In this document: positions 1-64,000 of the stretch, one piece after another
How the letters are laid out: every line of letters begins with the position of its first letter
How positions within the stretch are numbered: the stretch's first letter is position 1
NCBI RefSeq assembly: GCF_004801295.1
Contig: NZ_SSOC01000003.1
Location: 124,001 to 188,000 of the forward strand
Direction of reading: 5' to 3'
Source: Pseudothauera nasutitermitis
GTDB lineage: Bacteria > Pseudomonadota > Gammaproteobacteria > Burkholderiales > Rhodocyclaceae
DNA: 64,000 bases
Position numbers and translations under genes: made by a program
Notes under the pieces: generated by a model
What the model saw: only the letters and a program-made list of their open reading frames with translations
Databases searched by the model: none
What the model was told of the DNA's origin: nothing

Positions 1-36
1 TTCCCGCCGCGGCCTGAACGGCTTCCGGACGGTTCG

Positions 37-1270
<1,234 letters not shown>

Positions 1271-1284
1271 ACGCCACGGACATC

Positions 1285-2400
1285 ATGAGAGCCAAGATCC
1301 GCAATGCCCGCCGGCTGGTGGTCAAGGTCGGCAGTGCCCTGGTGACCAACGACGGCGCCGGGCTGGACAAACAGGCCATGGCCGACTGGGCGCGGCAGAT
1401 CGCCGCGCTGCGCGAGGCCGGCAAGAAGGTCGCGCTGGTGTCCTCCGGCGCCATCGCCGCCGGCATCCAGCGCCTGGGCTGGGTGAAGCGCCCGCACGAG
1501 ATGCACCGCCTGCAGGCCGCCGCCGCAGTCGGCCAGATGGGCCTGGTGGAAGCCTATGAGGAGGCCTTCGCGCGCCACAATCTCCACACCGCACAGATCC
1601 TGCTGACCCACGACGATCTGTCCGACCGCAAGCGCTACCTCAACGCGCGCTCCACGCTGAACACCCTGCTCGACCTGGGCGTGGTGCCGATCATCAACGA
1701 GAACGACACCATCGTCACCGACGAGATCAAGTTCGGCGACAACGACACCCTGGGCGCGCTGGTCGCCAACCTGATCGAAGCCGACGCGCTGATCATCCTG
1801 ACCGACCAGAAGGGCCTGTACACCGCCGACCCGCGCCGCGACCCGGCCGCCGAGCTGATTTCCGAAGGCCGTGCCGAGGATCGCGGCTACGAGGCCATGG
1901 CCGGCGGCGCCGGCAGCGGCATCAGCAAGGGCGGCATGATCACCAAGGTGCGTGCCGCCCAGCGCGCAGCGCGCAGCGGCGCGCATACCTGCATCGCCAG
2001 CGGCCGCGAGGCCGACGCCCTGCTGCGCGTGGGCAGCGGCGAAACGCTGGGCACCCTGCTGTACGCCGGCAGCACGCCGCTGCAGGCGCGCAAGCAATGG
2101 CTGGCCGACCACCTGCAACTGGCCGGCAGCCTGGTACTGGACGAAGGCGCGGCCGCCGCCCTGCGCGGCGGACGAAGCCTGCTGCCGGTGGGCGTGCTGG
2201 AAGTGCGCGGGGAATTCGAGCGCGGCGCGGCCGTTTCCCTGCACGACGCCGCCGGCGAGGAACTCGGACGCGGACTGATCAACTACAACAGCACCGAGGC
2301 GCGGCGCATCGCGCGCAAGGCCAGTTCCGAGATCGAGGCCACGCTGGGCTATGGCGGCGAAGCGGAACTGATCCATCGCGACAACATGGTGGTGCGCTGA
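1285..2400 (+). CDS. proB: Glutamate 5-kinase
   Basis: Phosphorylates glutamate to gamma-glutamyl phosphate, the first and feedback-controlled step of proline synthesis, in the cytoplasm. The 371-residue protein has the amino-acid kinase fold (about 1-260): [10 protein letters not shown] near residue 11, the substrate segment with IINENDTI near residue 135, and the [12 protein letters not shown] loop near residue 210. A C-terminal PUA domain (about 275-360) completes the usual two-domain, full-length form. It starts 14 bases after obgE and is probably co-transcribed with it. A strong terminator follows. Confidence 0.98.
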
Positions 2401-2425
2401 GCGCGCGATCCACCCGGTAAACGCG

Positions 2426-2451
2426 ACCGGGGAGCCTTACGGCTCCCCGGT
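2426..2451 (+). terminator. Terminator after proB
   Basis: An 11-base perfect stem (ACCGGGGAGCC with GGCTCCCCGGT) around a TTAC loop begins 26 bases after the proB stop. A pyrimidine-rich stretch ending in five T follows (to 2470). It ends the obgE-proB transcript. Confidence 0.85.
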
Positions 2452-2471
2452 CTCCCCTGCTCTTCTTTTTG

Positions 2472-2493
2472 CGGCGCTCTATGGCGCCGTTTT
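2472..2493 (+). terminator. Second terminator-like stem-loop
   Basis: CGGCGC pairs with GCGCCG around a six-base loop and is followed by TTTTC on the plus strand. It may be a backup terminator between proB and the convergent PEP-CTERM gene. On the minus strand the flanking tract is A-rich instead, so it is unlikely to serve that gene. Confidence 0.4.
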
Positions 2494-2513
2494 CGCTTCT
2501 GTCGGGCTGGGGG

Positions 2514-3374
2514 TCAGGCCATCAGGCCTCCGGCCGTACGCTCCCGGCGGCGCACCAGCGCCAGGCCGAGCAGACCGACACCGATCAGCGCCACGGTACC
2601 GGGTTCGGGCACGGCAAGGCGGAACTGGCCGTTGTTGCTGACGAAGAAGGAGCCGAGGTTCGGATCGTTGATCCAGGTTCCGGGCAAGCCGGTGTATTCG
2701 AAGATCTCGTCCGCAAAATCTTCATTGAGCTGGCCATTGGGAATCTGGTTGGCGTTGACCGTGGCGAAGCCGAACAGCACGCCTTCCGGGTCGTTCACCG
2801 TGTCAGCGATGTCCTGGGTCTGCGCGGCATCGTAGAAGAAGTAGCCGGGCGCCAGATAGCTGGCCTTGGCGATCAGTTCCACCTGGCCGTTGGCCACCGG
2901 AGTGCCGTCCGCATTGACCTGCAGGCCGCCGCCGGTGATGGTGAAGCTGGCGATCGGCACGCCATCGACGCCGAAGGTGCCGGTGGTGGAGCCCCACTGG
3001 CCGACCGGGATCGAATACAGATGCAGCGTGCCGCCGGTGAAGAAGGCGTCTCCGCCGAAGGTGCCGGTGCCGGAGGCGGTGAACAGCGCGGCGATCTCGT
3101 GGGTCTGGCCGACCGCATACGGCAGGCCGAAATCGTGCGAGGGCGAGCGCACCGCGCCCCACTCGTCGAAGGTGAAGGTGGTCAGGCTCGTCGGCGTCAG
3201 GGTGATGTAGGCGCCGCCGACGATATCCACGAAGCTGGTGATGCGCGTGGCGTTCCCGCTGCCGGAACCATCCGCGTCGAGATACCAGTTGGTCAGCACT
3301 GCCGAATGGGCTACTGGCGCCAGGGCCATGCCCGCTGCGACCGCGGCCGAGGCGAGAAAGGTGCGAATGCTCAT
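2514..3374 (-). CDS. PEP-CTERM sorting-domain exported protein (PepA-like)
   Basis: A 286-residue surface protein of the PEP-CTERM class, exported by Sec and then cut and anchored by an exosortase. The start is MSIRTF at 3374, preceded by AGGAGATCGAC; longer readings have no ribosome site. A signal peptide ends at about residue 24 (VAHSA). The middle is a secreted, Gly/Thr/Phe-rich beta-type domain of 200-odd residues without cysteines. The C-terminal 32 residues have the sorting signature: VPEPGT (from about 255), a hydrophobic helix and a basic RRRER tail. The body resembles, from memory, the flocculation-associated PEP-CTERM protein PepA of Zoogloea; an alignment is needed. No exosortase gene is in the window. 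A sigma-54 type promoter lies just upstream. Confidence 0.9.
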   Translation of the reverse strand: MSIRTFLASAAVAAGMALAPVAHSAVLTNWYLDADGSGSGNATRITSFVDIVGGAYITLTPTSLTTFTFDEWGAVRSPSHDFGLPYAVGQTHEIAALFTASGTGTFGGDAFFTGGTLHLYSIPVGQWGSTTGTFGVDGVPIASFTITGGGLQVNADGTPVANGQVELIAKASYLAPGYFFYDAAQTQDIADTVNDPEGVLFGFATVNANQIPNGQLNEDFADEIFEYTGLPGTWINDPNLGSFFVSNNGQFRLAVPEPGTVALIGVGLLGLALVRRRERTAGGLMA

Positions 3375-3437
3375 GTCGATCTCCTGTTGGGGGAACCGTC
3401 TGGACCGGGGTGGATTCAGAACGCTCGCGGAGCAAGC

Positions 3438-3453
3438 AGCAGATTCCGTGCCA
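3438..3453 (-). promoter_or_regulatory. Sigma-54 (RpoN) -24/-12 promoter of the PEP-CTERM gene
   Basis: The minus strand reads TGGCACGGAATCTGCT. It matches the RpoN consensus TGGCACGNNNNTTGCW at every fixed position except one T, with GG and GC exactly 12 apart. Transcription would start near 3426, about 50 bases before the ATG. This agrees with control by PrsR, a sigma-54 activator encoded at 33704-35062. A CTGTAAAG element on the plus strand at 3539-3546, about 90-100 bases upstream, sits where an enhancer site would be, but I cannot confirm it. Confidence 0.75.
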
Positions 3454-3509
3454 CGGACCGGAAAGACCACACAAGCAAATGTTTTTATTGGATTAATTGA
3501 AGAAACAAG

Positions 3510-3537
3510 ACCGCCAGGAAAATACCTGGAAGGCGGT
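3510..3537 (-). terminator. Possible terminator of the nitroreductase-ThiF operon
   Basis: A stem-loop (ACCGCC with GGCGGT outside, or CCAGG with CCTGG around a six-base AT loop) lies 25 bases past the stop of the gene ending at 3562. On the minus strand it is followed by CTTGTTTCTTC. The T-tract is weak. Confidence 0.4.
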
Positions 3538-3561
3538 GCTGTAAAGAAACCCGACGCAGCC

Positions 3562-4629
3562 TCAGTCCAGCATCAACGCATGCAGCGGTCGGCGTACCGA
3601 ACGCGCGGACGGCCGCTCGCCCGAGCCCACCCGGCAGAAGAACACGCCCTGCTCCCCCGCGCCCAGCACCGTGTCCACGGCGCGCCCGATCCCTTGCACC
3701 GCCTCATTGACGCCGGCGTCGGCGGACATCGCCGGGCGATGCGTGGCATACCAGCGGAAGATCAGCGGCGTCATCTGCGGCTGCAGGCGCAGGTCGAGGG
3801 CCTCGGCGGTCAGCCACAGGCGCTGCATGGCGACGCCGGCGCGCACGTAATCCTCCAGCGTGCGCGGGGCCTGCTCGGCGCTCACCAGCAGGTGCGCGGC
3901 GCAGCGCAGCGCGGGCAGCAGGTCGAGCTGGATGCGCGGCGGCACCGTGCCGAGCAGATAGCGGTTGAAGAAGCGCACGCGCGTCCAGCTCCCCATCACC
4001 CAGCGCATCAGCCGTGCGGTCATCGGGTCCACGCCCACCGCGCGTTCGGGAATGCGGTCCTCGCTGTAGCGCGTGTTCCATTCGATGATTTCCCGATGCA
4101 CCTCGTAGGCTTCCGGGCAGATCAACCGGATGCGCGCGCTGTCCCACAGCAGGCCGGCCACGCTGCGCCGCGCCGCCGGCGTGTCGAACAGGCGCACCGC
4201 ATAGCCCGGCCCCACGGCAGCGTGCAGCGCCGCCCGCTGCGCATCGGTGAGCGGCGTGGTGCGCAGCGGGCGGCGCTGCACGCTGCGCGTCTCGATGAAC
4301 GGGGCGAGCGCATCGGGCTGCAGCGCGGCATCGTCGGCCAGCCTTACATCGAACACCGGAGCGTGTGCCGGCGTATCCGCGCGCAAGGTCCATGCCGCGC
4401 GCAGCCCCTGGGTGCTGGCGGCGATGCGCAGGGTTTCCAGCAGCGCGCCGTGCGCCATGTGGCTGGCGTGGCCGTCGAAGTCGTAGAGGCACCAGCCGCG
4501 TGTGTCGTTGCCATGTACGGCGATGTGGTCGCCGGCGATGATCTGGAAACGCCACGGCTGGGTGTTGTCGCCGCTGGGCGCCCAGCGCGCCAGGTCGAGA
4601 ATGCGCAGCAGAACCTCGCGTTCAGCCAT
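3562..4629 (-). CDS. Nitroreductase-family FMN-dependent oxidoreductase (Acg/MoeY-like)
   Basis: A 355-residue protein of the two-domain nitroreductase type. The N-terminal motif RWAPSGDNTQPWRF (about residues 14-27) is the classic FMN-binding start of the family. Later segments (RSVQRRPLR near 145, and the C-terminal half rich in Arg and Trp) fit the long Acg-like members, which are often called MoeY in annotations although a role in molybdopterin synthesis is not established. The ATG at 4629 overlaps the stop of the ThiF-like gene by eight bases and has the purine-rich CCGGAGGAAAT just upstream, so the two are translationally coupled. The natural substrate is unknown. The E1-like partner suggests that it acts on a peptide or cofactor precursor, which is inference. 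Confidence 0.8.
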   Translation of the reverse strand: MAEREVLLRILDLARWAPSGDNTQPWRFQIIAGDHIAVHGNDTRGWCLYDFDGHASHMAHGALLETLRIAASTQGLRAAWTLRADTPAHAPVFDVRLADDAALQPDALAPFIETRSVQRRPLRTTPLTDAQRAALHAAVGPGYAVRLFDTPAARRSVAGLLWDSARIRLICPEAYEVHREIIEWNTRYSEDRIPERAVGVDPMTARLMRWVMGSWTRVRFFNRYLLGTVPPRIQLDLLPALRCAAHLLVSAEQAPRTLEDYVRAGVAMQRLWLTAEALDLRLQPQMTPLIFRWYATHRPAMSADAGVNEAVQGIGRAVDTVLGAGEQGVFFCRVGSGERPSARSVRRPLHALMLD

Positions 4630-5521
4630 GATTTCCTCCGGAAACGCGCATCTTCGCCAGTTGCCGGCGGGCGATCGCCAGGCCGATGCGCTGCAGCGGG
4701 TTGCGATGGCCGCCCGGCCGCCAGGTGCGCACGAAGCGCTGGCGGTAGGCGTCGAACTGGTAGCCGTGCGGCGCGGCGCGCACGCCGCCGCGACCGAGCA
4801 GGATGCGCAGCGCCTCGGTGGCGCTGACCCCGGCGCACAACTGGCAGGCGGCCACCGTGGACGGTCCGCGCCGTTCGGCCAGATTGACCCGCGACGGGTC
4901 GGCCAGATAGCCGCGCTGCAGCATGGCCGGCGACAGGCCGAGCAGGAAGCGCAGCGCCATCTCGTCCTCACTCTGGCCCTCGAGGCCGAAGTACTCCTCG
5001 AAGGACATGGTGTCCGGCATGAACACCAGCACCGCCGTGCCCAGCCCCAGCGGCGCCGCAGTGACCGCCGGAACGCCCAGCCGCCGGCAGGCCGCGAAAG
5101 TGGCGCGGCGGGCCTCGAAGGCGAAGAAGTCCAGGCCGTCCACGTACAGATCGACGCCGCGCAGGAAGTCGTCCAGGTTGCCCGCCGACACGCCCTGGGG
5201 AAAGCGCCGCACGTCCAGCCCGGGATTCACCTCGGCGGCCATCTCGGCCAGCACGTCCACCTTGGGCCGCCCCAGCGCGGAGACCATCGCGCCGGCCTGG
5301 CGGTTGAAATTGACCACGTCGAAGGTGTCGAAGTCGGCGATGTTGAAGGCGCCGATGCCCAGGCGCGCCAGGGTCAGCAGATGCACGCCACCCACCCCGC
5401 CCATGCCGGCGATGGCCACCCGCTTGCCGCGCAGGGCGCGCTGCTCGGCCTCGGTGACCCAGCCGACATTGCGCGAGAACGCGGCATCGTAGTCGAACCC
5501 GGAATTTTGCACGCTTGTCAT
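4622..5521 (-). CDS. ThiF/MoeB/HesA family adenylyltransferase (E1-like)
   Basis: A 299-residue Rossmann-fold enzyme of the E1 superfamily, which adenylates a carboxylate or a carrier-protein C-terminus. The nucleotide loop VAIAGMGGVGG is at about residues 35-45, followed by the acidic ribose-binding segment NIADFDTFDVVNFNRQ with the Arg/Gln pair expected of this family. The C-terminal half (from about 180) differs from MoeB and ThiF: the paired CxxC zinc site is not evident and only ACQLC near residue 223 remains. ATG at 5521 is chosen over TTG at 5524 because AGGAG lies seven bases ahead. It overlaps the nitroreductase gene. Target unknown; no ThiS- or MoaD-like gene is adjacent. Confidence 0.85.
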   Translation of the reverse strand: MTSVQNSGFDYDAAFSRNVGWVTEAEQRALRGKRVAIAGMGGVGGVHLLTLARLGIGAFNIADFDTFDVVNFNRQAGAMVSALGRPKVDVLAEMAAEVNPGLDVRRFPQGVSAGNLDDFLRGVDLYVDGLDFFAFEARRATFAACRRLGVPAVTAAPLGLGTAVLVFMPDTMSFEEYFGLEGQSEDEMALRFLLGLSPAMLQRGYLADPSRVNLAERRGPSTVAACQLCAGVSATEALRILLGRGGVRAAPHGYQFDAYRQRFVRTWRPGGHRNPLQRIGLAIARRQLAKMRVSGGNHG

Positions 5522-5557
5522 CAAACGACTCCTTCAGCCGCCGCGGAAGCTGCAACT

Positions 5558-5586
5558 ATCATAAAGAAGCGTTTCGCCCGTTGAAA
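5558..5586 (-). promoter_or_regulatory. Probable sigma-70 promoter for the ThiF-nitroreductase pair
   Basis: On the minus strand TTTCAA (5586-5581), a 17-base spacer and TATGAT (5563-5558) precede the ATG at 5521 by about 37 bases. The divergent permease gene starts at 5594, so the region is shared. Confidence 0.4.
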
Positions 5587-5593
5587 CCGTTCG

Positions 5594-6835
5594 ATGAGGA
5601 AAGCCGTGTCCTCCGTCCTGTTCCAGACCCTGTCGCTGGCCGGCCGCAACCTGTTCCGCCAGCGCCGCCGCGCGCTGCTGGCGCTGGCCACCGTATGCGG
5701 CGGCGTGGTGGCCTATCTGCTGGCCGGCGGCTTCATCCACTGGATCTTCCAGGACATGCGGGAATCGACCATCCACTCTCAGCTCGGCCACCTCCAGATC
5801 ACCCGCCCCGGCTATCTGCGCGAGGGCCTCGGCGACCCCTACCGCTATCTGCTCCCGGCGGAAATCCCGGATGCGCTCGCCCCGGGGCGCGACGGCATCC
5901 GCACGGTGGCGCCGCGCCTGGCCTTCAGCGGGCTGGTGAGCCGGGGCGAGGACACCGTGTCCTTCATCGGCGAGGGCATCGACCCGCAGCGCGAGGCGCC
6001 GATCACCCGCGCCATCACCATCGTCGCCGGGCGCGACCTGACCGACAGCGGGCCGGACGCCGTGCTGCTCGGCGAAGGCCTGGCCGCCAACCTGGGCGCG
6101 GCACCCGGCGACCGCGTGGTGCTGCTGGCGACCACCGCCGACGGCGGCATCAACGCCGTGGAACTGGAGGTGGCCGGGCTGTTCGCCACCATCACCAAGG
6201 CCTACGACGACACCGTGCTGCGCGCGCCCATCGAGGTGGCACGCCGGCTGATGCGTGTGGAGGGCGCCACCAGCTGGGTGGTGCTGCTCGACGACACCGC
6301 CGCCACTGCGCGCGTGGCCGACGCGCTGGGCGAGCGCCTGCCGCCCGACCGCTACGAGATCATCCAGTGGTCGGCGCTGGCCGACTTCTACAACAAGACC
6401 GTCGAACTGTTCTCCCGCCAGGTCGGCGTGGTGCGCCTGCTGATCGCCCTGATCGTCGTGCTGTCGATCTCCAACACGCTGTCGATGGCGGTCATCGAAC
6501 GCACCGGCGAGATCGGCACCTCGATGGCGCTGGGCGTGCGCCGGCGCGGCATCCTCGCGCTGTTCGTCAGCGAGGGCGCGCTGCTCGGCGTGGCCGGCGG
6601 CGTGGTCGGCGTACTGCTCGGCTATCTGCTCGGCCTGCTGGTCTCGGCCATCGGCATCCCCATGCCGCCGCCACCCGGCATGGCGCGCGGCTACGTCGGG
6701 CAGATCGCCATCTCCCCCGCGCTGGCCTTCGACGCCTTCGCGCTCGCCTTCGTCACCACGCTGGTGGCGAGCCTCTTCCCCGCCTGGAAAGCCGCGCGCA
6801 TGAACATCGTCGACGCGCTGCGCCATCAACGGTGA
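5594..6835 (+). CDS. FtsX/MacB-family ABC transporter permease
   Basis: A 413-residue inner-membrane permease of the type that works with a LolD/MacB-like ATPase to move lipids, lipoproteins or peptides at the envelope. One membrane helix lies at about 25-45 after an Arg-rich start, then a MacB-type periplasmic domain (about 50-270), then three helices of the FtsX domain (about 275-413) containing the conserved AIGIPMPPPP segment. It starts 72 bases from the divergent ThiF-like gene and is followed after five bases by a second permease of the same architecture. No ATP-binding subunit lies next to either gene, which is unusual; it must be encoded elsewhere. Confidence 0.88.
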   Translation: MRKAVSSVLFQTLSLAGRNLFRQRRRALLALATVCGGVVAYLLAGGFIHWIFQDMRESTIHSQLGHLQITRPGYLREGLGDPYRYLLPAEIPDALAPGRDGIRTVAPRLAFSGLVSRGEDTVSFIGEGIDPQREAPITRAITIVAGRDLTDSGPDAVLLGEGLAANLGAAPGDRVVLLATTADGGINAVELEVAGLFATITKAYDDTVLRAPIEVARRLMRVEGATSWVVLLDDTAATARVADALGERLPPDRYEIIQWSALADFYNKTVELFSRQVGVVRLLIALIVVLSISNTLSMAVIERTGEIGTSMALGVRRRGILALFVSEGALLGVAGGVVGVLLGYLLGLLVSAIGIPMPPPPGMARGYVGQIAISPALAFDAFALAFVTTLVASLFPAWKAARMNIVDALRHQR

Positions 6836-6840
6836 CGGCC

Positions 6841-8055
6841 ATGCTGTTCAAGCTCGCGCTGCGCAACATCTTCCGCCAGAAACTGCGCACCGCCATGACC
6901 CTGGGCGCCATCGTGTTCGGCGTCGGCGGGCTGATCCTCTCCGGCGGCTTCGTGCACGACATCTTCCACCAGCTCGGCGAAGCCATCATCCACTCACAGA
7001 CCGGCCACGTGCAGGTGTTCCGCAAGGACTTCATGGAGCGCGGCACGCGCCAGCCGGAGCGCTACCTGATCGACCAGCCGGAACAACTGGCCGCACGCAT
7101 CCAGGCCCTGCCCGAAGTCGACGAGGTGGCCGCGCGGCTCAACTTCGCCGGCCTGATCAACAACGGCCGGCGCGATCTGGCGATCATCGGCGAGGGCGTC
7201 GAACCGGACAAGGAAGGCCGCCTGGGCACCTATCTGCGCATCACCGCCGGCCGACAGCTCACCGACGCCGACCGCTTCGGCATCCTGCTCGGCCAGGGCG
7301 TGGCGCACTCGCTCGGCCTGGCCCCCGGCGACGCCGCCACGCTGGTGATGAACACCGCCGACGGCGCGCTCAACACGCTGGATTTCGAGGTCGTCGGCGT
7401 GTTCCAGAGCTTTTCCAAGGACTTCGACGCGCGCGCCGTGCGCATCCCGCTGGCCGCCGCACGCGAACTGATGTTCACTCCCGGCGCCAACCTGCTGGTG
7501 GTCACCCTGCAGCGCACCGAGGATACTGCCGCCGCACACGCCGCCATCGGCGCCCTGCTCGACCCGGCGCAGCTGGAGGCGCGCGACTGGCGGCAGCTTT
7601 CCGACTTCTACGACAAGACCGTGCAGCTCTACGACCGCCAGTTCGGCGTGCTGCAATGGATCATCCTGTTCATGGTGCTGCTGTCGGTGGCCAACACGGT
7701 GAACATGAGCGCCTTCGAGCGCCTGGGCGAGTTCGGCACCCTGCAGGCACTGGGCAACCGGCGGCGCGACGTATTCCGTTTGATTGTCGCCGAGAACCTC
7801 CTGCTCGGCCTGCTGGGGGCGGCACTGGGCGTCGTGACGGGCATCACGCTGGCCCTCGCGATCTCCGCCGTGGGTATTCCCATGCCCCCACCCCCCAATG
7901 CTAATGTTGGCTACACCGCTTTCATACGCGTCGTTCCAGCCACGGTGCTGCTCGCCTTCCTGATCGGCTTCGCGGCCACCGTGCTGGCCGCCCTGTTCCC
8001 GGCCCGACGGGTTTCCGCCACGCCGGTGGTCGAGGCGCTGCGGCAGAGCAACTGA
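6841..8055 (+). CDS. FtsX/MacB-family ABC transporter permease, second copy
   Basis: A 404-residue paralogue of the preceding permease with the same order: an N-terminal helix at about 15-40, a periplasmic domain, and three C-terminal helices. Shared signatures include ADFYNKTVELF in the first and SDFYDKTVQLY in this one, and IPMPPPP near the end of both. The ATG at 6841 is chosen because it opens the conserved MLFKLALRNIFRQK start five bases after the preceding stop. The two probably form a heterodimer. The acyltransferase gene follows after 19 bases, suggesting one operon. Confidence 0.88.
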   Translation: MLFKLALRNIFRQKLRTAMTLGAIVFGVGGLILSGGFVHDIFHQLGEAIIHSQTGHVQVFRKDFMERGTRQPERYLIDQPEQLAARIQALPEVDEVAARLNFAGLINNGRRDLAIIGEGVEPDKEGRLGTYLRITAGRQLTDADRFGILLGQGVAHSLGLAPGDAATLVMNTADGALNTLDFEVVGVFQSFSKDFDARAVRIPLAAARELMFTPGANLLVVTLQRTEDTAAAHAAIGALLDPAQLEARDWRQLSDFYDKTVQLYDRQFGVLQWIILFMVLLSVANTVNMSAFERLGEFGTLQALGNRRRDVFRLIVAENLLLGLLGAALGVVTGITLALAISAVGIPMPPPPNANVGYTAFIRVVPATVLLAFLIGFAATVLAALFPARRVSATPVVEALRQSN

Positions 8056-8074
8056 ACCGCTTCCGGGAGTCCCC

Positions 8075-8866
8075 ATGCTGCTCTTCGAACGCTTCAACCT
8101 CGGGCACGGCTTCCGCAAGTACTTCCGCATCGCGCCGGCCATGGACGATGCCGCGCGTGAGCGGGTCTACCGCATCCGCCACGAGGTGTATTGCGAGGAA
8201 CTGCATTTCGAACCCGAACGCGCCAACCGCCAGGAAACCGACGAATACGACGCGCACAGCCTGCACTGCCTGCTGACCACCAATTCCGACCCCGAGCAAC
8301 TGGTCGGATGCACCCGCCTGGTGCTGGCGCGCCCCGACGACCCCAGCGCCCCGCTGCCTTTCGAACACGCCTGCGCGCACACGCTGGACCGTCGCATCAT
8401 CGACCCCACCCGCCTGCCGCGCGAGCGCATCGCCGAGGTTTCGCGGCTGGCCGTGCGCGCCACCTACCGCCGCCGCAAGGGCGAAGCGCGCAGCGAACTG
8501 CCGATCCATGAAGAAGACTTCGGCCTCGGCGACCGCCCGCGCTTCCCCTACATCCCCATCGGCCTGTACCTGGGCGCGGTGGCGCTGGCCGCGCGCAGCG
8601 GCATCGACACCCTGTTCGTGCTCACCGAGCCGCGCCTGGCCGCGCACTTCGCCCGCCTCGGCGTGGAAATCCGCCAGATCGGCGGCGGCATCGAGCATCG
8701 CGGCCTGCGCGTGCCCTCGGTCATGGACGTGCCGGCGATCATGCGCAACATGCGCATGATCATCAAACCGATCTGGCGAGTCGTCCAGGAAGAGATCGAC
8801 CGCGGCCTCGACGACTCCATGCGCACGCCGCCGCCCACGCCGCACCGCCCCGGCGACGGCGCCTGA
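8075..8866 (+). CDS. PEP-CTERM/exosortase-system-associated acyltransferase
   Basis: A 263-residue GNAT-fold protein resembling the acyltransferase family that co-occurs with PEP-CTERM/exosortase systems and is related to N-acyl amino acid or homoserine-lactone synthases. The N-terminal part has YRIRHEVYCEELHFEP (about 33-48), the LuxI/FeeM-like segment, and later ISRLAV-type text (EVSRLAVRATYRRR near 120-135). Such enzymes probably join a fatty acyl group to an amine; the substrate is unknown. GGGAG lies before the ATG. It ends the permease operon and converges on mrpG. The PEP-CTERM gene at 2514 and the prs genes at 30-37 kb support a link to surface-protein sorting. Confidence 0.8.
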   Translation: MLLFERFNLGHGFRKYFRIAPAMDDAARERVYRIRHEVYCEELHFEPERANRQETDEYDAHSLHCLLTTNSDPEQLVGCTRLVLARPDDPSAPLPFEHACAHTLDRRIIDPTRLPRERIAEVSRLAVRATYRRRKGEARSELPIHEEDFGLGDRPRFPYIPIGLYLGAVALAARSGIDTLFVLTEPRLAAHFARLGVEIRQIGGGIEHRGLRVPSVMDVPAIMRNMRMIIKPIWRVVQEEIDRGLDDSMRTPPPTPHRPGDGA

Positions 8867-8897
8867 AGCGCCGGCTTCTTCCGGCCACCTCTCCGGC

Positions 8898-9257
8898 CTA
8901 CTCCCCCTCCGCCCGGCCGGTGCGCTGCTCCAGCGCATCCCCCATCTCCCCGGTCAGCGGCCTGACCCCGGCACGGTACGCCGCACGCGACACCGCATGC
9001 GCGGCGAGCGGCGCGGTGGCCAGCACCACCAGCAGGGCGAACAGCGCCTCCAGCGCGGCCTCCCCGCTGGTCGCCGCCACCACGCCGGCCAGTACCAGCG
9101 CGGCGCCCAGCGCCCCCGCCTTGCTGGCCGCGTGCATGCGGCTGTAGCAGTCCGGCAGGCGCAGCACGCCGATCGCGCCGATCAGCCCGAACACGCTGCC
9201 CGCCAGCACCAGCGCCGAAGCCAGCCAGGCCAGCCAGTTCGCGCCCTCGCCGCTCAT
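8898..9257 (-). CDS. mrpG: Mrp-type Na+/H+ antiporter subunit G
   Basis: Small inner-membrane subunit (119 residues) of the multi-subunit monovalent cation/proton antiporter. It has three hydrophobic segments (about 8-30, 43-62 and 68-90) and the family signature GVLRLPDCYSRMHAASKAG near residues 30-48. Its ATG overlaps the stop of mrpF by four bases, as in a translationally coupled operon, and it is the last gene. The complex exports Na+ or K+ in exchange for protons and supports alkali or salt tolerance. Confidence 0.92.
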   Translation of the reverse strand: MSGEGANWLAWLASALVLAGSVFGLIGAIGVLRLPDCYSRMHAASKAGALGAALVLAGVVAATSGEAALEALFALLVVLATAPLAAHAVSRAAYRAGVRPLTGEMGDALEQRTGRAEGE

Positions 9258-9577
9258 GCGTCCTCTCCCGGCGCCTTGCTCCCGCGCCCGCCGGCCGCCT
9301 CGCCGCGCGCGCGGAACATCAGCATGAACGCGGTGGTGGTCAGGAAGGACACCAGCGCCAGCACCACCGCGGCGTCGAGCAGTACCGCCTGCACGGTCGA
9401 CAAGGCCAGCAGGGCGACCACCGCGACGCCGAGCAGGGTCAGCGCGTCGATGGCCACCACGCGGTCCGGCCCGCTCGGCCCACGCAGCAGGCGCACGGCC
9501 ACCAGCATCGCGCTCGCCGCCTGCATCGCGAACACCAGCGGCAGCACCCAGTGCGCCCCGGCCAGTTCCACCGTCAT
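9254..9577 (-). CDS. mrpF: Mrp-type Na+/H+ antiporter subunit F
   Basis: A 107-residue membrane subunit with three hydrophobic segments and the conserved GPSGPDRVVAIDAL motif (about 33-46). I place the start at MTVELAG (9577) because GGAGGAGA lies just ahead; an earlier ATG at 9592 overlapping the mrpE stop is the alternative and adds five residues. It overlaps mrpG by four bases. Confidence 0.9.
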   Translation of the reverse strand: MTVELAGAHWVLPLVFAMQAASAMLVAVRLLRGPSGPDRVVAIDALTLLGVAVVALLALSTVQAVLLDAAVVLALVSFLTTTAFMLMFRARGEAAGGRGSKAPGEDA

Positions 9578-9591
9578 CTCCGTCTCCTCCA

Positions 9592-10068
9592 TCAAAGTCG
9601 ACCGGCGCCCAGCCAAGCCAGCAGGCGCGCCTCGATGCGGCGCACGCCGTCGGTCACCGCCGCCGCCGAATCGGTATCCAGCACGTGGATGTACAGCACG
9701 CCCTCATCCTCCGCGTAGTGCAGCACCAGCGTGCCGGGGGTCAGGTTGAGCAGGATGGACAACAGGGTCACTACCCAATCCTCGCGGCGGATCAGCGGCA
9801 CCGCCACCACCGCCGGGGAAATCGCCACTTTGCCGGCCAGCACGTGGCGCGCCACGTCCAGGCTGGCGCGCAGCACCTCCAGCACGAACCACACAGCGAA
9901 GCGCAGCCCCAGTTCCACCCGCAACACGTAGCCGCGCATACCGAACAGACGCGCGGACAGCTTCATCAGCACGAACACCAGCGCGAAGGCCACCGCCACG
10001 CCCATCGGCGACAGCGCATCGGCGAAGGCTGCCAGCCCCACCGCGAGCAGTACATGCACGCCCAGCAT
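9592..10068 (-). CDS. mrpE: Mrp-type Na+/H+ antiporter subunit E
   Basis: A 158-residue subunit with N-terminal hydrophobic helices (about 4-40 and 58-72) and a cytoplasmic C-terminal half. The family motif LLSILLNLTPGTL (about 102-114) is present. The start at 10068 follows the mrpD stop by one base and has GGGAGG upstream; the longer reading from 10086 would lie inside mrpD and lacks this site. Confidence 0.9.
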   Translation of the reverse strand: MLGVHVLLAVGLAAFADALSPMGVAVAFALVFVLMKLSARLFGMRGYVLRVELGLRFAVWFVLEVLRASLDVARHVLAGKVAISPAVVAVPLIRREDWVVTLLSILLNLTPGTLVLHYAEDEGVLYIHVLDTDSAAAVTDGVRRIEARLLAWLGAGRL

Positions 10069-10069
10069 G

Positions 10070-11560
10070 TCAGCCTCCCTCGCCACGCACGGCGGCGATG
10101 TAGCCGGCCGGGTCGCTCAACTGCGCGGCGGCCGCCACCGCATAGTCCATCACCACCCCGGCGCCCAGGCCGATGGCCACGGTCAGCGCCGCCAATGCAG
10201 CCATCACCGCCATCGCCGGACGCGTGCGCGCCGGCGTGCGCAGGGCCTGCGGGCCGTCCGGATGCGCCTTCAGGAAGGCCTCGTTCCAGATCTTGCTCAT
10301 CGACAGCAGGGTGAACACCCCGGTCAGCAAGGCCACCCCCGCCGCCACCCAGGCGCCGATGTCGAGACTGGCCTTGACCAGCACAAACTTGGCCCAGAAC
10401 CCGGACAGGGGCGGAATGCCGGCCAGCGACAACGCCGGGATGGCGAACAGGATGGCCAGCCACGGCGCGTGGGCGTACAGCCCGCCCATCGCCGCCAGGC
10501 GCTCCGAGCCGGCCATGCGCGCAGCCAGCCCGCCGACGAAGAACAGATTGGCCTTCACCACGATGTGGTGGATCAGGTAGAACACCGCGCCGGCCAGCGC
10601 CAGCGGCGTGGCCAGCGCCAGGCCGAGCACCATGTAGCCGACCTGGCTGACGATGTGGAAAGACAGGATGCGGCGCACCTCGGTCTGCGCCGCCGCGCCC
10701 AGCACGCCGACCAGCATGGTCGCGCAGGCCACCCACAGCAGCACCCCGTGCGCCGGTCCGGCCTCGGGCCAGACCAGGGTGACCAGACGGATCAGCGCAT
10801 ACACCCCCACCTTGGTCAGCAGCCCGGCGAACAGCGCCGACACCGGCGCCCAGGCCACGTGGTAGGACGCCGGCAGCCAGCCGAACAGCGGAAACAGCGC
10901 GGCCTTGATGGAAAATGCCAGCAGCATCAGCACCAGCGCCACGGTGGCGCCCGGCGTGGCCTCCCCGGCGCCGAACACCTCCGCCAGCCCGGCCATGCCG
11001 AGCGTGCCGGTGGCGCCGTACAGCAGCGCGGCGGAGAGCAGGAAGAGCAGCGTGGCGAGCAGGTTGAGGAACAGATACACCACCGTGCCGGACACCCGGC
11101 GCGCCCCACCGCCCAGCACGATCAGCGCGAACGAGGAAATCAGCAGGACCTCGAACCACACGTACAGGTTGAACACGTCGCCGGTGATGAAGGCCCCGCA
11201 CACCCCGGTCAGCAGCCCCTGCACGAACAGGTGGAAATCCCGTCCGCCCGCCGCGTCGCCGTCGCACGAACGCGCATACACCACGGTGGCCAGCCCGACC
11301 ACGCCGGTGATCGCCACCAGCGCGGCGGACAGCCGGTCGATGACCAGCGAGATGCCGTACGGCGCGGCCCAGCCACCCATCTGCCCGGCCAGCACGGTAC
11401 CACCGGCGGCCACCGCCACCAGCCAGCCCCCTACCGCGCACAACGCCAGCGCGCCCAGCGTGCTCAGCACGGCCACCCGGCGCGCCTGCCGGCGCGCCAG
11501 CAGGCACAGGATCAGGGTAACGAGCGGCACCAGCACCGGCGCGACCAGCAAGGCCTTCAT
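10070..11560 (-). CDS. mrpD: Mrp-type Na+/H+ antiporter subunit D
   Basis: A 496-residue polytopic protein of the NuoM/NuoN-like proton-translocating family with about 14 hydrophobic segments. Conserved charged residues inside helices are visible, such as NLYVWFEVLLISSF near residue 130 (helix glutamate) and LLAFSIKAALFPLFGWLP near 210 (helix lysine). The start is the ATG in ATGA overlapping the mrpC stop. It works with MrpA as the proton-path subunit of the antiporter. Confidence 0.94.
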   Translation of the reverse strand: MKALLVAPVLVPLVTLILCLLARRQARRVAVLSTLGALALCAVGGWLVAVAAGGTVLAGQMGGWAAPYGISLVIDRLSAALVAITGVVGLATVVYARSCDGDAAGGRDFHLFVQGLLTGVCGAFITGDVFNLYVWFEVLLISSFALIVLGGGARRVSGTVVYLFLNLLATLLFLLSAALLYGATGTLGMAGLAEVFGAGEATPGATVALVLMLLAFSIKAALFPLFGWLPASYHVAWAPVSALFAGLLTKVGVYALIRLVTLVWPEAGPAHGVLLWVACATMLVGVLGAAAQTEVRRILSFHIVSQVGYMVLGLALATPLALAGAVFYLIHHIVVKANLFFVGGLAARMAGSERLAAMGGLYAHAPWLAILFAIPALSLAGIPPLSGFWAKFVLVKASLDIGAWVAAGVALLTGVFTLLSMSKIWNEAFLKAHPDGPQALRTPARTRPAMAVMAALAALTVAIGLGAGVVMDYAVAAAAQLSDPAGYIAAVRGEGG

Positions 11561-11949
11561 GCGCGCTCCCCGGACGCAGGTTTGTCGACCGGCAGATCCG
11601 GCGCGGGCGTTTCCGCCTGCGCGGTGACGCGGTCGGTCTCGGTGGTGCCATGCTCCACCCAGGCCCGCTTGAGCACCCCCAACGCAAACACGAAGAGCGC
11701 GAAACCGATGACGATGGCGGTCAGCACCAGCGCCTGCGGCAACGGATTGGCGGCCTGCGCCGGTACCTCGCCGGCGGCCACGAAGGCCGCCGCCTGTCCG
11801 CCCAGACGGCCCACCGACACCACCGCCAGATTGATCGCGTTGCCGATCACCACCACGCCCAGCACCACGCGCACCAGATTGCGGTCCAGCATCATCCACA
11901 CGCCCAGCGCCACCAGGAGGCCCACGGTCGCGGCCACGATGATTTCCAT
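11557..11949 (-). CDS. mrpC: Mrp-type Na+/H+ antiporter subunit C
   Basis: A 130-residue NuoK-like subunit with three membrane helices (about 3-23, 28-50 and 73-97) and the motif NPLPQALVLTAIVIGFA (about 69-85), typical of MrpC. The hydrophilic tail of some 30 residues is longer than in many relatives. Its ATG directly follows the stop of the 27-codon repeat-derived mini-ORF (TGAATG) rather than the mrpB stop. Confidence 0.93.
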   Translation of the reverse strand: MEIIVAATVGLLVALGVWMMLDRNLVRVVLGVVVIGNAINLAVVSVGRLGGQAAAFVAAGEVPAQAANPLPQALVLTAIVIGFALFVFALGVLKRAWVEHGTTETDRVTAQAETPAPDLPVDKPASGERA

Positions 11950-12033
11950 TCAGGCCTCCCGCCGGGCCGCCCCAAGGGAGGCCTGAGCCCCCTCGGGGGG
12001 CAGCGAACATAGTGAGCGTGGGGGTCGTTTCAT
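11950..12033 (-). repeat. Betaproteobacterial intergenic repeat forming an in-frame mini-ORF inside the mrp operon
   Basis: An 84-base segment sits between mrpAB and mrpC. It holds a palindrome of two C/G runs (11987-12001) and arms CAGGCCTCCC / GGGAGGCCTG (11951-11960 and 11976-11985). The GCGAACATAGTGAGCGTG-type core is a repeat I have seen in many betaproteobacterial genomes. Here it reads as an open frame of 27 codons: ATG one base after the mrpB stop (TGAGATG) and TGA touching the mrpC start (TGAATG). It could keep translation coupled across the insertion. Whether a peptide is made is unknown. Confidence 0.6.
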
Positions 12034-12034
12034 C

Positions 12035-14764
12035 TCAGGCCTCCTCGCTTTCCAGCAGGCGGAACAGCATGTGCAGCACCGCGCCGCTCACCGCGAGGAA
12101 CACCCCGAGGTCGAACAGCAGCGGCGAACCGAGCGCCAGCCCGCCCGGCGCAATCCAGCCGCCGGTGAGGAAATCCCCGCCCCCCGCCAGGCCGAACAGC
12201 CCCGCGCCGGCCGCGCAGGCCAGCCCCAGCCCGGCCACCCAGGCCGGCGGCACGCGCAGCAGGCGGCGCGCCATCGGCACGCCGAAGGTCAGCGCCAGCA
12301 GGACCAGCGCGCAGGCCGCCACCAGGCCGCCGATGAACCCGCCGCCCGGCAGGTTGTGCCCGCGCCACAGCAGCACCACGGAAACCAGCAGCAACAGGCC
12401 GGCGAGGGGCTTGACGCCCACGCGCAGCAGCACGGAGCCGAACTCCTTGCGCCCGCCCGCGCCCGTGTTCTCCGCTGCGCGTCCGCCTCCCAGCAAGGGC
12501 GCGGCGGCCAGCCCGGCGAGCACCACCACGAGGATCTCGCCCAGCGTGTCCATGGCGCGGAAATCCACCAGGATCACGTTCACCACGTTGGCGCCATGCC
12601 CGCCCGGCAGGCTGTTGGCCAGATACCATTCGGCGACGTCGCCGGGCAGCGGACGGCCCAGCACCACCAGCATCACCACCGCCACCATCAGGCCGAAAGC
12701 CGCCGCCAGCGCGGCATGCAGGCGGCGCGTACGCGGCGTGCGCGAGCCCACCCCATCCACCGGCGGCAGGCGGCGCAGCACCAGGGCGAGGAACAGCACA
12801 GTGAGCGTTTCCACCATCAACTGGGTGACCGCCACGTCCGGCGCGCGCGCAGCCAGGAAGAACAGCGCCAGCCCCAGGCCGGACAGACCCAGCGCGCCCA
12901 TCAGCGCCAGCCGGCCGCGCATCACCGCCGCGCCGGCGGCGCCGGCCACCGCCAGCGCGCAACCGGCCAGCCCGGCCACGGACAGCGGCGAGAAGCCACC
13001 CAGCCCTTCGAATGCACCGCCCACCGAGGCCAGCACGGCCGCGCCGGTGGCGGTGGCCACCACCAGCAGCAGGCTCATGTGCCGGCGCAGCGAGCCGTGC
13101 TGGAAATTGCCCGCCAGCGTGCCGGCGAACAGGAAGACGCGTTTGAGCAGACGGTCCCACAGCAGATCGCCGCTGATCTGCCAGAACACTCGCCAGCGCG
13201 CCAGATGGTGGCGCACCGACTGGCGGCGGCGGTAGGCCAGCACACCCAGGGTGATGGTCAGCGCGCTGGCCAGCAGCGCCGGGGTCAGCCCGCCCCACAG
13301 ATACAGGCGCACCTCCACCGGCCCGTGGGAAACCGCCTGCACGGCGGCATTGACCAGCCAGATTTCCGGCAGGTTGTTGAACGCGCCGAGCATGAAGCCG
13401 CCCAGGGCCAGCACCATCGGCCCCGCCCACATCGGCGCGCTGACCTCGTGCGGCACGCGCGGGTAACGCCCCTCGCGCCCCAGGAAGGCACGCAGGAAGA
13501 CCAGCCCGGCGGCGGCCAGCAGCAGCGCGTTGGTGGCGACCATGACAGCGGTGGTCAACCAGCCCAGCGGGCCGAGTTCGATCAGCCCGATGTACTTGAA
13601 CTCCTTGGCGATGAAACCGAAGAACGGCGGCAGCCCGGCATTGGAGAAGGCCGCCAGCGCCACCGCCGCGCCGGTCAGCGGCATGTAGCGGATCAGCCCG
13701 CCGAGGCGGCCCAGTTCGCGCGTGCCGGTGGCGTGGTCCACCGCGCCCACCGCCATGAACAGCGCGCCCTTGTACAGCGAATGCGCGAGCAGGTAGATGA
13801 CGAAGGCCTGCAGGCCGTAGGTGGTGTTGGTGCCGATCAGCATGGTGAGCTGGCCCAGCACGGTCACCGTGGTGTAGGCCAGGATGCGCTTCAGGTCGCT
13901 CTGGCGGATGGCCAGCACCGCGCCCACCAGCGCGGTCGCCGCGCCCACCACCACCAGGATGGTGCCCCAGCCTTCCGGCCCGCCGAACACCGGGTTGAGG
14001 CGCGCCATCAGATAGATGCCCGCCTTCACCATGGTGGCCGAATGCAGGTAGGCGGATACCGGCGTGGGCGCGGCCATGGCATTGGGCAGCCAGACGTGGA
14101 AGGGCAGTTGCGCGGACTTGGTGAAGCAGCCGAACAGCACCAGCGCCAGCATGGCTGGGTACAGCGCATGCTCGGCGAGCACCGTTCCATCCAGCGCGGA
14201 AAACCGCCAGGCATCGCCAGCGATGCCGATCAGGATCAGCCCGGCGAGCAGCGCCAGCCCGCCACCGCCGGTGATCAGCAGGGCCTGCAGCGCGGCGCGG
14301 CGCGATTCGGCCTTTTCGTGCTGGAAGCCGATGAGCAGGAAGGAGAACACCCCGGTCAGTTCCCAGAACACGAACAGCGCGATCAGATCGTCGGCCAGCA
14401 CCAAGCCGAGCATGGCCGCCATGAAACCCAGCAGGTAGGCGTAGAAGCGCCCGAGGTGGTGGTGATCGGAGAGATAGGCGCCGGCGTACAGCACGATCAG
14501 CGTGCCGATGCCGCTGACCAGCAGCGCGAACAGCAGCGACAGCCCATCCAGGCGGAAAGCCAGCTCGATGCCCAGCGCCGGCACCCAGGCAAGCGCTTCG
14601 TACAGCACACCGCCGCCGGCCACGGTGGGTACCTGGGCGAGAAACCAAGCGAAGGCGGCCAGCGGGGCGAGCGCGAGCACGAAGCCGGCGCGGTCGTCCA
14701 TGCGGCGCGACAGCAGCGGCGCCGCCAGCATGGCCAAGGCGATGCCCAGCACCGCGTTCAGCAT
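12035..14764 (-). CDS. mrpA: Mrp-type Na+/H+ antiporter subunit A fused to subunit B
   Basis: A 909-residue inner-membrane protein. The N-terminal part (about 1-600) is a NuoL-like channel with many helices, including the FVFWELTGVFSFLLIGF segment near 110-126 and LHSATMVKAGIYL near 245. An MbhD/MbhE-like region follows (about 600-750). The last 140 residues are an MrpB domain (GHNLPGGGFIGGLVAA near 800), so A and B are one gene, as in some pseudomonads. The start at 14764 is the first ATG of the conserved hydrophobic helix; earlier in-frame text is not membrane-like. First gene of the operon mrp(AB)CDEFG. Confidence 0.93.
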   Translation of the reverse strand: MLNAVLGIALAMLAAPLLSRRMDDRAGFVLALAPLAAFAWFLAQVPTVAGGGVLYEALAWVPALGIELAFRLDGLSLLFALLVSGIGTLIVLYAGAYLSDHHHLGRFYAYLLGFMAAMLGLVLADDLIALFVFWELTGVFSFLLIGFQHEKAESRRAALQALLITGGGGLALLAGLILIGIAGDAWRFSALDGTVLAEHALYPAMLALVLFGCFTKSAQLPFHVWLPNAMAAPTPVSAYLHSATMVKAGIYLMARLNPVFGGPEGWGTILVVVGAATALVGAVLAIRQSDLKRILAYTTVTVLGQLTMLIGTNTTYGLQAFVIYLLAHSLYKGALFMAVGAVDHATGTRELGRLGGLIRYMPLTGAAVALAAFSNAGLPPFFGFIAKEFKYIGLIELGPLGWLTTAVMVATNALLLAAAGLVFLRAFLGREGRYPRVPHEVSAPMWAGPMVLALGGFMLGAFNNLPEIWLVNAAVQAVSHGPVEVRLYLWGGLTPALLASALTITLGVLAYRRRQSVRHHLARWRVFWQISGDLLWDRLLKRVFLFAGTLAGNFQHGSLRRHMSLLLVVATATGAAVLASVGGAFEGLGGFSPLSVAGLAGCALAVAGAAGAAVMRGRLALMGALGLSGLGLALFFLAARAPDVAVTQLMVETLTVLFLALVLRRLPPVDGVGSRTPRTRRLHAALAAAFGLMVAVVMLVVLGRPLPGDVAEWYLANSLPGGHGANVVNVILVDFRAMDTLGEILVVVLAGLAAAPLLGGGRAAENTGAGGRKEFGSVLLRVGVKPLAGLLLLVSVVLLWRGHNLPGGGFIGGLVAACALVLLALTFGVPMARRLLRVPPAWVAGLGLACAAGAGLFGLAGGGDFLTGGWIAPGGLALGSPLLFDLGVFLAVSGAVLHMLFRLLESEEA

Positions 14765-14970
14765 GCCCCGCCCCGCTGTTTCGCTCCGCCGCCCATGCGC
14801 GCTCCCCCTTGTACAAGCAAAGCGCCCGGAGCGAGCGCGGATGCTGTGTTTTATTGATGCCAGTGTACTGGCTGGAAGATGGACCGGGGGATTGCGGCCG
14901 GGGTTCCCGTCGGACGTCCGCCTGCATGTATGCGGACGGAAGGCCACCGTTTCATTGCAGTTTTCGGAAG
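14765..14970. other. Leader region of the mrp operon with two palindromes
   Basis: No gene seen. Two operator-like palindromes lie upstream of mrpAB: CTTGTACAAG (14808-14817, perfect) and GCCAGTGTACTGGC (14859-14872, perfect six-base arms). A regulator could bind here, but none is identified. No clear -35/-10 pair could be assigned. Confidence 0.35.
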
Positions 14971-15158
14971 GGAGTTCATGGCAATGGCCGCCGGCTCATA
15001 CGCTCCCGCCCTCCGGGTTCCCGCGTCGGGAGCCGCTCTCCCGGCCGGGCCGGAACTCGGGCGCTGCGCGCCCTCAGACAGCCGGCCCGGACTTCTCCGG
15101 GAGAGCGGCTCCCGACGCGGCGGTCGCGAAATCGCCGCCGGCCATTGCCATGAACTCC
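14971..15158. repeat. Long composite inverted repeat (188 bases)
   Basis: Three nested pairs of arms share one centre: 14971-14995 with 15134-15158 (25 bases, one mismatch), 15022-15044 with 15097-15119 (23 bases, perfect) and 15047-15053 with 15082-15088 (7 bases). The middle arm CGGGAGCCGCTCTCCCG is itself a near-palindrome. This looks like a REP/BIME-type or small non-autonomous mobile element between the mrp operon and the trans-sulfuration genes. No coding sequence is credible here, and 15159-15256 holds nothing else I recognise. Confidence 0.65.
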
Positions 15159-15256
15159 TGGAGCGGCTGTGGACTCACCCCGCAGGAAAAGGCCCGCTCT
15201 ACGCTGAAGTCGTACTGCGCCTGCCCTCGTGTTTCTTGCGAAACCTGCCGGGTTGT

Positions 15257-16438
15257 TCAGCCGGCAATGCGTTCCAGCGCCTGCGCCAGATCCTCGCGCA
15301 GGTCGTCGACATCCTCGATGCCCACGGAAAGGCGCACCAACGCATCGCCGATGCCCAGTTCCCGGCGCTGTTCGGCGGGGATGGTGGCGTGCGTCATGAT
15401 CGCCGGATGCTCGATCAGGCTTTCCACCCCGCCCAGGCTCTCGGCCAGCGCGAAGATGCGCACCGCCTCCAGGAAGCGCCGCGCGCCGGCCAGGTCGGTG
15501 GCCAGATCGACGGTGATCATGCCGCCGAAGCCGCGCATCTGGCGTTGCGCCAGGGCGTGCTGCGGATGCGACGGCAGGCCGGGGTAATGCACGCGGCGCA
15601 CCCCGGCGCGGCCCTCCAGCCAGGCCGCCAGCGCGGCGGCATTTTCGCAGTGGCGCTGCATGCGCACGTTGAGCGTCTTCAGCCCGCGCAGGGCGAGGAA
15701 GCTGTCGAACGGCCCGGAGATCGCCCCCACCGCGTTCTGCAGGAAACCCAGACGCTCGGCGATGGCCTCGTGGCGGGGTTCGGCGCCGACCACCGCCACC
15801 CCGCCGATCACGTCGGAGTGGCCGTTGAGGTACTTGGTGGTGGAATGCAGAGAGATGTCGAAGCCCAGTTCCAGCGGACGCTGGATCCACGGGCTGGCGA
15901 AGGTGTTGTCGGCCACCGCGAGAATGTCGTGGCGGCGGCAGATCTGCGCCAGCGCGGCCAGATCGACCAAGCGCAGCAGCGGATTGGTGGGGGTTTCCAC
16001 CAGCAGCAGGCGGGTTTCCGGGCGGATCGCCGCTTCCAGCGCGGCCGGGTCGGACAGGTCGACGAAGCTGAACGACAGCCCTGCGCTGCGCTTGCGCACG
16101 CGCTCCAGCAAGCGGTAGGTGCCGCCGTACAGATCGTTGCCGGCGATCACGTGGGCGCCGGCATCCAGCAGTTCCAGCACGGTGGCGATGGCCGCCAGCC
16201 CGGAAGCGAAGGCGAACGCGCGCGAGCCGCTTTCCAGATCCGCCACGCAGCGCTCGAAAGCCCAGCGCGTGGGGTTGTGCGAGCGCCCGTAGTCCAGCCC
16301 CTTGTGCACGCCGGGGCTGTCCTGCACATAGGTGGAGTTGGCGTAGATCGGCGGCATGATGGCGCCGGTGCTGGGGTCCGGCGACTGGCCGGCATGGATC
16401 ACGCGGGTGCCGAAGCCCTGGCGGCGGTCTGAACTCAT
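15257..16438 (-). CDS. Trans-sulfuration PLP enzyme (cystathionine gamma-lyase or gamma-synthase)
   Basis: A 393-residue fold-type I PLP enzyme of the Cys/Met metabolism family. The cofactor lysine lies in SLHSTTKYLNGHSD (Lys at about 202), with YGRSHNPTR near 50 and the SLGGVESLIEHPAIMTH segment near 340. Gamma-lyase splits cystathionine to cysteine, and gamma-synthase makes it; sequence alone does not separate them here. The neighbour CBS overlaps by four bases (ATGA), which favours the lyase and a methionine-to-cysteine route. The ATG at 16438 opens the conserved start. Confidence 0.88.
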   Translation of the reverse strand: MSSDRRQGFGTRVIHAGQSPDPSTGAIMPPIYANSTYVQDSPGVHKGLDYGRSHNPTRWAFERCVADLESGSRAFAFASGLAAIATVLELLDAGAHVIAGNDLYGGTYRLLERVRKRSAGLSFSFVDLSDPAALEAAIRPETRLLLVETPTNPLLRLVDLAALAQICRRHDILAVADNTFASPWIQRPLELGFDISLHSTTKYLNGHSDVIGGVAVVGAEPRHEAIAERLGFLQNAVGAISGPFDSFLALRGLKTLNVRMQRHCENAAALAAWLEGRAGVRRVHYPGLPSHPQHALAQRQMRGFGGMITVDLATDLAGARRFLEAVRIFALAESLGGVESLIEHPAIMTHATIPAEQRRELGIGDALVRLSVGIEDVDDLREDLAQALERIAG

Positions 16439-17808
16439 GCGATGGTCCTGCGCAGATGGTTGAGGAGGTCGAAGCGGGTGATCAGGCCGTGGAAGGCCTG
16501 GCCGTCGGCGACGATGGCCACCAGGCCGCGGTCGAGCACGCGCTGCAGTTCGTCCAGCCCGGCGTCCGGCGGCAGGGTTTCCGGCGAACGCGTCATCGCC
16601 GCGTCGACGCGCGTGTCGAACTGCGCGGGATCGTCCTGCACGCGCAGCAGCACGTCGGATTCGTCGATGATGCCCACCACGCGTCCGCCATCGACCACCG
16701 GCAGTTGCGAGACGTCGGCATAGCGCATGCGCTGGAACACGGTCTTCAAAGTATCGTCGGGCGCGGCCTTGACCACCGAGCCGTCCTCGAAGCGGCGCGC
16801 GACGATGTCGCGCAGATCGCCGAAGCGCGGGCGTTCGAGCAGGCCCTGGTCGATCATCCAGTGGTCGTTGTACACCTTGGAGAGATAGCGCGTGCCGGTG
16901 TCGCAGACGAAGGACACCACGCGCTTGGGCTCGGTCTGTGCGCGGCAGTAGCGCAGCGCGGCGGCCAGCAGCGTGCCGGTGGAGGAGCCGGCCGGAATGC
17001 CCTCGGCGCGCAGTAGTTCGCGCGCGGCGGCGAAGCTCTCGGCATCCGGAATCGAATAGGCGTGGCGCACGGCGGAGAAGTCCGCGATGGCGGGGATGAA
17101 ATCCTCGCCGATGCCCTCCACCGCCCACGAGCCGGCCTCGCCGTATTCGCCGGTGTTCACGTAATCGACCAGTACCGAGCCCTGCGGGTCGGCGAGCACG
17201 AATTCCACGCTCGGGTCGGCCTCGCGGAAGAAGCGCGTGAGCCCGGTCAGCGTGCCGGACGAGCCCACGCCGCAGACGATGGCATCGAGCTTGTGTGCGG
17301 TCTGCGCCCAGATCTCCGGGCCGGTGGATTGCTGGTGGGCGGCCGGGTTGGCGGGATTGTTGAACTGGTCGGAGAAATAGGCGCCGGGAATCTCGCGGGT
17401 GAGCCGCGCGGCGTAGTCCTGGTAGTAGTCCGGGTGGCCCTTGGCGACGTCGGAGCGGGTGATGTGCACCTCGGCGCCGAGCGCCTTGAGGTGCAGGATC
17501 TTCTCGGTGGACATCTTGTCCGGCACCACCAGCACCACGCGGTAGCCCTTGGCGCGCGCCACCAGCGCCAGCCCCAGCCCGGTGTTGCCGGCGGTGGCCT
17601 CGACGATGGTGCCACCGGGGGCGAGCAGGCCGCGGCGCTCGGCGTCCTCGATCATCCACAGGCCGATGCGGTCCTTGATCGAGCCGCCGGGGTTCTGCGA
17701 TTCCAGCTTGAGGAAGAGCCGGCACGGGCCGGTATCGATGCGGGTGACCTCGACGAGCGGCGTGTTGCCGATCAGGTCGAGCACGGCGGGACGGTTGGAA
17801 CGGGTCAT
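16435..17808 (-). CDS. Cystathionine beta-synthase
   Basis: A 457-residue protein that condenses homocysteine with serine to cystathionine. The catalytic part (about 1-325) is of the cysteine-synthase fold II type, with PLP lysine in NPGGSIKDR (Lys45), the substrate loop EATAGNTGLGLA and the phosphate-binding GVGSSGTLTG near residue 185. Two CBS domains follow (about 335-457), the usual regulatory tail. There is no N-terminal haem domain, as in most bacterial forms. The ATG at 17808 is chosen because upstream in-frame text is low-complexity. First gene of the pair with the gamma enzyme. Confidence 0.92.
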   Translation of the reverse strand: MTRSNRPAVLDLIGNTPLVEVTRIDTGPCRLFLKLESQNPGGSIKDRIGLWMIEDAERRGLLAPGGTIVEATAGNTGLGLALVARAKGYRVVLVVPDKMSTEKILHLKALGAEVHITRSDVAKGHPDYYQDYAARLTREIPGAYFSDQFNNPANPAAHQQSTGPEIWAQTAHKLDAIVCGVGSSGTLTGLTRFFREADPSVEFVLADPQGSVLVDYVNTGEYGEAGSWAVEGIGEDFIPAIADFSAVRHAYSIPDAESFAAARELLRAEGIPAGSSTGTLLAAALRYCRAQTEPKRVVSFVCDTGTRYLSKVYNDHWMIDQGLLERPRFGDLRDIVARRFEDGSVVKAAPDDTLKTVFQRMRYADVSQLPVVDGGRVVGIIDESDVLLRVQDDPAQFDTRVDAAMTRSPETLPPDAGLDELQRVLDRGLVAIVADGQAFHGLITRFDLLNHLRRTIA

Positions 17809-17967
17809 GGTCTGCGGCCGGTGGCCCCTGCGGGCGCCTGTGAAGGAAGCTGCGCGAAGAGGCCGTCGGGGCGGCGCGCCCGGCCGGCTCCGTCCGCGAA
17901 AGCTGGGCAGCTTAGCGGCGCCGCCGACCACACCCAACGAAGAAAAACTGCATTTCTTATGACCCAC

Positions 17968-17997
17968 AAAGAAAAGGGCCCGCGCGAACGCGGGCCC
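17968..17997 (-). terminator. Terminator of prpE
   Basis: A GC stem GGGCCCGCG / CGCGGGCCC with a small loop (17976-17997) is followed on the minus strand by TTTTCTTT. It lies 26 bases after the prpE stop. Confidence 0.85.
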
Positions 17998-18022
17998 TGA
18001 CGGCCACTGCTCGGACAGCGAC

Positions 18023-19915
18023 TCAGCCGGCCAATGCGGCCTTGATCTGCTCCAGCGTGGAGGGATCGTCGATGGTGGTCAGGTCGCCCGGATCGCGCCC
18101 CTCGGCGAGCGCCTGGATGGAACGGCGCAGCATCTTGCCGGAACGTGTCTTGGGCAGGCCGGTGATGAAGTGCACGCGGCTCGGGCGGGCGATGGCGCCG
18201 AGCAGATTGTCCACGGTCTTCATCACATCCTTTTCCAGCGCGGCGCGCTTTTCGGCCGTATCCACGTCGGCGGCGTTCTTCACCACCGCGAAGGCCATCG
18301 GCATCTGGCCCTTGACCTCGTCGGCCACGCCCACCACGGCCACCTCGGCGATGGCCGAGTGGGCCTGCACGGCTTCCTCGATCTCGCGGGTGCCCAGGCG
18401 GTGGCCGGCGACGTTGATCACGTCGTCCATGCGGCCCAGGATGGTGTGGTAGCCGTCGGCATCCTTGATGCCCCAGTCCGACGAGGAATACACCACCGGG
18501 TCCTGGAACAGGCTGAAGTAGGTGGACACGAAGCGCTCGTCCTGGCCCCAGACGGTGGACAGGCAGCCCGGCGGCAGCGGCGGCAGGATGCCGACGATGC
18601 CCTTCTCGTCCGGCCCGCACTCGGTGCCGTCCTCGCGGAAGATGCGCAGGTCGTAGCCATACACCGGGAAGGCGGGCGAGCCGAGCTTGATGCGGCTCTG
18701 CTCCACGCCCCGGCAGATCGCCAGCATCGGCCAGCCGGTCTCGGTCTGCCAGTAGTTGTCGATGACCGGGATGTTCAGCTCGTCCATGATCCACTTGTGG
18801 CTGGTCTCGTCGAGCGGTTCGCCGGCCAGGAACAGGTGCTTGAGCGAGGACAGGTCGTACTTCTTCAGGAAGGCCGGGTCCTGCTTCTTCAGCACGCGCA
18901 CCGCGGTGGGCGCGGAGAACATCACGTTGACCTTGTGCTTCTCGACGATCTGCCACCAGATGCCGGCATCCGGGCGCAGCGGCGTGCCTTCGTACATCAC
19001 CGTGGCCATGCCGGCGATCAGCGGACCGTAGACGATGTAGCTGTGGCCCACCACCCAGCCGATGTCCGAGGTGGAGAACATGGTCTCGCCCGCGAAGCCG
19101 GTGAAGATGTGCTGCATCGAGGCGGCCAGCGCCACGGTGTAGCCGCCGGTGTCGCGCTGCACGCCCTTGGGCTTGCCGGTGGTGCCGGAGGTGTACAGGA
19201 TATAGCTGGGCTCGGAGGATTCCAGCCAGGTCACCGGCACCCGGGCATCGATGTGCTTGGCGCGCAGGGTGGCGTAATCCACGTCGCGCCCTTCGACGCG
19301 CGGGAAGCCCTTGTCCAGGCCGCGATCCACCAGCAGCACCTTGGCGGGCGGGAATTCCGCCAGCTTGCAGGCCTCATCCACCAGATGCTTGTAGGGCACC
19401 GGACGGCCGTTGCGCATGCCGGCGTCGGAACTGACCATCAGCACCGGCTTGGCGTCGTCGATGCGGGTGGCCAGGGAACCGGCCGCGAAGCCGCCGAACA
19501 CCACCGAGTGGATGGCGCCGATGCGCGCGCAGGCCAGCATGGCGAAGGCCGCCTCGGCGATCATCGGCATGTAGATCAGCACGCGGTCGCCGCGCTGGAC
19601 CCCGAGATCCTGGTAGATCGCCGCCATGCGCTCCACCTCGCGCTGCAGCTCGGCGAAGGAATACACCTTCTCCTCGTTGGTCTCGGTGGAGATGTAGATC
19701 AGCGCGCGGTCGTCCGGACGCTTGGCGGCGTGGCGGTCGACGGCGTTGTGGCACAGGTTGGTCTCGCCGCCCTTGAACCACTTGACGAACGGCGGGTGCG
19801 AGAAATCGCACACCTGCTCGGCGGGTTTGTGCCAATCCACCAGCCGGGCCTGCTCGGCCCAGAACCCATCGCGGTCTTCGATGGAACGCCGGTGGAACTC
19901 CTTGTAACTGCTCAT
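18023..19915 (-). CDS. prpE: Propionyl-CoA synthetase
   Basis: Activates propionate to propionyl-CoA through an acyl-adenylate in the cytoplasm. The 630-residue length fits PrpE, as does IDNYWQTETGWPM (near residue 410), where acetyl-CoA synthetases have [11 protein letters not shown]. The AMP-binding core YILYTSGTTGKPKG is near residue 235 and the catalytic lysine lies in [13 protein letters not shown] near 590, the usual site of reversible acetylation. I take the ATG at 19915, seven bases after GGAGGAG; an ATG six bases earlier lies too close to it. The nearby acuI-like gene also leads to propionyl-CoA. Confidence 0.92.
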   Translation of the reverse strand: MSSYKEFHRRSIEDRDGFWAEQARLVDWHKPAEQVCDFSHPPFVKWFKGGETNLCHNAVDRHAAKRPDDRALIYISTETNEEKVYSFAELQREVERMAAIYQDLGVQRGDRVLIYMPMIAEAAFAMLACARIGAIHSVVFGGFAAGSLATRIDDAKPVLMVSSDAGMRNGRPVPYKHLVDEACKLAEFPPAKVLLVDRGLDKGFPRVEGRDVDYATLRAKHIDARVPVTWLESSEPSYILYTSGTTGKPKGVQRDTGGYTVALAASMQHIFTGFAGETMFSTSDIGWVVGHSYIVYGPLIAGMATVMYEGTPLRPDAGIWWQIVEKHKVNVMFSAPTAVRVLKKQDPAFLKKYDLSSLKHLFLAGEPLDETSHKWIMDELNIPVIDNYWQTETGWPMLAICRGVEQSRIKLGSPAFPVYGYDLRIFREDGTECGPDEKGIVGILPPLPPGCLSTVWGQDERFVSTYFSLFQDPVVYSSSDWGIKDADGYHTILGRMDDVINVAGHRLGTREIEEAVQAHSAIAEVAVVGVADEVKGQMPMAFAVVKNAADVDTAEKRAALEKDVMKTVDNLLGAIARPSRVHFITGLPKTRSGKMLRRSIQALAEGRDPGDLTTIDDPSTLEQIKAALAG

Positions 19916-20034
19916 GTGCATCTCCTCCCTCGATTCAGTTTGCACCCTGTTTTGCCTTGCTGTTCGGCGGCGCGGCCGGGCAGCCGCCTCCGCAACACGC
20001 CCGGCTCGCCATCGGGTCGGCCGGGTCTTCTGAT

Positions 20035-21249
20035 TCAGATCGATGTTCGGGTCAGGTCGGTATCGTCGCCCCCGGCGGCGCGCTCGCCGGCATGCTGCCG
20101 GAGCGCTTCGAGGGGCAGACCGCACTGCAGCCTGGATTCTATCAATTCGAGCAGCGGCAGCACCGTGCCCAGCACATCCGGCATGCGTTCGGCCACCTCG
20201 TCGGTGGCGCCGGCCTTGATCTGGAACAGCGCGTGATCGATGCTGACCGCCTGGCGGAACACCTTCTCGACGAAATCGCGCCCCACCTCGCCCTGGTCGG
20301 CCACCACACGGTTGCCGCCCGCCTCCTGCCCCTGATGGGCGCGCTGCACGGCCAGGCCGATCAGATGGCTGACGGTGTGCATGCCATCGACCGCCGAACA
20401 CGCCACCCCGGCGGTCACGCTGATGCGGATGCGCTCGTCGCGGTAGGTCATCACCACCTTTTCGATGGCGCGCTGCAGGCGCAGGGCGAAGGCGCAACAG
20501 CCGACCAGATCGGTGCTCGGCGAGAGCACGGCGAACTGGTCCGGGGCGAGCTGGGCGACGGTATCCTCCTTGCGCACCTTGGTGGCGAGGATCTTCGACA
20601 GCTTGCGGGTCACCAGCTGGGCAATGTGGGTGCCGTGCCACTCCACCAGCTGTTCGTAGTGGTCGATCTCCACCACCATCGCGCTGATCTCGGCCAGGCG
20701 CTCGCGCACGTCGGTGCCGTGGCGGCGGGCCAGGGCCATTTCCTGCTCGGCGTGCCAGGCCAGGTAGGCCTCGGTAGCCAGTCCGGTGGCCGGGTCCACC
20801 GGGCTCTGCGCGGCCAGCGCGGCGCGGCTCTCCTCCAGCTCGCGGCTGGTGCGCGACAGACGGGAGAGCGACTCCAGGCGGGCCACCAGCTCGGTGGCGC
20901 CGATGCCCTTGGTGATGAAATCGTTGGCGCCCAGCTGGTAGGCCTTCTCGCGCGACTCGTCGTCCTCCTCGCCGGAAATCACCACCACCGGCAGGTCATG
21001 CACGCGCGACAGACGCGAGCCGCGGATGCGTTCGAGCAGTCCGTAGCCATCCAGCCGCGGCATGCCGATGTCGGTGATCACCAGCTGGATCTCCGGGTCG
21101 ATCACCAGTGCTTCCCAGCCGGCCTCGCCGTCGGTCTCCTCGCGGATCACGAAGCGGTCGCGCAGATTCTTGATGATCAACGCGCGCACCATGCGCGAAT
21201 CGTCGACGATCAGCACCTTGGGCAGCGTTTCGGTAGCCTGTTCGGTCAT
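20035..21249 (-). CDS. Response regulator with REC and degenerate GGDEF domain
   Basis: A 404-residue cytoplasmic protein with a receiver domain (about 10-130; phosphate acceptor Asp60 in VITDIGMP, Lys at IFTKG-type position in FITKGIG) and a GGDEF-like domain (about 155-320). The signature GGDEF is replaced by APDQF (LAPDQFAVL), so it should not make c-di-GMP; it may bind GTP or c-di-GMP, or act through protein contacts. The last 85 residues match nothing I know. It lies between prpE and the acuI-like gene on the same strand, 25 bases after the latter, so it is probably co-transcribed. Confidence 0.85.
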   Translation of the reverse strand: MTEQATETLPKVLIVDDSRMVRALIIKNLRDRFVIREETDGEAGWEALVIDPEIQLVITDIGMPRLDGYGLLERIRGSRLSRVHDLPVVVISGEEDDESREKAYQLGANDFITKGIGATELVARLESLSRLSRTSRELEESRAALAAQSPVDPATGLATEAYLAWHAEQEMALARRHGTDVRERLAEISAMVVEIDHYEQLVEWHGTHIAQLVTRKLSKILATKVRKEDTVAQLAPDQFAVLSPSTDLVGCCAFALRLQRAIEKVVMTYRDERIRISVTAGVACSAVDGMHTVSHLIGLAVQRAHQGQEAGGNRVVADQGEVGRDFVEKVFRQAVSIDHALFQIKAGATDEVAERMPDVLGTVLPLLELIESRLQCGLPLEALRQHAGERAAGGDDTDLTRTSI

Positions 21250-21274
21250 CGTTCGGCGGGCTCCACTCGGGCGG

Positions 21275-22270
21275 TCAGGAAACGCGCACGACCGTGCGCC
21301 CCTTGACCTCGCCCTGGATGTAGGCCGCGAACGCGCCGGGCAGTTCATCCAGTTCGATCTGTCGGGTCATGCGCGCCAGATGGCGCGGCTTGAGGTCGGT
21401 GGACAGGCGGTCCCACACGCGCTGGCGCAGCGGAAAACCGATGTAGCCCGAATCCACCCCGAGCAGGCTGACGCCGCGCAGGATGAAGGGGAACACCGTG
21501 GTGTGCAGTTCGTGGCTGGCGGCGTTGCCGATGCTCGCCACCGTGCCGGCCTGCTGCATGGTGGCCAGCACCCAGTGCAGGATCCTGCCGCCGACGTTGT
21601 CCACCGCGCCGGCCCAGCGCGCGCCTTCCAGCGGGCGGGTGGCCTCGAAATCGATGGAGGCGCGCGCCAGCACCTCGGCCGCGCCCAGTTCCTTGAGCCA
21701 GGCGGTTTCGCCTTCCTTGCCGGTCAGCGCCGTCACTGCGTAGCCCAGGCGCGCCAGCATGTCGATGGCCAGTCCGCCCACGCCGCCGGTCGCGCCGGTG
21801 ACCACCACCGGGCCGTTCTGCGGCGCCAGGCCGTTGTCTTCCATGCGCACGATGCCCAGCGCGGCGGTGAACCCGGCGGTGCCCAGGGCCATGGCCTCGA
21901 ACAGATCGAGGCCCGCCGGCAGGGCCACCACCCAGCGCGCCGGCACGCGGGCGTACTCGGCATAGCCGCCGTGATGCGCCACGCCCAGATCGAAGCTGGT
22001 GGCGATCACCGCGTCGCCCGGCCGGAAGCGCGCATCGGCACTGTCGACCACCTCGCCGGCCAGATCGATGCCGCCCACGCAGGGGAAGCGGCGGATGATC
22101 CTGCCCGCGCCGGTGGCGGCCAGCGCGTCCTTGTAATTGATGCTGGAGTAGCGCACGCGGACCAGCACCTCGCCCGCGTCGAGCTGGTCCAGGGTCAGGT
22201 TCCGCAGCGCGCTGACGACCTTGCGCTGGTCATCCTGTTCGATGAGCAGTGCTTTGAAGGAAGCGGTCAA
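21275..22270 (-). CDS. acuI: YhdH/AcuI-family acrylyl-CoA reductase (MDR superfamily)
   Basis: A 331-residue NADPH-dependent medium-chain reductase. Members reduce acrylyl-CoA to propionyl-CoA and remove a toxic electrophile. It shows RYSSINYKDALAATG (about 40-54), the Rossmann motif VVVTGATGGVGGLAID (about 150-165) and GVDSGYIGFPLRQRVW near 275, typical of the YhdH/YhfP branch; no zinc ligands are apparent. The start is TTG at 22270 with GGAGA ahead; there is no closer ATG and MTASFKALL lines up with the family start. Propionyl-CoA synthetase is encoded two genes downstream, consistent with one pathway. Confidence 0.88.
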   Translation of the reverse strand: MTASFKALLIEQDDQRKVVSALRNLTLDQLDAGEVLVRVRYSSINYKDALAATGAGRIIRRFPCVGGIDLAGEVVDSADARFRPGDAVIATSFDLGVAHHGGYAEYARVPARWVVALPAGLDLFEAMALGTAGFTAALGIVRMEDNGLAPQNGPVVVTGATGGVGGLAIDMLARLGYAVTALTGKEGETAWLKELGAAEVLARASIDFEATRPLEGARWAGAVDNVGGRILHWVLATMQQAGTVASIGNAASHELHTTVFPFILRGVSLLGVDSGYIGFPLRQRVWDRLSTDLKPRHLARMTRQIELDELPGAFAAYIQGEVKGRTVVRVS

Positions 22271-22329
22271 GGCGGAGTCTCCTGAAGGACGGCCGCCGGG
22301 CAGCCGGCGGGTACCGATGATTCTGGACG

Positions 22330-22335
22330 ATTATA
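22330..22335 (-). promoter_or_regulatory. -10 element of the acuI-like operon
   Basis: The minus strand reads GCTATAATCG, an extended -10 box about 60 bases before the TTG start. No good -35 is visible at the usual distance. The same GCTATAAT word precedes psd and the operon starting at 61576. Confidence 0.45.
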
Positions 22336-22433
22336 GCGAAATCGCCCGCCACTTCCCCGCCCGCCATGCGGATGGCTTCCAGTTCCACGGCGACCGGCCG
22401 ATAATCCCGCCATCACTCTCCGGAGCCACGCCC

Positions 22434-23297
22434 ATGGCCCTGCTCGCCCGACCGCTCGAATCGGTACAGAACTACGTCGATTTCTTCACTGCCCAGCCCC
22501 TGCCGGTGCTCAAGCGCACCGTGCGCGATCTGGCGGTGCTGCGCGAGGACATGGAGACGGTGAGCGGCAAGCGCGTGGCCGCAGTGGTGCTGGGCGACCC
22601 GCTGATGACCATGAAGCTGCTCACCTACCTGCAGACGCACCGCCGGCAGGCGCAGAACCACGACATCACCACCATCGACCGGGCCATCATGATGATGGGC
22701 CTGGAGCCCTTCTTCCGCCTGTTCGGCGACCTGCCCACGGTGGAAGATACCCTGGCCGGTCATCCGCAGGCGCTCATCGGCGTGCTCAAGGTCATCGGCC
22801 GGGCGCGCCGCGCCGCGCACTACGCACGCGACTGGGCGGTGGTGCGCCACGATCTGGACGTCGATGAGATCACCGTGGCCGCCCTGCTGGTGGAAGCCAC
22901 CGAGATCGTCTGCTGGGTGTTTGCCCCCACGCTCACCGAGCGCGTCTATGCCATGCAGCGCGCCGACCGCACGCTGCGCAGCACGGCGGCGCAGACCGCC
23001 GTGTTCGGCACCACCGCGCGCGACATCCAGCAGGCCCTGGTGCGTGCCTGGAAGCTGCCCGAACTGCTGATCGAGCTGATGGACGACAGCAAGGTCGACC
23101 ACCCGCGCGTGCGCAACGTGCTGCTCGCCACCGATTTCGCCCGCCACGTGGCGCACGGCTGGGACGATGCCGCGCTGCCGGACGATCTGGCAGCCATCGA
23201 GAACCTGATCCGCATCAGCCGTGAGCAGCTCCTGCACCGCCTGGGCGCGCCACCCGATGCCCAGGCCCGCTTCCTCGGCACCGACGACCAGGGCTGA
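22434..23297 (+). CDS. HDOD-domain protein
   Basis: A 287-residue cytoplasmic protein whose main part (about 20-235) is an HDOD domain, a non-catalytic relative of HD phosphohydrolases used in signalling. Visible signatures are VVLGDPLMTMKLLTYLQTH (about 45-63) and the IDRAIMMMGLEPFFRLF segment near 77-93. The metal-binding His-Asp pair of true HD enzymes is not present as a motif. The start at 22434 follows CGGAG by eight bases. It is divergent from the acuI-like gene and upstream of lemA; its partner is unknown. Confidence 0.82.
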   Translation: MALLARPLESVQNYVDFFTAQPLPVLKRTVRDLAVLREDMETVSGKRVAAVVLGDPLMTMKLLTYLQTHRRQAQNHDITTIDRAIMMMGLEPFFRLFGDLPTVEDTLAGHPQALIGVLKVIGRARRAAHYARDWAVVRHDLDVDEITVAALLVEATEIVCWVFAPTLTERVYAMQRADRTLRSTAAQTAVFGTTARDIQQALVRAWKLPELLIELMDDSKVDHPRVRNVLLATDFARHVAHGWDDAALPDDLAAIENLIRISREQLLHRLGAPPDAQARFLGTDDQG

Positions 23298-23333
23298 GCC
23301 GGTACCTCCCCGATACGAACCCGGAATCCGCAC

Positions 23334-23909
23334 ATGAGCGTTTCAAGCGCGCTGGGCCTGGCCCTGCTTGCCGTCGTGCTGACCTACGGCGTGCTCATCT
23401 ACAACGGCCTGGTGCGCCTCAAGCACAACGTGGCGCGCGCCTGGTCGAACATCGACGTGCTGCTCAAGCAGCGCCACGACGAACTGCCCCGGCTGGTCGA
23501 GGTCTGCCGGCACTACAAGCAGTTCGAGCAGGACACCCTGGTCCGCGTCAGCGAGGCGCGCGCCCGCGTCGCCGCCGCCCGCGAAGCGCACGACGTGCCC
23601 GCCCTGGGGGCCGCGGAAGGCCAGCTGCGCAGCGGGGTGGACCGCCTCTTCGCGCTGGCCGAGGCCTATCCGGAGCTCAAGGCCAACGAGCACTTCATGC
23701 GGTTGCACAGCCGCATCACCGCGCTGGAAAACGCCATCGCCGACCGGCGCGAGTGGTACAACGAATCGGTCAATGTGCACAACATCCGCATCGAGCAGTT
23801 TCCGGATCTGCTGGTGGCCCGCCTGTTCGGCTATGCCACCCAGCCCCTGCTGCGCTTCTCCGCGGCGGAAAAGGCGAATGTATCCATGAACGCGCTGCTG
23901 CGCGCCTGA
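23334..23909 (+). CDS. lemA: LemA family protein
   Basis: A 191-residue protein with one N-terminal membrane helix (about 5-25) and a long helical body. The family core YNGLVRLKHNVARAWSNIDV (about 23-42) and LKANEHFMRLHSRITALENAI (about 115-135) are clear. LemA proteins are of uncertain function, often linked to envelope stress and found with GIDE or TPM-domain proteins. The next gene, 13 bases on, encodes such a GIDE protein. Confidence 0.9.
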   Translation: MSVSSALGLALLAVVLTYGVLIYNGLVRLKHNVARAWSNIDVLLKQRHDELPRLVEVCRHYKQFEQDTLVRVSEARARVAAAREAHDVPALGAAEGQLRSGVDRLFALAEAYPELKANEHFMRLHSRITALENAIADRREWYNESVNVHNIRIEQFPDLLVARLFGYATQPLLRFSAAEKANVSMNALLRA

Positions 23910-23922
23910 TCCGCGGCGGATC

Positions 23923-24837
23923 ATGCTCGTCCGCCTGCGCACCGACCTCGGCGAAATCGGCGTCCCCATGGCGCAGATGGTGCTGTTCGTCGCCGCTCTC
24001 GGCATCGGCCACGGGCCGGGCATGCTCGGGATCTTCGCCCTGCTCATCGCCACCGCCTTCTTCGGCTGGCTGCGCTCGATCCGCCACGCCCGGCTGATCG
24101 CCGACACGCCCACCGCACGCGTCGCCTCGGCCGCCCAGGGCTACACCGAACTGCGCGGCAGGGGCCGGCCGCTGGGCGGCACGCCGCTGCGCTCGCCGAT
24201 CGACGGCCTGCCGGTACTGTGGTACCGCGTGGTCACCCGACAGCGCGGCGCGGACGGCAAATGGCGCCACCTGCGCAGCGAGGAAAGCGACGCCTCCTTC
24301 CTGCTCGACGACGGCAGCGGCCTGTGCGCGGTCGCCCCGGAAGGCGCCGAGATGCTGGTGCGCCGCCACGACCGGTTCCAGCGCGGAAACCTGCGCCATG
24401 CCCAATGGGCGCTGATCGACCAGGACCCCATCTACGTGCTCGGTGAGTTCAGCACCCTGGGCAGCATTTCCCCGGCGCTGGACACCCCGCGCCAGGTCGG
24501 CGAACTGCTGGAAGCGTGGAAGCGCGAGAAGCCCACCCTGCTCGCCCGCTTCGACCTGAACGGCGACGGGCAGATCGACCTGAAGGAATGGGAACTGGCG
24601 CGCGCCCAGGCGCGCCGCGAAGTGCTCCGCCAGCAGCGCGAACTGCTGGCCGCGCCCGAGGCGCACGTGATGCGCAAGCCGGAAGGCAAGCGCCTGTACC
24701 TGATCTCCGACATCGACCCGGCGCGCATCGCGCGGCGCTACCGGCGCTGGGCGCTGTTCCACCTCGCCGTGCTGCTCGGCGCGGCGGCCGGCGCCGGCTG
24801 GTTCGCGCGCATGGGCGCGTTCCAGAACGTTCTTTAA
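23923..24837 (+). CDS. GIDE-domain membrane protein with an EF-hand-like loop
   Basis: A 304-residue protein with two N-terminal membrane helices (about 16-48), a GIDE-like domain (about 60-200, containing SPIDGLPVLWYRVVTR) and a final helix (about 280-297). GIDE was named from a eukaryotic membrane E3 ligase; bacterial versions have no RING finger and are not known to be ligases. Asp211-Leu-Asn-Gly-Asp-Gly begins a canonical twelve-residue EF-hand loop ending in Glu222, so calcium binding is plausible. It is paired with lemA, a recurring bacterial pair. The function is unknown. Confidence 0.8.
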   Translation: MLVRLRTDLGEIGVPMAQMVLFVAALGIGHGPGMLGIFALLIATAFFGWLRSIRHARLIADTPTARVASAAQGYTELRGRGRPLGGTPLRSPIDGLPVLWYRVVTRQRGADGKWRHLRSEESDASFLLDDGSGLCAVAPEGAEMLVRRHDRFQRGNLRHAQWALIDQDPIYVLGEFSTLGSISPALDTPRQVGELLEAWKREKPTLLARFDLNGDGQIDLKEWELARAQARREVLRQQRELLAAPEAHVMRKPEGKRLYLISDIDPARIARRYRRWALFHLAVLLGAAAGAGWFARMGAFQNVL

Positions 24838-24850
24838 GAAACGCCCGCCT

Positions 24851-26761
24851 TCAACCCCCGGCGCGGGTTTCCAGCACTTCCCAGCGCACCATCGCCGCCT
24901 CGATCTCGCCCTCCAGCGCCTCCAGGCGCGCCTTGCACTGGGCGACCTCCTGCGGCGCGTTCTGGTACAGCGCGGGATCGGCCATGCGCGCGTGCAGCGT
25001 GGCCTGCTCGGCCTCCAGCGCGGCGATGCGCTCCGGCAAGGCCTCCAGCTCGCGCTTTTCGTTGAAGGACAGCTTGCCGGGGCGCGGCGCGGCAGGCTTC
25101 TCGGCGGCCGGCGCGGCGCGCGCCGGGGCGGCCGGTTTTTCCTCGCGCACGGCGCCGTCCTCGCGCGCCTGGCGCACGCGCTGCCAGTCGGCGTAGCCGC
25201 CGGCGTATTCGCCCCAGCGCCCGTCGCCCTCGTAGGCGATCACCTGGGTCACCACGTTGTCGAGGAAGGCGCGGTCGTGGCTGACCAGGAACAGCGTGCC
25301 GTCGTAGCCGGCCAGCAGTTCTTCGAGCAGGTCCAGGGTCTCGATGTCCAGGTCGTTGGTGGGCTCGTCGAGCACCAGCACGTTGGCCGGGCGGGCGAAC
25401 AGGCGGGCCAGCAGCAGGCGGTTGCGCTCGCCGCCGGACAGCGACTTGACCGGCGAGCGCGCGCGCTGCGGGGCGAACAGGAAATCGCCCAGGTAGCCGA
25501 TGACGTGCTTCCTGTCGCCGCCGATCTCCACGTAGTCCGAACCCGGGCTGATGACCTCGGTGAGCGGCGCCTCCGGGTCGAGTTGCTCGCGCAACTGGTC
25601 GAAGTAGGCCACTGCCTGGCGCGTGCCGCGCCGCAGCGTGCCTTCGTCCGCTTCCAGCTCGCCGAGGATGAGCTTGAGCAGCGTGGTCTTGCCCGCGCCG
25701 TTGGGGCCGATCAGGCCGATGCGGTCGCCGCGCAGGATGCGCGTGGAAAAGTCGCGCACCACCACGCGCTCGCCGAAGTGCTTGGTCACGTTGGTGAGCT
25801 CGGCGACCATCTGGCCGCTCTTCTCGCCGCTGTCCATCGCCAGTTGCACGTTGCCCAACCGGTCGCGGCGCGCGGAACGCTCGCGGCGCAGCGCCTCCAG
25901 CCGGCGCACGCGGCCTTCGTTGCGGGTGCGCCGTGCTTCCACGCCCTTGCGGATCCATACCTCTTCCTGGGCGAGCATCTTGTCGAAGCGCGCATTGGCC
26001 TTGCCCTCGGCCTCCAGTTCCTCGGCCTTGCGGCGCTGGTAATCGGCGAAGCGCCCGGGGTAGCTCGCCAGCCGGCCGCGATCGAGCTCGATAATGCGGG
26101 TGGCGACGTTGTCGAGGAACACGCGGTCGTGGGTGATCACCACCACCGCGCCGCGAAAGTCGCGGATCAGCCCTTCCAGCCACTGGATGCCGTCCAGGTC
26201 GAGGTGGTTGGTGGGTTCGTCGAGCAGCAGCAGATCCGGCTCGGCCACCAGCGCGCGCGCCAGCGCCACACGCTTCACCCCGCCGCCGGACAGGCTGGCG
26301 ACGCACGCATCGGCGGCCAGCCCCAGACGGGCCAGCATGTGCTCCACGCGCTGGTTGAGCCGCCAGGCCTCGGCGGCCTCCACCTCGTGCTGCAGGCGTT
26401 CCAGGCGGGCCAGCGCCTCGGGCGTGGCGGACTCGGCCACCGCGTGCATGGCGGCGTGGTAATCCACCAGCAGGCGGGCGGCCTCGCCCAGCCCATCGGC
26501 CACGGTGGCGAACACCTCGCGCTGCAGATCGAAATCGGCTTCCTGCGGCACGTAGGCCACGCACAGGCCGTCCTGGCGCCACACCGTGCCGTCGTCCAGC
26601 GCGGCCTGCCCGGCAAGCGCGCGCAGCAGGCTGGATTTGCCCGAGCCGTTGCGCCCGATCAGCGCCACGCGCTCGCCGGCGTCGAGCTGGAATTCGGCGT
26701 GGGAGAGCAGATCGACGTGGCCGAAGGCAAGGCAGGCGTTGTCTACGGAAATCAGCGGCAT
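24851..26761 (-). CDS. uup: ABC-F family ATPase Uup
   Basis: A 636-residue soluble protein with two ATP-binding cassettes: Walker A GRNGSGKSS (near 35) and GPNGAGKTT (near 345), signatures LSGGGVKR and LSGGERNR, and Walker B LLLLDEPTNHLD and VLVLDEPTNDLD. The first signature has GGG in place of the usual GGE/Q. The Arg-rich linker between cassettes contacts the ribosome, and the C-terminal coiled coil (about 560-630) is typical of Uup, which acts on ribosomes and on precise excision of transposons. The ATG at 26761 gives the conserved MPLISVDNACLAFG start. It converges on the GIDE gene. Confidence 0.92.
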   Translation of the reverse strand: MPLISVDNACLAFGHVDLLSHAEFQLDAGERVALIGRNGSGKSSLLRALAGQAALDDGTVWRQDGLCVAYVPQEADFDLQREVFATVADGLGEAARLLVDYHAAMHAVAESATPEALARLERLQHEVEAAEAWRLNQRVEHMLARLGLAADACVASLSGGGVKRVALARALVAEPDLLLLDEPTNHLDLDGIQWLEGLIRDFRGAVVVITHDRVFLDNVATRIIELDRGRLASYPGRFADYQRRKAEELEAEGKANARFDKMLAQEEVWIRKGVEARRTRNEGRVRRLEALRRERSARRDRLGNVQLAMDSGEKSGQMVAELTNVTKHFGERVVVRDFSTRILRGDRIGLIGPNGAGKTTLLKLILGELEADEGTLRRGTRQAVAYFDQLREQLDPEAPLTEVISPGSDYVEIGGDRKHVIGYLGDFLFAPQRARSPVKSLSGGERNRLLLARLFARPANVLVLDEPTNDLDIETLDLLEELLAGYDGTLFLVSHDRAFLDNVVTQVIAYEGDGRWGEYAGGYADWQRVRQAREDGAVREEKPAAPARAAPAAEKPAAPRPGKLSFNEKRELEALPERIAALEAEQATLHARMADPALYQNAPQEVAQCKARLEALEGEIEAAMVRWEVLETRAGG

Positions 26762-26845
26762 GGCGGTGGCGGCAGCGGTGGCGGATCGAAGGCGCGATTC
26801 TACCGGCGCGCCACCGCGCTGGGGCGGCGGGCGCCGACGGCACGC

Positions 26846-26874
26846 TTGGACCCCGCCCGCCAAACGGCTAGAAT
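26846..26874 (+). promoter_or_regulatory. Promoter of the tRNA-Arg gene
   Basis: TTGGAC (26846-26851), a 17-base spacer and TAGAAT (26869-26874) lie nine bases before the mature tRNA start, the expected spacing for a strong sigma-70 stable-RNA promoter. Confidence 0.7.
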
Positions 26875-26882
26875 GCGCCGCT

Positions 26883-26957
26883 CTCCTCGTAGTTCAATGG
26901 ATAGAACGGCCGCCTCCTAAGCGGCAGATACAGGTTCGATTCCTGTCGAGGGGACCA
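26883..26957 (+). tRNA. tRNA-Arg (anticodon CCU)
   Basis: A 75-base cloverleaf with encoded CCA. The acceptor arm CTCCTCG pairs with CGAGGGG (one T-G wobble), the anticodon arm GCCGC/GCGGC holds the loop CTCCTAA with anticodon CCT, and the T arm is ACAGG-TTCGATT-CCTGT. It reads AGG codons, which are rare in this GC-rich genome. Confidence 0.95.
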
Positions 26958-26992
26958 ATTCAAAGCATCAGGAAGCACCAAGCAGACACACA

Positions 26993-27025
26993 AACCCGCT
27001 CAGCCACTGGCTCAGCGGGTTTTTT
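26993..27025 (+). terminator. Terminator after tRNA-Arg
   Basis: AACCCGCT pairs with AGCGGGTT, with an inner GCC/GGC pair, and is followed by a run of six T. It ends the tRNA transcript. The stretch from here to 27121 is more AT-rich than its surroundings and holds no gene that I can support. Confidence 0.85.
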
Positions 27026-27121
27026 GTTGCATCAGTTTGCACCATACCAATACCCCCACGGCAAGTCAGCGATCAACCTCCAAAAAACTTTGAAAGGGAT
27101 GGTCGTAAGGGGTGAATCGAA

Positions 27122-27150
27122 TTGACCACTGAAACGCTACGCTATACGAT
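27122..27150 (+). promoter_or_regulatory. Promoter of higBA
   Basis: TTGACC (27122-27127), a 17-base spacer and TACGAT (27145-27150) lie just before the higB start at 27157. Such loci are normally repressed by HigA binding over the promoter; the operator was not resolved. Confidence 0.6.
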
Positions 27151-27156
27151 CCGGCC

Positions 27157-27435
27157 ATGATCAAACACTTTGCCCACAAGGGGCTACAGGCGTTCTTCCT
27201 GTCCGGCAGCAAGGCAGGCATTCAGCCGCACCACGCAGCGCGGCTGCGCCGGCAACTGGTCCGGCTGGATCTTGCCCAAAGCCCCGAGGACATGAACATG
27301 CCCGGCTGGCGGTTGCATCCGCTCTCGGGCGATCTGGCCGGGCAGTACTCGATCACGGTCAACGGCAATTGGCGTCTCACCTTCCGTTTCGAAGGCCCGG
27401 ATGCCGTTCTCGTCGATTACCAGGACTACCATTGA
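27157..27435 (+). CDS. higB: HigB-type toxin (RelE/ParE superfamily)
   Basis: A 92-residue ribosome-dependent mRNA endonuclease of the HigB family. It shows HKGLQAFFLSGSKAGI (about 7-22), the conserved Arg-rich helix RLRRQLVRLDLA, PGWRLHPLSGDLAGQYSI (about 49-66) and the end NWRLTFRF..DYQDYH. Full length, in the toxin-first order typical of higBA. The antitoxin gene follows after ten bases. It is adjacent to a tRNA gene, a common site for acquired DNA. Confidence 0.93.
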   Translation: MIKHFAHKGLQAFFLSGSKAGIQPHHAARLRRQLVRLDLAQSPEDMNMPGWRLHPLSGDLAGQYSITVNGNWRLTFRFEGPDAVLVDYQDYH

Positions 27436-27445
27436 GGACACGCGC

Positions 27446-27757
27446 ATGACGACCATGCACAACCCGCCGCACCCCGGCGAAACCCTGCGGGAAGACATCC
27501 TGCCCGCGCTCGGCACCACCGTAACCCAGGCCGCCGCGCAGCTCGGCGTGACCCGCGCCGCCCTGTCGCGCGTGCTCAACGAGCGTGCCGCCATCTCGCC
27601 GGAGATGGCCCTGCGCCTGGAAGGCTGGCTGGGTGTGGAGAACGGCGGGCGTGCCGATCTGTGGATTGCGCAGCAGGCCGCCTACGACCTGTGGAAGGCC
27701 CGCGCGGCAGGCGCGCCGAAAGTGAGCCGCGCAGCGGTGAACCATCCGGCGCGGTGA
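27446..27757 (+). CDS. higA: HigA-type antitoxin (HTH, XRE family)
   Basis: A 103-residue DNA-binding antitoxin that binds HigB and represses the operon. It has the family start PPHPGETLRED (about 6-16) and an XRE helix-turn-helix: TQAAAQLGVTRAALSRVLN (about 27-45). The ATG at 27446 follows GAGG and opens the known family start; an in-frame ATG at 27401 lies within higB. The sequence is intact. Confidence 0.93.
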   Translation: MTTMHNPPHPGETLREDILPALGTTVTQAAAQLGVTRAALSRVLNERAAISPEMALRLEGWLGVENGGRADLWIAQQAAYDLWKARAAGAPKVSRAAVNHPAR

Positions 27758-27853
27758 AGCGGTAAGGCCCTTCCCGCACACCGATGTGCCGATGATCGCC
27801 CTTGCCCCGCTGGGGTGCTCAAAACGCCTTCCGGACGGTCGACACGCGGCGTC

Positions 27854-28630
27854 TCACAAACCGTCCAGCAAGGCGCGCAGATAGCGCGACGGAATCGCGT
27901 AACTGATGCCGGACGGATCGCTGAGCACGCTTTCCTTGGTGCCCTTGACGAACACCATGTTGATGACGCCGACCACGCGGCCGCTGGCGGGGTCGAACAC
28001 CGGGCTGCCGCTGTTGCCCGGATAGGCGGTGGCGTCCAGCTGATAGACCTCGAAGCGCTCGCCGGCAAGACGGCGCACCAGCGCGGGGTTGAGGTCGCGC
28101 GCGCTGGCCTGCGGAATGCCGATGGGGGTGATCGCCGAGACGATGCCCCGGTGGGTGACCGGCGACAGCCCCAGCACGTTGCCGATCGGGTAGCCGGTGA
28201 AGGCGATGTCCTGCCCTTCCCGCACGCTGCCGTCGGCGGCCAGTTCGAGCGCCGGCAGCGCCTCGCCGCCGATGCGCAGGATGGCCAGATCGCGGTCGCG
28301 GTCCACCGCCACGCGCTCGGCCCGCCGCGCCGCGCCGCCCTGCGTGGTGGGCGTGGCGATGGCCAGGCTTTCCATGCGTTCGCCGTCGAGCGCCTCGGGC
28401 AGCACGTGCGCGTTGGTGGCGATCAGGCGGCCGTCGCCGACGGCGAAGCCGGTGCCGAGGAAGCGGAAGGCCGGATTGCGGTTGGCCATCAGCGTGCCTA
28501 CGGCGACCACCGCGGGACGGATGCGCGGCACGGTATCGATCAGGCTGGCGAGCGCGGCGCGCGGCAGCAGCGCAAGGCCGCCTGCCAGCGTGAGCAACTG
28601 GCGGCGGCGCAGGAAAACGGCGGTGTTCAT
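27854..28630 (-). CDS. Exported trypsin-like serine protease with Tat-type signal
   Basis: A 258-residue protein of the S1 fold. The catalytic triad is visible: His in TNAHVL (near residue 73), Asp in DRDLAIL (near 110) and Ser in GNSGSPV (near 198). The N-terminus FLRRRQLLTLAGGLALL with Ala-X-Ala (RAALA) fits a twin-arginine export signal, so it probably folds in the cytoplasm before export. There is no PDZ domain, so it is shorter than DegP. Its ATG overlaps the stop of the transglycosylase gene by four bases. It ends the exopolysaccharide gene run; a role in processing envelope proteins is inference. Confidence 0.85.
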   Translation of the reverse strand: MNTAVFLRRRQLLTLAGGLALLPRAALASLIDTVPRIRPAVVAVGTLMANRNPAFRFLGTGFAVGDGRLIATNAHVLPEALDGERMESLAIATPTTQGGAARRAERVAVDRDRDLAILRIGGEALPALELAADGSVREGQDIAFTGYPIGNVLGLSPVTHRGIVSAITPIGIPQASARDLNPALVRRLAGERFEVYQLDATAYPGNSGSPVFDPASGRVVGVINMVFVKGTKESVLSDPSGISYAIPSRYLRALLDGL

Positions 28631-29529
28631 GATCCCTGGTCCTCCTCGCGCGCTGGCGCGGCCACCGGGCTGGGCCCGGCCACGGCGCCGTCGTAGGGAT
28701 GGCTGCGCTGCTGCGCGAAGGCCAGCACGCGGTCGACATACTGGCGCGTCTCGCGGTAGGGCGGCACGCCGCGATGACGGTCCACCGCGCCCTCCCCTGC
28801 ATTGTAGGCGGCCACCGCGAGGGTGACGTCGCCACGGAAATAGGCCAGCAGCCAGCGCAGGTAGCGCAGGCCGCCGCGGATGTTCTGCTCCGGATCCCAC
28901 GGCTTGCCGACGGCGAAACGCTCGGCGGTTGCCGGAATCAGCTGCATCACGCCCATGGCCTGCCTGGGTGACAGCGCGCGCGGATCGAGCGCCGATTCGG
29001 CCACCGCCACAGCCAGCGCGAGGCGCGGATGCACGCCGTATTCGGGCGCCAGCCCGGCCACCAGGCGGCCGACCTCGCGGCGCTCCGGCCCCAGCGAGGC
29101 CAGGAAGCCTTCGACGTCCCAGGGTTCGCGGCCGTCCTGGGTGTCCGCCACGTGCAGGCAGTCCGGCAGTTCGCCGGGCTCCTCGCCGGTGAAGCGCGCC
29201 ATGCGCTGCGCGTATTCATGGCCGAGGAAGGCCGCCATGGCGAACAGCGTGGCGGCGTAGCCATCGTTGCGCGCCACGCCGCGTCCGTTGGCGTACATCC
29301 AGCCCAGGCCGTACAACCCCTCGGCATCGCCCAGGCGGGCAGCCTCGCAGTACAGCGCTGCGGCACGCTCCGGCGCGCGCGGCACGCCTTCGCCGTGTTC
29401 ATGGGCGACCGCCAGGCGCACCAGTTCGGCCGCGCCGCGCAGCGGCGGAGCGTCAGCGCCACGCGCTTGGCCGGCGCCCAGCACGGCGGCCAGCGCCAGC
29501 ACGCCGCCCCAGGCACGCCGGGCGTTCAT
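28627..29529 (-). CDS. Lytic transglycosylase with Sel1-like repeats
   Basis: A 300-residue periplasmic muramidase-type enzyme. A signal peptide (about 1-24, ending ARGADA) precedes two Sel1-like repeats (about 30-110: GDAEGLYGLGWMYANGRGV) and an SLT domain (about 150-275). The catalytic glutamate lies in AVAVAESALDPRALSPRQAMGVMQLIP, the usual ES..N/D..A.S..GA.G.MQ pattern with D in place of N, followed by NIRGGLRYLRWLL and AAYNAGEGAV. It may open peptidoglycan for a secretion or polymer-export apparatus. It overlaps the protease gene. Confidence 0.88.
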   Translation of the reverse strand: MNARRAWGGVLALAAVLGAGQARGADAPPLRGAAELVRLAVAHEHGEGVPRAPERAAALYCEAARLGDAEGLYGLGWMYANGRGVARNDGYAATLFAMAAFLGHEYAQRMARFTGEEPGELPDCLHVADTQDGREPWDVEGFLASLGPERREVGRLVAGLAPEYGVHPRLALAVAVAESALDPRALSPRQAMGVMQLIPATAERFAVGKPWDPEQNIRGGLRYLRWLLAYFRGDVTLAVAAYNAGEGAVDRHRGVPPYRETRQYVDRVLAFAQQRSHPYDGAVAGPSPVAAPAREEDQGS

Positions 29530-29565
29530 CGCCCGCTCCGCCGGCCGCGGCGCGCGCCCATGGCC

Positions 29566-30846
<1,281 letters not shown>

Positions 30847-30887
30847 GATGGGAGATTCCGTAGCGTTTGTGGGGAATGGCGACAGAC

Positions 30888-33701
30888 CTACAGCGTGGCG
30901 CGCAGCGCGGCGGCCTCGCGGTGCACCGGCGAATCGGCGGGCAACTGGCCGAGCAGCGCATCGAGCGTGCCCACGGCATCGCTGCGGCGTTCGAGTTTCA
31001 GGTAAGCCTTGGCAAGATTCAAGCGCAGCTGCGGCAGCGCGGGCGCCAGCGACACCGCGCGGTTCAGGTTGGCCAACCCCTGCTCGGCCTGGCCGCGCTC
31101 GATCTGCAGCATGCCCAGGGTATCGAGCACCACCGGATTGCCGGGCGACAGTTCCAGCGCGCGCTCGGCCAGCGCCACGGCCTCCTTTTCTCCGCGCCGG
31201 CCGGCCACCCAGGCCAGGTTGTTGAGCACCAAGGCGTTTTCCGGGGTAATGGCCAGCACCTCGCGATAACGCTGCGCGGCCTCGTCCAGCCGTTCCGCGT
31301 TCAGCGCCTGTTCGGCCAGATAGACGCGCAGCACGGTGTCGCGCGGCTGCGCGCGCAGCCACTCGGCGGCCAGCCGGTTGGCCTCGGCGCCACGCCCGGC
31401 GCGGCTCAGGGCGGCATGCTGCTTGGCGATCAGTTCGGCGCGCGGCGCCTGCCCGGCGGCCTTGCGGAAGGCGGCCAGCGCAGCCTCCCATTCGCCGCGC
31501 CGCATGTGCACCTCGCCTTCGATTTCATTGCCCAGCGTGACCAGCGCCGCGCGGCCCTGCATCTCGCGCGCCAGCGCCAGCGCGTCGTCGAAGCGCTGCT
31601 GGTCGGCAAGCACGGCGGCCAGGCGCGCGCGCGCCAGCGGCGCATCCGGCTGCACGGCGATGGCACGGCGCAGGCTCTGCTCCGCGCCGGCCAGGTCGCG
31701 CATGCTCAGTTGCGCGCCGGCCTGCTCGATCAGCGGCGCCGGGGAGGCCGGCAGCAGACCGGCCAGGCGGCCGTAGCTGCTGATCGCCTGCTGGTGCTCG
31801 CCGACCGCCAGTTGGGCGCGCGCCAGTGCCTCGACGGCACTCGGGTTGTTGGGATTGGCCGCGGCGGCTTCCTGCGCGGCCGCCAGCGCACGGCGTGCGT
31901 CGCCGGCACGCAGCAGTTCGCGCACCATGGCGAGGCGGATGGGCTGCGCGCCCGGCACGGCGCCCAGGCCGCGTTCGAGCACGGCGAGCACTTCGGCCGG
32001 CGGAGCGCCGGCGGCGGTCTTCAGGTCGGCATGGGCGACGTAGGCGTCGACGTTGGCCGGATGCGCCTGGTGGAACGCATCGAAGCGCGCTTCCAGGCCT
32101 TCCAGGCGCTGTTCGGCGATATCCACGCGGGCCAGGTTGATGACCGCGGCGAGCAGGTCCGGGCGCAGTTCCAGCGCCTTGCCGAAATCCGCGCGCGCGG
32201 CCGGCCAGTCGCGCCGGGCCATGTGCACGCCGCCGCGCAGGTTGTGCGCCTCGGCATTGTCCGGATGGCGCGCCACCAGCGCATCCGCCGCCTTCAACGC
32301 GCCCGCCTGGTCGTTGGCGCGCAGGCGGGCGAGCACCAGCGCGGTATCGGCCTGAATGCCGGCGCCGTCCATGGACGCGGCCACTTCCAGATCGGCCAGT
32401 CCTTCACTGAGATCGCCGGTGCCCACGCGCGCCACGCCCAGACGCAGGCGCGCGCCGGGGCTGTCCGGCGCGGCCTTGGCGGCCCGCTCGAAGTATTCCG
32501 CCGCGCGTTCGAAATCGCCGGCGGCGAGCAGCGCCTGGCCGATCACCGTGAGGCTGCGCGCATCTTCGGGCGCGGCGTCGATCAGCGGTTTCAGCGTTTC
32601 CAGCGCGCGGCCGCCCTGTCCGGCGGCGATCTGCGAGAGCGCGAGCTGCTGGCGCGCCACGCGGTGGCCGGGCAGGCGGTCGAGCACGCGGGCAAGATGG
32701 GTCTGCGCCTGCTGATGGTCGCCGAGGCGGAACAGCACGCTGCCGGCGAGCAGATGGGCGGGCAGAAAGTCCGGCGCGTCGCGCAGGGCGCGCTGCACGT
32801 CTTCGCGGGCGGCGGTCTCCTGCCCGTCGCGGTGGGCCATCAGGGCGAGCAGGAAGCGGGTGGCCGGGCTGTCCGGGCTGTGCGCGCGCAGCGCCTCGAT
32901 CTGCGCGCGGGCCTCGTCCTCGCGCCCGCTGCCGAGCAGCAGGCCGACCAGTTCGTAACGGTAGGCGACAGCGTCCGGACGCACGCGCACGGCTTCGGCC
33001 AGCGCCTTCAGGGCGTCGTCCTGCTGGCCGGCGGCGATCTGGATTTGCGCGCGCAGGGCATGGGCATCGGCGTTGTCGGGCGTCTGCGCGATCACCGCAT
33101 CGACTTCGCGCCGGGCGCCGTCGAGGTCGTCGGAGAACAGCCGGGTGCGCGCCAAACCGAGGCGCGCCTCGGTATCGTCGGATGCGGCGGCCAGGGCCAC
33201 CTCGTAGGCCGCGCGCGCCTCGGGCAGGCGGGCCTTGCCCAGGTAGGCGGTGCCCAGCGCGCCGGACACACGGGCCTGCGCGGACGGCTCGGCGAACCGG
33301 GTGGCAGCATACCGGTCGATGACGCGGTCGAACTCCCCGGTGCGCACCAGGGCGGTAGACAGCAGCGGGGCGATGCGTTCGGCAGGGTAGCCCAGCTCTT
33401 CGGCGCGCTGCAGTTCGCGCGCGGCACCGCTCATGTCGCCCAGGCCGAAATTGACCTGGCCGAGCAGGAAGCGCGCTTCGGCGAGCGCGCCGTCCTGCTG
33501 CAGGGCGTTCTTGAGCTGGATGGAAGCGGCCTGCAGATCCTGGCGCTCGATGTAGGTGCGCGCGGAATCGACGAGCTTGTCGGGCGAATCGCCGCAGCCG
33601 GCGAGCAGCGCGCCGGCGAGCAGCATGCCCAGCAGGGTGGCGGCCGGATGCCGGCGGCCGGAAGGGGAAAAGGAGCGCGGCGCGCTCATGGAGAAAGACA
33701 C
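30888..33701 (-). CDS. prsT: PEP-CTERM system TPR lipoprotein PrsT
   Basis: A 937-residue protein made almost wholly of tetratricopeptide repeats (from about 40 to the end), of the PrsT family found only beside prsK and prsR. The lipobox LLAG-C places the lipidated cysteine at residue 36, so it is probably periplasmic and membrane-anchored. It is thought to act in export or assembly of exopolysaccharide or PEP-CTERM proteins; the mechanism is unknown. The start is GTG at 33701, two bases after the prsR stop, with AAGGAG at the right distance; ATG at 33689 is the alternative. Confidence 0.92.
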   Translation of the reverse strand: MSFSMSAPRSFSPSGRRHPAATLLGMLLAGALLAGCGDSPDKLVDSARTYIERQDLQAASIQLKNALQQDGALAEARFLLGQVNFGLGDMSGAARELQRAEELGYPAERIAPLLSTALVRTGEFDRVIDRYAATRFAEPSAQARVSGALGTAYLGKARLPEARAAYEVALAAASDDTEARLGLARTRLFSDDLDGARREVDAVIAQTPDNADAHALRAQIQIAAGQQDDALKALAEAVRVRPDAVAYRYELVGLLLGSGREDEARAQIEALRAHSPDSPATRFLLALMAHRDGQETAAREDVQRALRDAPDFLPAHLLAGSVLFRLGDHQQAQTHLARVLDRLPGHRVARQQLALSQIAAGQGGRALETLKPLIDAAPEDARSLTVIGQALLAAGDFERAAEYFERAAKAAPDSPGARLRLGVARVGTGDLSEGLADLEVAASMDGAGIQADTALVLARLRANDQAGALKAADALVARHPDNAEAHNLRGGVHMARRDWPAARADFGKALELRPDLLAAVINLARVDIAEQRLEGLEARFDAFHQAHPANVDAYVAHADLKTAAGAPPAEVLAVLERGLGAVPGAQPIRLAMVRELLRAGDARRALAAAQEAAAANPNNPSAVEALARAQLAVGEHQQAISSYGRLAGLLPASPAPLIEQAGAQLSMRDLAGAEQSLRRAIAVQPDAPLARARLAAVLADQQRFDDALALAREMQGRAALVTLGNEIEGEVHMRRGEWEAALAAFRKAAGQAPRAELIAKQHAALSRAGRGAEANRLAAEWLRAQPRDTVLRVYLAEQALNAERLDEAAQRYREVLAITPENALVLNNLAWVAGRRGEKEAVALAERALELSPGNPVVLDTLGMLQIERGQAEQGLANLNRAVSLAPALPQLRLNLAKAYLKLERRSDAVGTLDALLGQLPADSPVHREAAALRATL

Positions 33702-33703
33702 GG

Positions 33704-35062
33704 TCAGGACTCCTTCTTGAGGCCGAAGCGGTTCAACAGGTCATACAGCGAGGGGCGGCTGATGCCGAGCACCTCGGCGGCGCGCGCAATGTTGCCGTTG
33801 GTGCGCGCGAGCACGCGCACCACGGCCTGGCGCTCGGCCTCGTCGCGCACCTGGCGCAGGTTGAAGAAGCCCGGATCGAGCTCCGCGCTTTCCAGGCCGA
33901 GATCCTCCGCGCTGATGCGGTTGCCGTCGGCCATGATCACCGCGCGCTTCAGGCAGTTTTCCAGCTCGCGCACGTTGCCCGGCCAGCCGTGCGCGGCGAT
34001 GGCGTCCAGCGCGTCGTCGGTGAGCTGCATGGCGCCGCGCCCGTTCTCGCGCGCGAAGCGCCGGGTGAAGGCGTGGGCGATCAGGCTGGCGTCGCCCTCG
34101 CGCTCGCGCAGCGCGGGAATGTCGATGATGATTTCCGCCAGGCGGTAGTACAGATCCTCGCGGAACAGCCCCTCGGCGATGCGCGCCTTGAGGTCGCGGT
34201 GGGTGGCGCACACCACGCGCACGTCCACGGCGATGCCCTCGCGCCCGCCGACGCGCTCGATCACGCGCTCCTGCAGGAAGCGCAGCAGCTTGGCCTGCAG
34301 GGCCATCGGCAGATCGCCGATCTCGTCGAGGAACAGCGTGCCCTTGTGGGCCAGTTCGATCTTGCCGGGGGTCTGCTTGACCGCACCGGTGAACGCGCCC
34401 TTCTCGTGGCCGAACAGTTCGCTTTCCAGCAGGTTCTCCGGAATCGCCGCGCAGTTGATCGCCACGAAGCGCCCGGCGGCGCGCGGCGACAGCGCGTGCA
34501 GGCCGCGCGCGAGCACTTCCTTGCCGGTGCCGCTCTCGCCCAGCAGGGCCACGGTGACCCCGGCGGTGGCCACTTTTTCGACGGTGCGGCAGACCTTGAG
34601 CATGGCCGGATCACGGGTGATCAGCCCGTCCAGCGCGCTGCCGGAAGCAGCCTGCAGGCGCTGGTTCTCGCTCTGCAGGTCGTGCAGGCGGAAGGCGCGC
34701 TCGATGGTCAGCGCGAGCAGTTCGGGTTCGAAGGGTTTGGCGAAGAAATCGTAGGCGCCCATGCCCACCGCGCGCACGGCGTTTTCGCGGTCGTGCTGGC
34801 CGGTGAGCACGATCACCTTGGTGTCCGGCGCTAGCGCGAGCATCTCGCCGAGCAGGCGGAAGCCCTCGCCGACGTCGTCGGGCTCGGGCGGCAGGCCGAG
34901 ATCCATGGTGACCACCGCGGGCTCGAAGCGGCGCAGTTGCGCGATGGCTTCCTCGCGGTCGGCGGCCACCACGCTGTCGAAGGCGTCGAAGGCCCAGCGC
35001 ATCTGCTTCTGCAGCGCGGGATCGTCCTCGACGATGAGCAGGGTACGGCGTTTGTCGGACAT
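33704..35062 (-). CDS. prsR: PEP-CTERM-box response regulator, sigma-54 activator
   Basis: A 452-residue NtrC-type activator. Receiver domain (about 1-125, acceptor Asp54 in VTMDLGLP), AAA+ domain (about 150-385) with Walker A GESGTGKE, the GAFTGA loop that contacts sigma-54, and Walker B GTLFLDEIGDLP, then a Fis-type helix-turn-helix (about 410-450: NIARAAEVLGISRPSLYDLL). It should activate RpoN-dependent promoters such as the one before the PEP-CTERM gene in this window. prsK starts the pair five bases upstream. In Zoogloea, as I recall it, PrsK/PrsR and RpoN are needed for PEP-CTERM expression and flocs. Confidence 0.94.
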   Translation of the reverse strand: MSDKRRTLLIVEDDPALQKQMRWAFDAFDSVVAADREEAIAQLRRFEPAVVTMDLGLPPEPDDVGEGFRLLGEMLALAPDTKVIVLTGQHDRENAVRAVGMGAYDFFAKPFEPELLALTIERAFRLHDLQSENQRLQAASGSALDGLITRDPAMLKVCRTVEKVATAGVTVALLGESGTGKEVLARGLHALSPRAAGRFVAINCAAIPENLLESELFGHEKGAFTGAVKQTPGKIELAHKGTLFLDEIGDLPMALQAKLLRFLQERVIERVGGREGIAVDVRVVCATHRDLKARIAEGLFREDLYYRLAEIIIDIPALREREGDASLIAHAFTRRFARENGRGAMQLTDDALDAIAAHGWPGNVRELENCLKRAVIMADGNRISAEDLGLESAELDPGFFNLRQVRDEAERQAVVRVLARTNGNIARAAEVLGISRPSLYDLLNRFGLKKES

Positions 35063-35067
35063 GGGTT

Positions 35068-37170
35068 TCAGGCTCGCAGGGGTTCGGCGGCGGAGGCCGG
35101 CGCAGCGGCCCGTTCGGCGGGATCGGCATCGGCCGGGCGGACGCAGCGCGGCAGGCGCACCTCGGCGCGCGTGCCCCGCCCTTCCTCGCTGTGGTAGCGC
35201 AGGCTGCCGCCCAGTTCGCGGATGTACTGGCTGGCTTCGTACACCCCCAGGCCCATGCCGCCCTCCTTGGTGGTCTGGAACGGCCGCGCGAGGCGTTCGC
35301 GGATGAATTCGGCCGGCATGCCGCAACCGCTGTCCTCGACCTCGAAGGCGACGAAGCCGTCGCCGCAGTCGCGCACCGTCAGGCGCACGTTACCAGCCTC
35401 CGGTGTGGCGTCCAGGGCATTTTGCACAAGGTGGCCGAGCACGCGCTCCAGGCGTTCGGCATGGGCGCTGACCGGCAATCCGGCGGCCGCCTCGGCAGCG
35501 CTTTCCACCACCGGCGCCGGACGCGCGCCGCGCCGGGCGAAGGCGATGCGCTCGGCCACGGCCATCAGGTCCAGCTGGCGCGGCGCCTCGATCGGGCTTT
35601 TCTCCTGCAACTGCGCCATCAGCGCGCGCATGCGGGTTTCCACGTGCGCCACAGTTTCCAGCATGTCGCGCTGGAATTCCGGATTGTCGCGGTGGCGCTC
35701 GGCGTTCTTGAGCATCAGCGAGAGCTGCGCGACCAGGTTCTTCAGGTCGTGCACCACGAAGGCCGACATGCGGTTGAAGGCATCGAACTTGCGCGCCTCG
35801 ATCAGCGCCTCGGTGACCTGCATGCGCGCCAGATAGCTGGCCGCCTGGCGCTGCGCGGTCTTCAGCAGGTCGAGCACCTCCCAGTCGATCTCGAAGGGCG
35901 CGCGCGGCGCGTTGAGCACCACGAAGCCCACCAGCCGTCCGCCGGATTTCAGCGGAATCACCAGCCAGGCGCTGTCCAGGCGCAGCAGCCAGTCCGGCAG
36001 TTCCAGGCTGCCGTAGTGGGAGCGGCGCATGCGGAATTCCTCCAGATTCACCACCCACTCGCGTGCCGCCAGGAAAGCGCACAGCGCGCCTTCGGCCGGT
36101 TCCGCCGCAGGGCACGGCGGCGTATTGAGGCGTGCGTGCTGCACGTAGCGCCCGTCCGGGGTGCGCAGCCACAGGCCACCGCCCGGACTTTCCACCAGGT
36201 CGGAGAGCGCCTTGATGACCGACTGGCCGAGATCCAGCGCATCGTCGGCCGAGGACAGCGCCTGGGTGAAGCGCAGCCATTCGTTGCGGTAGTCGTAACG
36301 GTAGGGGAACAGGTGCTTGTCGAGCAGCACGCGCAAACGCGCGCGGCTGGCGCCGGAACCGATGAACAGCCCGAGCAGCAGCAGGCCGGCAAACAGCAGC
36401 GCCACCTGTAGTGCCCGCCCCCAGTCGCCGCCCAGGTAGCGCACGTAATAGCCGGCGGCGGCGATCACCAGCAGATAGGCGCCGGCGACCACCAGGGCGG
36501 TGGAATGGAAGACCACCTCGCGCGACACCGCGATGCGCGAAGTCCACACCGGATTGCGCGCCGCCGACATCGCCACCAGCGGCACCACCATGGCATGCAC
36601 CAGCCCGCGCACCGCCCATACGTCGCCATCCAGGCGGGCGAACAGGAAGCCGTCGGCAAAGAAGTACAGCTCGAACATCCAGCCCGCCGCCAGCCCCAGG
36701 CACAACGGCTTGAAGCCCCAGCGCGACTCGCCCGGCAGGGCGCGGAACAGCTGCTCCACCAGCATCAGGCCGAGCACCGCGGCGGCGAGGAAGCTGCCGA
36801 GCAGGAACTTGCCGCCGGCCGGCAACAGCACCGCGGCGAGCATGGCGCCGACCACCGCGGCGCAGGCCACCAGCATCCAGCGCAGCGGCGGCGTACCGGG
36901 CGAACGCAGCAGCACCAGCAGGAAGGCGTACCAGCACGCCACCCGCAGCACCTCCAGCAAGCCGCCCAGACGCGCCGGCGCAGCCCCCGGCGCCCAGACG
37001 AACAGCGCCGTGCCGGCTGCCCACAGCAGACTGGCGACCACCGCGAACAGCAGCATGCGCGCCGCCAGCCCGCTGCGCCAGCCGCCCAGCAAGTACAGGG
37101 CGAACAGCGCATGGACCACGGCGGCGAGGCCGTACCCCCAGAGCGCGACGGTGGAAAATTCGGCGTACAT
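35068..37170 (-). CDS. prsK: PEP-CTERM system membrane histidine kinase PrsK
   Basis: A 700-residue sensor kinase with about nine to ten N-terminal membrane helices (about 10-290), a GAF-like domain (about 310-455), the phosphorylation helix with His474 in FVVHDLKNL and an ATPase domain (about 590-680: LVQNALDATP, DSGCGMP and GMGLGVYEA). The HDLKN form of the H-box is characteristic of PrsK. The signal is not known. ATG at 37170 is chosen as the first residue of the hydrophobic start. It pairs with PrsR and follows the sugar transferase gene by 58 bases. Confidence 0.94.
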   Translation of the reverse strand: MYAEFSTVALWGYGLAAVVHALFALYLLGGWRSGLAARMLLFAVVASLLWAAGTALFVWAPGAAPARLGGLLEVLRVACWYAFLLVLLRSPGTPPLRWMLVACAAVVGAMLAAVLLPAGGKFLLGSFLAAAVLGLMLVEQLFRALPGESRWGFKPLCLGLAAGWMFELYFFADGFLFARLDGDVWAVRGLVHAMVVPLVAMSAARNPVWTSRIAVSREVVFHSTALVVAGAYLLVIAAAGYYVRYLGGDWGRALQVALLFAGLLLLGLFIGSGASRARLRVLLDKHLFPYRYDYRNEWLRFTQALSSADDALDLGQSVIKALSDLVESPGGGLWLRTPDGRYVQHARLNTPPCPAAEPAEGALCAFLAAREWVVNLEEFRMRRSHYGSLELPDWLLRLDSAWLVIPLKSGGRLVGFVVLNAPRAPFEIDWEVLDLLKTAQRQAASYLARMQVTEALIEARKFDAFNRMSAFVVHDLKNLVAQLSLMLKNAERHRDNPEFQRDMLETVAHVETRMRALMAQLQEKSPIEAPRQLDLMAVAERIAFARRGARPAPVVESAAEAAAGLPVSAHAERLERVLGHLVQNALDATPEAGNVRLTVRDCGDGFVAFEVEDSGCGMPAEFIRERLARPFQTTKEGGMGLGVYEASQYIRELGGSLRYHSEEGRGTRAEVRLPRCVRPADADPAERAAAPASAAEPLRA

Positions 37171-37228
37171 CGTGATTGTCCGGAGTGCGGGCGCGCTCAA
37201 CGGCGCCCCGCTCCACCGGCCGGGCGCC

Positions 37229-38614
37229 TCAGTGCGCCCCCTCGCCGGTCAGCACCACCCGCACGGTTTCCATGAGGATCAGCGTGTCGAGCAGCAGGGT
37301 GTGGTTCTTCACGTAGTACAGGTCGTACTGCAGCTTGTTGACCGCGTCATCCACCGAGGCGCCGTACTGGTAGCGCACCTGCGCCCAGCCGGTGAGCCCT
37401 GGCTTGACGCTGTGGCGCACGGCATAGAACGGAATGTCGCGGGTCAGCCCGTCGACGAAGAAAGGCCGTTCGGGGCGCGGCCCCACCAGGCTCATCTGCC
37501 CGCACAGCACGTTGAACAGCTGGGGCAACTCGTCGATGCGCAGCTTGCGGATCAACCTGCCGACGCGCGTCGTGCGGTCGTCGTTGGCGCTCGCCCAGCG
37601 CGGCTGGCCATCGCGCTCGGCATCGCGGCGCATGCTGCGGAACTTGATCACCTTGAACACCCGGCCGCCCTGCCCCACGCGCTCCTGGCGGTAGAACACC
37701 GGCGCACCATCCTCGATCAGGATCGCCAGCATGGTGACCAGCATCACCGGCAAGGCGAGCAGCAGCAGGACGCAGGCGGACACCAGGTCGGAAACGCGCT
37801 TGACCAGCACCCGGGCACGCCCCTGGCGGAAGCCGTCGCCATAGATCAGCCAGCTCGCCTTCAAGGAATCCAGGCGTACCTGGCCGACCACCTGTTCGAA
37901 GAAGTCGTTGAGGTCGTATACCTTCACCCCGCGCAGTTTGCAGTCGAGCAGTTCGCGCAGCGACAGGGCGCCGCCACGGCGCTCGCGCACGGCGACGATG
38001 ACCTGGCCCACGCGCTGCTCGCGCACCACGTCGAGCAGGCTGCCGCCCTGGAACACCTTCTTTTCAGCGGCCAGTGCCGGCGGCGAATCGGTGTTGGGCA
38101 GATAGAAGCCGACCAGTTCCGCGCCCCCGTTGGCCGGATGGCGCAAGGCGTTCTCCACCGCCAGCGCCTCCGCGCCGCCGCCGACCACCAGCGCGCGGTG
38201 GGCGAACAGGGCGCGCTCCTGGCGCTGGTTGAGCGCGCTGCGCAGCGCCAGCACGCCGCCCAGCAGGGCCAGCAGGGTGAGCTGCAGGAGTTCGGACGAG
38301 AAGTAGCGCAGCGGCAGCAGCAGGAACACCAGCAGCGCCGCCGGCACGCTGACCACCACGCCGAGCGCCAGACGCAGCACCGGATTCCAGCGCGAACCGT
38401 CCACCGCCGGGCGGTACAGGCCGAGTACGCCGTTGAGCAGGATCATCACCAGCGCGAAGACGATCGCCGAGGGCACCACCACCTTCCAGTCGGCCATGGC
38501 CGCGTCGACCTGGAAGGCAATCGCCAGCACCACGGCGAACGACAGCAGGATTGCGTCCGTGAGGATCTGGAACAGCGTGTGCAACGGAAAATAATGGCTG
38601 AAGGCCTTCAACAT
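37229..38614 (-). CDS. EpsB-type exopolysaccharide sugar transferase
   Basis: A 461-residue polyprenyl-phosphate glycosyl-1-phosphate transferase of the PEP-CTERM-associated type, which starts repeat-unit assembly at the inner membrane. Four helices at the N-terminus (about 15-130), a Rossmann-like CoA-binding region (about 140-250), then a bacterial sugar transferase domain (about 270-461) with KRVSDLVSACVLL, FKVIKFRSMRRDAE, RKLRIDELPQLFNVLCG, GPRPERPFFV and GLTGWAQVRYQYG. It starts with GGAGGG ahead and is first in the run with prsK, prsR and prsT. Confidence 0.93.
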   Translation of the reverse strand: MLKAFSHYFPLHTLFQILTDAILLSFAVVLAIAFQVDAAMADWKVVVPSAIVFALVMILLNGVLGLYRPAVDGSRWNPVLRLALGVVVSVPAALLVFLLLPLRYFSSELLQLTLLALLGGVLALRSALNQRQERALFAHRALVVGGGAEALAVENALRHPANGGAELVGFYLPNTDSPPALAAEKKVFQGGSLLDVVREQRVGQVIVAVRERRGGALSLRELLDCKLRGVKVYDLNDFFEQVVGQVRLDSLKASWLIYGDGFRQGRARVLVKRVSDLVSACVLLLLALPVMLVTMLAILIEDGAPVFYRQERVGQGGRVFKVIKFRSMRRDAERDGQPRWASANDDRTTRVGRLIRKLRIDELPQLFNVLCGQMSLVGPRPERPFFVDGLTRDIPFYAVRHSVKPGLTGWAQVRYQYGASVDDAVNKLQYDLYYVKNHTLLLDTLILMETVRVVLTGEGAH

Positions 38615-38834
38615 GCCCCTTCCCTCCGGCCCGCGGAAAGCCCGCGACGGCCTGCTCGACGACCTGGATGGGGCACACCTTAGCCGACGTCCCGGAGGGC
38701 CGATGTTAAACCCGTCACGCCCCTTCCCCGGGGCACGGTTTATGACGATTTCAACATGCAGCAGTACCGCTTTCGCCCGTGAAGGACGTCACACCACGAC
38801 CCGGTGCTTGCACTCCGCAACAATACTGTCTACT

Positions 38835-38867
38835 CTTACAGCTGTATTTAAACACACCTGTTGTAAG
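38835..38867. promoter_or_regulatory. CTTACA/TGTAAG inverted repeat
   Basis: CTTACA (38835-38840) and TGTAAG (38862-38867) are inverted around an AT-rich centre, in the space between the divergent exopolysaccharide operon and a small membrane-protein gene. A binding site for a regulator such as PrsR is possible; the second arm overlaps the ribosome site of the small gene. Confidence 0.35.
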
Positions 38868-38877
38868 GTATCCCGCC

Positions 38878-39036
38878 ATGGAACGCATGCTCTCTCATCT
38901 GCCCACCCTGTGCGGCGCCGGCGCCGGCCTGCTGGTCGCCACGGGACACGGAGCGGCCGGTGCCGCCATGGCCGCGCTCGGCATCCTGGCCAGTTACGCG
39001 CTGCGCACCCAGGCCTGGCAGACCGAGGACGCCTGA
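38878..39036 (+). CDS. Small membrane protein, unknown function
   Basis: A 52-residue protein with one or two hydrophobic stretches (about 8-24 and 26-42) rich in Ala and Gly and an acidic end. TAAGG lies ten bases before the ATG, and the codon use fits the genome. I do not recognise a family. It could also be noncoding; conservation in relatives would decide. Confidence 0.45.
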   Translation: MERMLSHLPTLCGAGAGLLVATGHGAAGAAMAALGILASYALRTQAWQTEDA

Positions 39037-39077
39037 ACACCGCCCCGGCCCCTCTTCCACCGCCCGGGCCTTATGGC

Positions 39078-39083
39078 TATAAT
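39078..39083 (+). promoter_or_regulatory. -10 element of tRNA-Ser
   Basis: A perfect TATAAT in the context GGCTATAATGG lies 13 bases before the tRNA. No convincing -35 box is seen at 39055-39060. Confidence 0.6.
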
Positions 39084-39096
39084 GGCGGGCTTCCAC

Positions 39097-39187
39097 GGAG
39101 AGGTGGATGAGTGGTTTAAGTCGCACGCCTGGAAAGCGTGTTCAGGGTAATACCCTGACGCGGGTTCGAATCCCGCCCTCTCCGCCA
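39097..39187 (+). tRNA. tRNA-Ser (anticodon GGA)
   Basis: A 91-base class II tRNA with encoded CCA. The acceptor GGAGAGG pairs with CCTCTCC, the anticodon loop is CTGGAAA (GGA), there is a long variable arm (TCAGGGT-AATACCCTGA) and the T arm is GCGGG-TTCGAAT-CCCGC. It reads UCC and UCU codons. Confidence 0.96.
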
Positions 39188-39197
39188 GAACATCAAG

Positions 39198-39232
39198 AAA
39201 GGCCCGCCGGACTTCTGGTCCGGCGGGCCTTT
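39198..39232 (+). terminator. Terminator after tRNA-Ser
   Basis: AAAGGCCCGCCGGAC pairs with GTCCGGCGGGCCTTT around a short loop: a 15-base stem. The A and T flanks let it work in both directions, so it may also stop transcripts from the chemoreceptor gene ending at 39281. Confidence 0.8.
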
Positions 39233-39280
39233 CGCTTGTGCGGGCGCAGCGCGGGCAATGCCGTCCGCGCCGGCGACGGT

Positions 39281-41296
39281 TCAGGTCCGGAAGCGCCCCA
39301 CTTCTCCGCTCAGCGTCTCCGCCAGTTGCAGCAAGGCGTCTGCGGTCTGCGCATTGCTGCTGGCAGCGGCGTTGTTCTCCTCCGCCATCTGCGCGATGTG
39401 CTCGACGTTGCGGGCGATTTCCGTGCTGGCCGCGGCCTGTTCGCGCAGTGCGCTGGTGATGTCGACCACCGAGGCCATCACGCGGCCCGAGTGTTCCTGT
39501 ACCTGCCGGATGGTCTCGCCCGCGCAGCGGGCCTCCTCCACGCCGCTGGCAACGCAGTCGACGCCGTGCTTCATGCTGTCCACGGCGGTCAGCGTGCCCT
39601 CCTGCACGGCACGGATCATCTCGGCAATCTCCTGGGTGGATTTGGTGGTGCGCTCGGCGAGCTTGCGGACCTCGTCGGCGACCACGGCGAAGCCACGGCC
39701 CGATTCCCCGGCGCGGGCCGCCTCGATGGCCGCGTTGAGGGCGAGCAGATTGGTCTGGTCGGCGATCTCCTTGATGGTGCCGACGATGGCGGAGATCTCG
39801 TCCGACTGCCGGCCGAGCGCCTCGATGAGGCTGGAGGAGCGATTCACCGTATCGGCGATCTCGCTGATTTCACTCACCACATGGCCGACGATCCGGCCGC
39901 CGTGTTCGGCCACGCTGCCGGATTCGCGCGAGCAGGATTCGGCGTCCTGCGCGCTCTTGGCGATGTGGTCGACTCCCACGGTCATCTGCTCCACCGCCGC
40001 CGCCATGTTCGATGCGGAATCGCTCTGCGACGCGGCGCTGTCGGCGATCTGGTGGCTGGAGGTGGCCAGTGTGCCGGCGGAGCCGCGCAGTTCCGCCGCG
40101 CTGCCCTGGATGCGCACCAGCAGTTCGCGGATCGAGACGGCCATGTGGTTGAGGTCGCGGCCGGCGGCGTGCAGTTCGTCGTGCCCGGCAGTAGCGAAAC
40201 GTACCGTCATGTCCCCGCTCGCCATGCGGCGGGCGCCGTCCGAAATCACCCGCACCGCGCCCAGCACCCCGTAATAGGTGCCGATGCCCAGGTAGGCCAC
40301 CAGCACCACCACCACGCCGCATAGCGCGAATTGCCCCAGCAGCGCCTTGCGGGCCTGTTCCTTGTTGGCGTTGAGCTGCGTCTCGAACTGCGGGAGGAGC
40401 GTTTCGAACATCGCCCGGTAGCCGGTATCGATGGTGCCGGTGGTCAGCGCGTAGTACTCCGCCGGCAGCGTTGCGAAGCGTTCCGGCAGGATGTCGTCGC
40501 GGACCACGGCGAAGATGCGGCTGGCCGCCTCGGAGAATTCGCGCATCGGCGCGTCCAGCGCACCGCGCATCTCGGGCGCCAGATGCATCAGTTTTTCCAT
40601 GCTGATGTTTTGCTGGTCCAGGGTGTGTTCCAGGCGGTCCAGCAGCGCGGTCAGGCGGCGGCGCGCCTCGAGGTCGATTTCCTGCGCGCTGAGGATGCCG
40701 GTGCCGCTGGCGCGCAGAATGCCCAGCGACTCCATCATCACCGGCATCTTCTCCACCAGGGTGTCCATGAAGTAGTACGCCCGCAGTTCCCCTGCCGCGG
40801 TCAGTTGCGCCTCGTCGGCCAGATCGGTCATGAACGCCAGAATCCTTGCGACCAGGCCGCTGTGCCGCTGGAGGTTCTCGGCCGGCGGCCAGCTCAGGCC
40901 TTGTGAAGAAATCTCCGCCCAATCCGCGCGGATTGCCCGCCACCCCTCGCTGCCACGCAGCGTCGGGCTCAACGCCGCCTCGGTGCCGTCGAGCGCGGCG
41001 GCAGCATCCTTCTCGATGGCCGCGCGGCGCTCGCGCATCGCCTCGTTGCCGTTGAGCACGCCGGCGGACAGGCCGCGGTGCTGCTGGATCAACTGCGTGG
41101 CGCGATTGAGCGGCTTGAGCATCTGCAGGCCGGCCAGTTCCTGTTCCGCCATCTGGATGTCGTGATCGAGATTGACGAACAGGGTGTACAGCGGTACCAG
41201 CAGCACCAGGGTCAGCGCGCTGCCGAGCAGCATGAACTTGGCGCGATAGCTCAGGCGGTCCATCAGCCCGACCGCGGGAAGGAAGAAAGTACGCAT
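39281..41296 (-). CDS. Methyl-accepting chemotaxis protein
   Basis: A 671-residue transmembrane chemoreceptor. Helix one is at about 20-43, a long all-helical periplasmic domain follows (about 45-345) with [18 protein letters not shown] near 72-90, which resembles a nitrate/nitrite-sensing NIT domain, helix two is at about 347-370, then HAMP (about 370-425) and the signalling domain. The hairpin tip is [22 protein letters not shown]-like and is well conserved. No C-terminal CheR-binding pentapeptide is present. The start at 41296 has GGGGAGA ahead. The ligand is inferred only. Confidence 0.92.
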
Positions 41297-41669
41297 GGAT
41301 ATCTCCCCGGCCGCCGACGCGGCCGGAAACTTGTTGTTCGAGGCCGGCGCCGGGTACGGTGCCGGGCGCTGCGGTTCCCGCGTGACCAGGCGCCGCCCGC
41401 CCCGGAGCTCTCCGCCCCGGATCACGTCGAGAGTCCCCGGCCCTGTGCACGCACGCCGGACAAACCCGCTTCGCGGCGGAACTGTCGCCCAAGCACGCCG
41501 TCATCCGCCTTGTGGTGCATCAATTTCCCCGGAACACGGATGACGGCACGGGTGGCCCACCGCCTTCACCGGCCGTTCAAATGAACGTCATCGACGCGCA
41601 ACATCGCGCAGCGAAGCTGTTCATATGAACAATCCCTGGCCCGCCTCCCGTCCGCTTGCCCGCACGACC
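41297..41669. other. Intergenic region with twin palindromes GTTCAWATGAAC
   Basis: The 373-base gap between the divergent chemoreceptor and HAD genes holds GTTCAAATGAAC (41575-41586) and the perfect palindrome GTTCATATGAAC (41619-41630), with centres 44 bases apart, about four helical turns. This spacing suits a dimeric regulator binding twice on one face. No other feature is seen in 41297-41570. Confidence 0.5.
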
Positions 41670-42329
41670 ATGCCGCTCGCCCTGTTCGATCTCGACCACA
41701 CCCTGCTCGACGGGGATTCCAACTGCCTGTGGCTGGAATACCTGGTGGAAGGCGCCCACCTGCCACCGGCCATCCTCGCCCGCCAGGCGGACCACATGGA
41801 GCGCTACGCCGCGTGCCGGCTCGACATCGCCGATTACCTCGCCTTCCATCTGCGCCTGCTGGACGACCGGCCGCTGGCCGAATGGGAAGCGCTCCGCGCG
41901 CGCTTCCTCACCGACGTGGTGGCCCCACGCATCCCGGTGGCCGCGCGCGCGGCGGTGGAAGCGCACCGTCGCCTCGGCCACCGCCTGGCCATCGTCACCG
42001 CCACCCACGGCTTCCTCGCCGACGCCATCGGCGGCCTGCTGGACCTGCCGGTGATCTGCCCGCGCGGCGAGCAGCGCGACGGCCGCTTCACCGGACACGT
42101 CCCCGGTCCGCTATGCTTCGGCGCCGGCAAGATCGATTGCGTGGAGCACTGGCTGGCCGCCGCCCACCCCGGCACGGCGCCGCGCGAGCGTCATTTCTAC
42201 AGTGATTCGGCCAACGACCTGCCGCTGCTGCGTGCGGTCAGCCATCCCGTGGTGGTCAACGGCGACGCGCACCTGACCGAGGTGGCGCACGAACTGGGCT
42301 GGCCCCGGCTGAGCTGGCGTGCGGGCTGA
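41670..42329 (+). CDS. HAD-family phosphatase (SerB-like, subfamily IB)
   Basis: A 219-residue hydrolase. Motif I LFDLDHTLLDGDS (about 5-17) gives the nucleophile Asp and acid/base Asp, motif II is the Thr in IVTATHGF near 110, the lysine lies near GAGKID (about 152), and motif III SDSANDLPLL (about 175-184) binds magnesium. Relatives act on phosphoserine or similar phosphomonoesters; the substrate is not certain. I chose the ATG at 41670 from the family start; an in-frame ATG at 41625 lies inside a palindrome and adds 15 residues. Confidence 0.88.
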   Translation: MPLALFDLDHTLLDGDSNCLWLEYLVEGAHLPPAILARQADHMERYAACRLDIADYLAFHLRLLDDRPLAEWEALRARFLTDVVAPRIPVAARAAVEAHRRLGHRLAIVTATHGFLADAIGGLLDLPVICPRGEQRDGRFTGHVPGPLCFGAGKIDCVEHWLAAAHPGTAPRERHFYSDSANDLPLLRAVSHPVVVNGDAHLTEVAHELGWPRLSWRAG

Positions 42330-42348
42330 ACCGCCGGCCGGGTTTCGC

Positions 42349-43815
42349 TCAGCCCGCGCGTGGCGCGGTCATGTCCGTCGAATAGCGCCGCCAGCCGTTG
42401 CGCCCGGACAGCTTCACCGAGTACAGCGCCAGATCGGCATGGCGCAACAGATCTTCGCTGCCCTCGCCATCGGCTGGAAACAGCGCGACCCCGACCGAAG
42501 CGGACACCCGCATCATGCCCGGCGTCAGCAGATACGGCTCGGAGAGCAGCTCGGCCACCCGCCGGGCCACCTTGCCGGCCTCCACCTCGACGCCCTCGTC
42601 CGCCTCGACGAGCAGCACGGCGAACTCGTCGCCACCCAGGCGTGCCACGGTGTCGGACACGCGCACGCAGCTTTCCAGGCGGCGTGCCACATCCACCAGC
42701 AGTTCGTCGCCGGTGGCATGGCCGAAGGCGTCATTGACCTCCTTGAAGCGGTCCAGATCCACCAGCATCAGCGCGAAACTGCGCTGGTAGCGGCCCGCCC
42801 GGTTCAGCGCGGACTCCAGCCGGTCGTTGAACAGCAGGCGGTTGGGCAGCAGGGTGAGCGGGTCGTGATGCGCCTTGCGGCGCAGATCCTCGTTGAGCAG
42901 CTTGAGCTCGCGCGTGCGTTCGACGATCACCGCCTCCTGCCGGGCGCTGAGTTCCTCCAGCGCGAGCGTGTGCCGGCGCAGGCGGGCCATCAGCACATGC
43001 AGCAGCCCGCCGGTGAGCAGATAGCCGCCCAGCAGGGTCAGGGCCGACTCCATGCGGCGCTTGTCGCGATACGCCAGCAGCCCCTCGGCCGGCATGCTGA
43101 TCGAGATGCCGCCGGGAATGTCGCCCAATCCGTACCCCTGCGCCATGTGGCAGTCCAGGCACACCCTGGTGATGTGCAGCGGCGCCATGTAGCGATATAC
43201 CGGGCGCTGCGCGCCGGCCACCGGATGGTTGGCGAAGAAGTCGATGCGCTCGTCCTCTTCCCCGCGCCGGAAGCGGCCGAGCGCAGCGGCCTCCCAGGGA
43301 TCGGCCATGTTGCCCGGGCGCAGCGGCTTCAGCCCGGTGATGCGCAGCTGCACGCCGGAATGCTCGGCGGCCAGATCCGCCAGTTGGCGCGTCATGTAGG
43401 CCGGATTGACCAGAGTGAGCGGCTGGCCGTCGGCGGTGACGAGGTCGCGGCGCGCATGGATCAGATAGGGGTTGGGCGGCGACGCCTCATCCACCGGCAC
43501 GTATACCCCGCCGTGGCGGGCATTCCATTCGCGCGTCAGCTCGATCAGCCCGAACAGCGCCTGCCCGCGCTCCTTGGCCAGCGCAGCGGTATCGTCGGCG
43601 ATGCGCCGCCAGTCCAGCACGCCGAGCATCAGGAAGGGCGCTGCCAGCAGCACCCACAACGCGGTCAGCAAGGCCACGTAGGGACGAAAATGCCCCAGCA
43701 GCCGGACACCGGCAGGAAGACCGGTGATCGACGCGCCACCTCCAGGACGTGACGCACCAGCCATGTTCCGGGTTTCACGCGCATGCCACATCGTTTTCAC
43801 CCAGGCGTGCTCCAT
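42349..43815 (-). CDS. Diguanylate cyclase with haem-c binding sensor domain (DUF3365/Tll0287-like)
   Basis: A 488-residue membrane enzyme that makes c-di-GMP. One membrane helix near residues 45-65 is followed by a periplasmic domain of the DUF3365 type (about 80-255) that holds CLDCH near 218-222, a c-type haem attachment motif, then a second helix (about 260-280) and a GGDEF domain (about 320-480). The active site GGDEF is intact and RVSD five residues before it is the product-binding I-site, so feedback inhibition is expected. It probably senses redox state, NO or oxygen through haem. The start is uncertain: ATG at 43815, 43791 or 43764, none with a clear ribosome site. Confidence 0.88.
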   Translation of the reverse strand: MEHAWVKTMWHARETRNMAGASRPGGGASITGLPAGVRLLGHFRPYVALLTALWVLLAAPFLMLGVLDWRRIADDTAALAKERGQALFGLIELTREWNARHGGVYVPVDEASPPNPYLIHARRDLVTADGQPLTLVNPAYMTRQLADLAAEHSGVQLRITGLKPLRPGNMADPWEAAALGRFRRGEEDERIDFFANHPVAGAQRPVYRYMAPLHITRVCLDCHMAQGYGLGDIPGGISISMPAEGLLAYRDKRRMESALTLLGGYLLTGGLLHVLMARLRRHTLALEELSARQEAVIVERTRELKLLNEDLRRKAHHDPLTLLPNRLLFNDRLESALNRAGRYQRSFALMLVDLDRFKEVNDAFGHATGDELLVDVARRLESCVRVSDTVARLGGDEFAVLLVEADEGVEVEAGKVARRVAELLSEPYLLTPGMMRVSASVGVALFPADGEGSEDLLRHADLALYSVKLSGRNGWRRYSTDMTAPRAG

Positions 43816-43960
43816 GCACGCTTGATATTATCGCGCCGTCCGCACCCGAAGAACATGTCCATCACGCAAAACACCCGGGCTGTTACACCTTGCCGGACAC
43901 CTTGAATTCGCCGCATCGCACCCGATCTGCCGTCCATTCCCCCGCGCAGGACGCCCCGCC

Positions 43961-44399
43961 ATGACCTCCGCCGCCCCCCCATGTCGTCTGCCCGCATTGC
44001 GACGCGGTCAATCGTGTACCCGCCGAACGGCTCGCCGACGCACCGAACTGCGGCGCCTGCCGCCGCCCGCTGTTCATCGGCGAGCCGTTCGCGCTCACCA
44101 GCACGAACAGCGCCGCGCATCTGACCCGCAACGATCTGCCCCTGCTGGTGGATTTCTGGGCGCCGTGGTGCGGCCCCTGCCGGATGATGGCCCCCGCCTT
44201 CGCCGAGGCCGCCCGCCTGCTCGAACCCCGGGTACGCACCGCCAAGATCGACACCGAGGCCGAACCCGCGCTGGGCGCGCGCCACGGCATCCGCAGCATT
44301 CCCACCCTGGTGCTGTTCGCCGGCGGCCGCGAGATCGCCCGCCAGTCCGGCGCGATGAACGCGCGCGACATCGTGGCCTGGGCACGCGGGCATCTCTGA
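43961..44399 (+). pseudogene. trxC: Thioredoxin 2 (TrxC) with a frameshift in a C run
   Basis: A TrxC-type thioredoxin: an N-terminal zinc ribbon (CPHC and CGAC) and the thioredoxin fold with active site WCGPC and cis-Pro in RSIPTLVLF. The only plausible start, the ATG at 43961 with AGGA ahead, is in another frame: seven C at 43974-43980 must read as six to join it to the zinc ribbon (frame beginning with the CAT at 43980). Without it there is no start before GTG at 44148, which would lose the ribbon and 60 residues. Either a sequencing error at the homopolymer, a recent frameshift, or slippage. The Nudix gene ends convergently, 25 bases away. Confidence 0.75.
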
Positions 44400-44424
44400 A
44401 CGCCGGGAACGAACCGGCGGACGT

Positions 44425-45234
44425 TTACTCCACGCGTTCGAGCAACCAGGTGACGGCCACCGCCGCCGCATCCTCGGTGAATTCGCCGGCCAGGATGCGC
44501 CCGGCCAGTTCATCGGCGCTGACGCAGTGGAATTCCGCGACCTCGCCGTCGCAGTTGCGGGGCTCGAAGGACTCCGGCACGTCGAGCCGCCAGACGTGCA
44601 GCCACTCGTCGTGGATGCCGTCGTCCTCCATCCGGCACGCATGCAGGGTGGCGGTCGGCCGTGCCTGCGCGGCCAGTTCGGCGGGGATGCCGGCCTCTTC
44701 GGCGCATTCGCGCAGCAGGGTGTCGGCGGGCGCTTCCCCGCTCGCCATGCCGCCGCCCACCAGATTGTCGAGGCGGCCGGGGTCGACGGCCTTGCTGGCG
44801 GCGCGGCGGGCGATCCACATGCGCCCATCCGGGGTCAGCGCATTCACATGCACGGCGCGGCTGCGCAGCCCGTAGCGGCGGAACGCGCCGCGCTCCAGGC
44901 GGCACAGCCGGGGCGCCTGCCCGTCGGCGGCGCCCAGGCGCACGTCGTAGTCCTCATCCCGCCAGGCGCGGAACCAGCCTTCGGCGCGCAGCGCCTCCAG
45001 CTGCGCCCGCCAGGCTTTGGACAGGGCCTCGCCATGCAGGCCGGAAGCGATACGCAGGCCATCCGCGCCGTCGCGTTCGATGGGGCCGGCGGCTGCAAGC
45101 ACGCGCGCGGCGAAGGGCGGCGCCAGCGCGCCGATGGCTTCGCCGCCGGCACGCAGGGGCAGCTGGCCGTCCGGCAGCGGGCGGTGCAGGGTATCGAGGA
45201 TGCGGCGCAACGCGCGCCGGGTGGCCGGGGTCAT
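44425..45234 (-). CDS. Nudix hydrolase with DUF4743-like N-terminal domain
   Basis: A 269-residue hydrolase of nucleoside diphosphate-linked compounds. The Nudix box is complete: GGMASGEAPADTLLRECAEEAGI (about 145-170), with the metal-binding REXXEE. The N-terminal half (about 1-115) resembles DUF4743, as in a group sometimes annotated as thiamine-pyrophosphokinase-like; the substrate is unknown. The start at MTPATRR (45234) follows the psd stop by 20 bases. It is probably translated with psd. Confidence 0.85.
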   Translation of the reverse strand: MTPATRRALRRILDTLHRPLPDGQLPLRAGGEAIGALAPPFAARVLAAAGPIERDGADGLRIASGLHGEALSKAWRAQLEALRAEGWFRAWRDEDYDVRLGAADGQAPRLCRLERGAFRRYGLRSRAVHVNALTPDGRMWIARRAASKAVDPGRLDNLVGGGMASGEAPADTLLRECAEEAGIPAELAAQARPTATLHACRMEDDGIHDEWLHVWRLDVPESFEPRNCDGEVAEFHCVSADELAGRILAGEFTEDAAAVAVTWLLERVE

Positions 45235-45254
45235 CGCGCGGCCGGCCGCTTGCC

Positions 45255-46106
45255 TCAGGCGGCGGGGCGCTCGCCCATCGCTTCGCCCATGCGCACCGGC
45301 GCGGCCGGCTGCCACGACGGGTCGAAGGCGATGGTGCCGCGCGGGAACAGCAGGACCACGGTGGAGCCGAGCAGGAAGCGGCCCATCTCGGCGCCGCGCG
45401 CCAACTCCACCGGCGTCTGATCGTAGCGCCATTCGCGCAGCGCGCCGGTGCGCGGCGGGTTGACCACGCCATGCCAGACGGTGGCCATGCTGCCGACGAT
45501 GGTGGCGCCCACCAGCACCAGCGCGAAGGGGCCGGCCTCGCCCTCGAACACGCACACCACGCGCTCGTTGCGCGCAAACAGCCCGGGCACGCCGCGCGCG
45601 GTGGCGGGATTGACCGAGAACAGCTCGCCCGGCACATGGATCATGCGGGTCAAGCGCCCCGCGCAGGGCATGTGGATGCGGTGATAGTCACGCGGGCTGA
45701 GGTAGATGGTGGCGAACGCGCCGTTGTCGAAGCGTGCCGCCAGTCCGGCGTCGCCGCCGAGCAGCGCGGCGGTGCCGTAGCGGTGGCCCTTGGCCTGGAA
45801 GATCTGGTCGCGCTCGATGGCGCCGAACTGGCTGATCGCGCCATCCACCGGGCAGACGAAGGCGCTGCCGGCCAGCGGGCGGGCGCCCTCGCGCAGCGGG
45901 CGGGTGAAGAATTCGTTGAAGGTGGCGTAGGCGGCGGGATCGGGCTGTGCGGCTTCGTTCAGGTCCACGCCGTAGCGGCGCGCGAACCAGCGGATCGCAA
46001 CGGTGGTCAGTGCGCCGCCCCGCCAGCCGGCGAAGCGGCCGGCAAGCACGGTGAGCGCCTGCTTGGGCAGGAGATATTGCAGGGAGACGGTCAGGCGTTC
46101 GGACAA
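45255..46106 (-). CDS. psd: Phosphatidylserine decarboxylase
   Basis: A 283-residue membrane-bound enzyme that makes phosphatidylethanolamine from phosphatidylserine. The precursor cuts itself at LGST (near residue 250), where Ser becomes the pyruvoyl group. FVCPVDGAISQFG (about 83-95) and SPRDYHRIHMPCAG (about 137-150) are conserved catalytic segments. The length is that of the short bacterial proenzyme. A -10 box GCTATAAT lies about 30 bases upstream. Confidence 0.96.
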   Translation of the reverse strand: MSERLTVSLQYLLPKQALTVLAGRFAGWRGGALTTVAIRWFARRYGVDLNEAAQPDPAAYATFNEFFTRPLREGARPLAGSAFVCPVDGAISQFGAIERDQIFQAKGHRYGTAALLGGDAGLAARFDNGAFATIYLSPRDYHRIHMPCAGRLTRMIHVPGELFSVNPATARGVPGLFARNERVVCVFEGEAGPFALVLVGATIVGSMATVWHGVVNPPRTGALREWRYDQTPVELARGAEMGRFLLGSTVVLLFPRGTIAFDPSWQPAAPVRMGEAMGERPAA

Positions 46107-46134
46107 GGCGGCATTCCGTGGAGGGCGAGGCCGG

Positions 46135-46140
46135 ATTATA
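46135..46140 (-). promoter_or_regulatory. -10 element of psd
   Basis: The minus strand reads GCTATAATCC, an extended -10 box about 30 bases before the psd start. A -35 match is weak. Confidence 0.55.
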
Positions 46141-46171
46141 GCGGCTGCGTCCGCCCTGCCCGATGATGGAA

Positions 46172-46202
46172 TTGAGATCGATCAAGGGAATTCGTCTATA
46201 AC
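46172..46202 (+). promoter_or_regulatory. Possible promoter of the chemoreceptor-sia region
   Basis: TTGAGA (46172-46177) and TATAAC (46197-46202) are 19 bases apart, or TCTATA at 17 bases. The GTG start of the CZB protein gene is 45 bases further on. Confidence 0.35.
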
Positions 46203-46246
46203 CGAGCAAAATACTCAACTATTGCAACGCCCGCAGGAGATCGACT

Positions 46247-47374
46247 GTGCCCTTCCCATTCACCCGCCGCCGCACCGAGGCGGAGGACCGCCTGGCCGGA
46301 CTGGCGCGCGACAACGCGGCGCTGTCCGAACGTCTCGCCGCGTGCGAGGCCGAACTCGCCGCCGAGCGCGCGCAGCTTGCCGCCTTGCGCAACGAACGCG
46401 CCACCCTGGACGGCGTGTTCCGCAGCCTGGGCAGCTTCGGCGAATCGCTGGCCGGCGTGCGTACGGCCTTTCTCGGCCTGACGGAAACGCTCGGCGCCGG
46501 CAAGCAGTCGGCGGTAGACGCGGCCGAGCTGGCCGACGCCAATCGCGTGGGCTTCGAACGCATCACCGGCAACCTGCGCGGCATGTTCCAGACCATCGAC
46601 GAGGCCTCGCGCAGCATCGACGGCCTGCACCGCCGGGCCAGCGAGATCGACGGCATCGTGCGGCTGATCCGCGAGGTGGCCGACCAGACCAACCTGCTCG
46701 CCCTCAACGCCGCCATCGAGGCCGCGCGCGCGGGCGACGCCGGGCGCGGCTTCGCCGTGGTCGCCGACGAGGTGCGCAAGCTGGCCGAACGCACCGCCAA
46801 GGCCACCGCCGAGATCGGCACCCTGGTCGATGCCATCCAGGGCGAAACCGAGGCCGCGCGCGCCACCATGCAGCACGGCGCGCGCGACGCGGCGAGCCAC
46901 TCGCGCGACAGTGAACAGGCCATGCACAGCATGCAGCGGCTGATCGCGCTGTCCGGCGGCATGGAACACGCGGTGGGCGACGCCTCGCTGCTGGCCAACG
47001 TGGAACTCGCCAACATCGAGGAACTGATGCTGAAACTGGAGGTGTACAAGGTCTTCCTGGGCATCTCCACGCTGCGCCCGGAAGACCTGCCGGACGATTC
47101 GCAATGCCGCCTGGGACGCTGGTATTACGACGGCGAGGGCCGCGAGCGCTTCGCCCGCCTGCCCGGCTATGCCGCGCTCGAGAAGCCGCACCGCGCCGTG
47201 CACGAACACGCCCGGCGCGCGCTCGCGCTGCACGCGGAAGGCCGCAAGGCCGAGGCGCTCGAAGCCCTGGCGGCCATGGAAGCGGCCAACCTGCGGGTCA
47301 TGGAAGGCGTGGCCGCCATGCTCGCCCACGCACTCAGCGAAACGCCCTCCCCGCAACTGCGCATCGCGGCCTGA
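46247..47374 (+). CDS. Soluble methyl-accepting protein with CZB zinc-binding domain
   Basis: A 375-residue cytoplasmic receptor. An N-terminal coiled coil (about 10-50) precedes a short methyl-accepting signalling domain (about 70-245) with [21 protein letters not shown] at its tip, and a C-terminal CZB domain (about 260-355) with Cys in CRLGRWYY and His in HRAVHEHA, a zinc site known in diguanylate-cyclase and chemoreceptor partners. There are no membrane helices. The start is GTG at 46247 after AGGAG. siaA follows by 88 bases on the same strand, so it may report to the same pathway. Confidence 0.88.
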
Positions 47375-47462
47375 GCTTTCGAGCGATTTTTCGCAGGATG
47401 GCGGGCATTCGCGAGAATCGCTATGCTCACCGCTTTCTCACATTTCTTGCGAGCGGCGTTCC

Positions 47463-49460
47463 ATGGCGGACTGGGGTCACGGCATCCGGGCAAAATCCAC
47501 GATCGCACTGCTGCTCGCCTGCCTGGTGGCGCTGGTCCCGGCGGTGTTCATCGGCCTGCAGATGGTCGAGCGCATTCGCGACCACTTCGGCGAAGCCTAC
47601 GCGCGCAACTTCACCGAACTGCACGGCGAGCGCATCCTCGGCCCGCTGGCGCGCGAACTGGCGCTCACCCGCCGCCTCGCCAATTCGGTGGCGATGCGCG
47701 AATGGCTGCACGACGAGGACAACGAAGTCCTGCATGCACGCGCCTTCCGCGAGGCCGAGAGTTTCCGCCAGGATTTCCTCGGCCGCAGCTACTCGTTCGT
47801 CAGCAGCCACGGCCTGGCCTACTACTACAACGACGACGCCACGCCCTACAGCGAAGCCCCGCGCTACCTGCTCGACCCGGACAAACCGGACGACGCCTGG
47901 TTCTTTTCCACCATGCGGGCCGAGGCCACGCAGAACCTCAACCCCAACCCGGACCGCTGGCTGCAGAAGATCATGGTCTGGATCAACGTGGTGATCGAGG
48001 ACGGCGGCGAACGCTTGGGCGTGGCCAGCACCGGCGTGGACCTGTCCACCTTCATCCAGTCCTTCGTGCGTACCTCGGAAACCGGCGTGACGCCGATGAT
48101 CATCGACGCCGCCGGCGCCATCCAGGCCCACCCGGACAGCGCACGCATCGCCCTCGGCTCCGGCGCCACCGGCGCGGCGGCCGAGGCCGCCACGCTGAAC
48201 AGCCTGCTGTCCTCCCCGGAAGAGCGCAGCGCGCTGGCCGACGCCATGCAGCGCGCCACCGCCACCCCCGGCCAGGTCCAGGTGTTCGAAGCGGTGCTCG
48301 ACGGCCGCCGCCAGTTGCTCGCGCTGACCTACCTCGACGCGCTGCGCTGGTACATGGTCACCGCGGTGGATCTGAACACCGCGCAGATCATCGAGGGCGG
48401 CTGGCTGAAGGCCGCGCTGGGTGCGCTGGTGGCCGTGGCGGTCCTGCTGCTCGGCGCCTTCACCTTCGCGGTCGACCGCCTGCTGCTGCGTCCGCTGCAC
48501 GGCCTGCACCAGTCCGCCACCGCGCTCGCCGAAGGGCACTACGACGTCACCCTGCCGCCGCCGGGGCGCGACGAACTGGGCGACCTCAACCGCGCCTTCG
48601 AGCGCATGGCCAAACAGATCAAGACGCACACCGAGGAACTGGAAGAAAAGGTGCGCACGCGTACCCAGGCGCTCAGCGAAACCAACGCGGCGATGGCCGA
48701 GGCGCAGAAGAAGATCGGCGACTCCATCCAGTACGCCAGCCTGATCCAGCGTGCCCTGCTGCCCGACAACCAGCTCACCGGCCAGCTCGGCGAACACCAC
48801 TTCGTGCTGTGGCGCCCGCGCGACGTGGTGGGCGGGGACTTCTACCTGTTCCGCGCGGACGGCGAGCAATACCTTGCCGGCGTGGTCGACTGCGCCGGCC
48901 ATGGCGTGCCCGGCGCGCTGATGACCATGCTGGCGCGCGCCGCGCTGGACGACGCGATGAGCCGCCACGGCCTCGACGCCCCGGCCGCCGTGCTCACCCA
49001 GGCCGACACCACGCTGCGCGGCATGCTCGACCAGTCCGCCCTGCCGCGCGCCATCGCCACCAACATGGATGCCGGCCTGGTCAGCGTGGACCGCACCAAG
49101 GGCCGCCTGCGCTTCGCCGGCGCCAAGATCTCGCTGTACTGGAGCGACGGCAAGGAAATCGGCGAACTGCCCGGCGCGCGCCGCGCGCTGTGCGACCGCC
49201 GCGTGGGCAGCTACCATCAGGAAGAAATGAGCCTGGTGCCGGAAGCCACCTACTACCTGGTCACCGACGGTTTCCTCGACCAGGCCGGCGGCGAACTCGG
49301 CTTCGGCTTCGGCAACAGCCGCCTGAAGAACCTGCTGCTCGAACACGCACGCCTGCCCATGGACGAACAGGCCGCCGCGCTGGACGATGCGCTGGAGCGC
49401 TATCGCGGGGCCCACCCGCAGCGCGACGACATCACCATCCTCTCCTTCCGCATCCACTGA
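47463..49460 (+). CDS. siaA: SiaA-like PP2C-type phosphatase with extracytoplasmic sensor
   Basis: A 665-residue membrane phosphatase that dephosphorylates SiaC and thereby turns on SiaD. Helix one (about 14-33), a large periplasmic sensor domain (about 35-310), helix two (about 315-337), HAMP (about 338-390), a coiled coil (about 390-418) and a SpoIIE/PP2C catalytic domain (about 420-665) with GGDFYLF, DCAGHGVPGALMTML and VTDGFLDQ holding the metal ligands. In Pseudomonas the operon controls aggregation, surfactant response and biofilms. Order siaA-siaB-siaC-siaD is conserved here. ATG at 47463. Confidence 0.93.
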   Translation: MADWGHGIRAKSTIALLLACLVALVPAVFIGLQMVERIRDHFGEAYARNFTELHGERILGPLARELALTRRLANSVAMREWLHDEDNEVLHARAFREAESFRQDFLGRSYSFVSSHGLAYYYNDDATPYSEAPRYLLDPDKPDDAWFFSTMRAEATQNLNPNPDRWLQKIMVWINVVIEDGGERLGVASTGVDLSTFIQSFVRTSETGVTPMIIDAAGAIQAHPDSARIALGSGATGAAAEAATLNSLLSSPEERSALADAMQRATATPGQVQVFEAVLDGRRQLLALTYLDALRWYMVTAVDLNTAQIIEGGWLKAALGALVAVAVLLLGAFTFAVDRLLLRPLHGLHQSATALAEGHYDVTLPPPGRDELGDLNRAFERMAKQIKTHTEELEEKVRTRTQALSETNAAMAEAQKKIGDSIQYASLIQRALLPDNQLTGQLGEHHFVLWRPRDVVGGDFYLFRADGEQYLAGVVDCAGHGVPGALMTMLARAALDDAMSRHGLDAPAAVLTQADTTLRGMLDQSALPRAIATNMDAGLVSVDRTKGRLRFAGAKISLYWSDGKEIGELPGARRALCDRRVGSYHQEEMSLVPEATYYLVTDGFLDQAGGELGFGFGNSRLKNLLLEHARLPMDEQAAALDDALERYRGAHPQRDDITILSFRIH

Positions 49461-49478
49461 CCCGCAACGGACCCCCGC

Positions 49479-50021
49479 ATGGACGACATCGATTTCTTCG
49501 GGCTGCGCGAACTGTTCACCCGCAACCGCATCCTGTTGTGCTTCAACGGGCCGATCTCGCGCAGCCTGATCGAGGAGATCGGCAACGCGCTGAAGAACTA
49601 CCTGCACGCCGACAATGCCCAGCCCTCGGCGGCCATGGACGTGTTCGGCGCCTACATCGAGATGACCCAGAACATCCGCCACTACGCGCTGCGCCAGGGC
49701 TACGGCGAGGCCGAAAGCTCGGCCACCATCCTGGTCGCACGCGACGACGGCGGCGCCTACGTGGTGCAGGCCGGCAACGTGGTGGAAACCGCCGACGGCG
49801 AGCAGCTCACGGCCCGCGTGGGGCAGTTGGCCGGGCTGGACAAGGCTGCCCTCAAGGCCGCCTACAAGGAACAGCTGCGCCGCCCGCGCGACGAGGCCGC
49901 CAGTTCCGGCGCCGGCCTCGGGCTCATCGACATCGCGCGCAAGTCTTCCCGCCCGCTCGCCGCACGGCTCATGCCGATGCCGGACGGCAAGGCGTTCTTC
50001 AGCCTGCAGGCCGTCATCTGA
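49479..50021 (+). CDS. siaB: SiaB-family protein kinase
   Basis: A 180-residue kinase of the histidine-kinase-like ATPase fold that phosphorylates SiaC on a Thr or Ser. Conserved stretches are NGPISRSLIEEIGNALKNYL (about 23-42), EMTQNIRHYA (about 61-70, the ATPase N-box) and SSGAGLGLIDIARKS (about 146-160, the G-box). It starts 18 bases after siaA. With SiaA as phosphatase it sets the phosphorylation level of SiaC. Confidence 0.92.
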   Translation: MDDIDFFGLRELFTRNRILLCFNGPISRSLIEEIGNALKNYLHADNAQPSAAMDVFGAYIEMTQNIRHYALRQGYGEAESSATILVARDDGGAYVVQAGNVVETADGEQLTARVGQLAGLDKAALKAAYKEQLRRPRDEAASSGAGLGLIDIARKSSRPLAARLMPMPDGKAFFSLQAVI

Positions 50022-50049
50022 CGATCCATGACGAAGTACAATTCCGACC

Positions 50050-50433
50050 ATGACCACGAGTTTCAATATCCCGCCCAGCCAGTCCACCCCGGCCATCTCG
50101 GCCGATTGGGACGCTGGCGTACTGGCCATTTCCGGAGACTCCTACCCGGAAAACTCCTTCGACTTCTTCACCGCCACCATCGAATGGATCGAGTCCTTCC
50201 TGGCCGCCTCAGGTAATCGCGCGCTGCGCCTCGATCTCAGCCTGGTGTATATGAACACCAGTTCGGTCAAGGCCATGATGGACATCTTCGACCTGCTCGA
50301 AGAGGCCCACGCCAAGGGGCGCGCCGTCTCCGTCGACTGGTACTACGATCCGCGCAACGAGCGCGTCGAAATACTCGCCGAAGAGTTCCGCGAAGACTGC
50401 AGCTTCCCGTTCAACATCACCGCGCGGAACTGA
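50050..50433 (+). CDS. siaC: SiaC regulatory protein (DUF1987)
   Basis: A 127-residue protein of the SiaC family. Unphosphorylated SiaC binds and activates SiaD; SiaB phosphorylates it and SiaA removes the phosphate. GDSYPENSFDFF (about 29-40) is the family start, and YMNTSSVKAMMD contains Thr70, which lines up with the regulated threonine (Thr68) of Pseudomonas. The ATG is 28 bases after siaB. It is three bases ahead of siaD. Confidence 0.93.
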   Translation: MTTSFNIPPSQSTPAISADWDAGVLAISGDSYPENSFDFFTATIEWIESFLAASGNRALRLDLSLVYMNTSSVKAMMDIFDLLEEAHAKGRAVSVDWYYDPRNERVEILAEEFREDCSFPFNITARN

Positions 50434-50436
50434 GCG

Positions 50437-51246
50437 ATGAACGCGGAGCGCCAGCAGGCACGCGAGGAAGACGCTCTCCTGCGTGAACTCGACACCCTGC
50501 TGGCCGACCCCGCGCACGCCGCCGATCCGCTGCGCGCACCGCTCGCCGAGCTGCTCGCCCTGTACCGCCAGCAGCACGAGCGCATCGAACGCCTGGTACG
50601 CATCTCCGACGGCTACCACGGCATGAGCCGGCTGCATTCCGACAGCCTGGCCGACAAGTTCGACCGCCAGGTGCGCCGCCTGGAAAAGCTCGCGCGCATC
50701 TCCGACATGTACCAGAGCAACCTGCGCGAACTCACCGAGGCCCTGCGCGAAGCCTCGTTCAAGGACCCGCTCACCGAACTGGGCAACCGGCGCTACCTCA
50801 TGGAGCGCCTCAGGGAAGAATACGAACGCTCGCGCCGCAAGGAACTGCCGCTGTGCGTGGCCATCCTCGACGTGGATCACTTCAAGCGCATCAACGACGC
50901 CCACGGCCACGACGTCGGCGACGAGGCGCTGCGCCGCGTCGCCGACGCCCTGCGCCACGCGATCCGCCAGTACGACACCGTCGGGCGCTGGGGCGGCGAG
51001 GAATTCCTCATCCTGTTCCCGGAAACCCGCATCGACGAAGCCCTGCACACCGCCGAACGGGTCCGCACGGCCATCGGCGCCATCCACATCGAATCGCCCG
51101 ACGGCGGCACCACCTTCCCGCTTTCCGCCAGCCTGGGCATCACCGAGCGCCAGCCCGACGAGGCTGTGCTGCTCGCCGTCACCCGCGCCGACAACGCCCT
51201 GCTGGCCGCCAAGCGCGCCGGACGCGACCGCAGCGTGGTGCTCTGA
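50437..51246 (+). CDS. siaD: SiaD diguanylate cyclase
   Basis: A 269-residue soluble diguanylate cyclase. The N-terminal helical stalk (about 5-105) is the SiaC-binding region, and the GGDEF domain (about 110-265) has an active GGEEF site near residues 187-191 and an RxxD I-site (RQYD) five residues before it. Dimerisation is stabilised by SiaC in Pseudomonas. Three bases separate it from siaC, and it ends the four-gene module. Confidence 0.94.
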   Translation: MNAERQQAREEDALLRELDTLLADPAHAADPLRAPLAELLALYRQQHERIERLVRISDGYHGMSRLHSDSLADKFDRQVRRLEKLARISDMYQSNLRELTEALREASFKDPLTELGNRRYLMERLREEYERSRRKELPLCVAILDVDHFKRINDAHGHDVGDEALRRVADALRHAIRQYDTVGRWGGEEFLILFPETRIDEALHTAERVRTAIGAIHIESPDGGTTFPLSASLGITERQPDEAVLLAVTRADNALLAAKRAGRDRSVVL

Positions 51247-51320
51247 GGCGGATGCCGCCATGCCCTTCCGATGCGGGTAGAATGCCCGCGATGCAGGATC
51301 AACCTTCTGGGAGAACGGCC

Positions 51321-51932
51321 ATGGAAGACCAAACCTCGACCCCCGAACCGAGCCCCACCCAAGCCCCCACCCCGCCGCGCGACCACTCGCCGCTGGCCCG
51401 CCTGCAGGAGATCAAGCTGCCGCTGTGGGCCGGCCTGGCGCTGCTGGTGCTGGTACTGCTGGTGTTCGCCTGGAAGAGCTTCGCGGTGGCCGCCGTCGAG
51501 CGCAACCTGGCAAACGAACGCCAGGCCGTCGCCGAGGAGCGCGCCGCCATCCAGAACGAAACCGCGGAGGCCCTGCTGCGCGCCAGCGACGCCGACCACG
51601 CGCTGTTCGGCACCGCGCTGGCCTGGGCGGTGCGCGGCGAGATGATCCGCAACAACCTCGATCAGATCGACCAGTACTTCAACGAACTGGTGCGCGCCGG
51701 ACGCATCCAGCTGGTCGTGCTGGCCAACCAGGACGGCAAGATCCTCGTCTCCAGCGACCGTGCCCTGATCGACGCGCCGCTGCCCGCCAGCCTGCCCGCC
51801 GAACTGCTGCAGGTTCCCGACGTCACCGTGCAGCCCGCCGCCAATGCCGACGAACGGCGCATCGCCATTCCCATCCAGGGCCTCAACACCCGCCTCGGCA
51901 CCGTCCTGCTGACCTACCGGCACAACGGCTGA
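51321..51932 (+). CDS. Membrane protein with a short periplasmic sensor-like domain
   Basis: A 203-residue protein with a Pro/Thr-rich cytoplasmic start, one helix (about 38-58), a coiled coil (about 65-95) and a C-terminal domain (about 100-200) whose text (GRIQLVVLANQDGKILVSSD, then a strand-rich tail) recalls a small Cache/PAS-like periplasmic sensor. There is no output domain. GGGAG is ahead of the ATG. It is 74 bases after siaD with a terminator behind it; a link to SiaA is possible but not shown. Confidence 0.65.
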   Translation: MEDQTSTPEPSPTQAPTPPRDHSPLARLQEIKLPLWAGLALLVLVLLVFAWKSFAVAAVERNLANERQAVAEERAAIQNETAEALLRASDADHALFGTALAWAVRGEMIRNNLDQIDQYFNELVRAGRIQLVVLANQDGKILVSSDRALIDAPLPASLPAELLQVPDVTVQPAANADERRIAIPIQGLNTRLGTVLLTYRHNG

Positions 51933-51952
51933 CCGCCCACACCCGCCACGCC

Positions 51953-51981
51953 ACGGCCGCCCACGGGCGGCCGTTTGTTTT
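51953..51981 (+). terminator. Terminator after the sia region
   Basis: ACGGCCGCC pairs with GGCGGCCGT around a CACG loop, followed by TTGTTTT. It closes the siaABCD region. Confidence 0.85.
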
Positions 51982-52055
51982 GCAAGAAAATTCGGCCAAA
52001 TGCATCGGCGGCTGCAATGTAGCGGTAACATTCGCCTCCCCAGGCCGAATCTCCG

Positions 52056-53921
52056 ATGCCCATGCTCCACCAGCCGCGTGCCTTCCTGCTCGATCGTCTG
52101 CTGTGGCCGGCAATCATCGTCGCCACGCAGTACTTCGCCCTGCAAGCGCTCGCCGTCCATCTGTTCGGCGTCGAGCTGGACCGCGCCGTGCCCGCCGTCG
52201 ACCTCGGCCTGCACATCCTGCTCGCCGTCGCGCTGCGCGGCCTGGTGCGCAGCCAGCTTGCGCTGGCCCTGCTGCTGCTCCCGCTGATGCTGCTGATGCA
52301 TCTGGGCAACGCCTTCAAGATCGCCGTGCTCGGCGCGCCCATCCTGCCCGACGACCTGGCCGCCCTGCCCGCTCTGCTGCGCATTCTCGACGGCGGCTGG
52401 CTGTGGCTGGCCGTTGCCCTCGGCCTCGGCACCCTGGCCGCACTTGCCTTCACACTGCGTTTCGAACGCCGTCCGATGGCCGGCGCGCTGGCCCTGCTCG
52501 CCCTGCCCGCGTTGCTTCTCGTCCTCGCCCCCGGCCACGTGGCCAGCCTGATGGACGGCTACTTCGGCCACAGCGTGTGGAACCAGCCGGGCAACTATCG
52601 CGAACGCGGACCGCTGGCCTACTGGCTGCAGGAAGGCGCCCGCCACCTCGCCCGCCAGGAAGGTCCGCCCGATGCCGAAACCGTGTACGCCGCCCACCGT
52701 CTCCTCGCGCCCGACCCGCTGCTGCCCGCCAGCGCCAGCGGCGGCGAAGCGCGCGCGACTCCCACGGCAGACGGCCGCCCTGGACGCAACGTGCACATGA
52801 TCGTGCTCGAATCCTTCTGGGATCCCTCGCAACTGAAGGGCGTGCGCTGGTCGCAGGATCCGTTCGCGCGCGACTTCCGCCGCCTGTGGAAGTCCGCCGG
52901 CAACAGCCGCGCACTCGCCCCGGTGTTCGGCGGCTACACCGCCAACTCCGAATTCGAGGCACTGTGCGGCCTGCCGGTGGTGCACGACGAGGTGATCTTC
53001 GAAACCCGCCTGCGCAACCCGGTGCCCTGCCTGCCGGCCACGCTGCGCGCGGCCGGCTACGCCACCATGGCCTCGCATCCCAACGTGCCGGCCTTCTGGA
53101 ACCGCCACAACGCCTACCCGCGCATGGGTTTCGATCTGTTCCTCGCGCAGAGCGACTTTGTGCTGGACGACATGAACGACGAATACCTGGGCGACGCCTC
53201 GCTGTACCGCCAGGTGCTCGAACGCCTGGATCCGCTGCTGGAAAGCGGCGTGCCGGTATTCAACTACGTGCTGACCTTCTTCGGCCACCTCGACTACCCG
53301 CTCAACGAAAACCGCCCGCCGGTGATCTCCGCGCCCGACGCCGACGAGCGCCTGCTGGCCTACGCCAACACCGTGCATTACAAGACGCGCGAACTGATGG
53401 ACTTCCTCAAGCAGTTGCGCGCGCGCGATCCGCAGGCGCTGATCGTGGTGTTCGGCGACCACCTGCCCTTCCTCGGGCCGAACTACGCCGCCTACGCAGA
53501 CGCCGGACTGCTGGCGCCCGAGCGCGGCGAATTCACCGACACCATGTTCGTCGACATGGTCGCCACCCCGTTGCTGGTCTTCGACGGCGGCCCGCGCCCG
53601 CTCGCCCTCGGCGACCTGCCGCTGTACCAGTTGCCGGGGCGCATCGTCGCGGCGCTCGGCCTGTCCGCCGAAACGCCCTTCGCGCTCACCGCCACCCCGC
53701 CGGGGCTGGCCATCCGCCCGCTGCCCGGCCTGCACGTGGTGCGCGACGCGGATGGCAACACGGTGGCCTGCCGGGGCGACGAAGACACCGCGCCGGAGCA
53801 CGCCGAACTCTGCCAGGGCACCGCCGCCTGGCTGGCCCAGGTGGGCACCATCAAGGCCGATCTGCTGTTCGGCCACCAGTACGTGCTGAGTGCCCCCCGC
53901 GACGACGATCCGCGCATCTGA
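52056..53921 (+). CDS. LTA synthase-like sulfatase-family membrane protein
   Basis: A 621-residue inner-membrane protein with four to five helices (about 12-175) and a periplasmic alkaline-phosphatase-fold domain (about 235-530). The metal site is visible: Glu in IVLESFWD near 252, Thr nucleophile in GGYTANSEFEALCG near 298, and Asp-His in FGDHLPF near 470. The family includes lipoteichoic acid synthase and phosphoethanolamine or phosphoglycerol transferases that modify surface glycans. In a Gram-negative, glycan or lipid modification is more likely than LTA synthesis. The adjacent symporter gene runs convergently. Confidence 0.85.
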   Translation: MPMLHQPRAFLLDRLLWPAIIVATQYFALQALAVHLFGVELDRAVPAVDLGLHILLAVALRGLVRSQLALALLLLPLMLLMHLGNAFKIAVLGAPILPDDLAALPALLRILDGGWLWLAVALGLGTLAALAFTLRFERRPMAGALALLALPALLLVLAPGHVASLMDGYFGHSVWNQPGNYRERGPLAYWLQEGARHLARQEGPPDAETVYAAHRLLAPDPLLPASASGGEARATPTADGRPGRNVHMIVLESFWDPSQLKGVRWSQDPFARDFRRLWKSAGNSRALAPVFGGYTANSEFEALCGLPVVHDEVIFETRLRNPVPCLPATLRAAGYATMASHPNVPAFWNRHNAYPRMGFDLFLAQSDFVLDDMNDEYLGDASLYRQVLERLDPLLESGVPVFNYVLTFFGHLDYPLNENRPPVISAPDADERLLAYANTVHYKTRELMDFLKQLRARDPQALIVVFGDHLPFLGPNYAAYADAGLLAPERGEFTDTMFVDMVATPLLVFDGGPRPLALGDLPLYQLPGRIVAALGLSAETPFALTATPPGLAIRPLPGLHVVRDADGNTVACRGDEDTAPEHAELCQGTAAWLAQVGTIKADLLFGHQYVLSAPRDDDPRI

Positions 53922-53955
53922 GATGCCCTGCCTAAGGGCGCGAGACTGCAGCGAT

Positions 53956-55998
53956 TCAGCGCGGATCGCCTCCGGCCGGCAACTGCGGATAGCGCACGAA
54001 ATCCACCAGGTCCTGGATCTCGCGCGGCGGCGGCCGGGTGCACAGGCTGACTGCCACGATGGTGGCGAAGCCCAGCGGCACGCCGAAGGCACCGGCGGCG
54101 ATCGGGTTGATGCCGAACCAGGCGTTGTCCATCGACCCGCCGAAGAAGGCGTGGGTGCTGGCCAGGTAGTACAGCGTGACGCCCAGGCCGGCCAGCATGC
54201 CGGCGATGGCGCCGGGCCGGTTGGCGCGCTTCCAGAAGATGCCCAGCACCAGCGCCGGGAAGAAGGCCGCGGCGGCGATCGAGAAGGCCATGCCGACCAT
54301 GAACAGGATGTGGTCGGGGCGCAGCGAGGCCACCCAGGCCGCCACCACCGCCACCACCAGCAGTTGCGACTTGGAGATCATCAGCCGGCGGTGTGTGGAC
54401 GCCTTGGGGTTGATGACCTTGTAGTAGAAGTCGTGGGACAGCGCGTTGGAGATGGTCAGCAGCAGGCCGTCGGCGGTGGACAGCGCGGCAGCCAGCCCGC
54501 CGGCGGCCACCAGCCCGGCCACCACGTAGGGCAGGCCGGCGATTTCCGGGGTGGCCAGCATGATCACGTCGGTGTCGATGGACAGTTCCGCCAGTTGCAG
54601 CACGCCGTCGCCGTTGAGGTCCTCGATCTTCACCAGCCCGACCTTGCCCCACGAGGCCACCCAGGCGGGCAGTTCGGTGAGGCTGGAGCCCACCAGGTTG
54701 CTGTACACCTCCCACTTGGCGAACACCGCGTAGGCCGGCGCGGTGATGTACAGCAGCATGATGAAGAACAGGCTCCAGAACGCCGAATTGCGCGCCTCCA
54801 CCACGCTGGGCGTGGTGTAGTAGCGCATCAGGATGTGCGGCAGCGCGGCGGTGCCGACCATCAGCACGAACACCAGGGCAATGAAGTTGTTGCGCGCCAC
54901 GGCGGACGCCTCGGGCGAGTTGCCCGGATGCGCCTCCGCGTGGCGCGGCGGCGGGCGCGCGCGCTCCAGCGCGTGCTGGCGCTCCTTTTCCCAGCGCGCG
55001 CGCGCTTCTTCCACGGTGCGCGGCAGATCGCGCAGCGTGCGTTCGAGCAGGGCGATCTCGCGCGCCGGCGCGTTGTTCAGGCGCAGCGCGTTGAGCCGTT
55101 CGATCAACGCCGCGCGCTCGGCCTCCAGCGACACCGGCAGCTGTTCGATCTTGTGCGCATATTCCTCCGCCCGCTGGCGGTACTGGTGGCGCACACCGAT
55201 TTCCGCCGGGTCGGTCAGCAGTTCGGACTCGCGCTCGCCGATCTGGCTGAGCACCGAACCGTACACCGCCGGCGGCACCGGGACGCCGGTGACCTTGTAG
55301 GACAGGATCACCACCGGCACCAGGTAGGCGATGATGAGAATCACGTACTGCGCCACCTGGGTCCAGGTCACCGCGCGCATGCCGCCCATGAAGGAGCACA
55401 CCAGGATGCCCGCCAGGCCGATGAACAGGCCGATCTCGAATTCCACGCTGACGAAGCGGCTGGTCACCAGGCCCACGCCGTAGATCTGCGCCACCAGGTA
55501 GACGAAGCTGGCCAGCACGGCGGCGAACAGGCCGACCACGCGGGCAAAGTTGCCCTGGTAGCGCTCACCGAGAAAATCGGGAATGGTGTATTGGCCGAAC
55601 TTGCGCAGGTAGGGCGCGAGCAGCAGCGCCACCAGCACGAAGCCGCCGGTCCACCCGGTGACGAAGGCCAGCCCCTCGAAGCCGGAGAAATACAGCATGC
55701 CGGCCAGCCCGATGAAGGTGGCCGCGCTCATCCAGTCGGCGGCGGTGGCCATGCCGTTGAACAGCGCGGGCACGCGGCGCCCGGCCACGTAGTATTCGGT
55801 GACGTCCGAGGTGCGGCTCATCACCCCGATGCCGGCGTAGATGGCGATGGTGGCGAACAGGAAGACGTGGCCGATGGCGGCCTGCGACATGCCCAAGAAT
55901 TCGCCGATGGCGAGCAGCAGCACGAAGGCGATGAAGCTGCCGGTGTACCAGCTGTAGTAGCGGCGCAGCTGCCGGTTGAAGCGGTCTCCGGCGCTCAT
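53956..55998 (-). CDS. Large Na+/solute symporter (VC_2705 subfamily) with coiled-coil insert and EF-hand-like loop
   Basis: A 680-residue SSS-family transporter, probably for acetate or another short acid. About 13 helices are split by a hydrophilic insert (about 245-370) that is strongly helical and charged. A loop near residues 456-468 reads DLNGDGVLQLAEL, a canonical EF-hand calcium site. The core has GMATAADWMSAATFIGLAG, typical of ActP-like carriers. Both additions are longer than in ActP. Its ATG is 28 bases after the exonuclease-fusion gene, so it belongs to the same operon as the sensor genes and perhaps responds to them. Confidence 0.88.
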   Translation of the reverse strand: MSAGDRFNRQLRRYYSWYTGSFIAFVLLLAIGEFLGMSQAAIGHVFLFATIAIYAGIGVMSRTSDVTEYYVAGRRVPALFNGMATAADWMSAATFIGLAGMLYFSGFEGLAFVTGWTGGFVLVALLLAPYLRKFGQYTIPDFLGERYQGNFARVVGLFAAVLASFVYLVAQIYGVGLVTSRFVSVEFEIGLFIGLAGILVCSFMGGMRAVTWTQVAQYVILIIAYLVPVVILSYKVTGVPVPPAVYGSVLSQIGERESELLTDPAEIGVRHQYRQRAEEYAHKIEQLPVSLEAERAALIERLNALRLNNAPAREIALLERTLRDLPRTVEEARARWEKERQHALERARPPPRHAEAHPGNSPEASAVARNNFIALVFVLMVGTAALPHILMRYYTTPSVVEARNSAFWSLFFIMLLYITAPAYAVFAKWEVYSNLVGSSLTELPAWVASWGKVGLVKIEDLNGDGVLQLAELSIDTDVIMLATPEIAGLPYVVAGLVAAGGLAAALSTADGLLLTISNALSHDFYYKVINPKASTHRRLMISKSQLLVVAVVAAWVASLRPDHILFMVGMAFSIAAAAFFPALVLGIFWKRANRPGAIAGMLAGLGVTLYYLASTHAFFGGSMDNAWFGINPIAAGAFGVPLGFATIVAVSLCTRPPPREIQDLVDFVRYPQLPAGGDPR

Positions 55999-56026
55999 CG
56001 GGCCCGGACGTGGCGAACTGCGCGCA

Positions 56027-58201
56027 TCAGTACTTGAGCCTCGCGTAGTAGGTCTTCTCGGCGGCCTCGCGCGCCTCGCGCAGCGTGCGGATGCCGCGCT
56101 CGGCGAGTAGCGGGATGAGCTTGATGAGCACCTCGGCGGTGACCACGGCGTCGGCCAGCGCGGTGTGCCGGCCCTCGTTCTTCAGGCCGAAGCGCTGGGC
56201 GATGGCGTCCAGGCTGTGCGATTCCTGGTTGGGATGCACCACCGCCGAGAGCAGCAGGGTGTCGAGCACCGGCTGGTCGAAGGCCAGCCCGGTGGAAGCC
56301 TCCTTGAGCTGCAGGAAGCGCATGTCGAAGGCCGCGTTGTGCGCCACCAGCACGGTGTCGGCGGAGAACGCATGGAAGGCCGGCAGCACCTTCTCGATGG
56401 GCGGCTGGCCGCGCAGCATCTCCGGGGTGATGCCGGTGATGTCCACCGCCTGGCGCGGCATCGGCCGGCGCGGGTCCACCAGCTGCTCGAAGGATTCCTG
56501 GCGCAGCAGCTTGCCGTTGAGCACCCGCGTGGCGCCGATCTGCACGATCTCGTCGCCTTCAGAGGGGTTCAGCCCGGTGGTTTCGGTATCGAACACCGTG
56601 TAGGCCAGTTCGGTGAGCAGGCGGTCGTCCAGGCCGTGGGCGCGCTCGGACCACGAGAACAGGTCGAAGTCGTAGTATTCCGGGCGCCCGGCACGCAGGC
56701 TGTCGCCGGCGTCGGGCTGCTCCTGCGGCACCGCCGCCGGCAGCAGGATGCGGAAGAAGGCGCGGTGGCGCACCTTCTCACGCTCCAGCCACATCTCGCC
56801 GCCATGGCGGTCGATGACGTCGCGCACCGCCAGCGGGCTGTTCTCCCCGGCGAAGCGCATCGGCTCCAGTTCCCAGCTCATCACCGTCTCGGTGCTCATC
56901 GCCTGGCCGGACCAGATCAGGTCCAGGTGCACCAGACGGCCCGAACCGGTCAGGCGGAAGCGCACCTCGCGTACCTCGAATTCGTCCGACAGGCGGCTGG
57001 CCAGGTAGGTGAGCGCCTGCAGCAGCGAAAAGCTGTCGACGCGCATCCACAGGCTTTCGTCCACTTCCTCGACCTTGGTGGGCAGGCCCAGCGCAGCTTC
57101 GATGCGGCCCTGCACGGCGGAGATCAGGTCGGCACCCAGCATGTCCTCCAGCGGCCAGCGCGACTTCAGCGTGTCGGCGAACTCGGTGGCGGCGCCGTCC
57201 AGGCGGGCGCTCATGGCCTGCACCTCGTCGCGGATGACCTTGCGGAAGCGCTCGCGCAGTTCGTCCTGCAGATCCGGGTAGTCGAGCATCTCGGCGGCCG
57301 CGCGCACGTTGGCCAGCGATGCCCGGTTGCCCTCGGTGAGCGTGTGGATCATCTCGTCGCGGCGCGATTCGCTCTCGAAATCGCGGGTGATGTTGTCCAG
57401 CAGCAGGATGAAGCCGGTGACCTCGCGCGCGCCCTCTCCGCCTTCCTCCCCTTCGCCGCCCGACAGCACCGGCGACATCTGCACGCGGATCAGTTGGCCG
57501 CCGCGCAGCGCGGTGACGAAGTTGGCCACCGCCTGCCCGCCAGGGCGGCGCAGGCGCTGCTGGATGGTTTCCAGCGCATGGGCGATCAGGTTGCGCTCGA
57601 ACACCGCGTAGATCGAGCGCCCCAGGCCGATCAGCTCGCCGCCGCCGGCCACCCCGGGCGCCTCGGAAAGCGCGCGGAACTGGGCGCGCGCGCGGTTGTT
57701 GTAGAGCAGGATGCGGCCATCCAGGTTACAGACCACCACGCTCTGGGTGAGCTCGGACATGAGCGCCGCGAGGCGGTTCTTCTCTTCCTCGACACGGCCC
57801 TTGGCGCGCTCGATCTGCGCCTCCACGTCGTCCATCATGCCATCGCGCTGGCGGGCCAGTTCGTTGGCCACGCCGACCACCTCGCACACCTCCGGCGGGC
57901 CGGACGGTTCGACGCGGAAATCGCGGTTGGCGCCGAGCATCAGGCGCAGCTGCTCGCCCAGGCGCTCCAGCCCTTTCACGTACTGGCGGAACAGGTTGCG
58001 CACCACGGCCACGCCCAGCACGAAGCCGAAGGCGGTGACCAGAGTGCCCAGCGGCAGATGGGGCACCACCGCCTGGATCAGCATGTCGCGCTCGGCACCC
58101 CGGGATTCGAACCAGATCAGCGCGGCGGTGAGCAGGAAAGGCCCGGTCATCAGCAGGCCGAGCACCACCACCGCGAGGATGAAGCGGGTGCGCGCCGACA
58201 T
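56027..58201 (-). CDS. Kinase-like sensor fused to a DnaQ-type 3'-5' exonuclease
   Basis: A 724-residue protein of unusual architecture: two N-terminal helices (about 7-30 and 52-70), a HAMP-like and coiled region (to about 150), a PAS-like domain (about 150-285), a degenerate histidine-kinase region (about 290-490) whose H-box His-Glu-x-x-x-Pro is missing (LTEGNRASLANVRAAAEML stands there), and a C-terminal DEDDh exonuclease (about 535-700: VFDTETTGLNP, VAHNAAFDMRFL, HTALADAVVTAE). The nuclease residues are all present. It lies between the symporter and a response regulator, four bases from the latter. The function is unknown; a signalling or nucleotide-degrading role is inference. Confidence 0.85.
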   Translation of the reverse strand: MSARTRFILAVVVLGLLMTGPFLLTAALIWFESRGAERDMLIQAVVPHLPLGTLVTAFGFVLGVAVVRNLFRQYVKGLERLGEQLRLMLGANRDFRVEPSGPPEVCEVVGVANELARQRDGMMDDVEAQIERAKGRVEEEKNRLAALMSELTQSVVVCNLDGRILLYNNRARAQFRALSEAPGVAGGGELIGLGRSIYAVFERNLIAHALETIQQRLRRPGGQAVANFVTALRGGQLIRVQMSPVLSGGEGEEGGEGAREVTGFILLLDNITRDFESESRRDEMIHTLTEGNRASLANVRAAAEMLDYPDLQDELRERFRKVIRDEVQAMSARLDGAATEFADTLKSRWPLEDMLGADLISAVQGRIEAALGLPTKVEEVDESLWMRVDSFSLLQALTYLASRLSDEFEVREVRFRLTGSGRLVHLDLIWSGQAMSTETVMSWELEPMRFAGENSPLAVRDVIDRHGGEMWLEREKVRHRAFFRILLPAAVPQEQPDAGDSLRAGRPEYYDFDLFSWSERAHGLDDRLLTELAYTVFDTETTGLNPSEGDEIVQIGATRVLNGKLLRQESFEQLVDPRRPMPRQAVDITGITPEMLRGQPPIEKVLPAFHAFSADTVLVAHNAAFDMRFLQLKEASTGLAFDQPVLDTLLLSAVVHPNQESHSLDAIAQRFGLKNEGRHTALADAVVTAEVLIKLIPLLAERGIRTLREAREAAEKTYYARLKY

Positions 58202-58204
58202 GGC

Positions 58205-58576
58205 TCAGTGCTCCGCCAGCAGGCCGCGTACCTTCTCCACCAGATCCTTGGTGGAAAACGGCTTGGTCATGTAGGCGTCCGCCCCCATCGCCAGGCCCTT
58301 GGCCACCTCGGTGTCACGCCCCTTGGCGGTGAGCATGAGGATGCGCACGCCCTTCAGCGCCGCGTCCGATTTCACCTCCTGACAGACTTCGAAGCCGCCC
58401 TTCTTGGGCATCATCACGTCGAGCAGCACCAGGTCGGGCTGCTCGGCACGGATGCGCGCGACCGCCTCCTCGCCGTCGCTGGCCACGGAAACCTCGTAGC
58501 CTTCGCGCTTCATCAGGAATTCCAGGGAAATGACGATGTTCTGCTCGTCGTCGACGATCAATATTTTCTTGGTCAT
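58205..58576 (-). CDS. Single-domain response regulator (CheY-like)
   Basis: A 123-residue receiver domain with acidic pocket VDDE (about 8-11), acceptor Asp53 in VLLDVMMPKKGG, Thr near LTAKG and Lys in KPFS (about 103). It has no output domain. It is directly downstream of the CrbS-like transporter-kinase (20-base gap), its probable phosphodonor, and three bases ahead of the exonuclease fusion, a possible partner. Confidence 0.92.
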   Translation of the reverse strand: MTKKILIVDDEQNIVISLEFLMKREGYEVSVASDGEEAVARIRAEQPDLVLLDVMMPKKGGFEVCQEVKSDAALKGVRILMLTAKGRDTEVAKGLAMGADAYMTKPFSTKDLVEKVRGLLAEH

Positions 58577-58596
58577 GTTTGCCTCTCTCCCGCTCG

Positions 58597-61365
<2,769 letters not shown>

Positions 61366-61378
61366 CCGTCCGTTCTCC

Positions 61379-61576
61379 TCAGCGTGCCCCGCGCTCGACG
61401 ATCCAGGCCACCAGCGCGATCAGCGCGGCCCACACCGCGAATACATAGACGTACAGCAGCGGAAAGCCGAAGGCCAGCTCCAGCCGGTCGAACAGCGACA
61501 GCACCGGGTAGTTGAACAGCAGCATGCCGGCCAGGAAGACCGTCACCAGCCGTTGTCCCGCAAGCCCTTTGCGCAT
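61379..61576 (-). CDS. Small two-helix membrane protein ahead of the symporter-kinase
   Basis: A 65-residue protein with two hydrophobic segments (about 8-24 and 36-58). The second contains AFGFPLLYVYVFAVWAALIA, resembling the short DUF3311/DUF4212-type partners often encoded before Na+/solute symporters. ATG at 61576 is six bases after AGGAGG. It precedes the CrbS-like gene by 13 bases, so it may be a subunit of that transporter-kinase. Confidence 0.75.
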   Translation of the reverse strand: MRKGLAGQRLVTVFLAGMLLFNYPVLSLFDRLELAFGFPLLYVYVFAVWAALIALVAWIVERGAR

Positions 61577-61683
61577 CACCCGCCTCCTGATGTGACGCTG
61601 CCCTCGATGGCGCCGGCCTGGGCCGGCGGCCGTGCCGCTCGTTCGGCGGCATCCATGCCGGGCACGTGGTCATTGGCCTTCCG

Positions 61684-61689
61684 ATTATA
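61684..61689 (-). promoter_or_regulatory. -10 element of the acetate-sensing operon
   Basis: The minus strand reads GCTATAATCG about 108 bases before the ATG at 61576. The same extended -10 word occurs before psd and the acuI-like gene. Confidence 0.5.
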
Positions 61690-61740
61690 GCGATGGGCGC
61701 CGGCATGGCAGCGCCACCGGGCATGCGCGGCCGAAAAAAA

Positions 61741-61762
61741 GCCCCCGCGCGCTCCCGGGGGC
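61741..61762 (-). terminator. Second terminator of acs
   Basis: GCCCCC pairs with GGGGGC around an inner GC-rich loop; seven T follow on the minus strand, and T also follows on the plus strand. It backs up the stem at 61793-61816. Confidence 0.7.
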
Positions 61763-61792
61763 GCTTTTTCCTTGGGACGGCCCGGCGGAAAA

Positions 61793-61816
61793 AAAGGCGC
61801 GTCTGCGCGCGCCTTT
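61793..61816 (-). terminator. First terminator of acs
   Basis: AAAGGCGCG pairs with CGCGCCTTT around a short loop, with T-rich sequence continuing on the minus strand. It lies about 90 bases after the acs stop; the stretch 61817-61907 holds no gene. Confidence 0.8.
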
Positions 61817-61907
61817 CTCCTCCTCCCCACGCCGGCACGGAGCCGGCCTTTGCCTCATCATCCAGGCCGGGCCGGCCTCTGCGGGCCGCTACCCGGCTTC
61901 ACGCCGC

Positions 61908-63878
61908 TCAAGCGGACTGTTTCAACTGATCCAGGATCGCCGGATTCTCGAGGGTCGACGTATCCTGGGTGATCTCCTCACCCTTCGCCAGCTGTCGCAG
62001 CAGGCGTCGCATGATCTTGCCGGAACGGGTCTTGGGCAGGTTCTCGCCAAAGCGGATGTCCTTGGGCTTGGCGATCGGGCCGATTTCCTTGCCGACCCAG
62101 TTCTGCAGTTCCTTCACCACGGCCTTGGCTTCCTCGCCGGTGGGGCGCGGGCCCTTGAGCACCACGAAGGCGACGATGGCTTCGCCGGTGACATCGTCCG
62201 GACGGCCCACCACGGCGGCCTCGGCCACCTTCTCATGGGCCACCAGGGCCGATTCGATTTCCATCGTGCCCATGCGGTGGCCGGAGACGTTGAGCACGTC
62301 GTCGATGCGGCCGGTGATGGTGAAGTAGCCGGTGTCCTTGTCGCGGATCGCGCCGTCGCCGGCCAGGTACAGCTGGCCCTGGAAGTCGGCCGGGTAGTAG
62401 GACTTCTTGAAGCGCTCGTCGTCGCCCCACACGGTACGGATCATCGACGGCCACGGGCGCTTGATGACCAGGATGCCGCCCTGGCCGTTGGGCACCTCGG
62501 TACCGGTCTCATCGACCACCGCGGCCTGGATGCCGGGGAAGGGCAGCGTGCACGAACCCGGCACCAGCGGGGTGACGCCCGGCAGCGGGGTGATCATGTG
62601 GCCGCCGGTTTCGGTCTGCCAGAAAGTGTCCACGATGGGGCAGCGGCTACCGCCGACGTTCTCGTAGTACCACTCCCAGGCCGCCGGGTTGATCGGCTCG
62701 CCGACCGAGCCGAGCAGGCGCAGGCTGGACAGGTCGTACTTGGTGGGATGCACCGCCGGGTTGTTGTCGGCCGCCTTGATCAGCGAACGGATGGCGGTCG
62801 GCGCGGTGTAGAAGATGCTGACCTTGTGGTCCTGGATCATCTTCCAGAAGCGGCCGGCGTCCGGGTAGGTGGGCACGCCTTCGAAGACGATCTCGGTGGC
62901 GCCGCAGGCCAGCGGACCATAGGTGATGTAGGTGTGGCCGGTGACCCAGCCGATGTCGGCGGTGCACCAGAAGACATCCTCGGGCTTGATGTCGAAGGTG
63001 TACTTCATGGTCAGCACGGCCTGCAGCAGGTAGCCGCCGGTGGAATGCTGCACGCCCTTGGGCTTGCCGGTGGAACCGGAGGTATACAGCAGGAACAGCG
63101 GGTGTTCGGCCTCGACCCATTCGGGTTCGCTGGTTTCCGGCTGGCCGGCGACCACGTCGCTGTACCACTTGTCGCGCCCGGCGACCACGGTGACGTCCGC
63201 GCCGGTGCGCTTGACCACCACCACGTTCTTGACCGATTCGCAGCCGCCCAGCGCGATGGCTTCGTCGGCGATGGGCTTCAGCGGCAGCGCCTTGCCGCCA
63301 CGGAACTGGCCGTCGGCGGTGATCACCGCCACCGCCTGGGTGTCGGTGATGCGGTCGCGCAGCGCCTGGGCGGAGAAGCCGCCGAACACCACCGAGTGGG
63401 TGGCGCCGATGCGCGCGCAGGCCTGCATGGCCACCACGCCTTCGATGGACATCGGCAGATAGATGACCACGCGGTCGCCCTTCTTGATGCCCAGCGCGCG
63501 CAGGCCGTTGGCCAGCTTGCACACGCGGGAGAGCAGATCCTTGTAGGTGACGCGGGTGACGTCGCCGTTGTCGGCTTCGAAGATCAGCGCGACCTTGTCG
63601 CCCAGGCCCTTCTCGACGTTGCGGTCGAGACAGTTGTGGGAAACGTTGAGCTTGCCGTCGGCGAACCACTTGAAGAACGGCGCGTTGCTCTCGTCGAGCA
63701 CCTGGTTGAACGGCACCTTCCAGTCGAGCAGTTCACGCGCCTGACGGGCCCAGTAGCCCTCGTAATCGCGTTCGGCCTCCTTGCACAGCGCCAGGTAAGC
63801 ATCCATGCCGGAAACCGCGGCGTTCTTGACCACTTCATCGGACGGGTAGTACAGACGGGCTTGCTGCTCGTTCGACAT
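61908..63878 (-). CDS. acs: Acetyl-CoA synthetase
   Basis: A 656-residue ligase that converts acetate to acetyl-CoA via acetyl-AMP. [16 protein letters not shown] (near residue 265) is the AMP-binding core, [13 protein letters not shown] (near 415) is the acetate-pocket segment with the bulky Trp that separates Acs from PrpE, and the catalytic lysine lies in [13 protein letters not shown] near 610, the usual acetylation site. ATG at 63878 follows GGAGAGGA. Two terminators lie downstream. Together with the CrbS-like kinase this is the acetate-use locus. Confidence 0.96.
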
Positions 63879-64000
63879 ATCTTCCTCTCCTAACCTAACA
63901 GGTTGATTCTGCCCTCGTTTTCCGGGGCTGCTGGATGTTTCCAGTCTGGGGTCCGATTCGCCGTACGACACGCGAACTGCGCGTATTGAAGAACATCTAT
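63879..64000. other. Upstream region of acs
   Basis: No gene is seen. AACCT-GTT-AGGTT forms a small hairpin just ahead of the ribosome site. I could not assign a promoter, and regulatory sites may extend past the window end. Confidence 0.3.

What the first reader, a model, noticed from the sequence alone, without database searches (positions are those of the whole stretch)
56027..61576. Acetate-switch locus with a kinase-like/DnaQ exonuclease fusion and a free receiver domain
Seen: the CrbS-like transporter-kinase (58597-61365), a lone receiver (58205-58576), a membrane PAS/degenerate-kinase/DEDDh-exonuclease fusion (56027-58201) and a symporter (53956-55998) are all on one strand with gaps of 28 bases or fewer. 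The fusion keeps all exonuclease residues but has lost the H-box, and its ATPase region looks degenerate. Known: CrbS kinases normally signal to a LuxR-type CrbR regulator. Inference: the receiver could control the membrane-anchored nuclease, giving an output that degrades an oligonucleotide or nucleotide signal, instead of transcription. I know of no description of such a pathway.
Basis: partly seen in the sequence, partly recalled or inferred. Interest (0 to 1): 0.75.

Follow-up and report, generated by a model that had tools for sequence, protein, structure and literature searches.

The report
Acetate sensor wired to membrane nuclease
In many environmental bacteria an acetate-type sensor kinase, a free receiver protein and a membrane protein that joins a disabled kinase to an intact nucleic-acid-trimming enzyme are kept together as one gene set, which suggests that the sensor controls a nuclease and not, or not only, a gene switch.

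Summary
On the minus strand lie acs, a small membrane protein, an SLC5-type sensor kinase, a lone receiver (REC), a 724-aa fusion (two TM helices, PAS, degenerate kinase, DEDDh exonuclease) and a VC_2705-type symporter. The set recurs: 53 of 62 named loci with enough flank have kinase + REC + fusion; among 276 genomes of the class, kinase (14) and fusion (13) share 11. Exonuclease residues are kept in all 80 fusions checked; the H-box histidine is E/D/Q/N in all 80. The kinase is not CrbS proper: it lacks the PAS and C-terminal REC of hybrid CrbS, and no regulator scores like CrbR in own genome plus 60 relatives. REC stays by the kinase without the fusion in 3 of 4 genomes, and by the fusion without the kinase in 5 of 7. 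Most likely the kinase phosphorylates REC, which docks on the pseudokinase as DivK~P does on DivL and gates the exonuclease; docking and substrate are inferred. A standalone exonuclease in the MxtR/ErdR (CrbS/R) regulon is in print (P. putida pp_0353), and a CBS-DUF294 gene accompanies both kinds, so the nuclease link is not new; the receiver-pseudokinase-exonuclease wiring is, as far as my searches reach.

The parts
61908..63971 (-). acs, acetate-CoA ligase (likely true start ATG about 63878)
   Evidence: TIGR02188 E 7e-295; ORF list
61379..61579 (-). small protein (66 aa, two TM stretches by eye) directly upstream of the kinase, 13-base gap; similar genes recur upstream of the kinase
   Evidence: ORF; cluster 9, 15 loci; 't' in the gene-order strings
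58597..61365 (-). SLC5-STAC-type sensor histidine kinase, non-hybrid, no PAS found (922 aa); STAC is named from a home-made motif and recall
   Evidence: HisKA E 7e-19, HATPase_c E 1e-30; residues 8-539 match solved chain 10ed ('histidine kinase') E 8e-76; motif
58205..58576 (-). stand-alone receiver domain with D9, D10, D53, T83, K105 (123 aa)
   Evidence: PF00072 E 4e-29; alignments
56027..58201 (-). fusion: helices 3-32 and 36-90 (TM), HAMP/coiled coil, PAS 154-270, DHp-like 272-344, CA-like 352-490, DEDDh exonuclease 533-695 (724 aa)
56111..56599 (-). exonuclease domain of the fusion (residues about 535-697; D538, E540, D626, H679, D684)
   Evidence: PF00929 536-692; conserved residues
53956..55998 (-). 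VC_2705-family sodium/solute symporter (680 aa)
   Evidence: TIGR03648 E 1e-234

Best explanation
This is a variant acetate-switch module in which the DNA-binding regulator CrbR has been replaced, or joined, by a membrane nuclease output. An SLC5-type kinase senses acetate-linked metabolism and phosphorylates the free receiver encoded 20 bases downstream. Phosphorylated receiver docks on the DHp-like part of the pseudokinase in the fusion, which cannot itself be phosphorylated on the lost His, and the conformational change, joined with PAS and membrane input, turns the attached 3'-5' exonuclease up or down. The nuclease and the CBS-DUF294 nucleotidyltransferase that often lies beside it act on the same kind of substrate: an RNA 3' end or a nucleotidylated molecule that tunes acetate/pyruvate metabolism. 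Shown: gene set, domain make-up, intact and lost residues, conservation, lack of a regulator scoring like CrbR. Inferred: the signal, phosphotransfer, docking, gating, substrate.
For: Kinase+REC+fusion in 53 of 62 named loci with enough flank; 11 shared genomes of 14 and 13 in 276 (P 2e-15 if genomes were independent). Order can change (REC-fusion-kinase in L198, L199, L201, L203) with the set kept. REC lies beside the kinase without fusion in 3 of 4 genomes (L263-L265) and beside the fusion in 5 of 7 decidable genomes without this kinase (G011, G012, and degenerate REC in G107, G230, G319). REC phospho-residues intact (Thr or Ser) in 108 of 111 RECs aligned; the 3 degenerate ones (L066, L205, L208) all lie in loci without the kinase. 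DEDDh residues kept in 80 of 80 (79 of 79 for motif III), H-box His lost in 80 of 80. Foldseek's first 50 hits include WalK (rank 1), VicK, NifL-NifA and DivL; DivL is a pseudokinase reported to read DivK~P (PMC4211667: abstract, outline, section 18). CrbR profile: 0 of 12 genomes that have only the window-type kinase reach 225 bits.
Against: No direct evidence that REC binds the fusion: a coevolution test on 95 triads showed no enrichment, but its positive control (kinase DHp) failed too, so it has no power. In G057 the kinase overlaps a LuxR-type gene (30% to a CrbR) and there is no fusion. Fusions without REC or kinase nearby: 6 of 62 named loci and L048, L058, L068, L194, L195, L200 among the unnamed, some of them second copies; G024 and G250 have the fusion but neither partner seen. 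AlphaFold pTM 0.41: relative domain placement is unreliable.
Confidence: 0.45

Rival explanations
1. The receiver serves only the kinase (phosphate sink or tuning domain, as the REC of hybrid CrbS may do); transcription is controlled by an unlinked regulator in trans, and the fusion is just a co-transcribed target gene, like pp_0353 in Pseudomonas, driven by its own PAS and membrane input.
For: REC stays with the kinase when the fusion is missing (L263-L265). In P. putida the exonuclease gene is a downstream target, not a signalling partner (PMC9927547, sections 7 and 8). A LuxR-type gene overlaps the kinase in G057. Some fusions stand without REC.
Against: REC also stays with the fusion in 5 of 7 decidable genomes without this kinase. 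Lone REC shows only weak matches, 22-33% over most of the domain, to the C-termini of hybrid CrbS-type kinases, so it is not a recently detached hybrid REC. No regulator scoring like CrbR in own genome plus 60 relatives.
Confidence: 0.25
2. The pseudokinase heterodimerises with the active kinase (as RetS does with GacS; recalled) and tunes it; the exonuclease has a separate job.
For: Pseudokinase and kinase are neighbours in 53 of 62 named loci; a pseudokinase version of a kinase with a physiological effect is reported (ChrS, PMC9491836: search listing only).
Against: Fusion and REC persist together in G011 and G012, where no such kinase was found; the exonuclease is the best conserved part of the fusion (0.78 majority identity against 0.62-0.68 for DHp, CA, PAS); the pseudokinase profile is WalK/VicK-like.
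Confidence: 0.12
3. The nuclease is an eraser for the neighbouring CBS-DUF294 nucleotidyltransferase: DUF294 attaches a nucleotide to a protein or RNA end and the DEDDh domain removes it, making a reversible mark set by acetate signalling. (Concerns the substrate; compatible with the best explanation.)
For: CBS-DUF294 gene in 39 of 52 named loci with both flanks, within 1.5 kb downstream in 35 of 65 with enough downstream flank; exonuclease and CBS-DUF294 in one polypeptide (L210, L211: sequence by eye and BLAST; L264: Pfam, exonuclease part weak, E 0.03); standalone exonuclease + CBS-DUF294 in hybrid-crbS loci with acs and a symporter (L277, L279). DUF294_C is tabled with GlnD/GlnE (PMC3710099, passages).
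Against: In the window's own clade the DUF294 gene is elsewhere (own C1:195560, up to 55-58% to linked ones). I know of no DEDDh enzyme that removes a nucleotide from a protein (recall). pp_0354 deletion had no pyruvate phenotype where pp_0353 deletion did (PMC9927547).
Confidence: 0.15

Closest known systems
CrbS/CrbR (MxtR/ErdR) acetate switch
   Same: Sensor half 41-49% identical to 13 hybrid CrbS-type kinases compared; linkage to acs and symporters; linkage to an exonuclease and a CBS-DUF294 gene
   Different: No PAS and no C-terminal REC in the kinase, different transmitter core (26-30% to the same 13), no regulator scoring like CrbR, lone REC and pseudokinase-exonuclease instead. The hybrids are called CrbS-type by architecture and CrbR neighbour, not by comparison with the V. 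cholerae or Pseudomonas proteins themselves
pp_0354/pp_0353 operon of P. putida (CBS protein + RNase_T exonuclease; ErdR binds its promoter)
   Same: RNase_T-family exonuclease next to a CBS-domain gene in acetate/pyruvate metabolism
   Different: Standalone, no pseudokinase reported. I did not have the pp_0353 sequence; its likely kin by gene context (L277, L279) and the window genome's own C11 gene form an exonuclease lineage apart from the fusions
DivL-DivK (Caulobacter)
   Same: Single-domain receiver plus a PAS-bearing pseudokinase of the DHp-CA fold
   Different: DivL has Tyr for His (recalled) and no enzyme output; it acts on the kinase CckA. REC-fusion docking here is untested
PolC/DnaQ-type DEDDh exonuclease domains (2p1j, 9qpc, 1j53)
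   Same: All five catalytic residues, fold, 35-42% identity to PolC exonuclease
   Different: Membrane-anchored fusion, not part of a polymerase

Membership tests
CrbS/CrbR two-component system | SLC5 transporter-like domain joined by STAC to a histidine kinase | tested here: met
   Sensor half aligns with 13 hybrid CrbS-type proteins at 41-49% and over residues 1-657 in the class search; residues 8-539 match chain 10ed. STAC itself rests on a home-made motif near residue 615
CrbS/CrbR two-component system | Hybrid kinase with PAS after STAC and C-terminal REC | tested here: not met
   Pfam: 4 of 4 hybrids scanned have PAS_7, HisKA, HATPase_c and Response_reg; the window kinase and 3 of 3 of its kind have HisKA and HATPase only, plus a weak SSF in one
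CrbS/CrbR two-component system | LuxR-type CrbR partner | tested here: not met
   Profile of 7 CrbRs: best in own genome 183.7 bits (C5:424938, another kinase gene close by); none above 206.5 in 61 genomes. 15 of 16 hybrid-kinase genomes in the class sample reach 225.9 or more, 7 of them by construction; so do 2 genomes without a hybrid hit (G258, G319). The scores leave no clean gap
CrbS/CrbR two-component system | CrbR binding box upstream of acs | tested here: inconclusive
   No match to patterns that I drew from Table 4 of PMC5715377; the strict pattern is absent from the whole window, so its absence near acs says little
Functional histidine kinase (fusion) | H-box histidine | tested here: not met
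   E/D/Q/N in 80 of 80
DEDDh (RNase_T/DnaQ) exonuclease | D-E-D-H-D catalytic residues | tested here: met
   80 of 80 for motifs I-II, 79 of 79 for motif III
DivL-like receiver-reading pseudokinase | DHp-CA fold without the phosphorylatable His | tested here: met
   Fold by model and Foldseek (4q20 at rank 42), His lost; lack of activity itself not testable here
DivL-like receiver-reading pseudokinase | Binding of a phosphorylated single-domain receiver | not testable with these tools
   Only single proteins could be modelled; coevolution test without power

The most novel reading that the evidence does not exclude
A two-component system whose direct output is not transcription but a membrane-anchored 3'-5' exonuclease: acetate sensing sets the phosphorylation of a free receiver, which is read by a pseudokinase fused to the nuclease, so that a metabolic signal directly controls decay of RNA ends or of a nucleotide mark written by a CBS-DUF294 transferase.
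Probability: 0.38. Interest if true: 0.85.

Novelty: new variant of a known kind. Interest (0 to 1): 0.62.

Why it matters
Receiver outputs are mostly DNA-binding domains or second-messenger enzymes (recalled); a receiver that gates a nuclease through a pseudokinase would be a new signalling output and a further case of 'reversed' receiver-to-kinase information flow. It would also give the acetate switch, where a nuclease gene of unknown purpose is already known to matter for pyruvate growth in P. putida, a form in which the nuclease sits in the sensor's own operon, making its role directly testable in denitrifying and activated-sludge Betaproteobacteria.

Tried and rejected
The lone REC as a recently detached C-terminal REC of hybrid CrbS: rejected, best matches weak (24-33% for the six with E below 1e-4). 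The fusion as ortholog of the standalone exonucleases beside hybrid crbS: not supported, separate lineage with the own C11 copy, but deep branches are weak and long. REC-pseudokinase coevolution by APC-corrected mutual information on 95 triads (Neff 55): uninformative, positive control failed. CrbR box scan: nothing found, patterns home-made. Own C5 LuxR gene as CrbR: unlikely, not excluded; 33.6-37.4% to the seven CrbRs, which share 36.6-74.1% among themselves, so identity alone does not decide; another kinase gene lies close by. Pfam on the window's N-terminal part alone: no hit.

Known flaws: alignment A2 row 2 (L037:9461-11002) was mis-cut and carries the exonuclease in place of the N-terminus, 1 of 19 rows; it entered. 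A1 row L067 holds only the N-terminal half. The CrbR line at 225 bits was drawn after seeing the scores. One of the 80 named fusions (L072) was left out of the residue count for a frame break; the window made the 80th row. Three RECs (L205, L208, and L206 by eye) were added by hand because BLAST with the window's REC missed or barely found them.
Full report
WHAT IS THERE. On the minus strand of the window, in transcription order: acs (61908-63971), a small protein with two TM stretches (61379-61579), an SLC5-type histidine kinase (58597-61365), a lone receiver (58205-58576), the fusion (56027-58201) and a symporter of the VC_2705 family (53956-55998). Gaps from kinase to symporter are 20, 3 and 28 bases, so one transcript from the kinase on is likely (inference). 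The genome holds 4.72 Mb in 20 contigs; its nearest named kin are Thauera and Azoarcus (fusion 74-76%).

THE FUSION. Pfam sees only the exonuclease in the window protein (E 3e-37). A profile of the N-terminal part matches VicK (4i5s, E 1e-11), a histidine kinase (9m08, E 3e-5) and WalK (one of 19 rows was mis-cut). AlphaFold with 55 sequences gives mean pLDDT 78.7 but pTM 0.41: single domains credible, their arrangement not. Foldseek ranks WalK first (E 1e-19), then VicK and PolC exonuclease; ThkA (rank 11), NifL-NifA (14) and DivL (42) are among the first 50. Across 79 named fusions plus the window the catalytic D538, E540, D626 are invariant (80 of 80), H679 and D684 in 79 of 79; the H-box histidine is E 61, D 14, Q 4, N 1. 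So it is a pseudokinase with an intact nuclease. By majority identity the exonuclease is its best kept part (0.78), then PAS 0.68, CA 0.65, DHp 0.62, TM 0.38 (95 triads).

THE MODULE IS REAL. Of 80 named loci, 62 have at least 4 kb upstream of the fusion: REC within 1.5 kb in 56, kinase in 53, both in 53, REC alone in 3, neither in 6. In 61 genomes (own plus 60 relatives) 31 have a long fusion match, 29 the kinase, 28 both; fusion only G011, G012, G024; kinase only G057. In 276 genomes drawn from the class, 21 ring with the fusion profile, 13 of them with both N-terminal part and exonuclease; a kinase of this type is in 14, both in 11; fusion only G140 and G250, kinase only G072, G115, G155. 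In L198, L199, L201 and L203 the order is REC-fusion-kinase, so the set survives rearrangement. Several genomes carry further fusions without REC or kinase nearby (L048, L068, L194, L195).

THE RECEIVER IS THE MIDDLE PIECE. Where the kinase occurs without the fusion, REC (58-68%) lies beside it in three of four genomes (L263-L265); in the fourth, G057, the kinase instead overlaps a LuxR-type gene, and a REC (60%) lies about 5 kb off. Eight genomes have the fusion or its relic but no kinase of this type: REC lies beside it in G011 and G012 and, degenerate, in G107, G230 and G319; not in G024 and G250; G140 cannot be judged, its contig ends 124 bases upstream. In G107, G230 and G319 the nuclease residues are lost as well (sequences; one of them, L205, scanned with Pfam: no RNase_T hit). 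Phospho-residues of REC are intact in 108 of 111 (99 exact, 9 with Ser for Thr); the 3 others lie in loci without the kinase.

IT IS NOT CrbS/CrbR. Described CrbS/MxtR is a hybrid with PAS and C-terminal REC (PMC7918813 and PMC9100948, passages). Four hybrids scanned have that make-up; the window kinase and three of its kind do not. Against 13 hybrids the sensor half is 41-49% identical and the transmitter core 26-30%: the sensor looks CrbS-related, the transmitter does not. A profile of seven CrbRs found next to hybrid genes scores at most 206.5 bits in own genome plus 60 relatives. In the class sample 15 of 16 hybrid genomes reach 225.9 or more (7 by construction; one hybrid is cut by a contig end), 0 of 12 genomes that have only the window-type kinase do, 2 of 2 that have both kinases do, and so do G258 and G319, which have no hybrid hit. 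Scores shade into each other between about 200 and 226, so a diverged CrbR is not excluded.

THE NUCLEASE LINK IS OLDER THAN THE FUSION. The CBS-DUF294 gene lies in 39 of 52 named loci with both flanks; acs in 19 and a symporter in 34 of the same 52. Hybrid loci L277 and L279 carry acs, symporter, CBS-DUF294 and a standalone exonuclease. L209 has acs, a symporter-like gene, a standalone exonuclease, CBS-DUF294 and a CbrA/CbrB-like pair; L210 and L211 have exonuclease and CBS-DUF294 in one protein. The window genome has a second exonuclease next to a DUF294 gene on C11 and, elsewhere, the kin (up to 55-58%) of the linked DUF294. In print: PMC9927547 (abstract, passages, sections 7 and 8) reports that ErdR binds the promoter region of pp_0354 (CBS protein), that pp_0353 downstream (RNase_T) forms an operon with it, that homologs lie next to actP and yjcH in P. 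aeruginosa PAO1, and that the pp_0353 mutant is delayed on pyruvate; the authors guess at mRNA decay. Papers that describe the fusion were not found with the terms in the held library, which lacks most subscription papers.

MECHANISM. Best reading: kinase to REC to pseudokinase to exonuclease. Precedent: DivL, where loss of kinase activity turned the transmitter into a reader of DivK~P (PMC4211667, section 18). Steps shown: parts, residues, conservation. Steps inferred: signal, phosphotransfer, docking, gating, substrate. The coevolution test could not help. Rivals are listed in their field; the strongest is that REC only serves the kinase and the nuclease is a co-regulated target as in Pseudomonas.

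VERDICT. A real, broadly kept variant of the acetate switch with a plausible new kind of output; direct gating about 0.4 likely.

Noticed in passing
window 49479-51246 (+): DUF6272 protein, SiaC-family protein and GGDEF cyclase in a row: resembles the SiaABCD c-di-GMP partner-switch module (module name recalled; families).
   Followed up: no
L205:8729-11193, L208:8770-11246: Degenerate receiver + pseudokinase with a dead nuclease remnant, in both loci directly after two genes that look by eye like imuA-imuB (L205 also has a dnaE2-like gene downstream): a fossil or re-purposed pair.
   Followed up: partly
L210:9528-11687, L211:7918-10092, L264:6177-8270: Exonuclease-CBS-DUF294 in one polypeptide (exonuclease part of L264 only weakly recognised); supports a joint function of the two genes.
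   Followed up: partly
L045:3018-3692, L089:15198-15869 and six other loci: A second, standalone exonuclease-like gene near the CBS-DUF294 gene; in the two read, the first motif is degenerate (DVATAG, DIVSSG).
   Followed up: partly
L209:1-19901: acs, symporter-like gene, standalone exonuclease, CBS-DUF294, CbrB-like and CbrA-like genes followed by what look by eye like prpB and prpC: a propionate/acetate super-cluster.
   Followed up: no
L293:8094-11488: Window-type kinase overlapping a LuxR-type gene, without the fusion in that genome; the one case of a possible transcription partner seen.
   Followed up: yes
L068:8868-9914: Mini-fusion (355-aa frame): TM part joined directly to the exonuclease, most of the kinase-like part missing.
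   Followed up: no
L213:8371-11059 (own genome C11): The window genome also has a DUF294-exonuclease pair reminiscent of pp_0354/pp_0353; no kinase of this type, REC or acs was found in its 20-kb stretch.
   Followed up: partly
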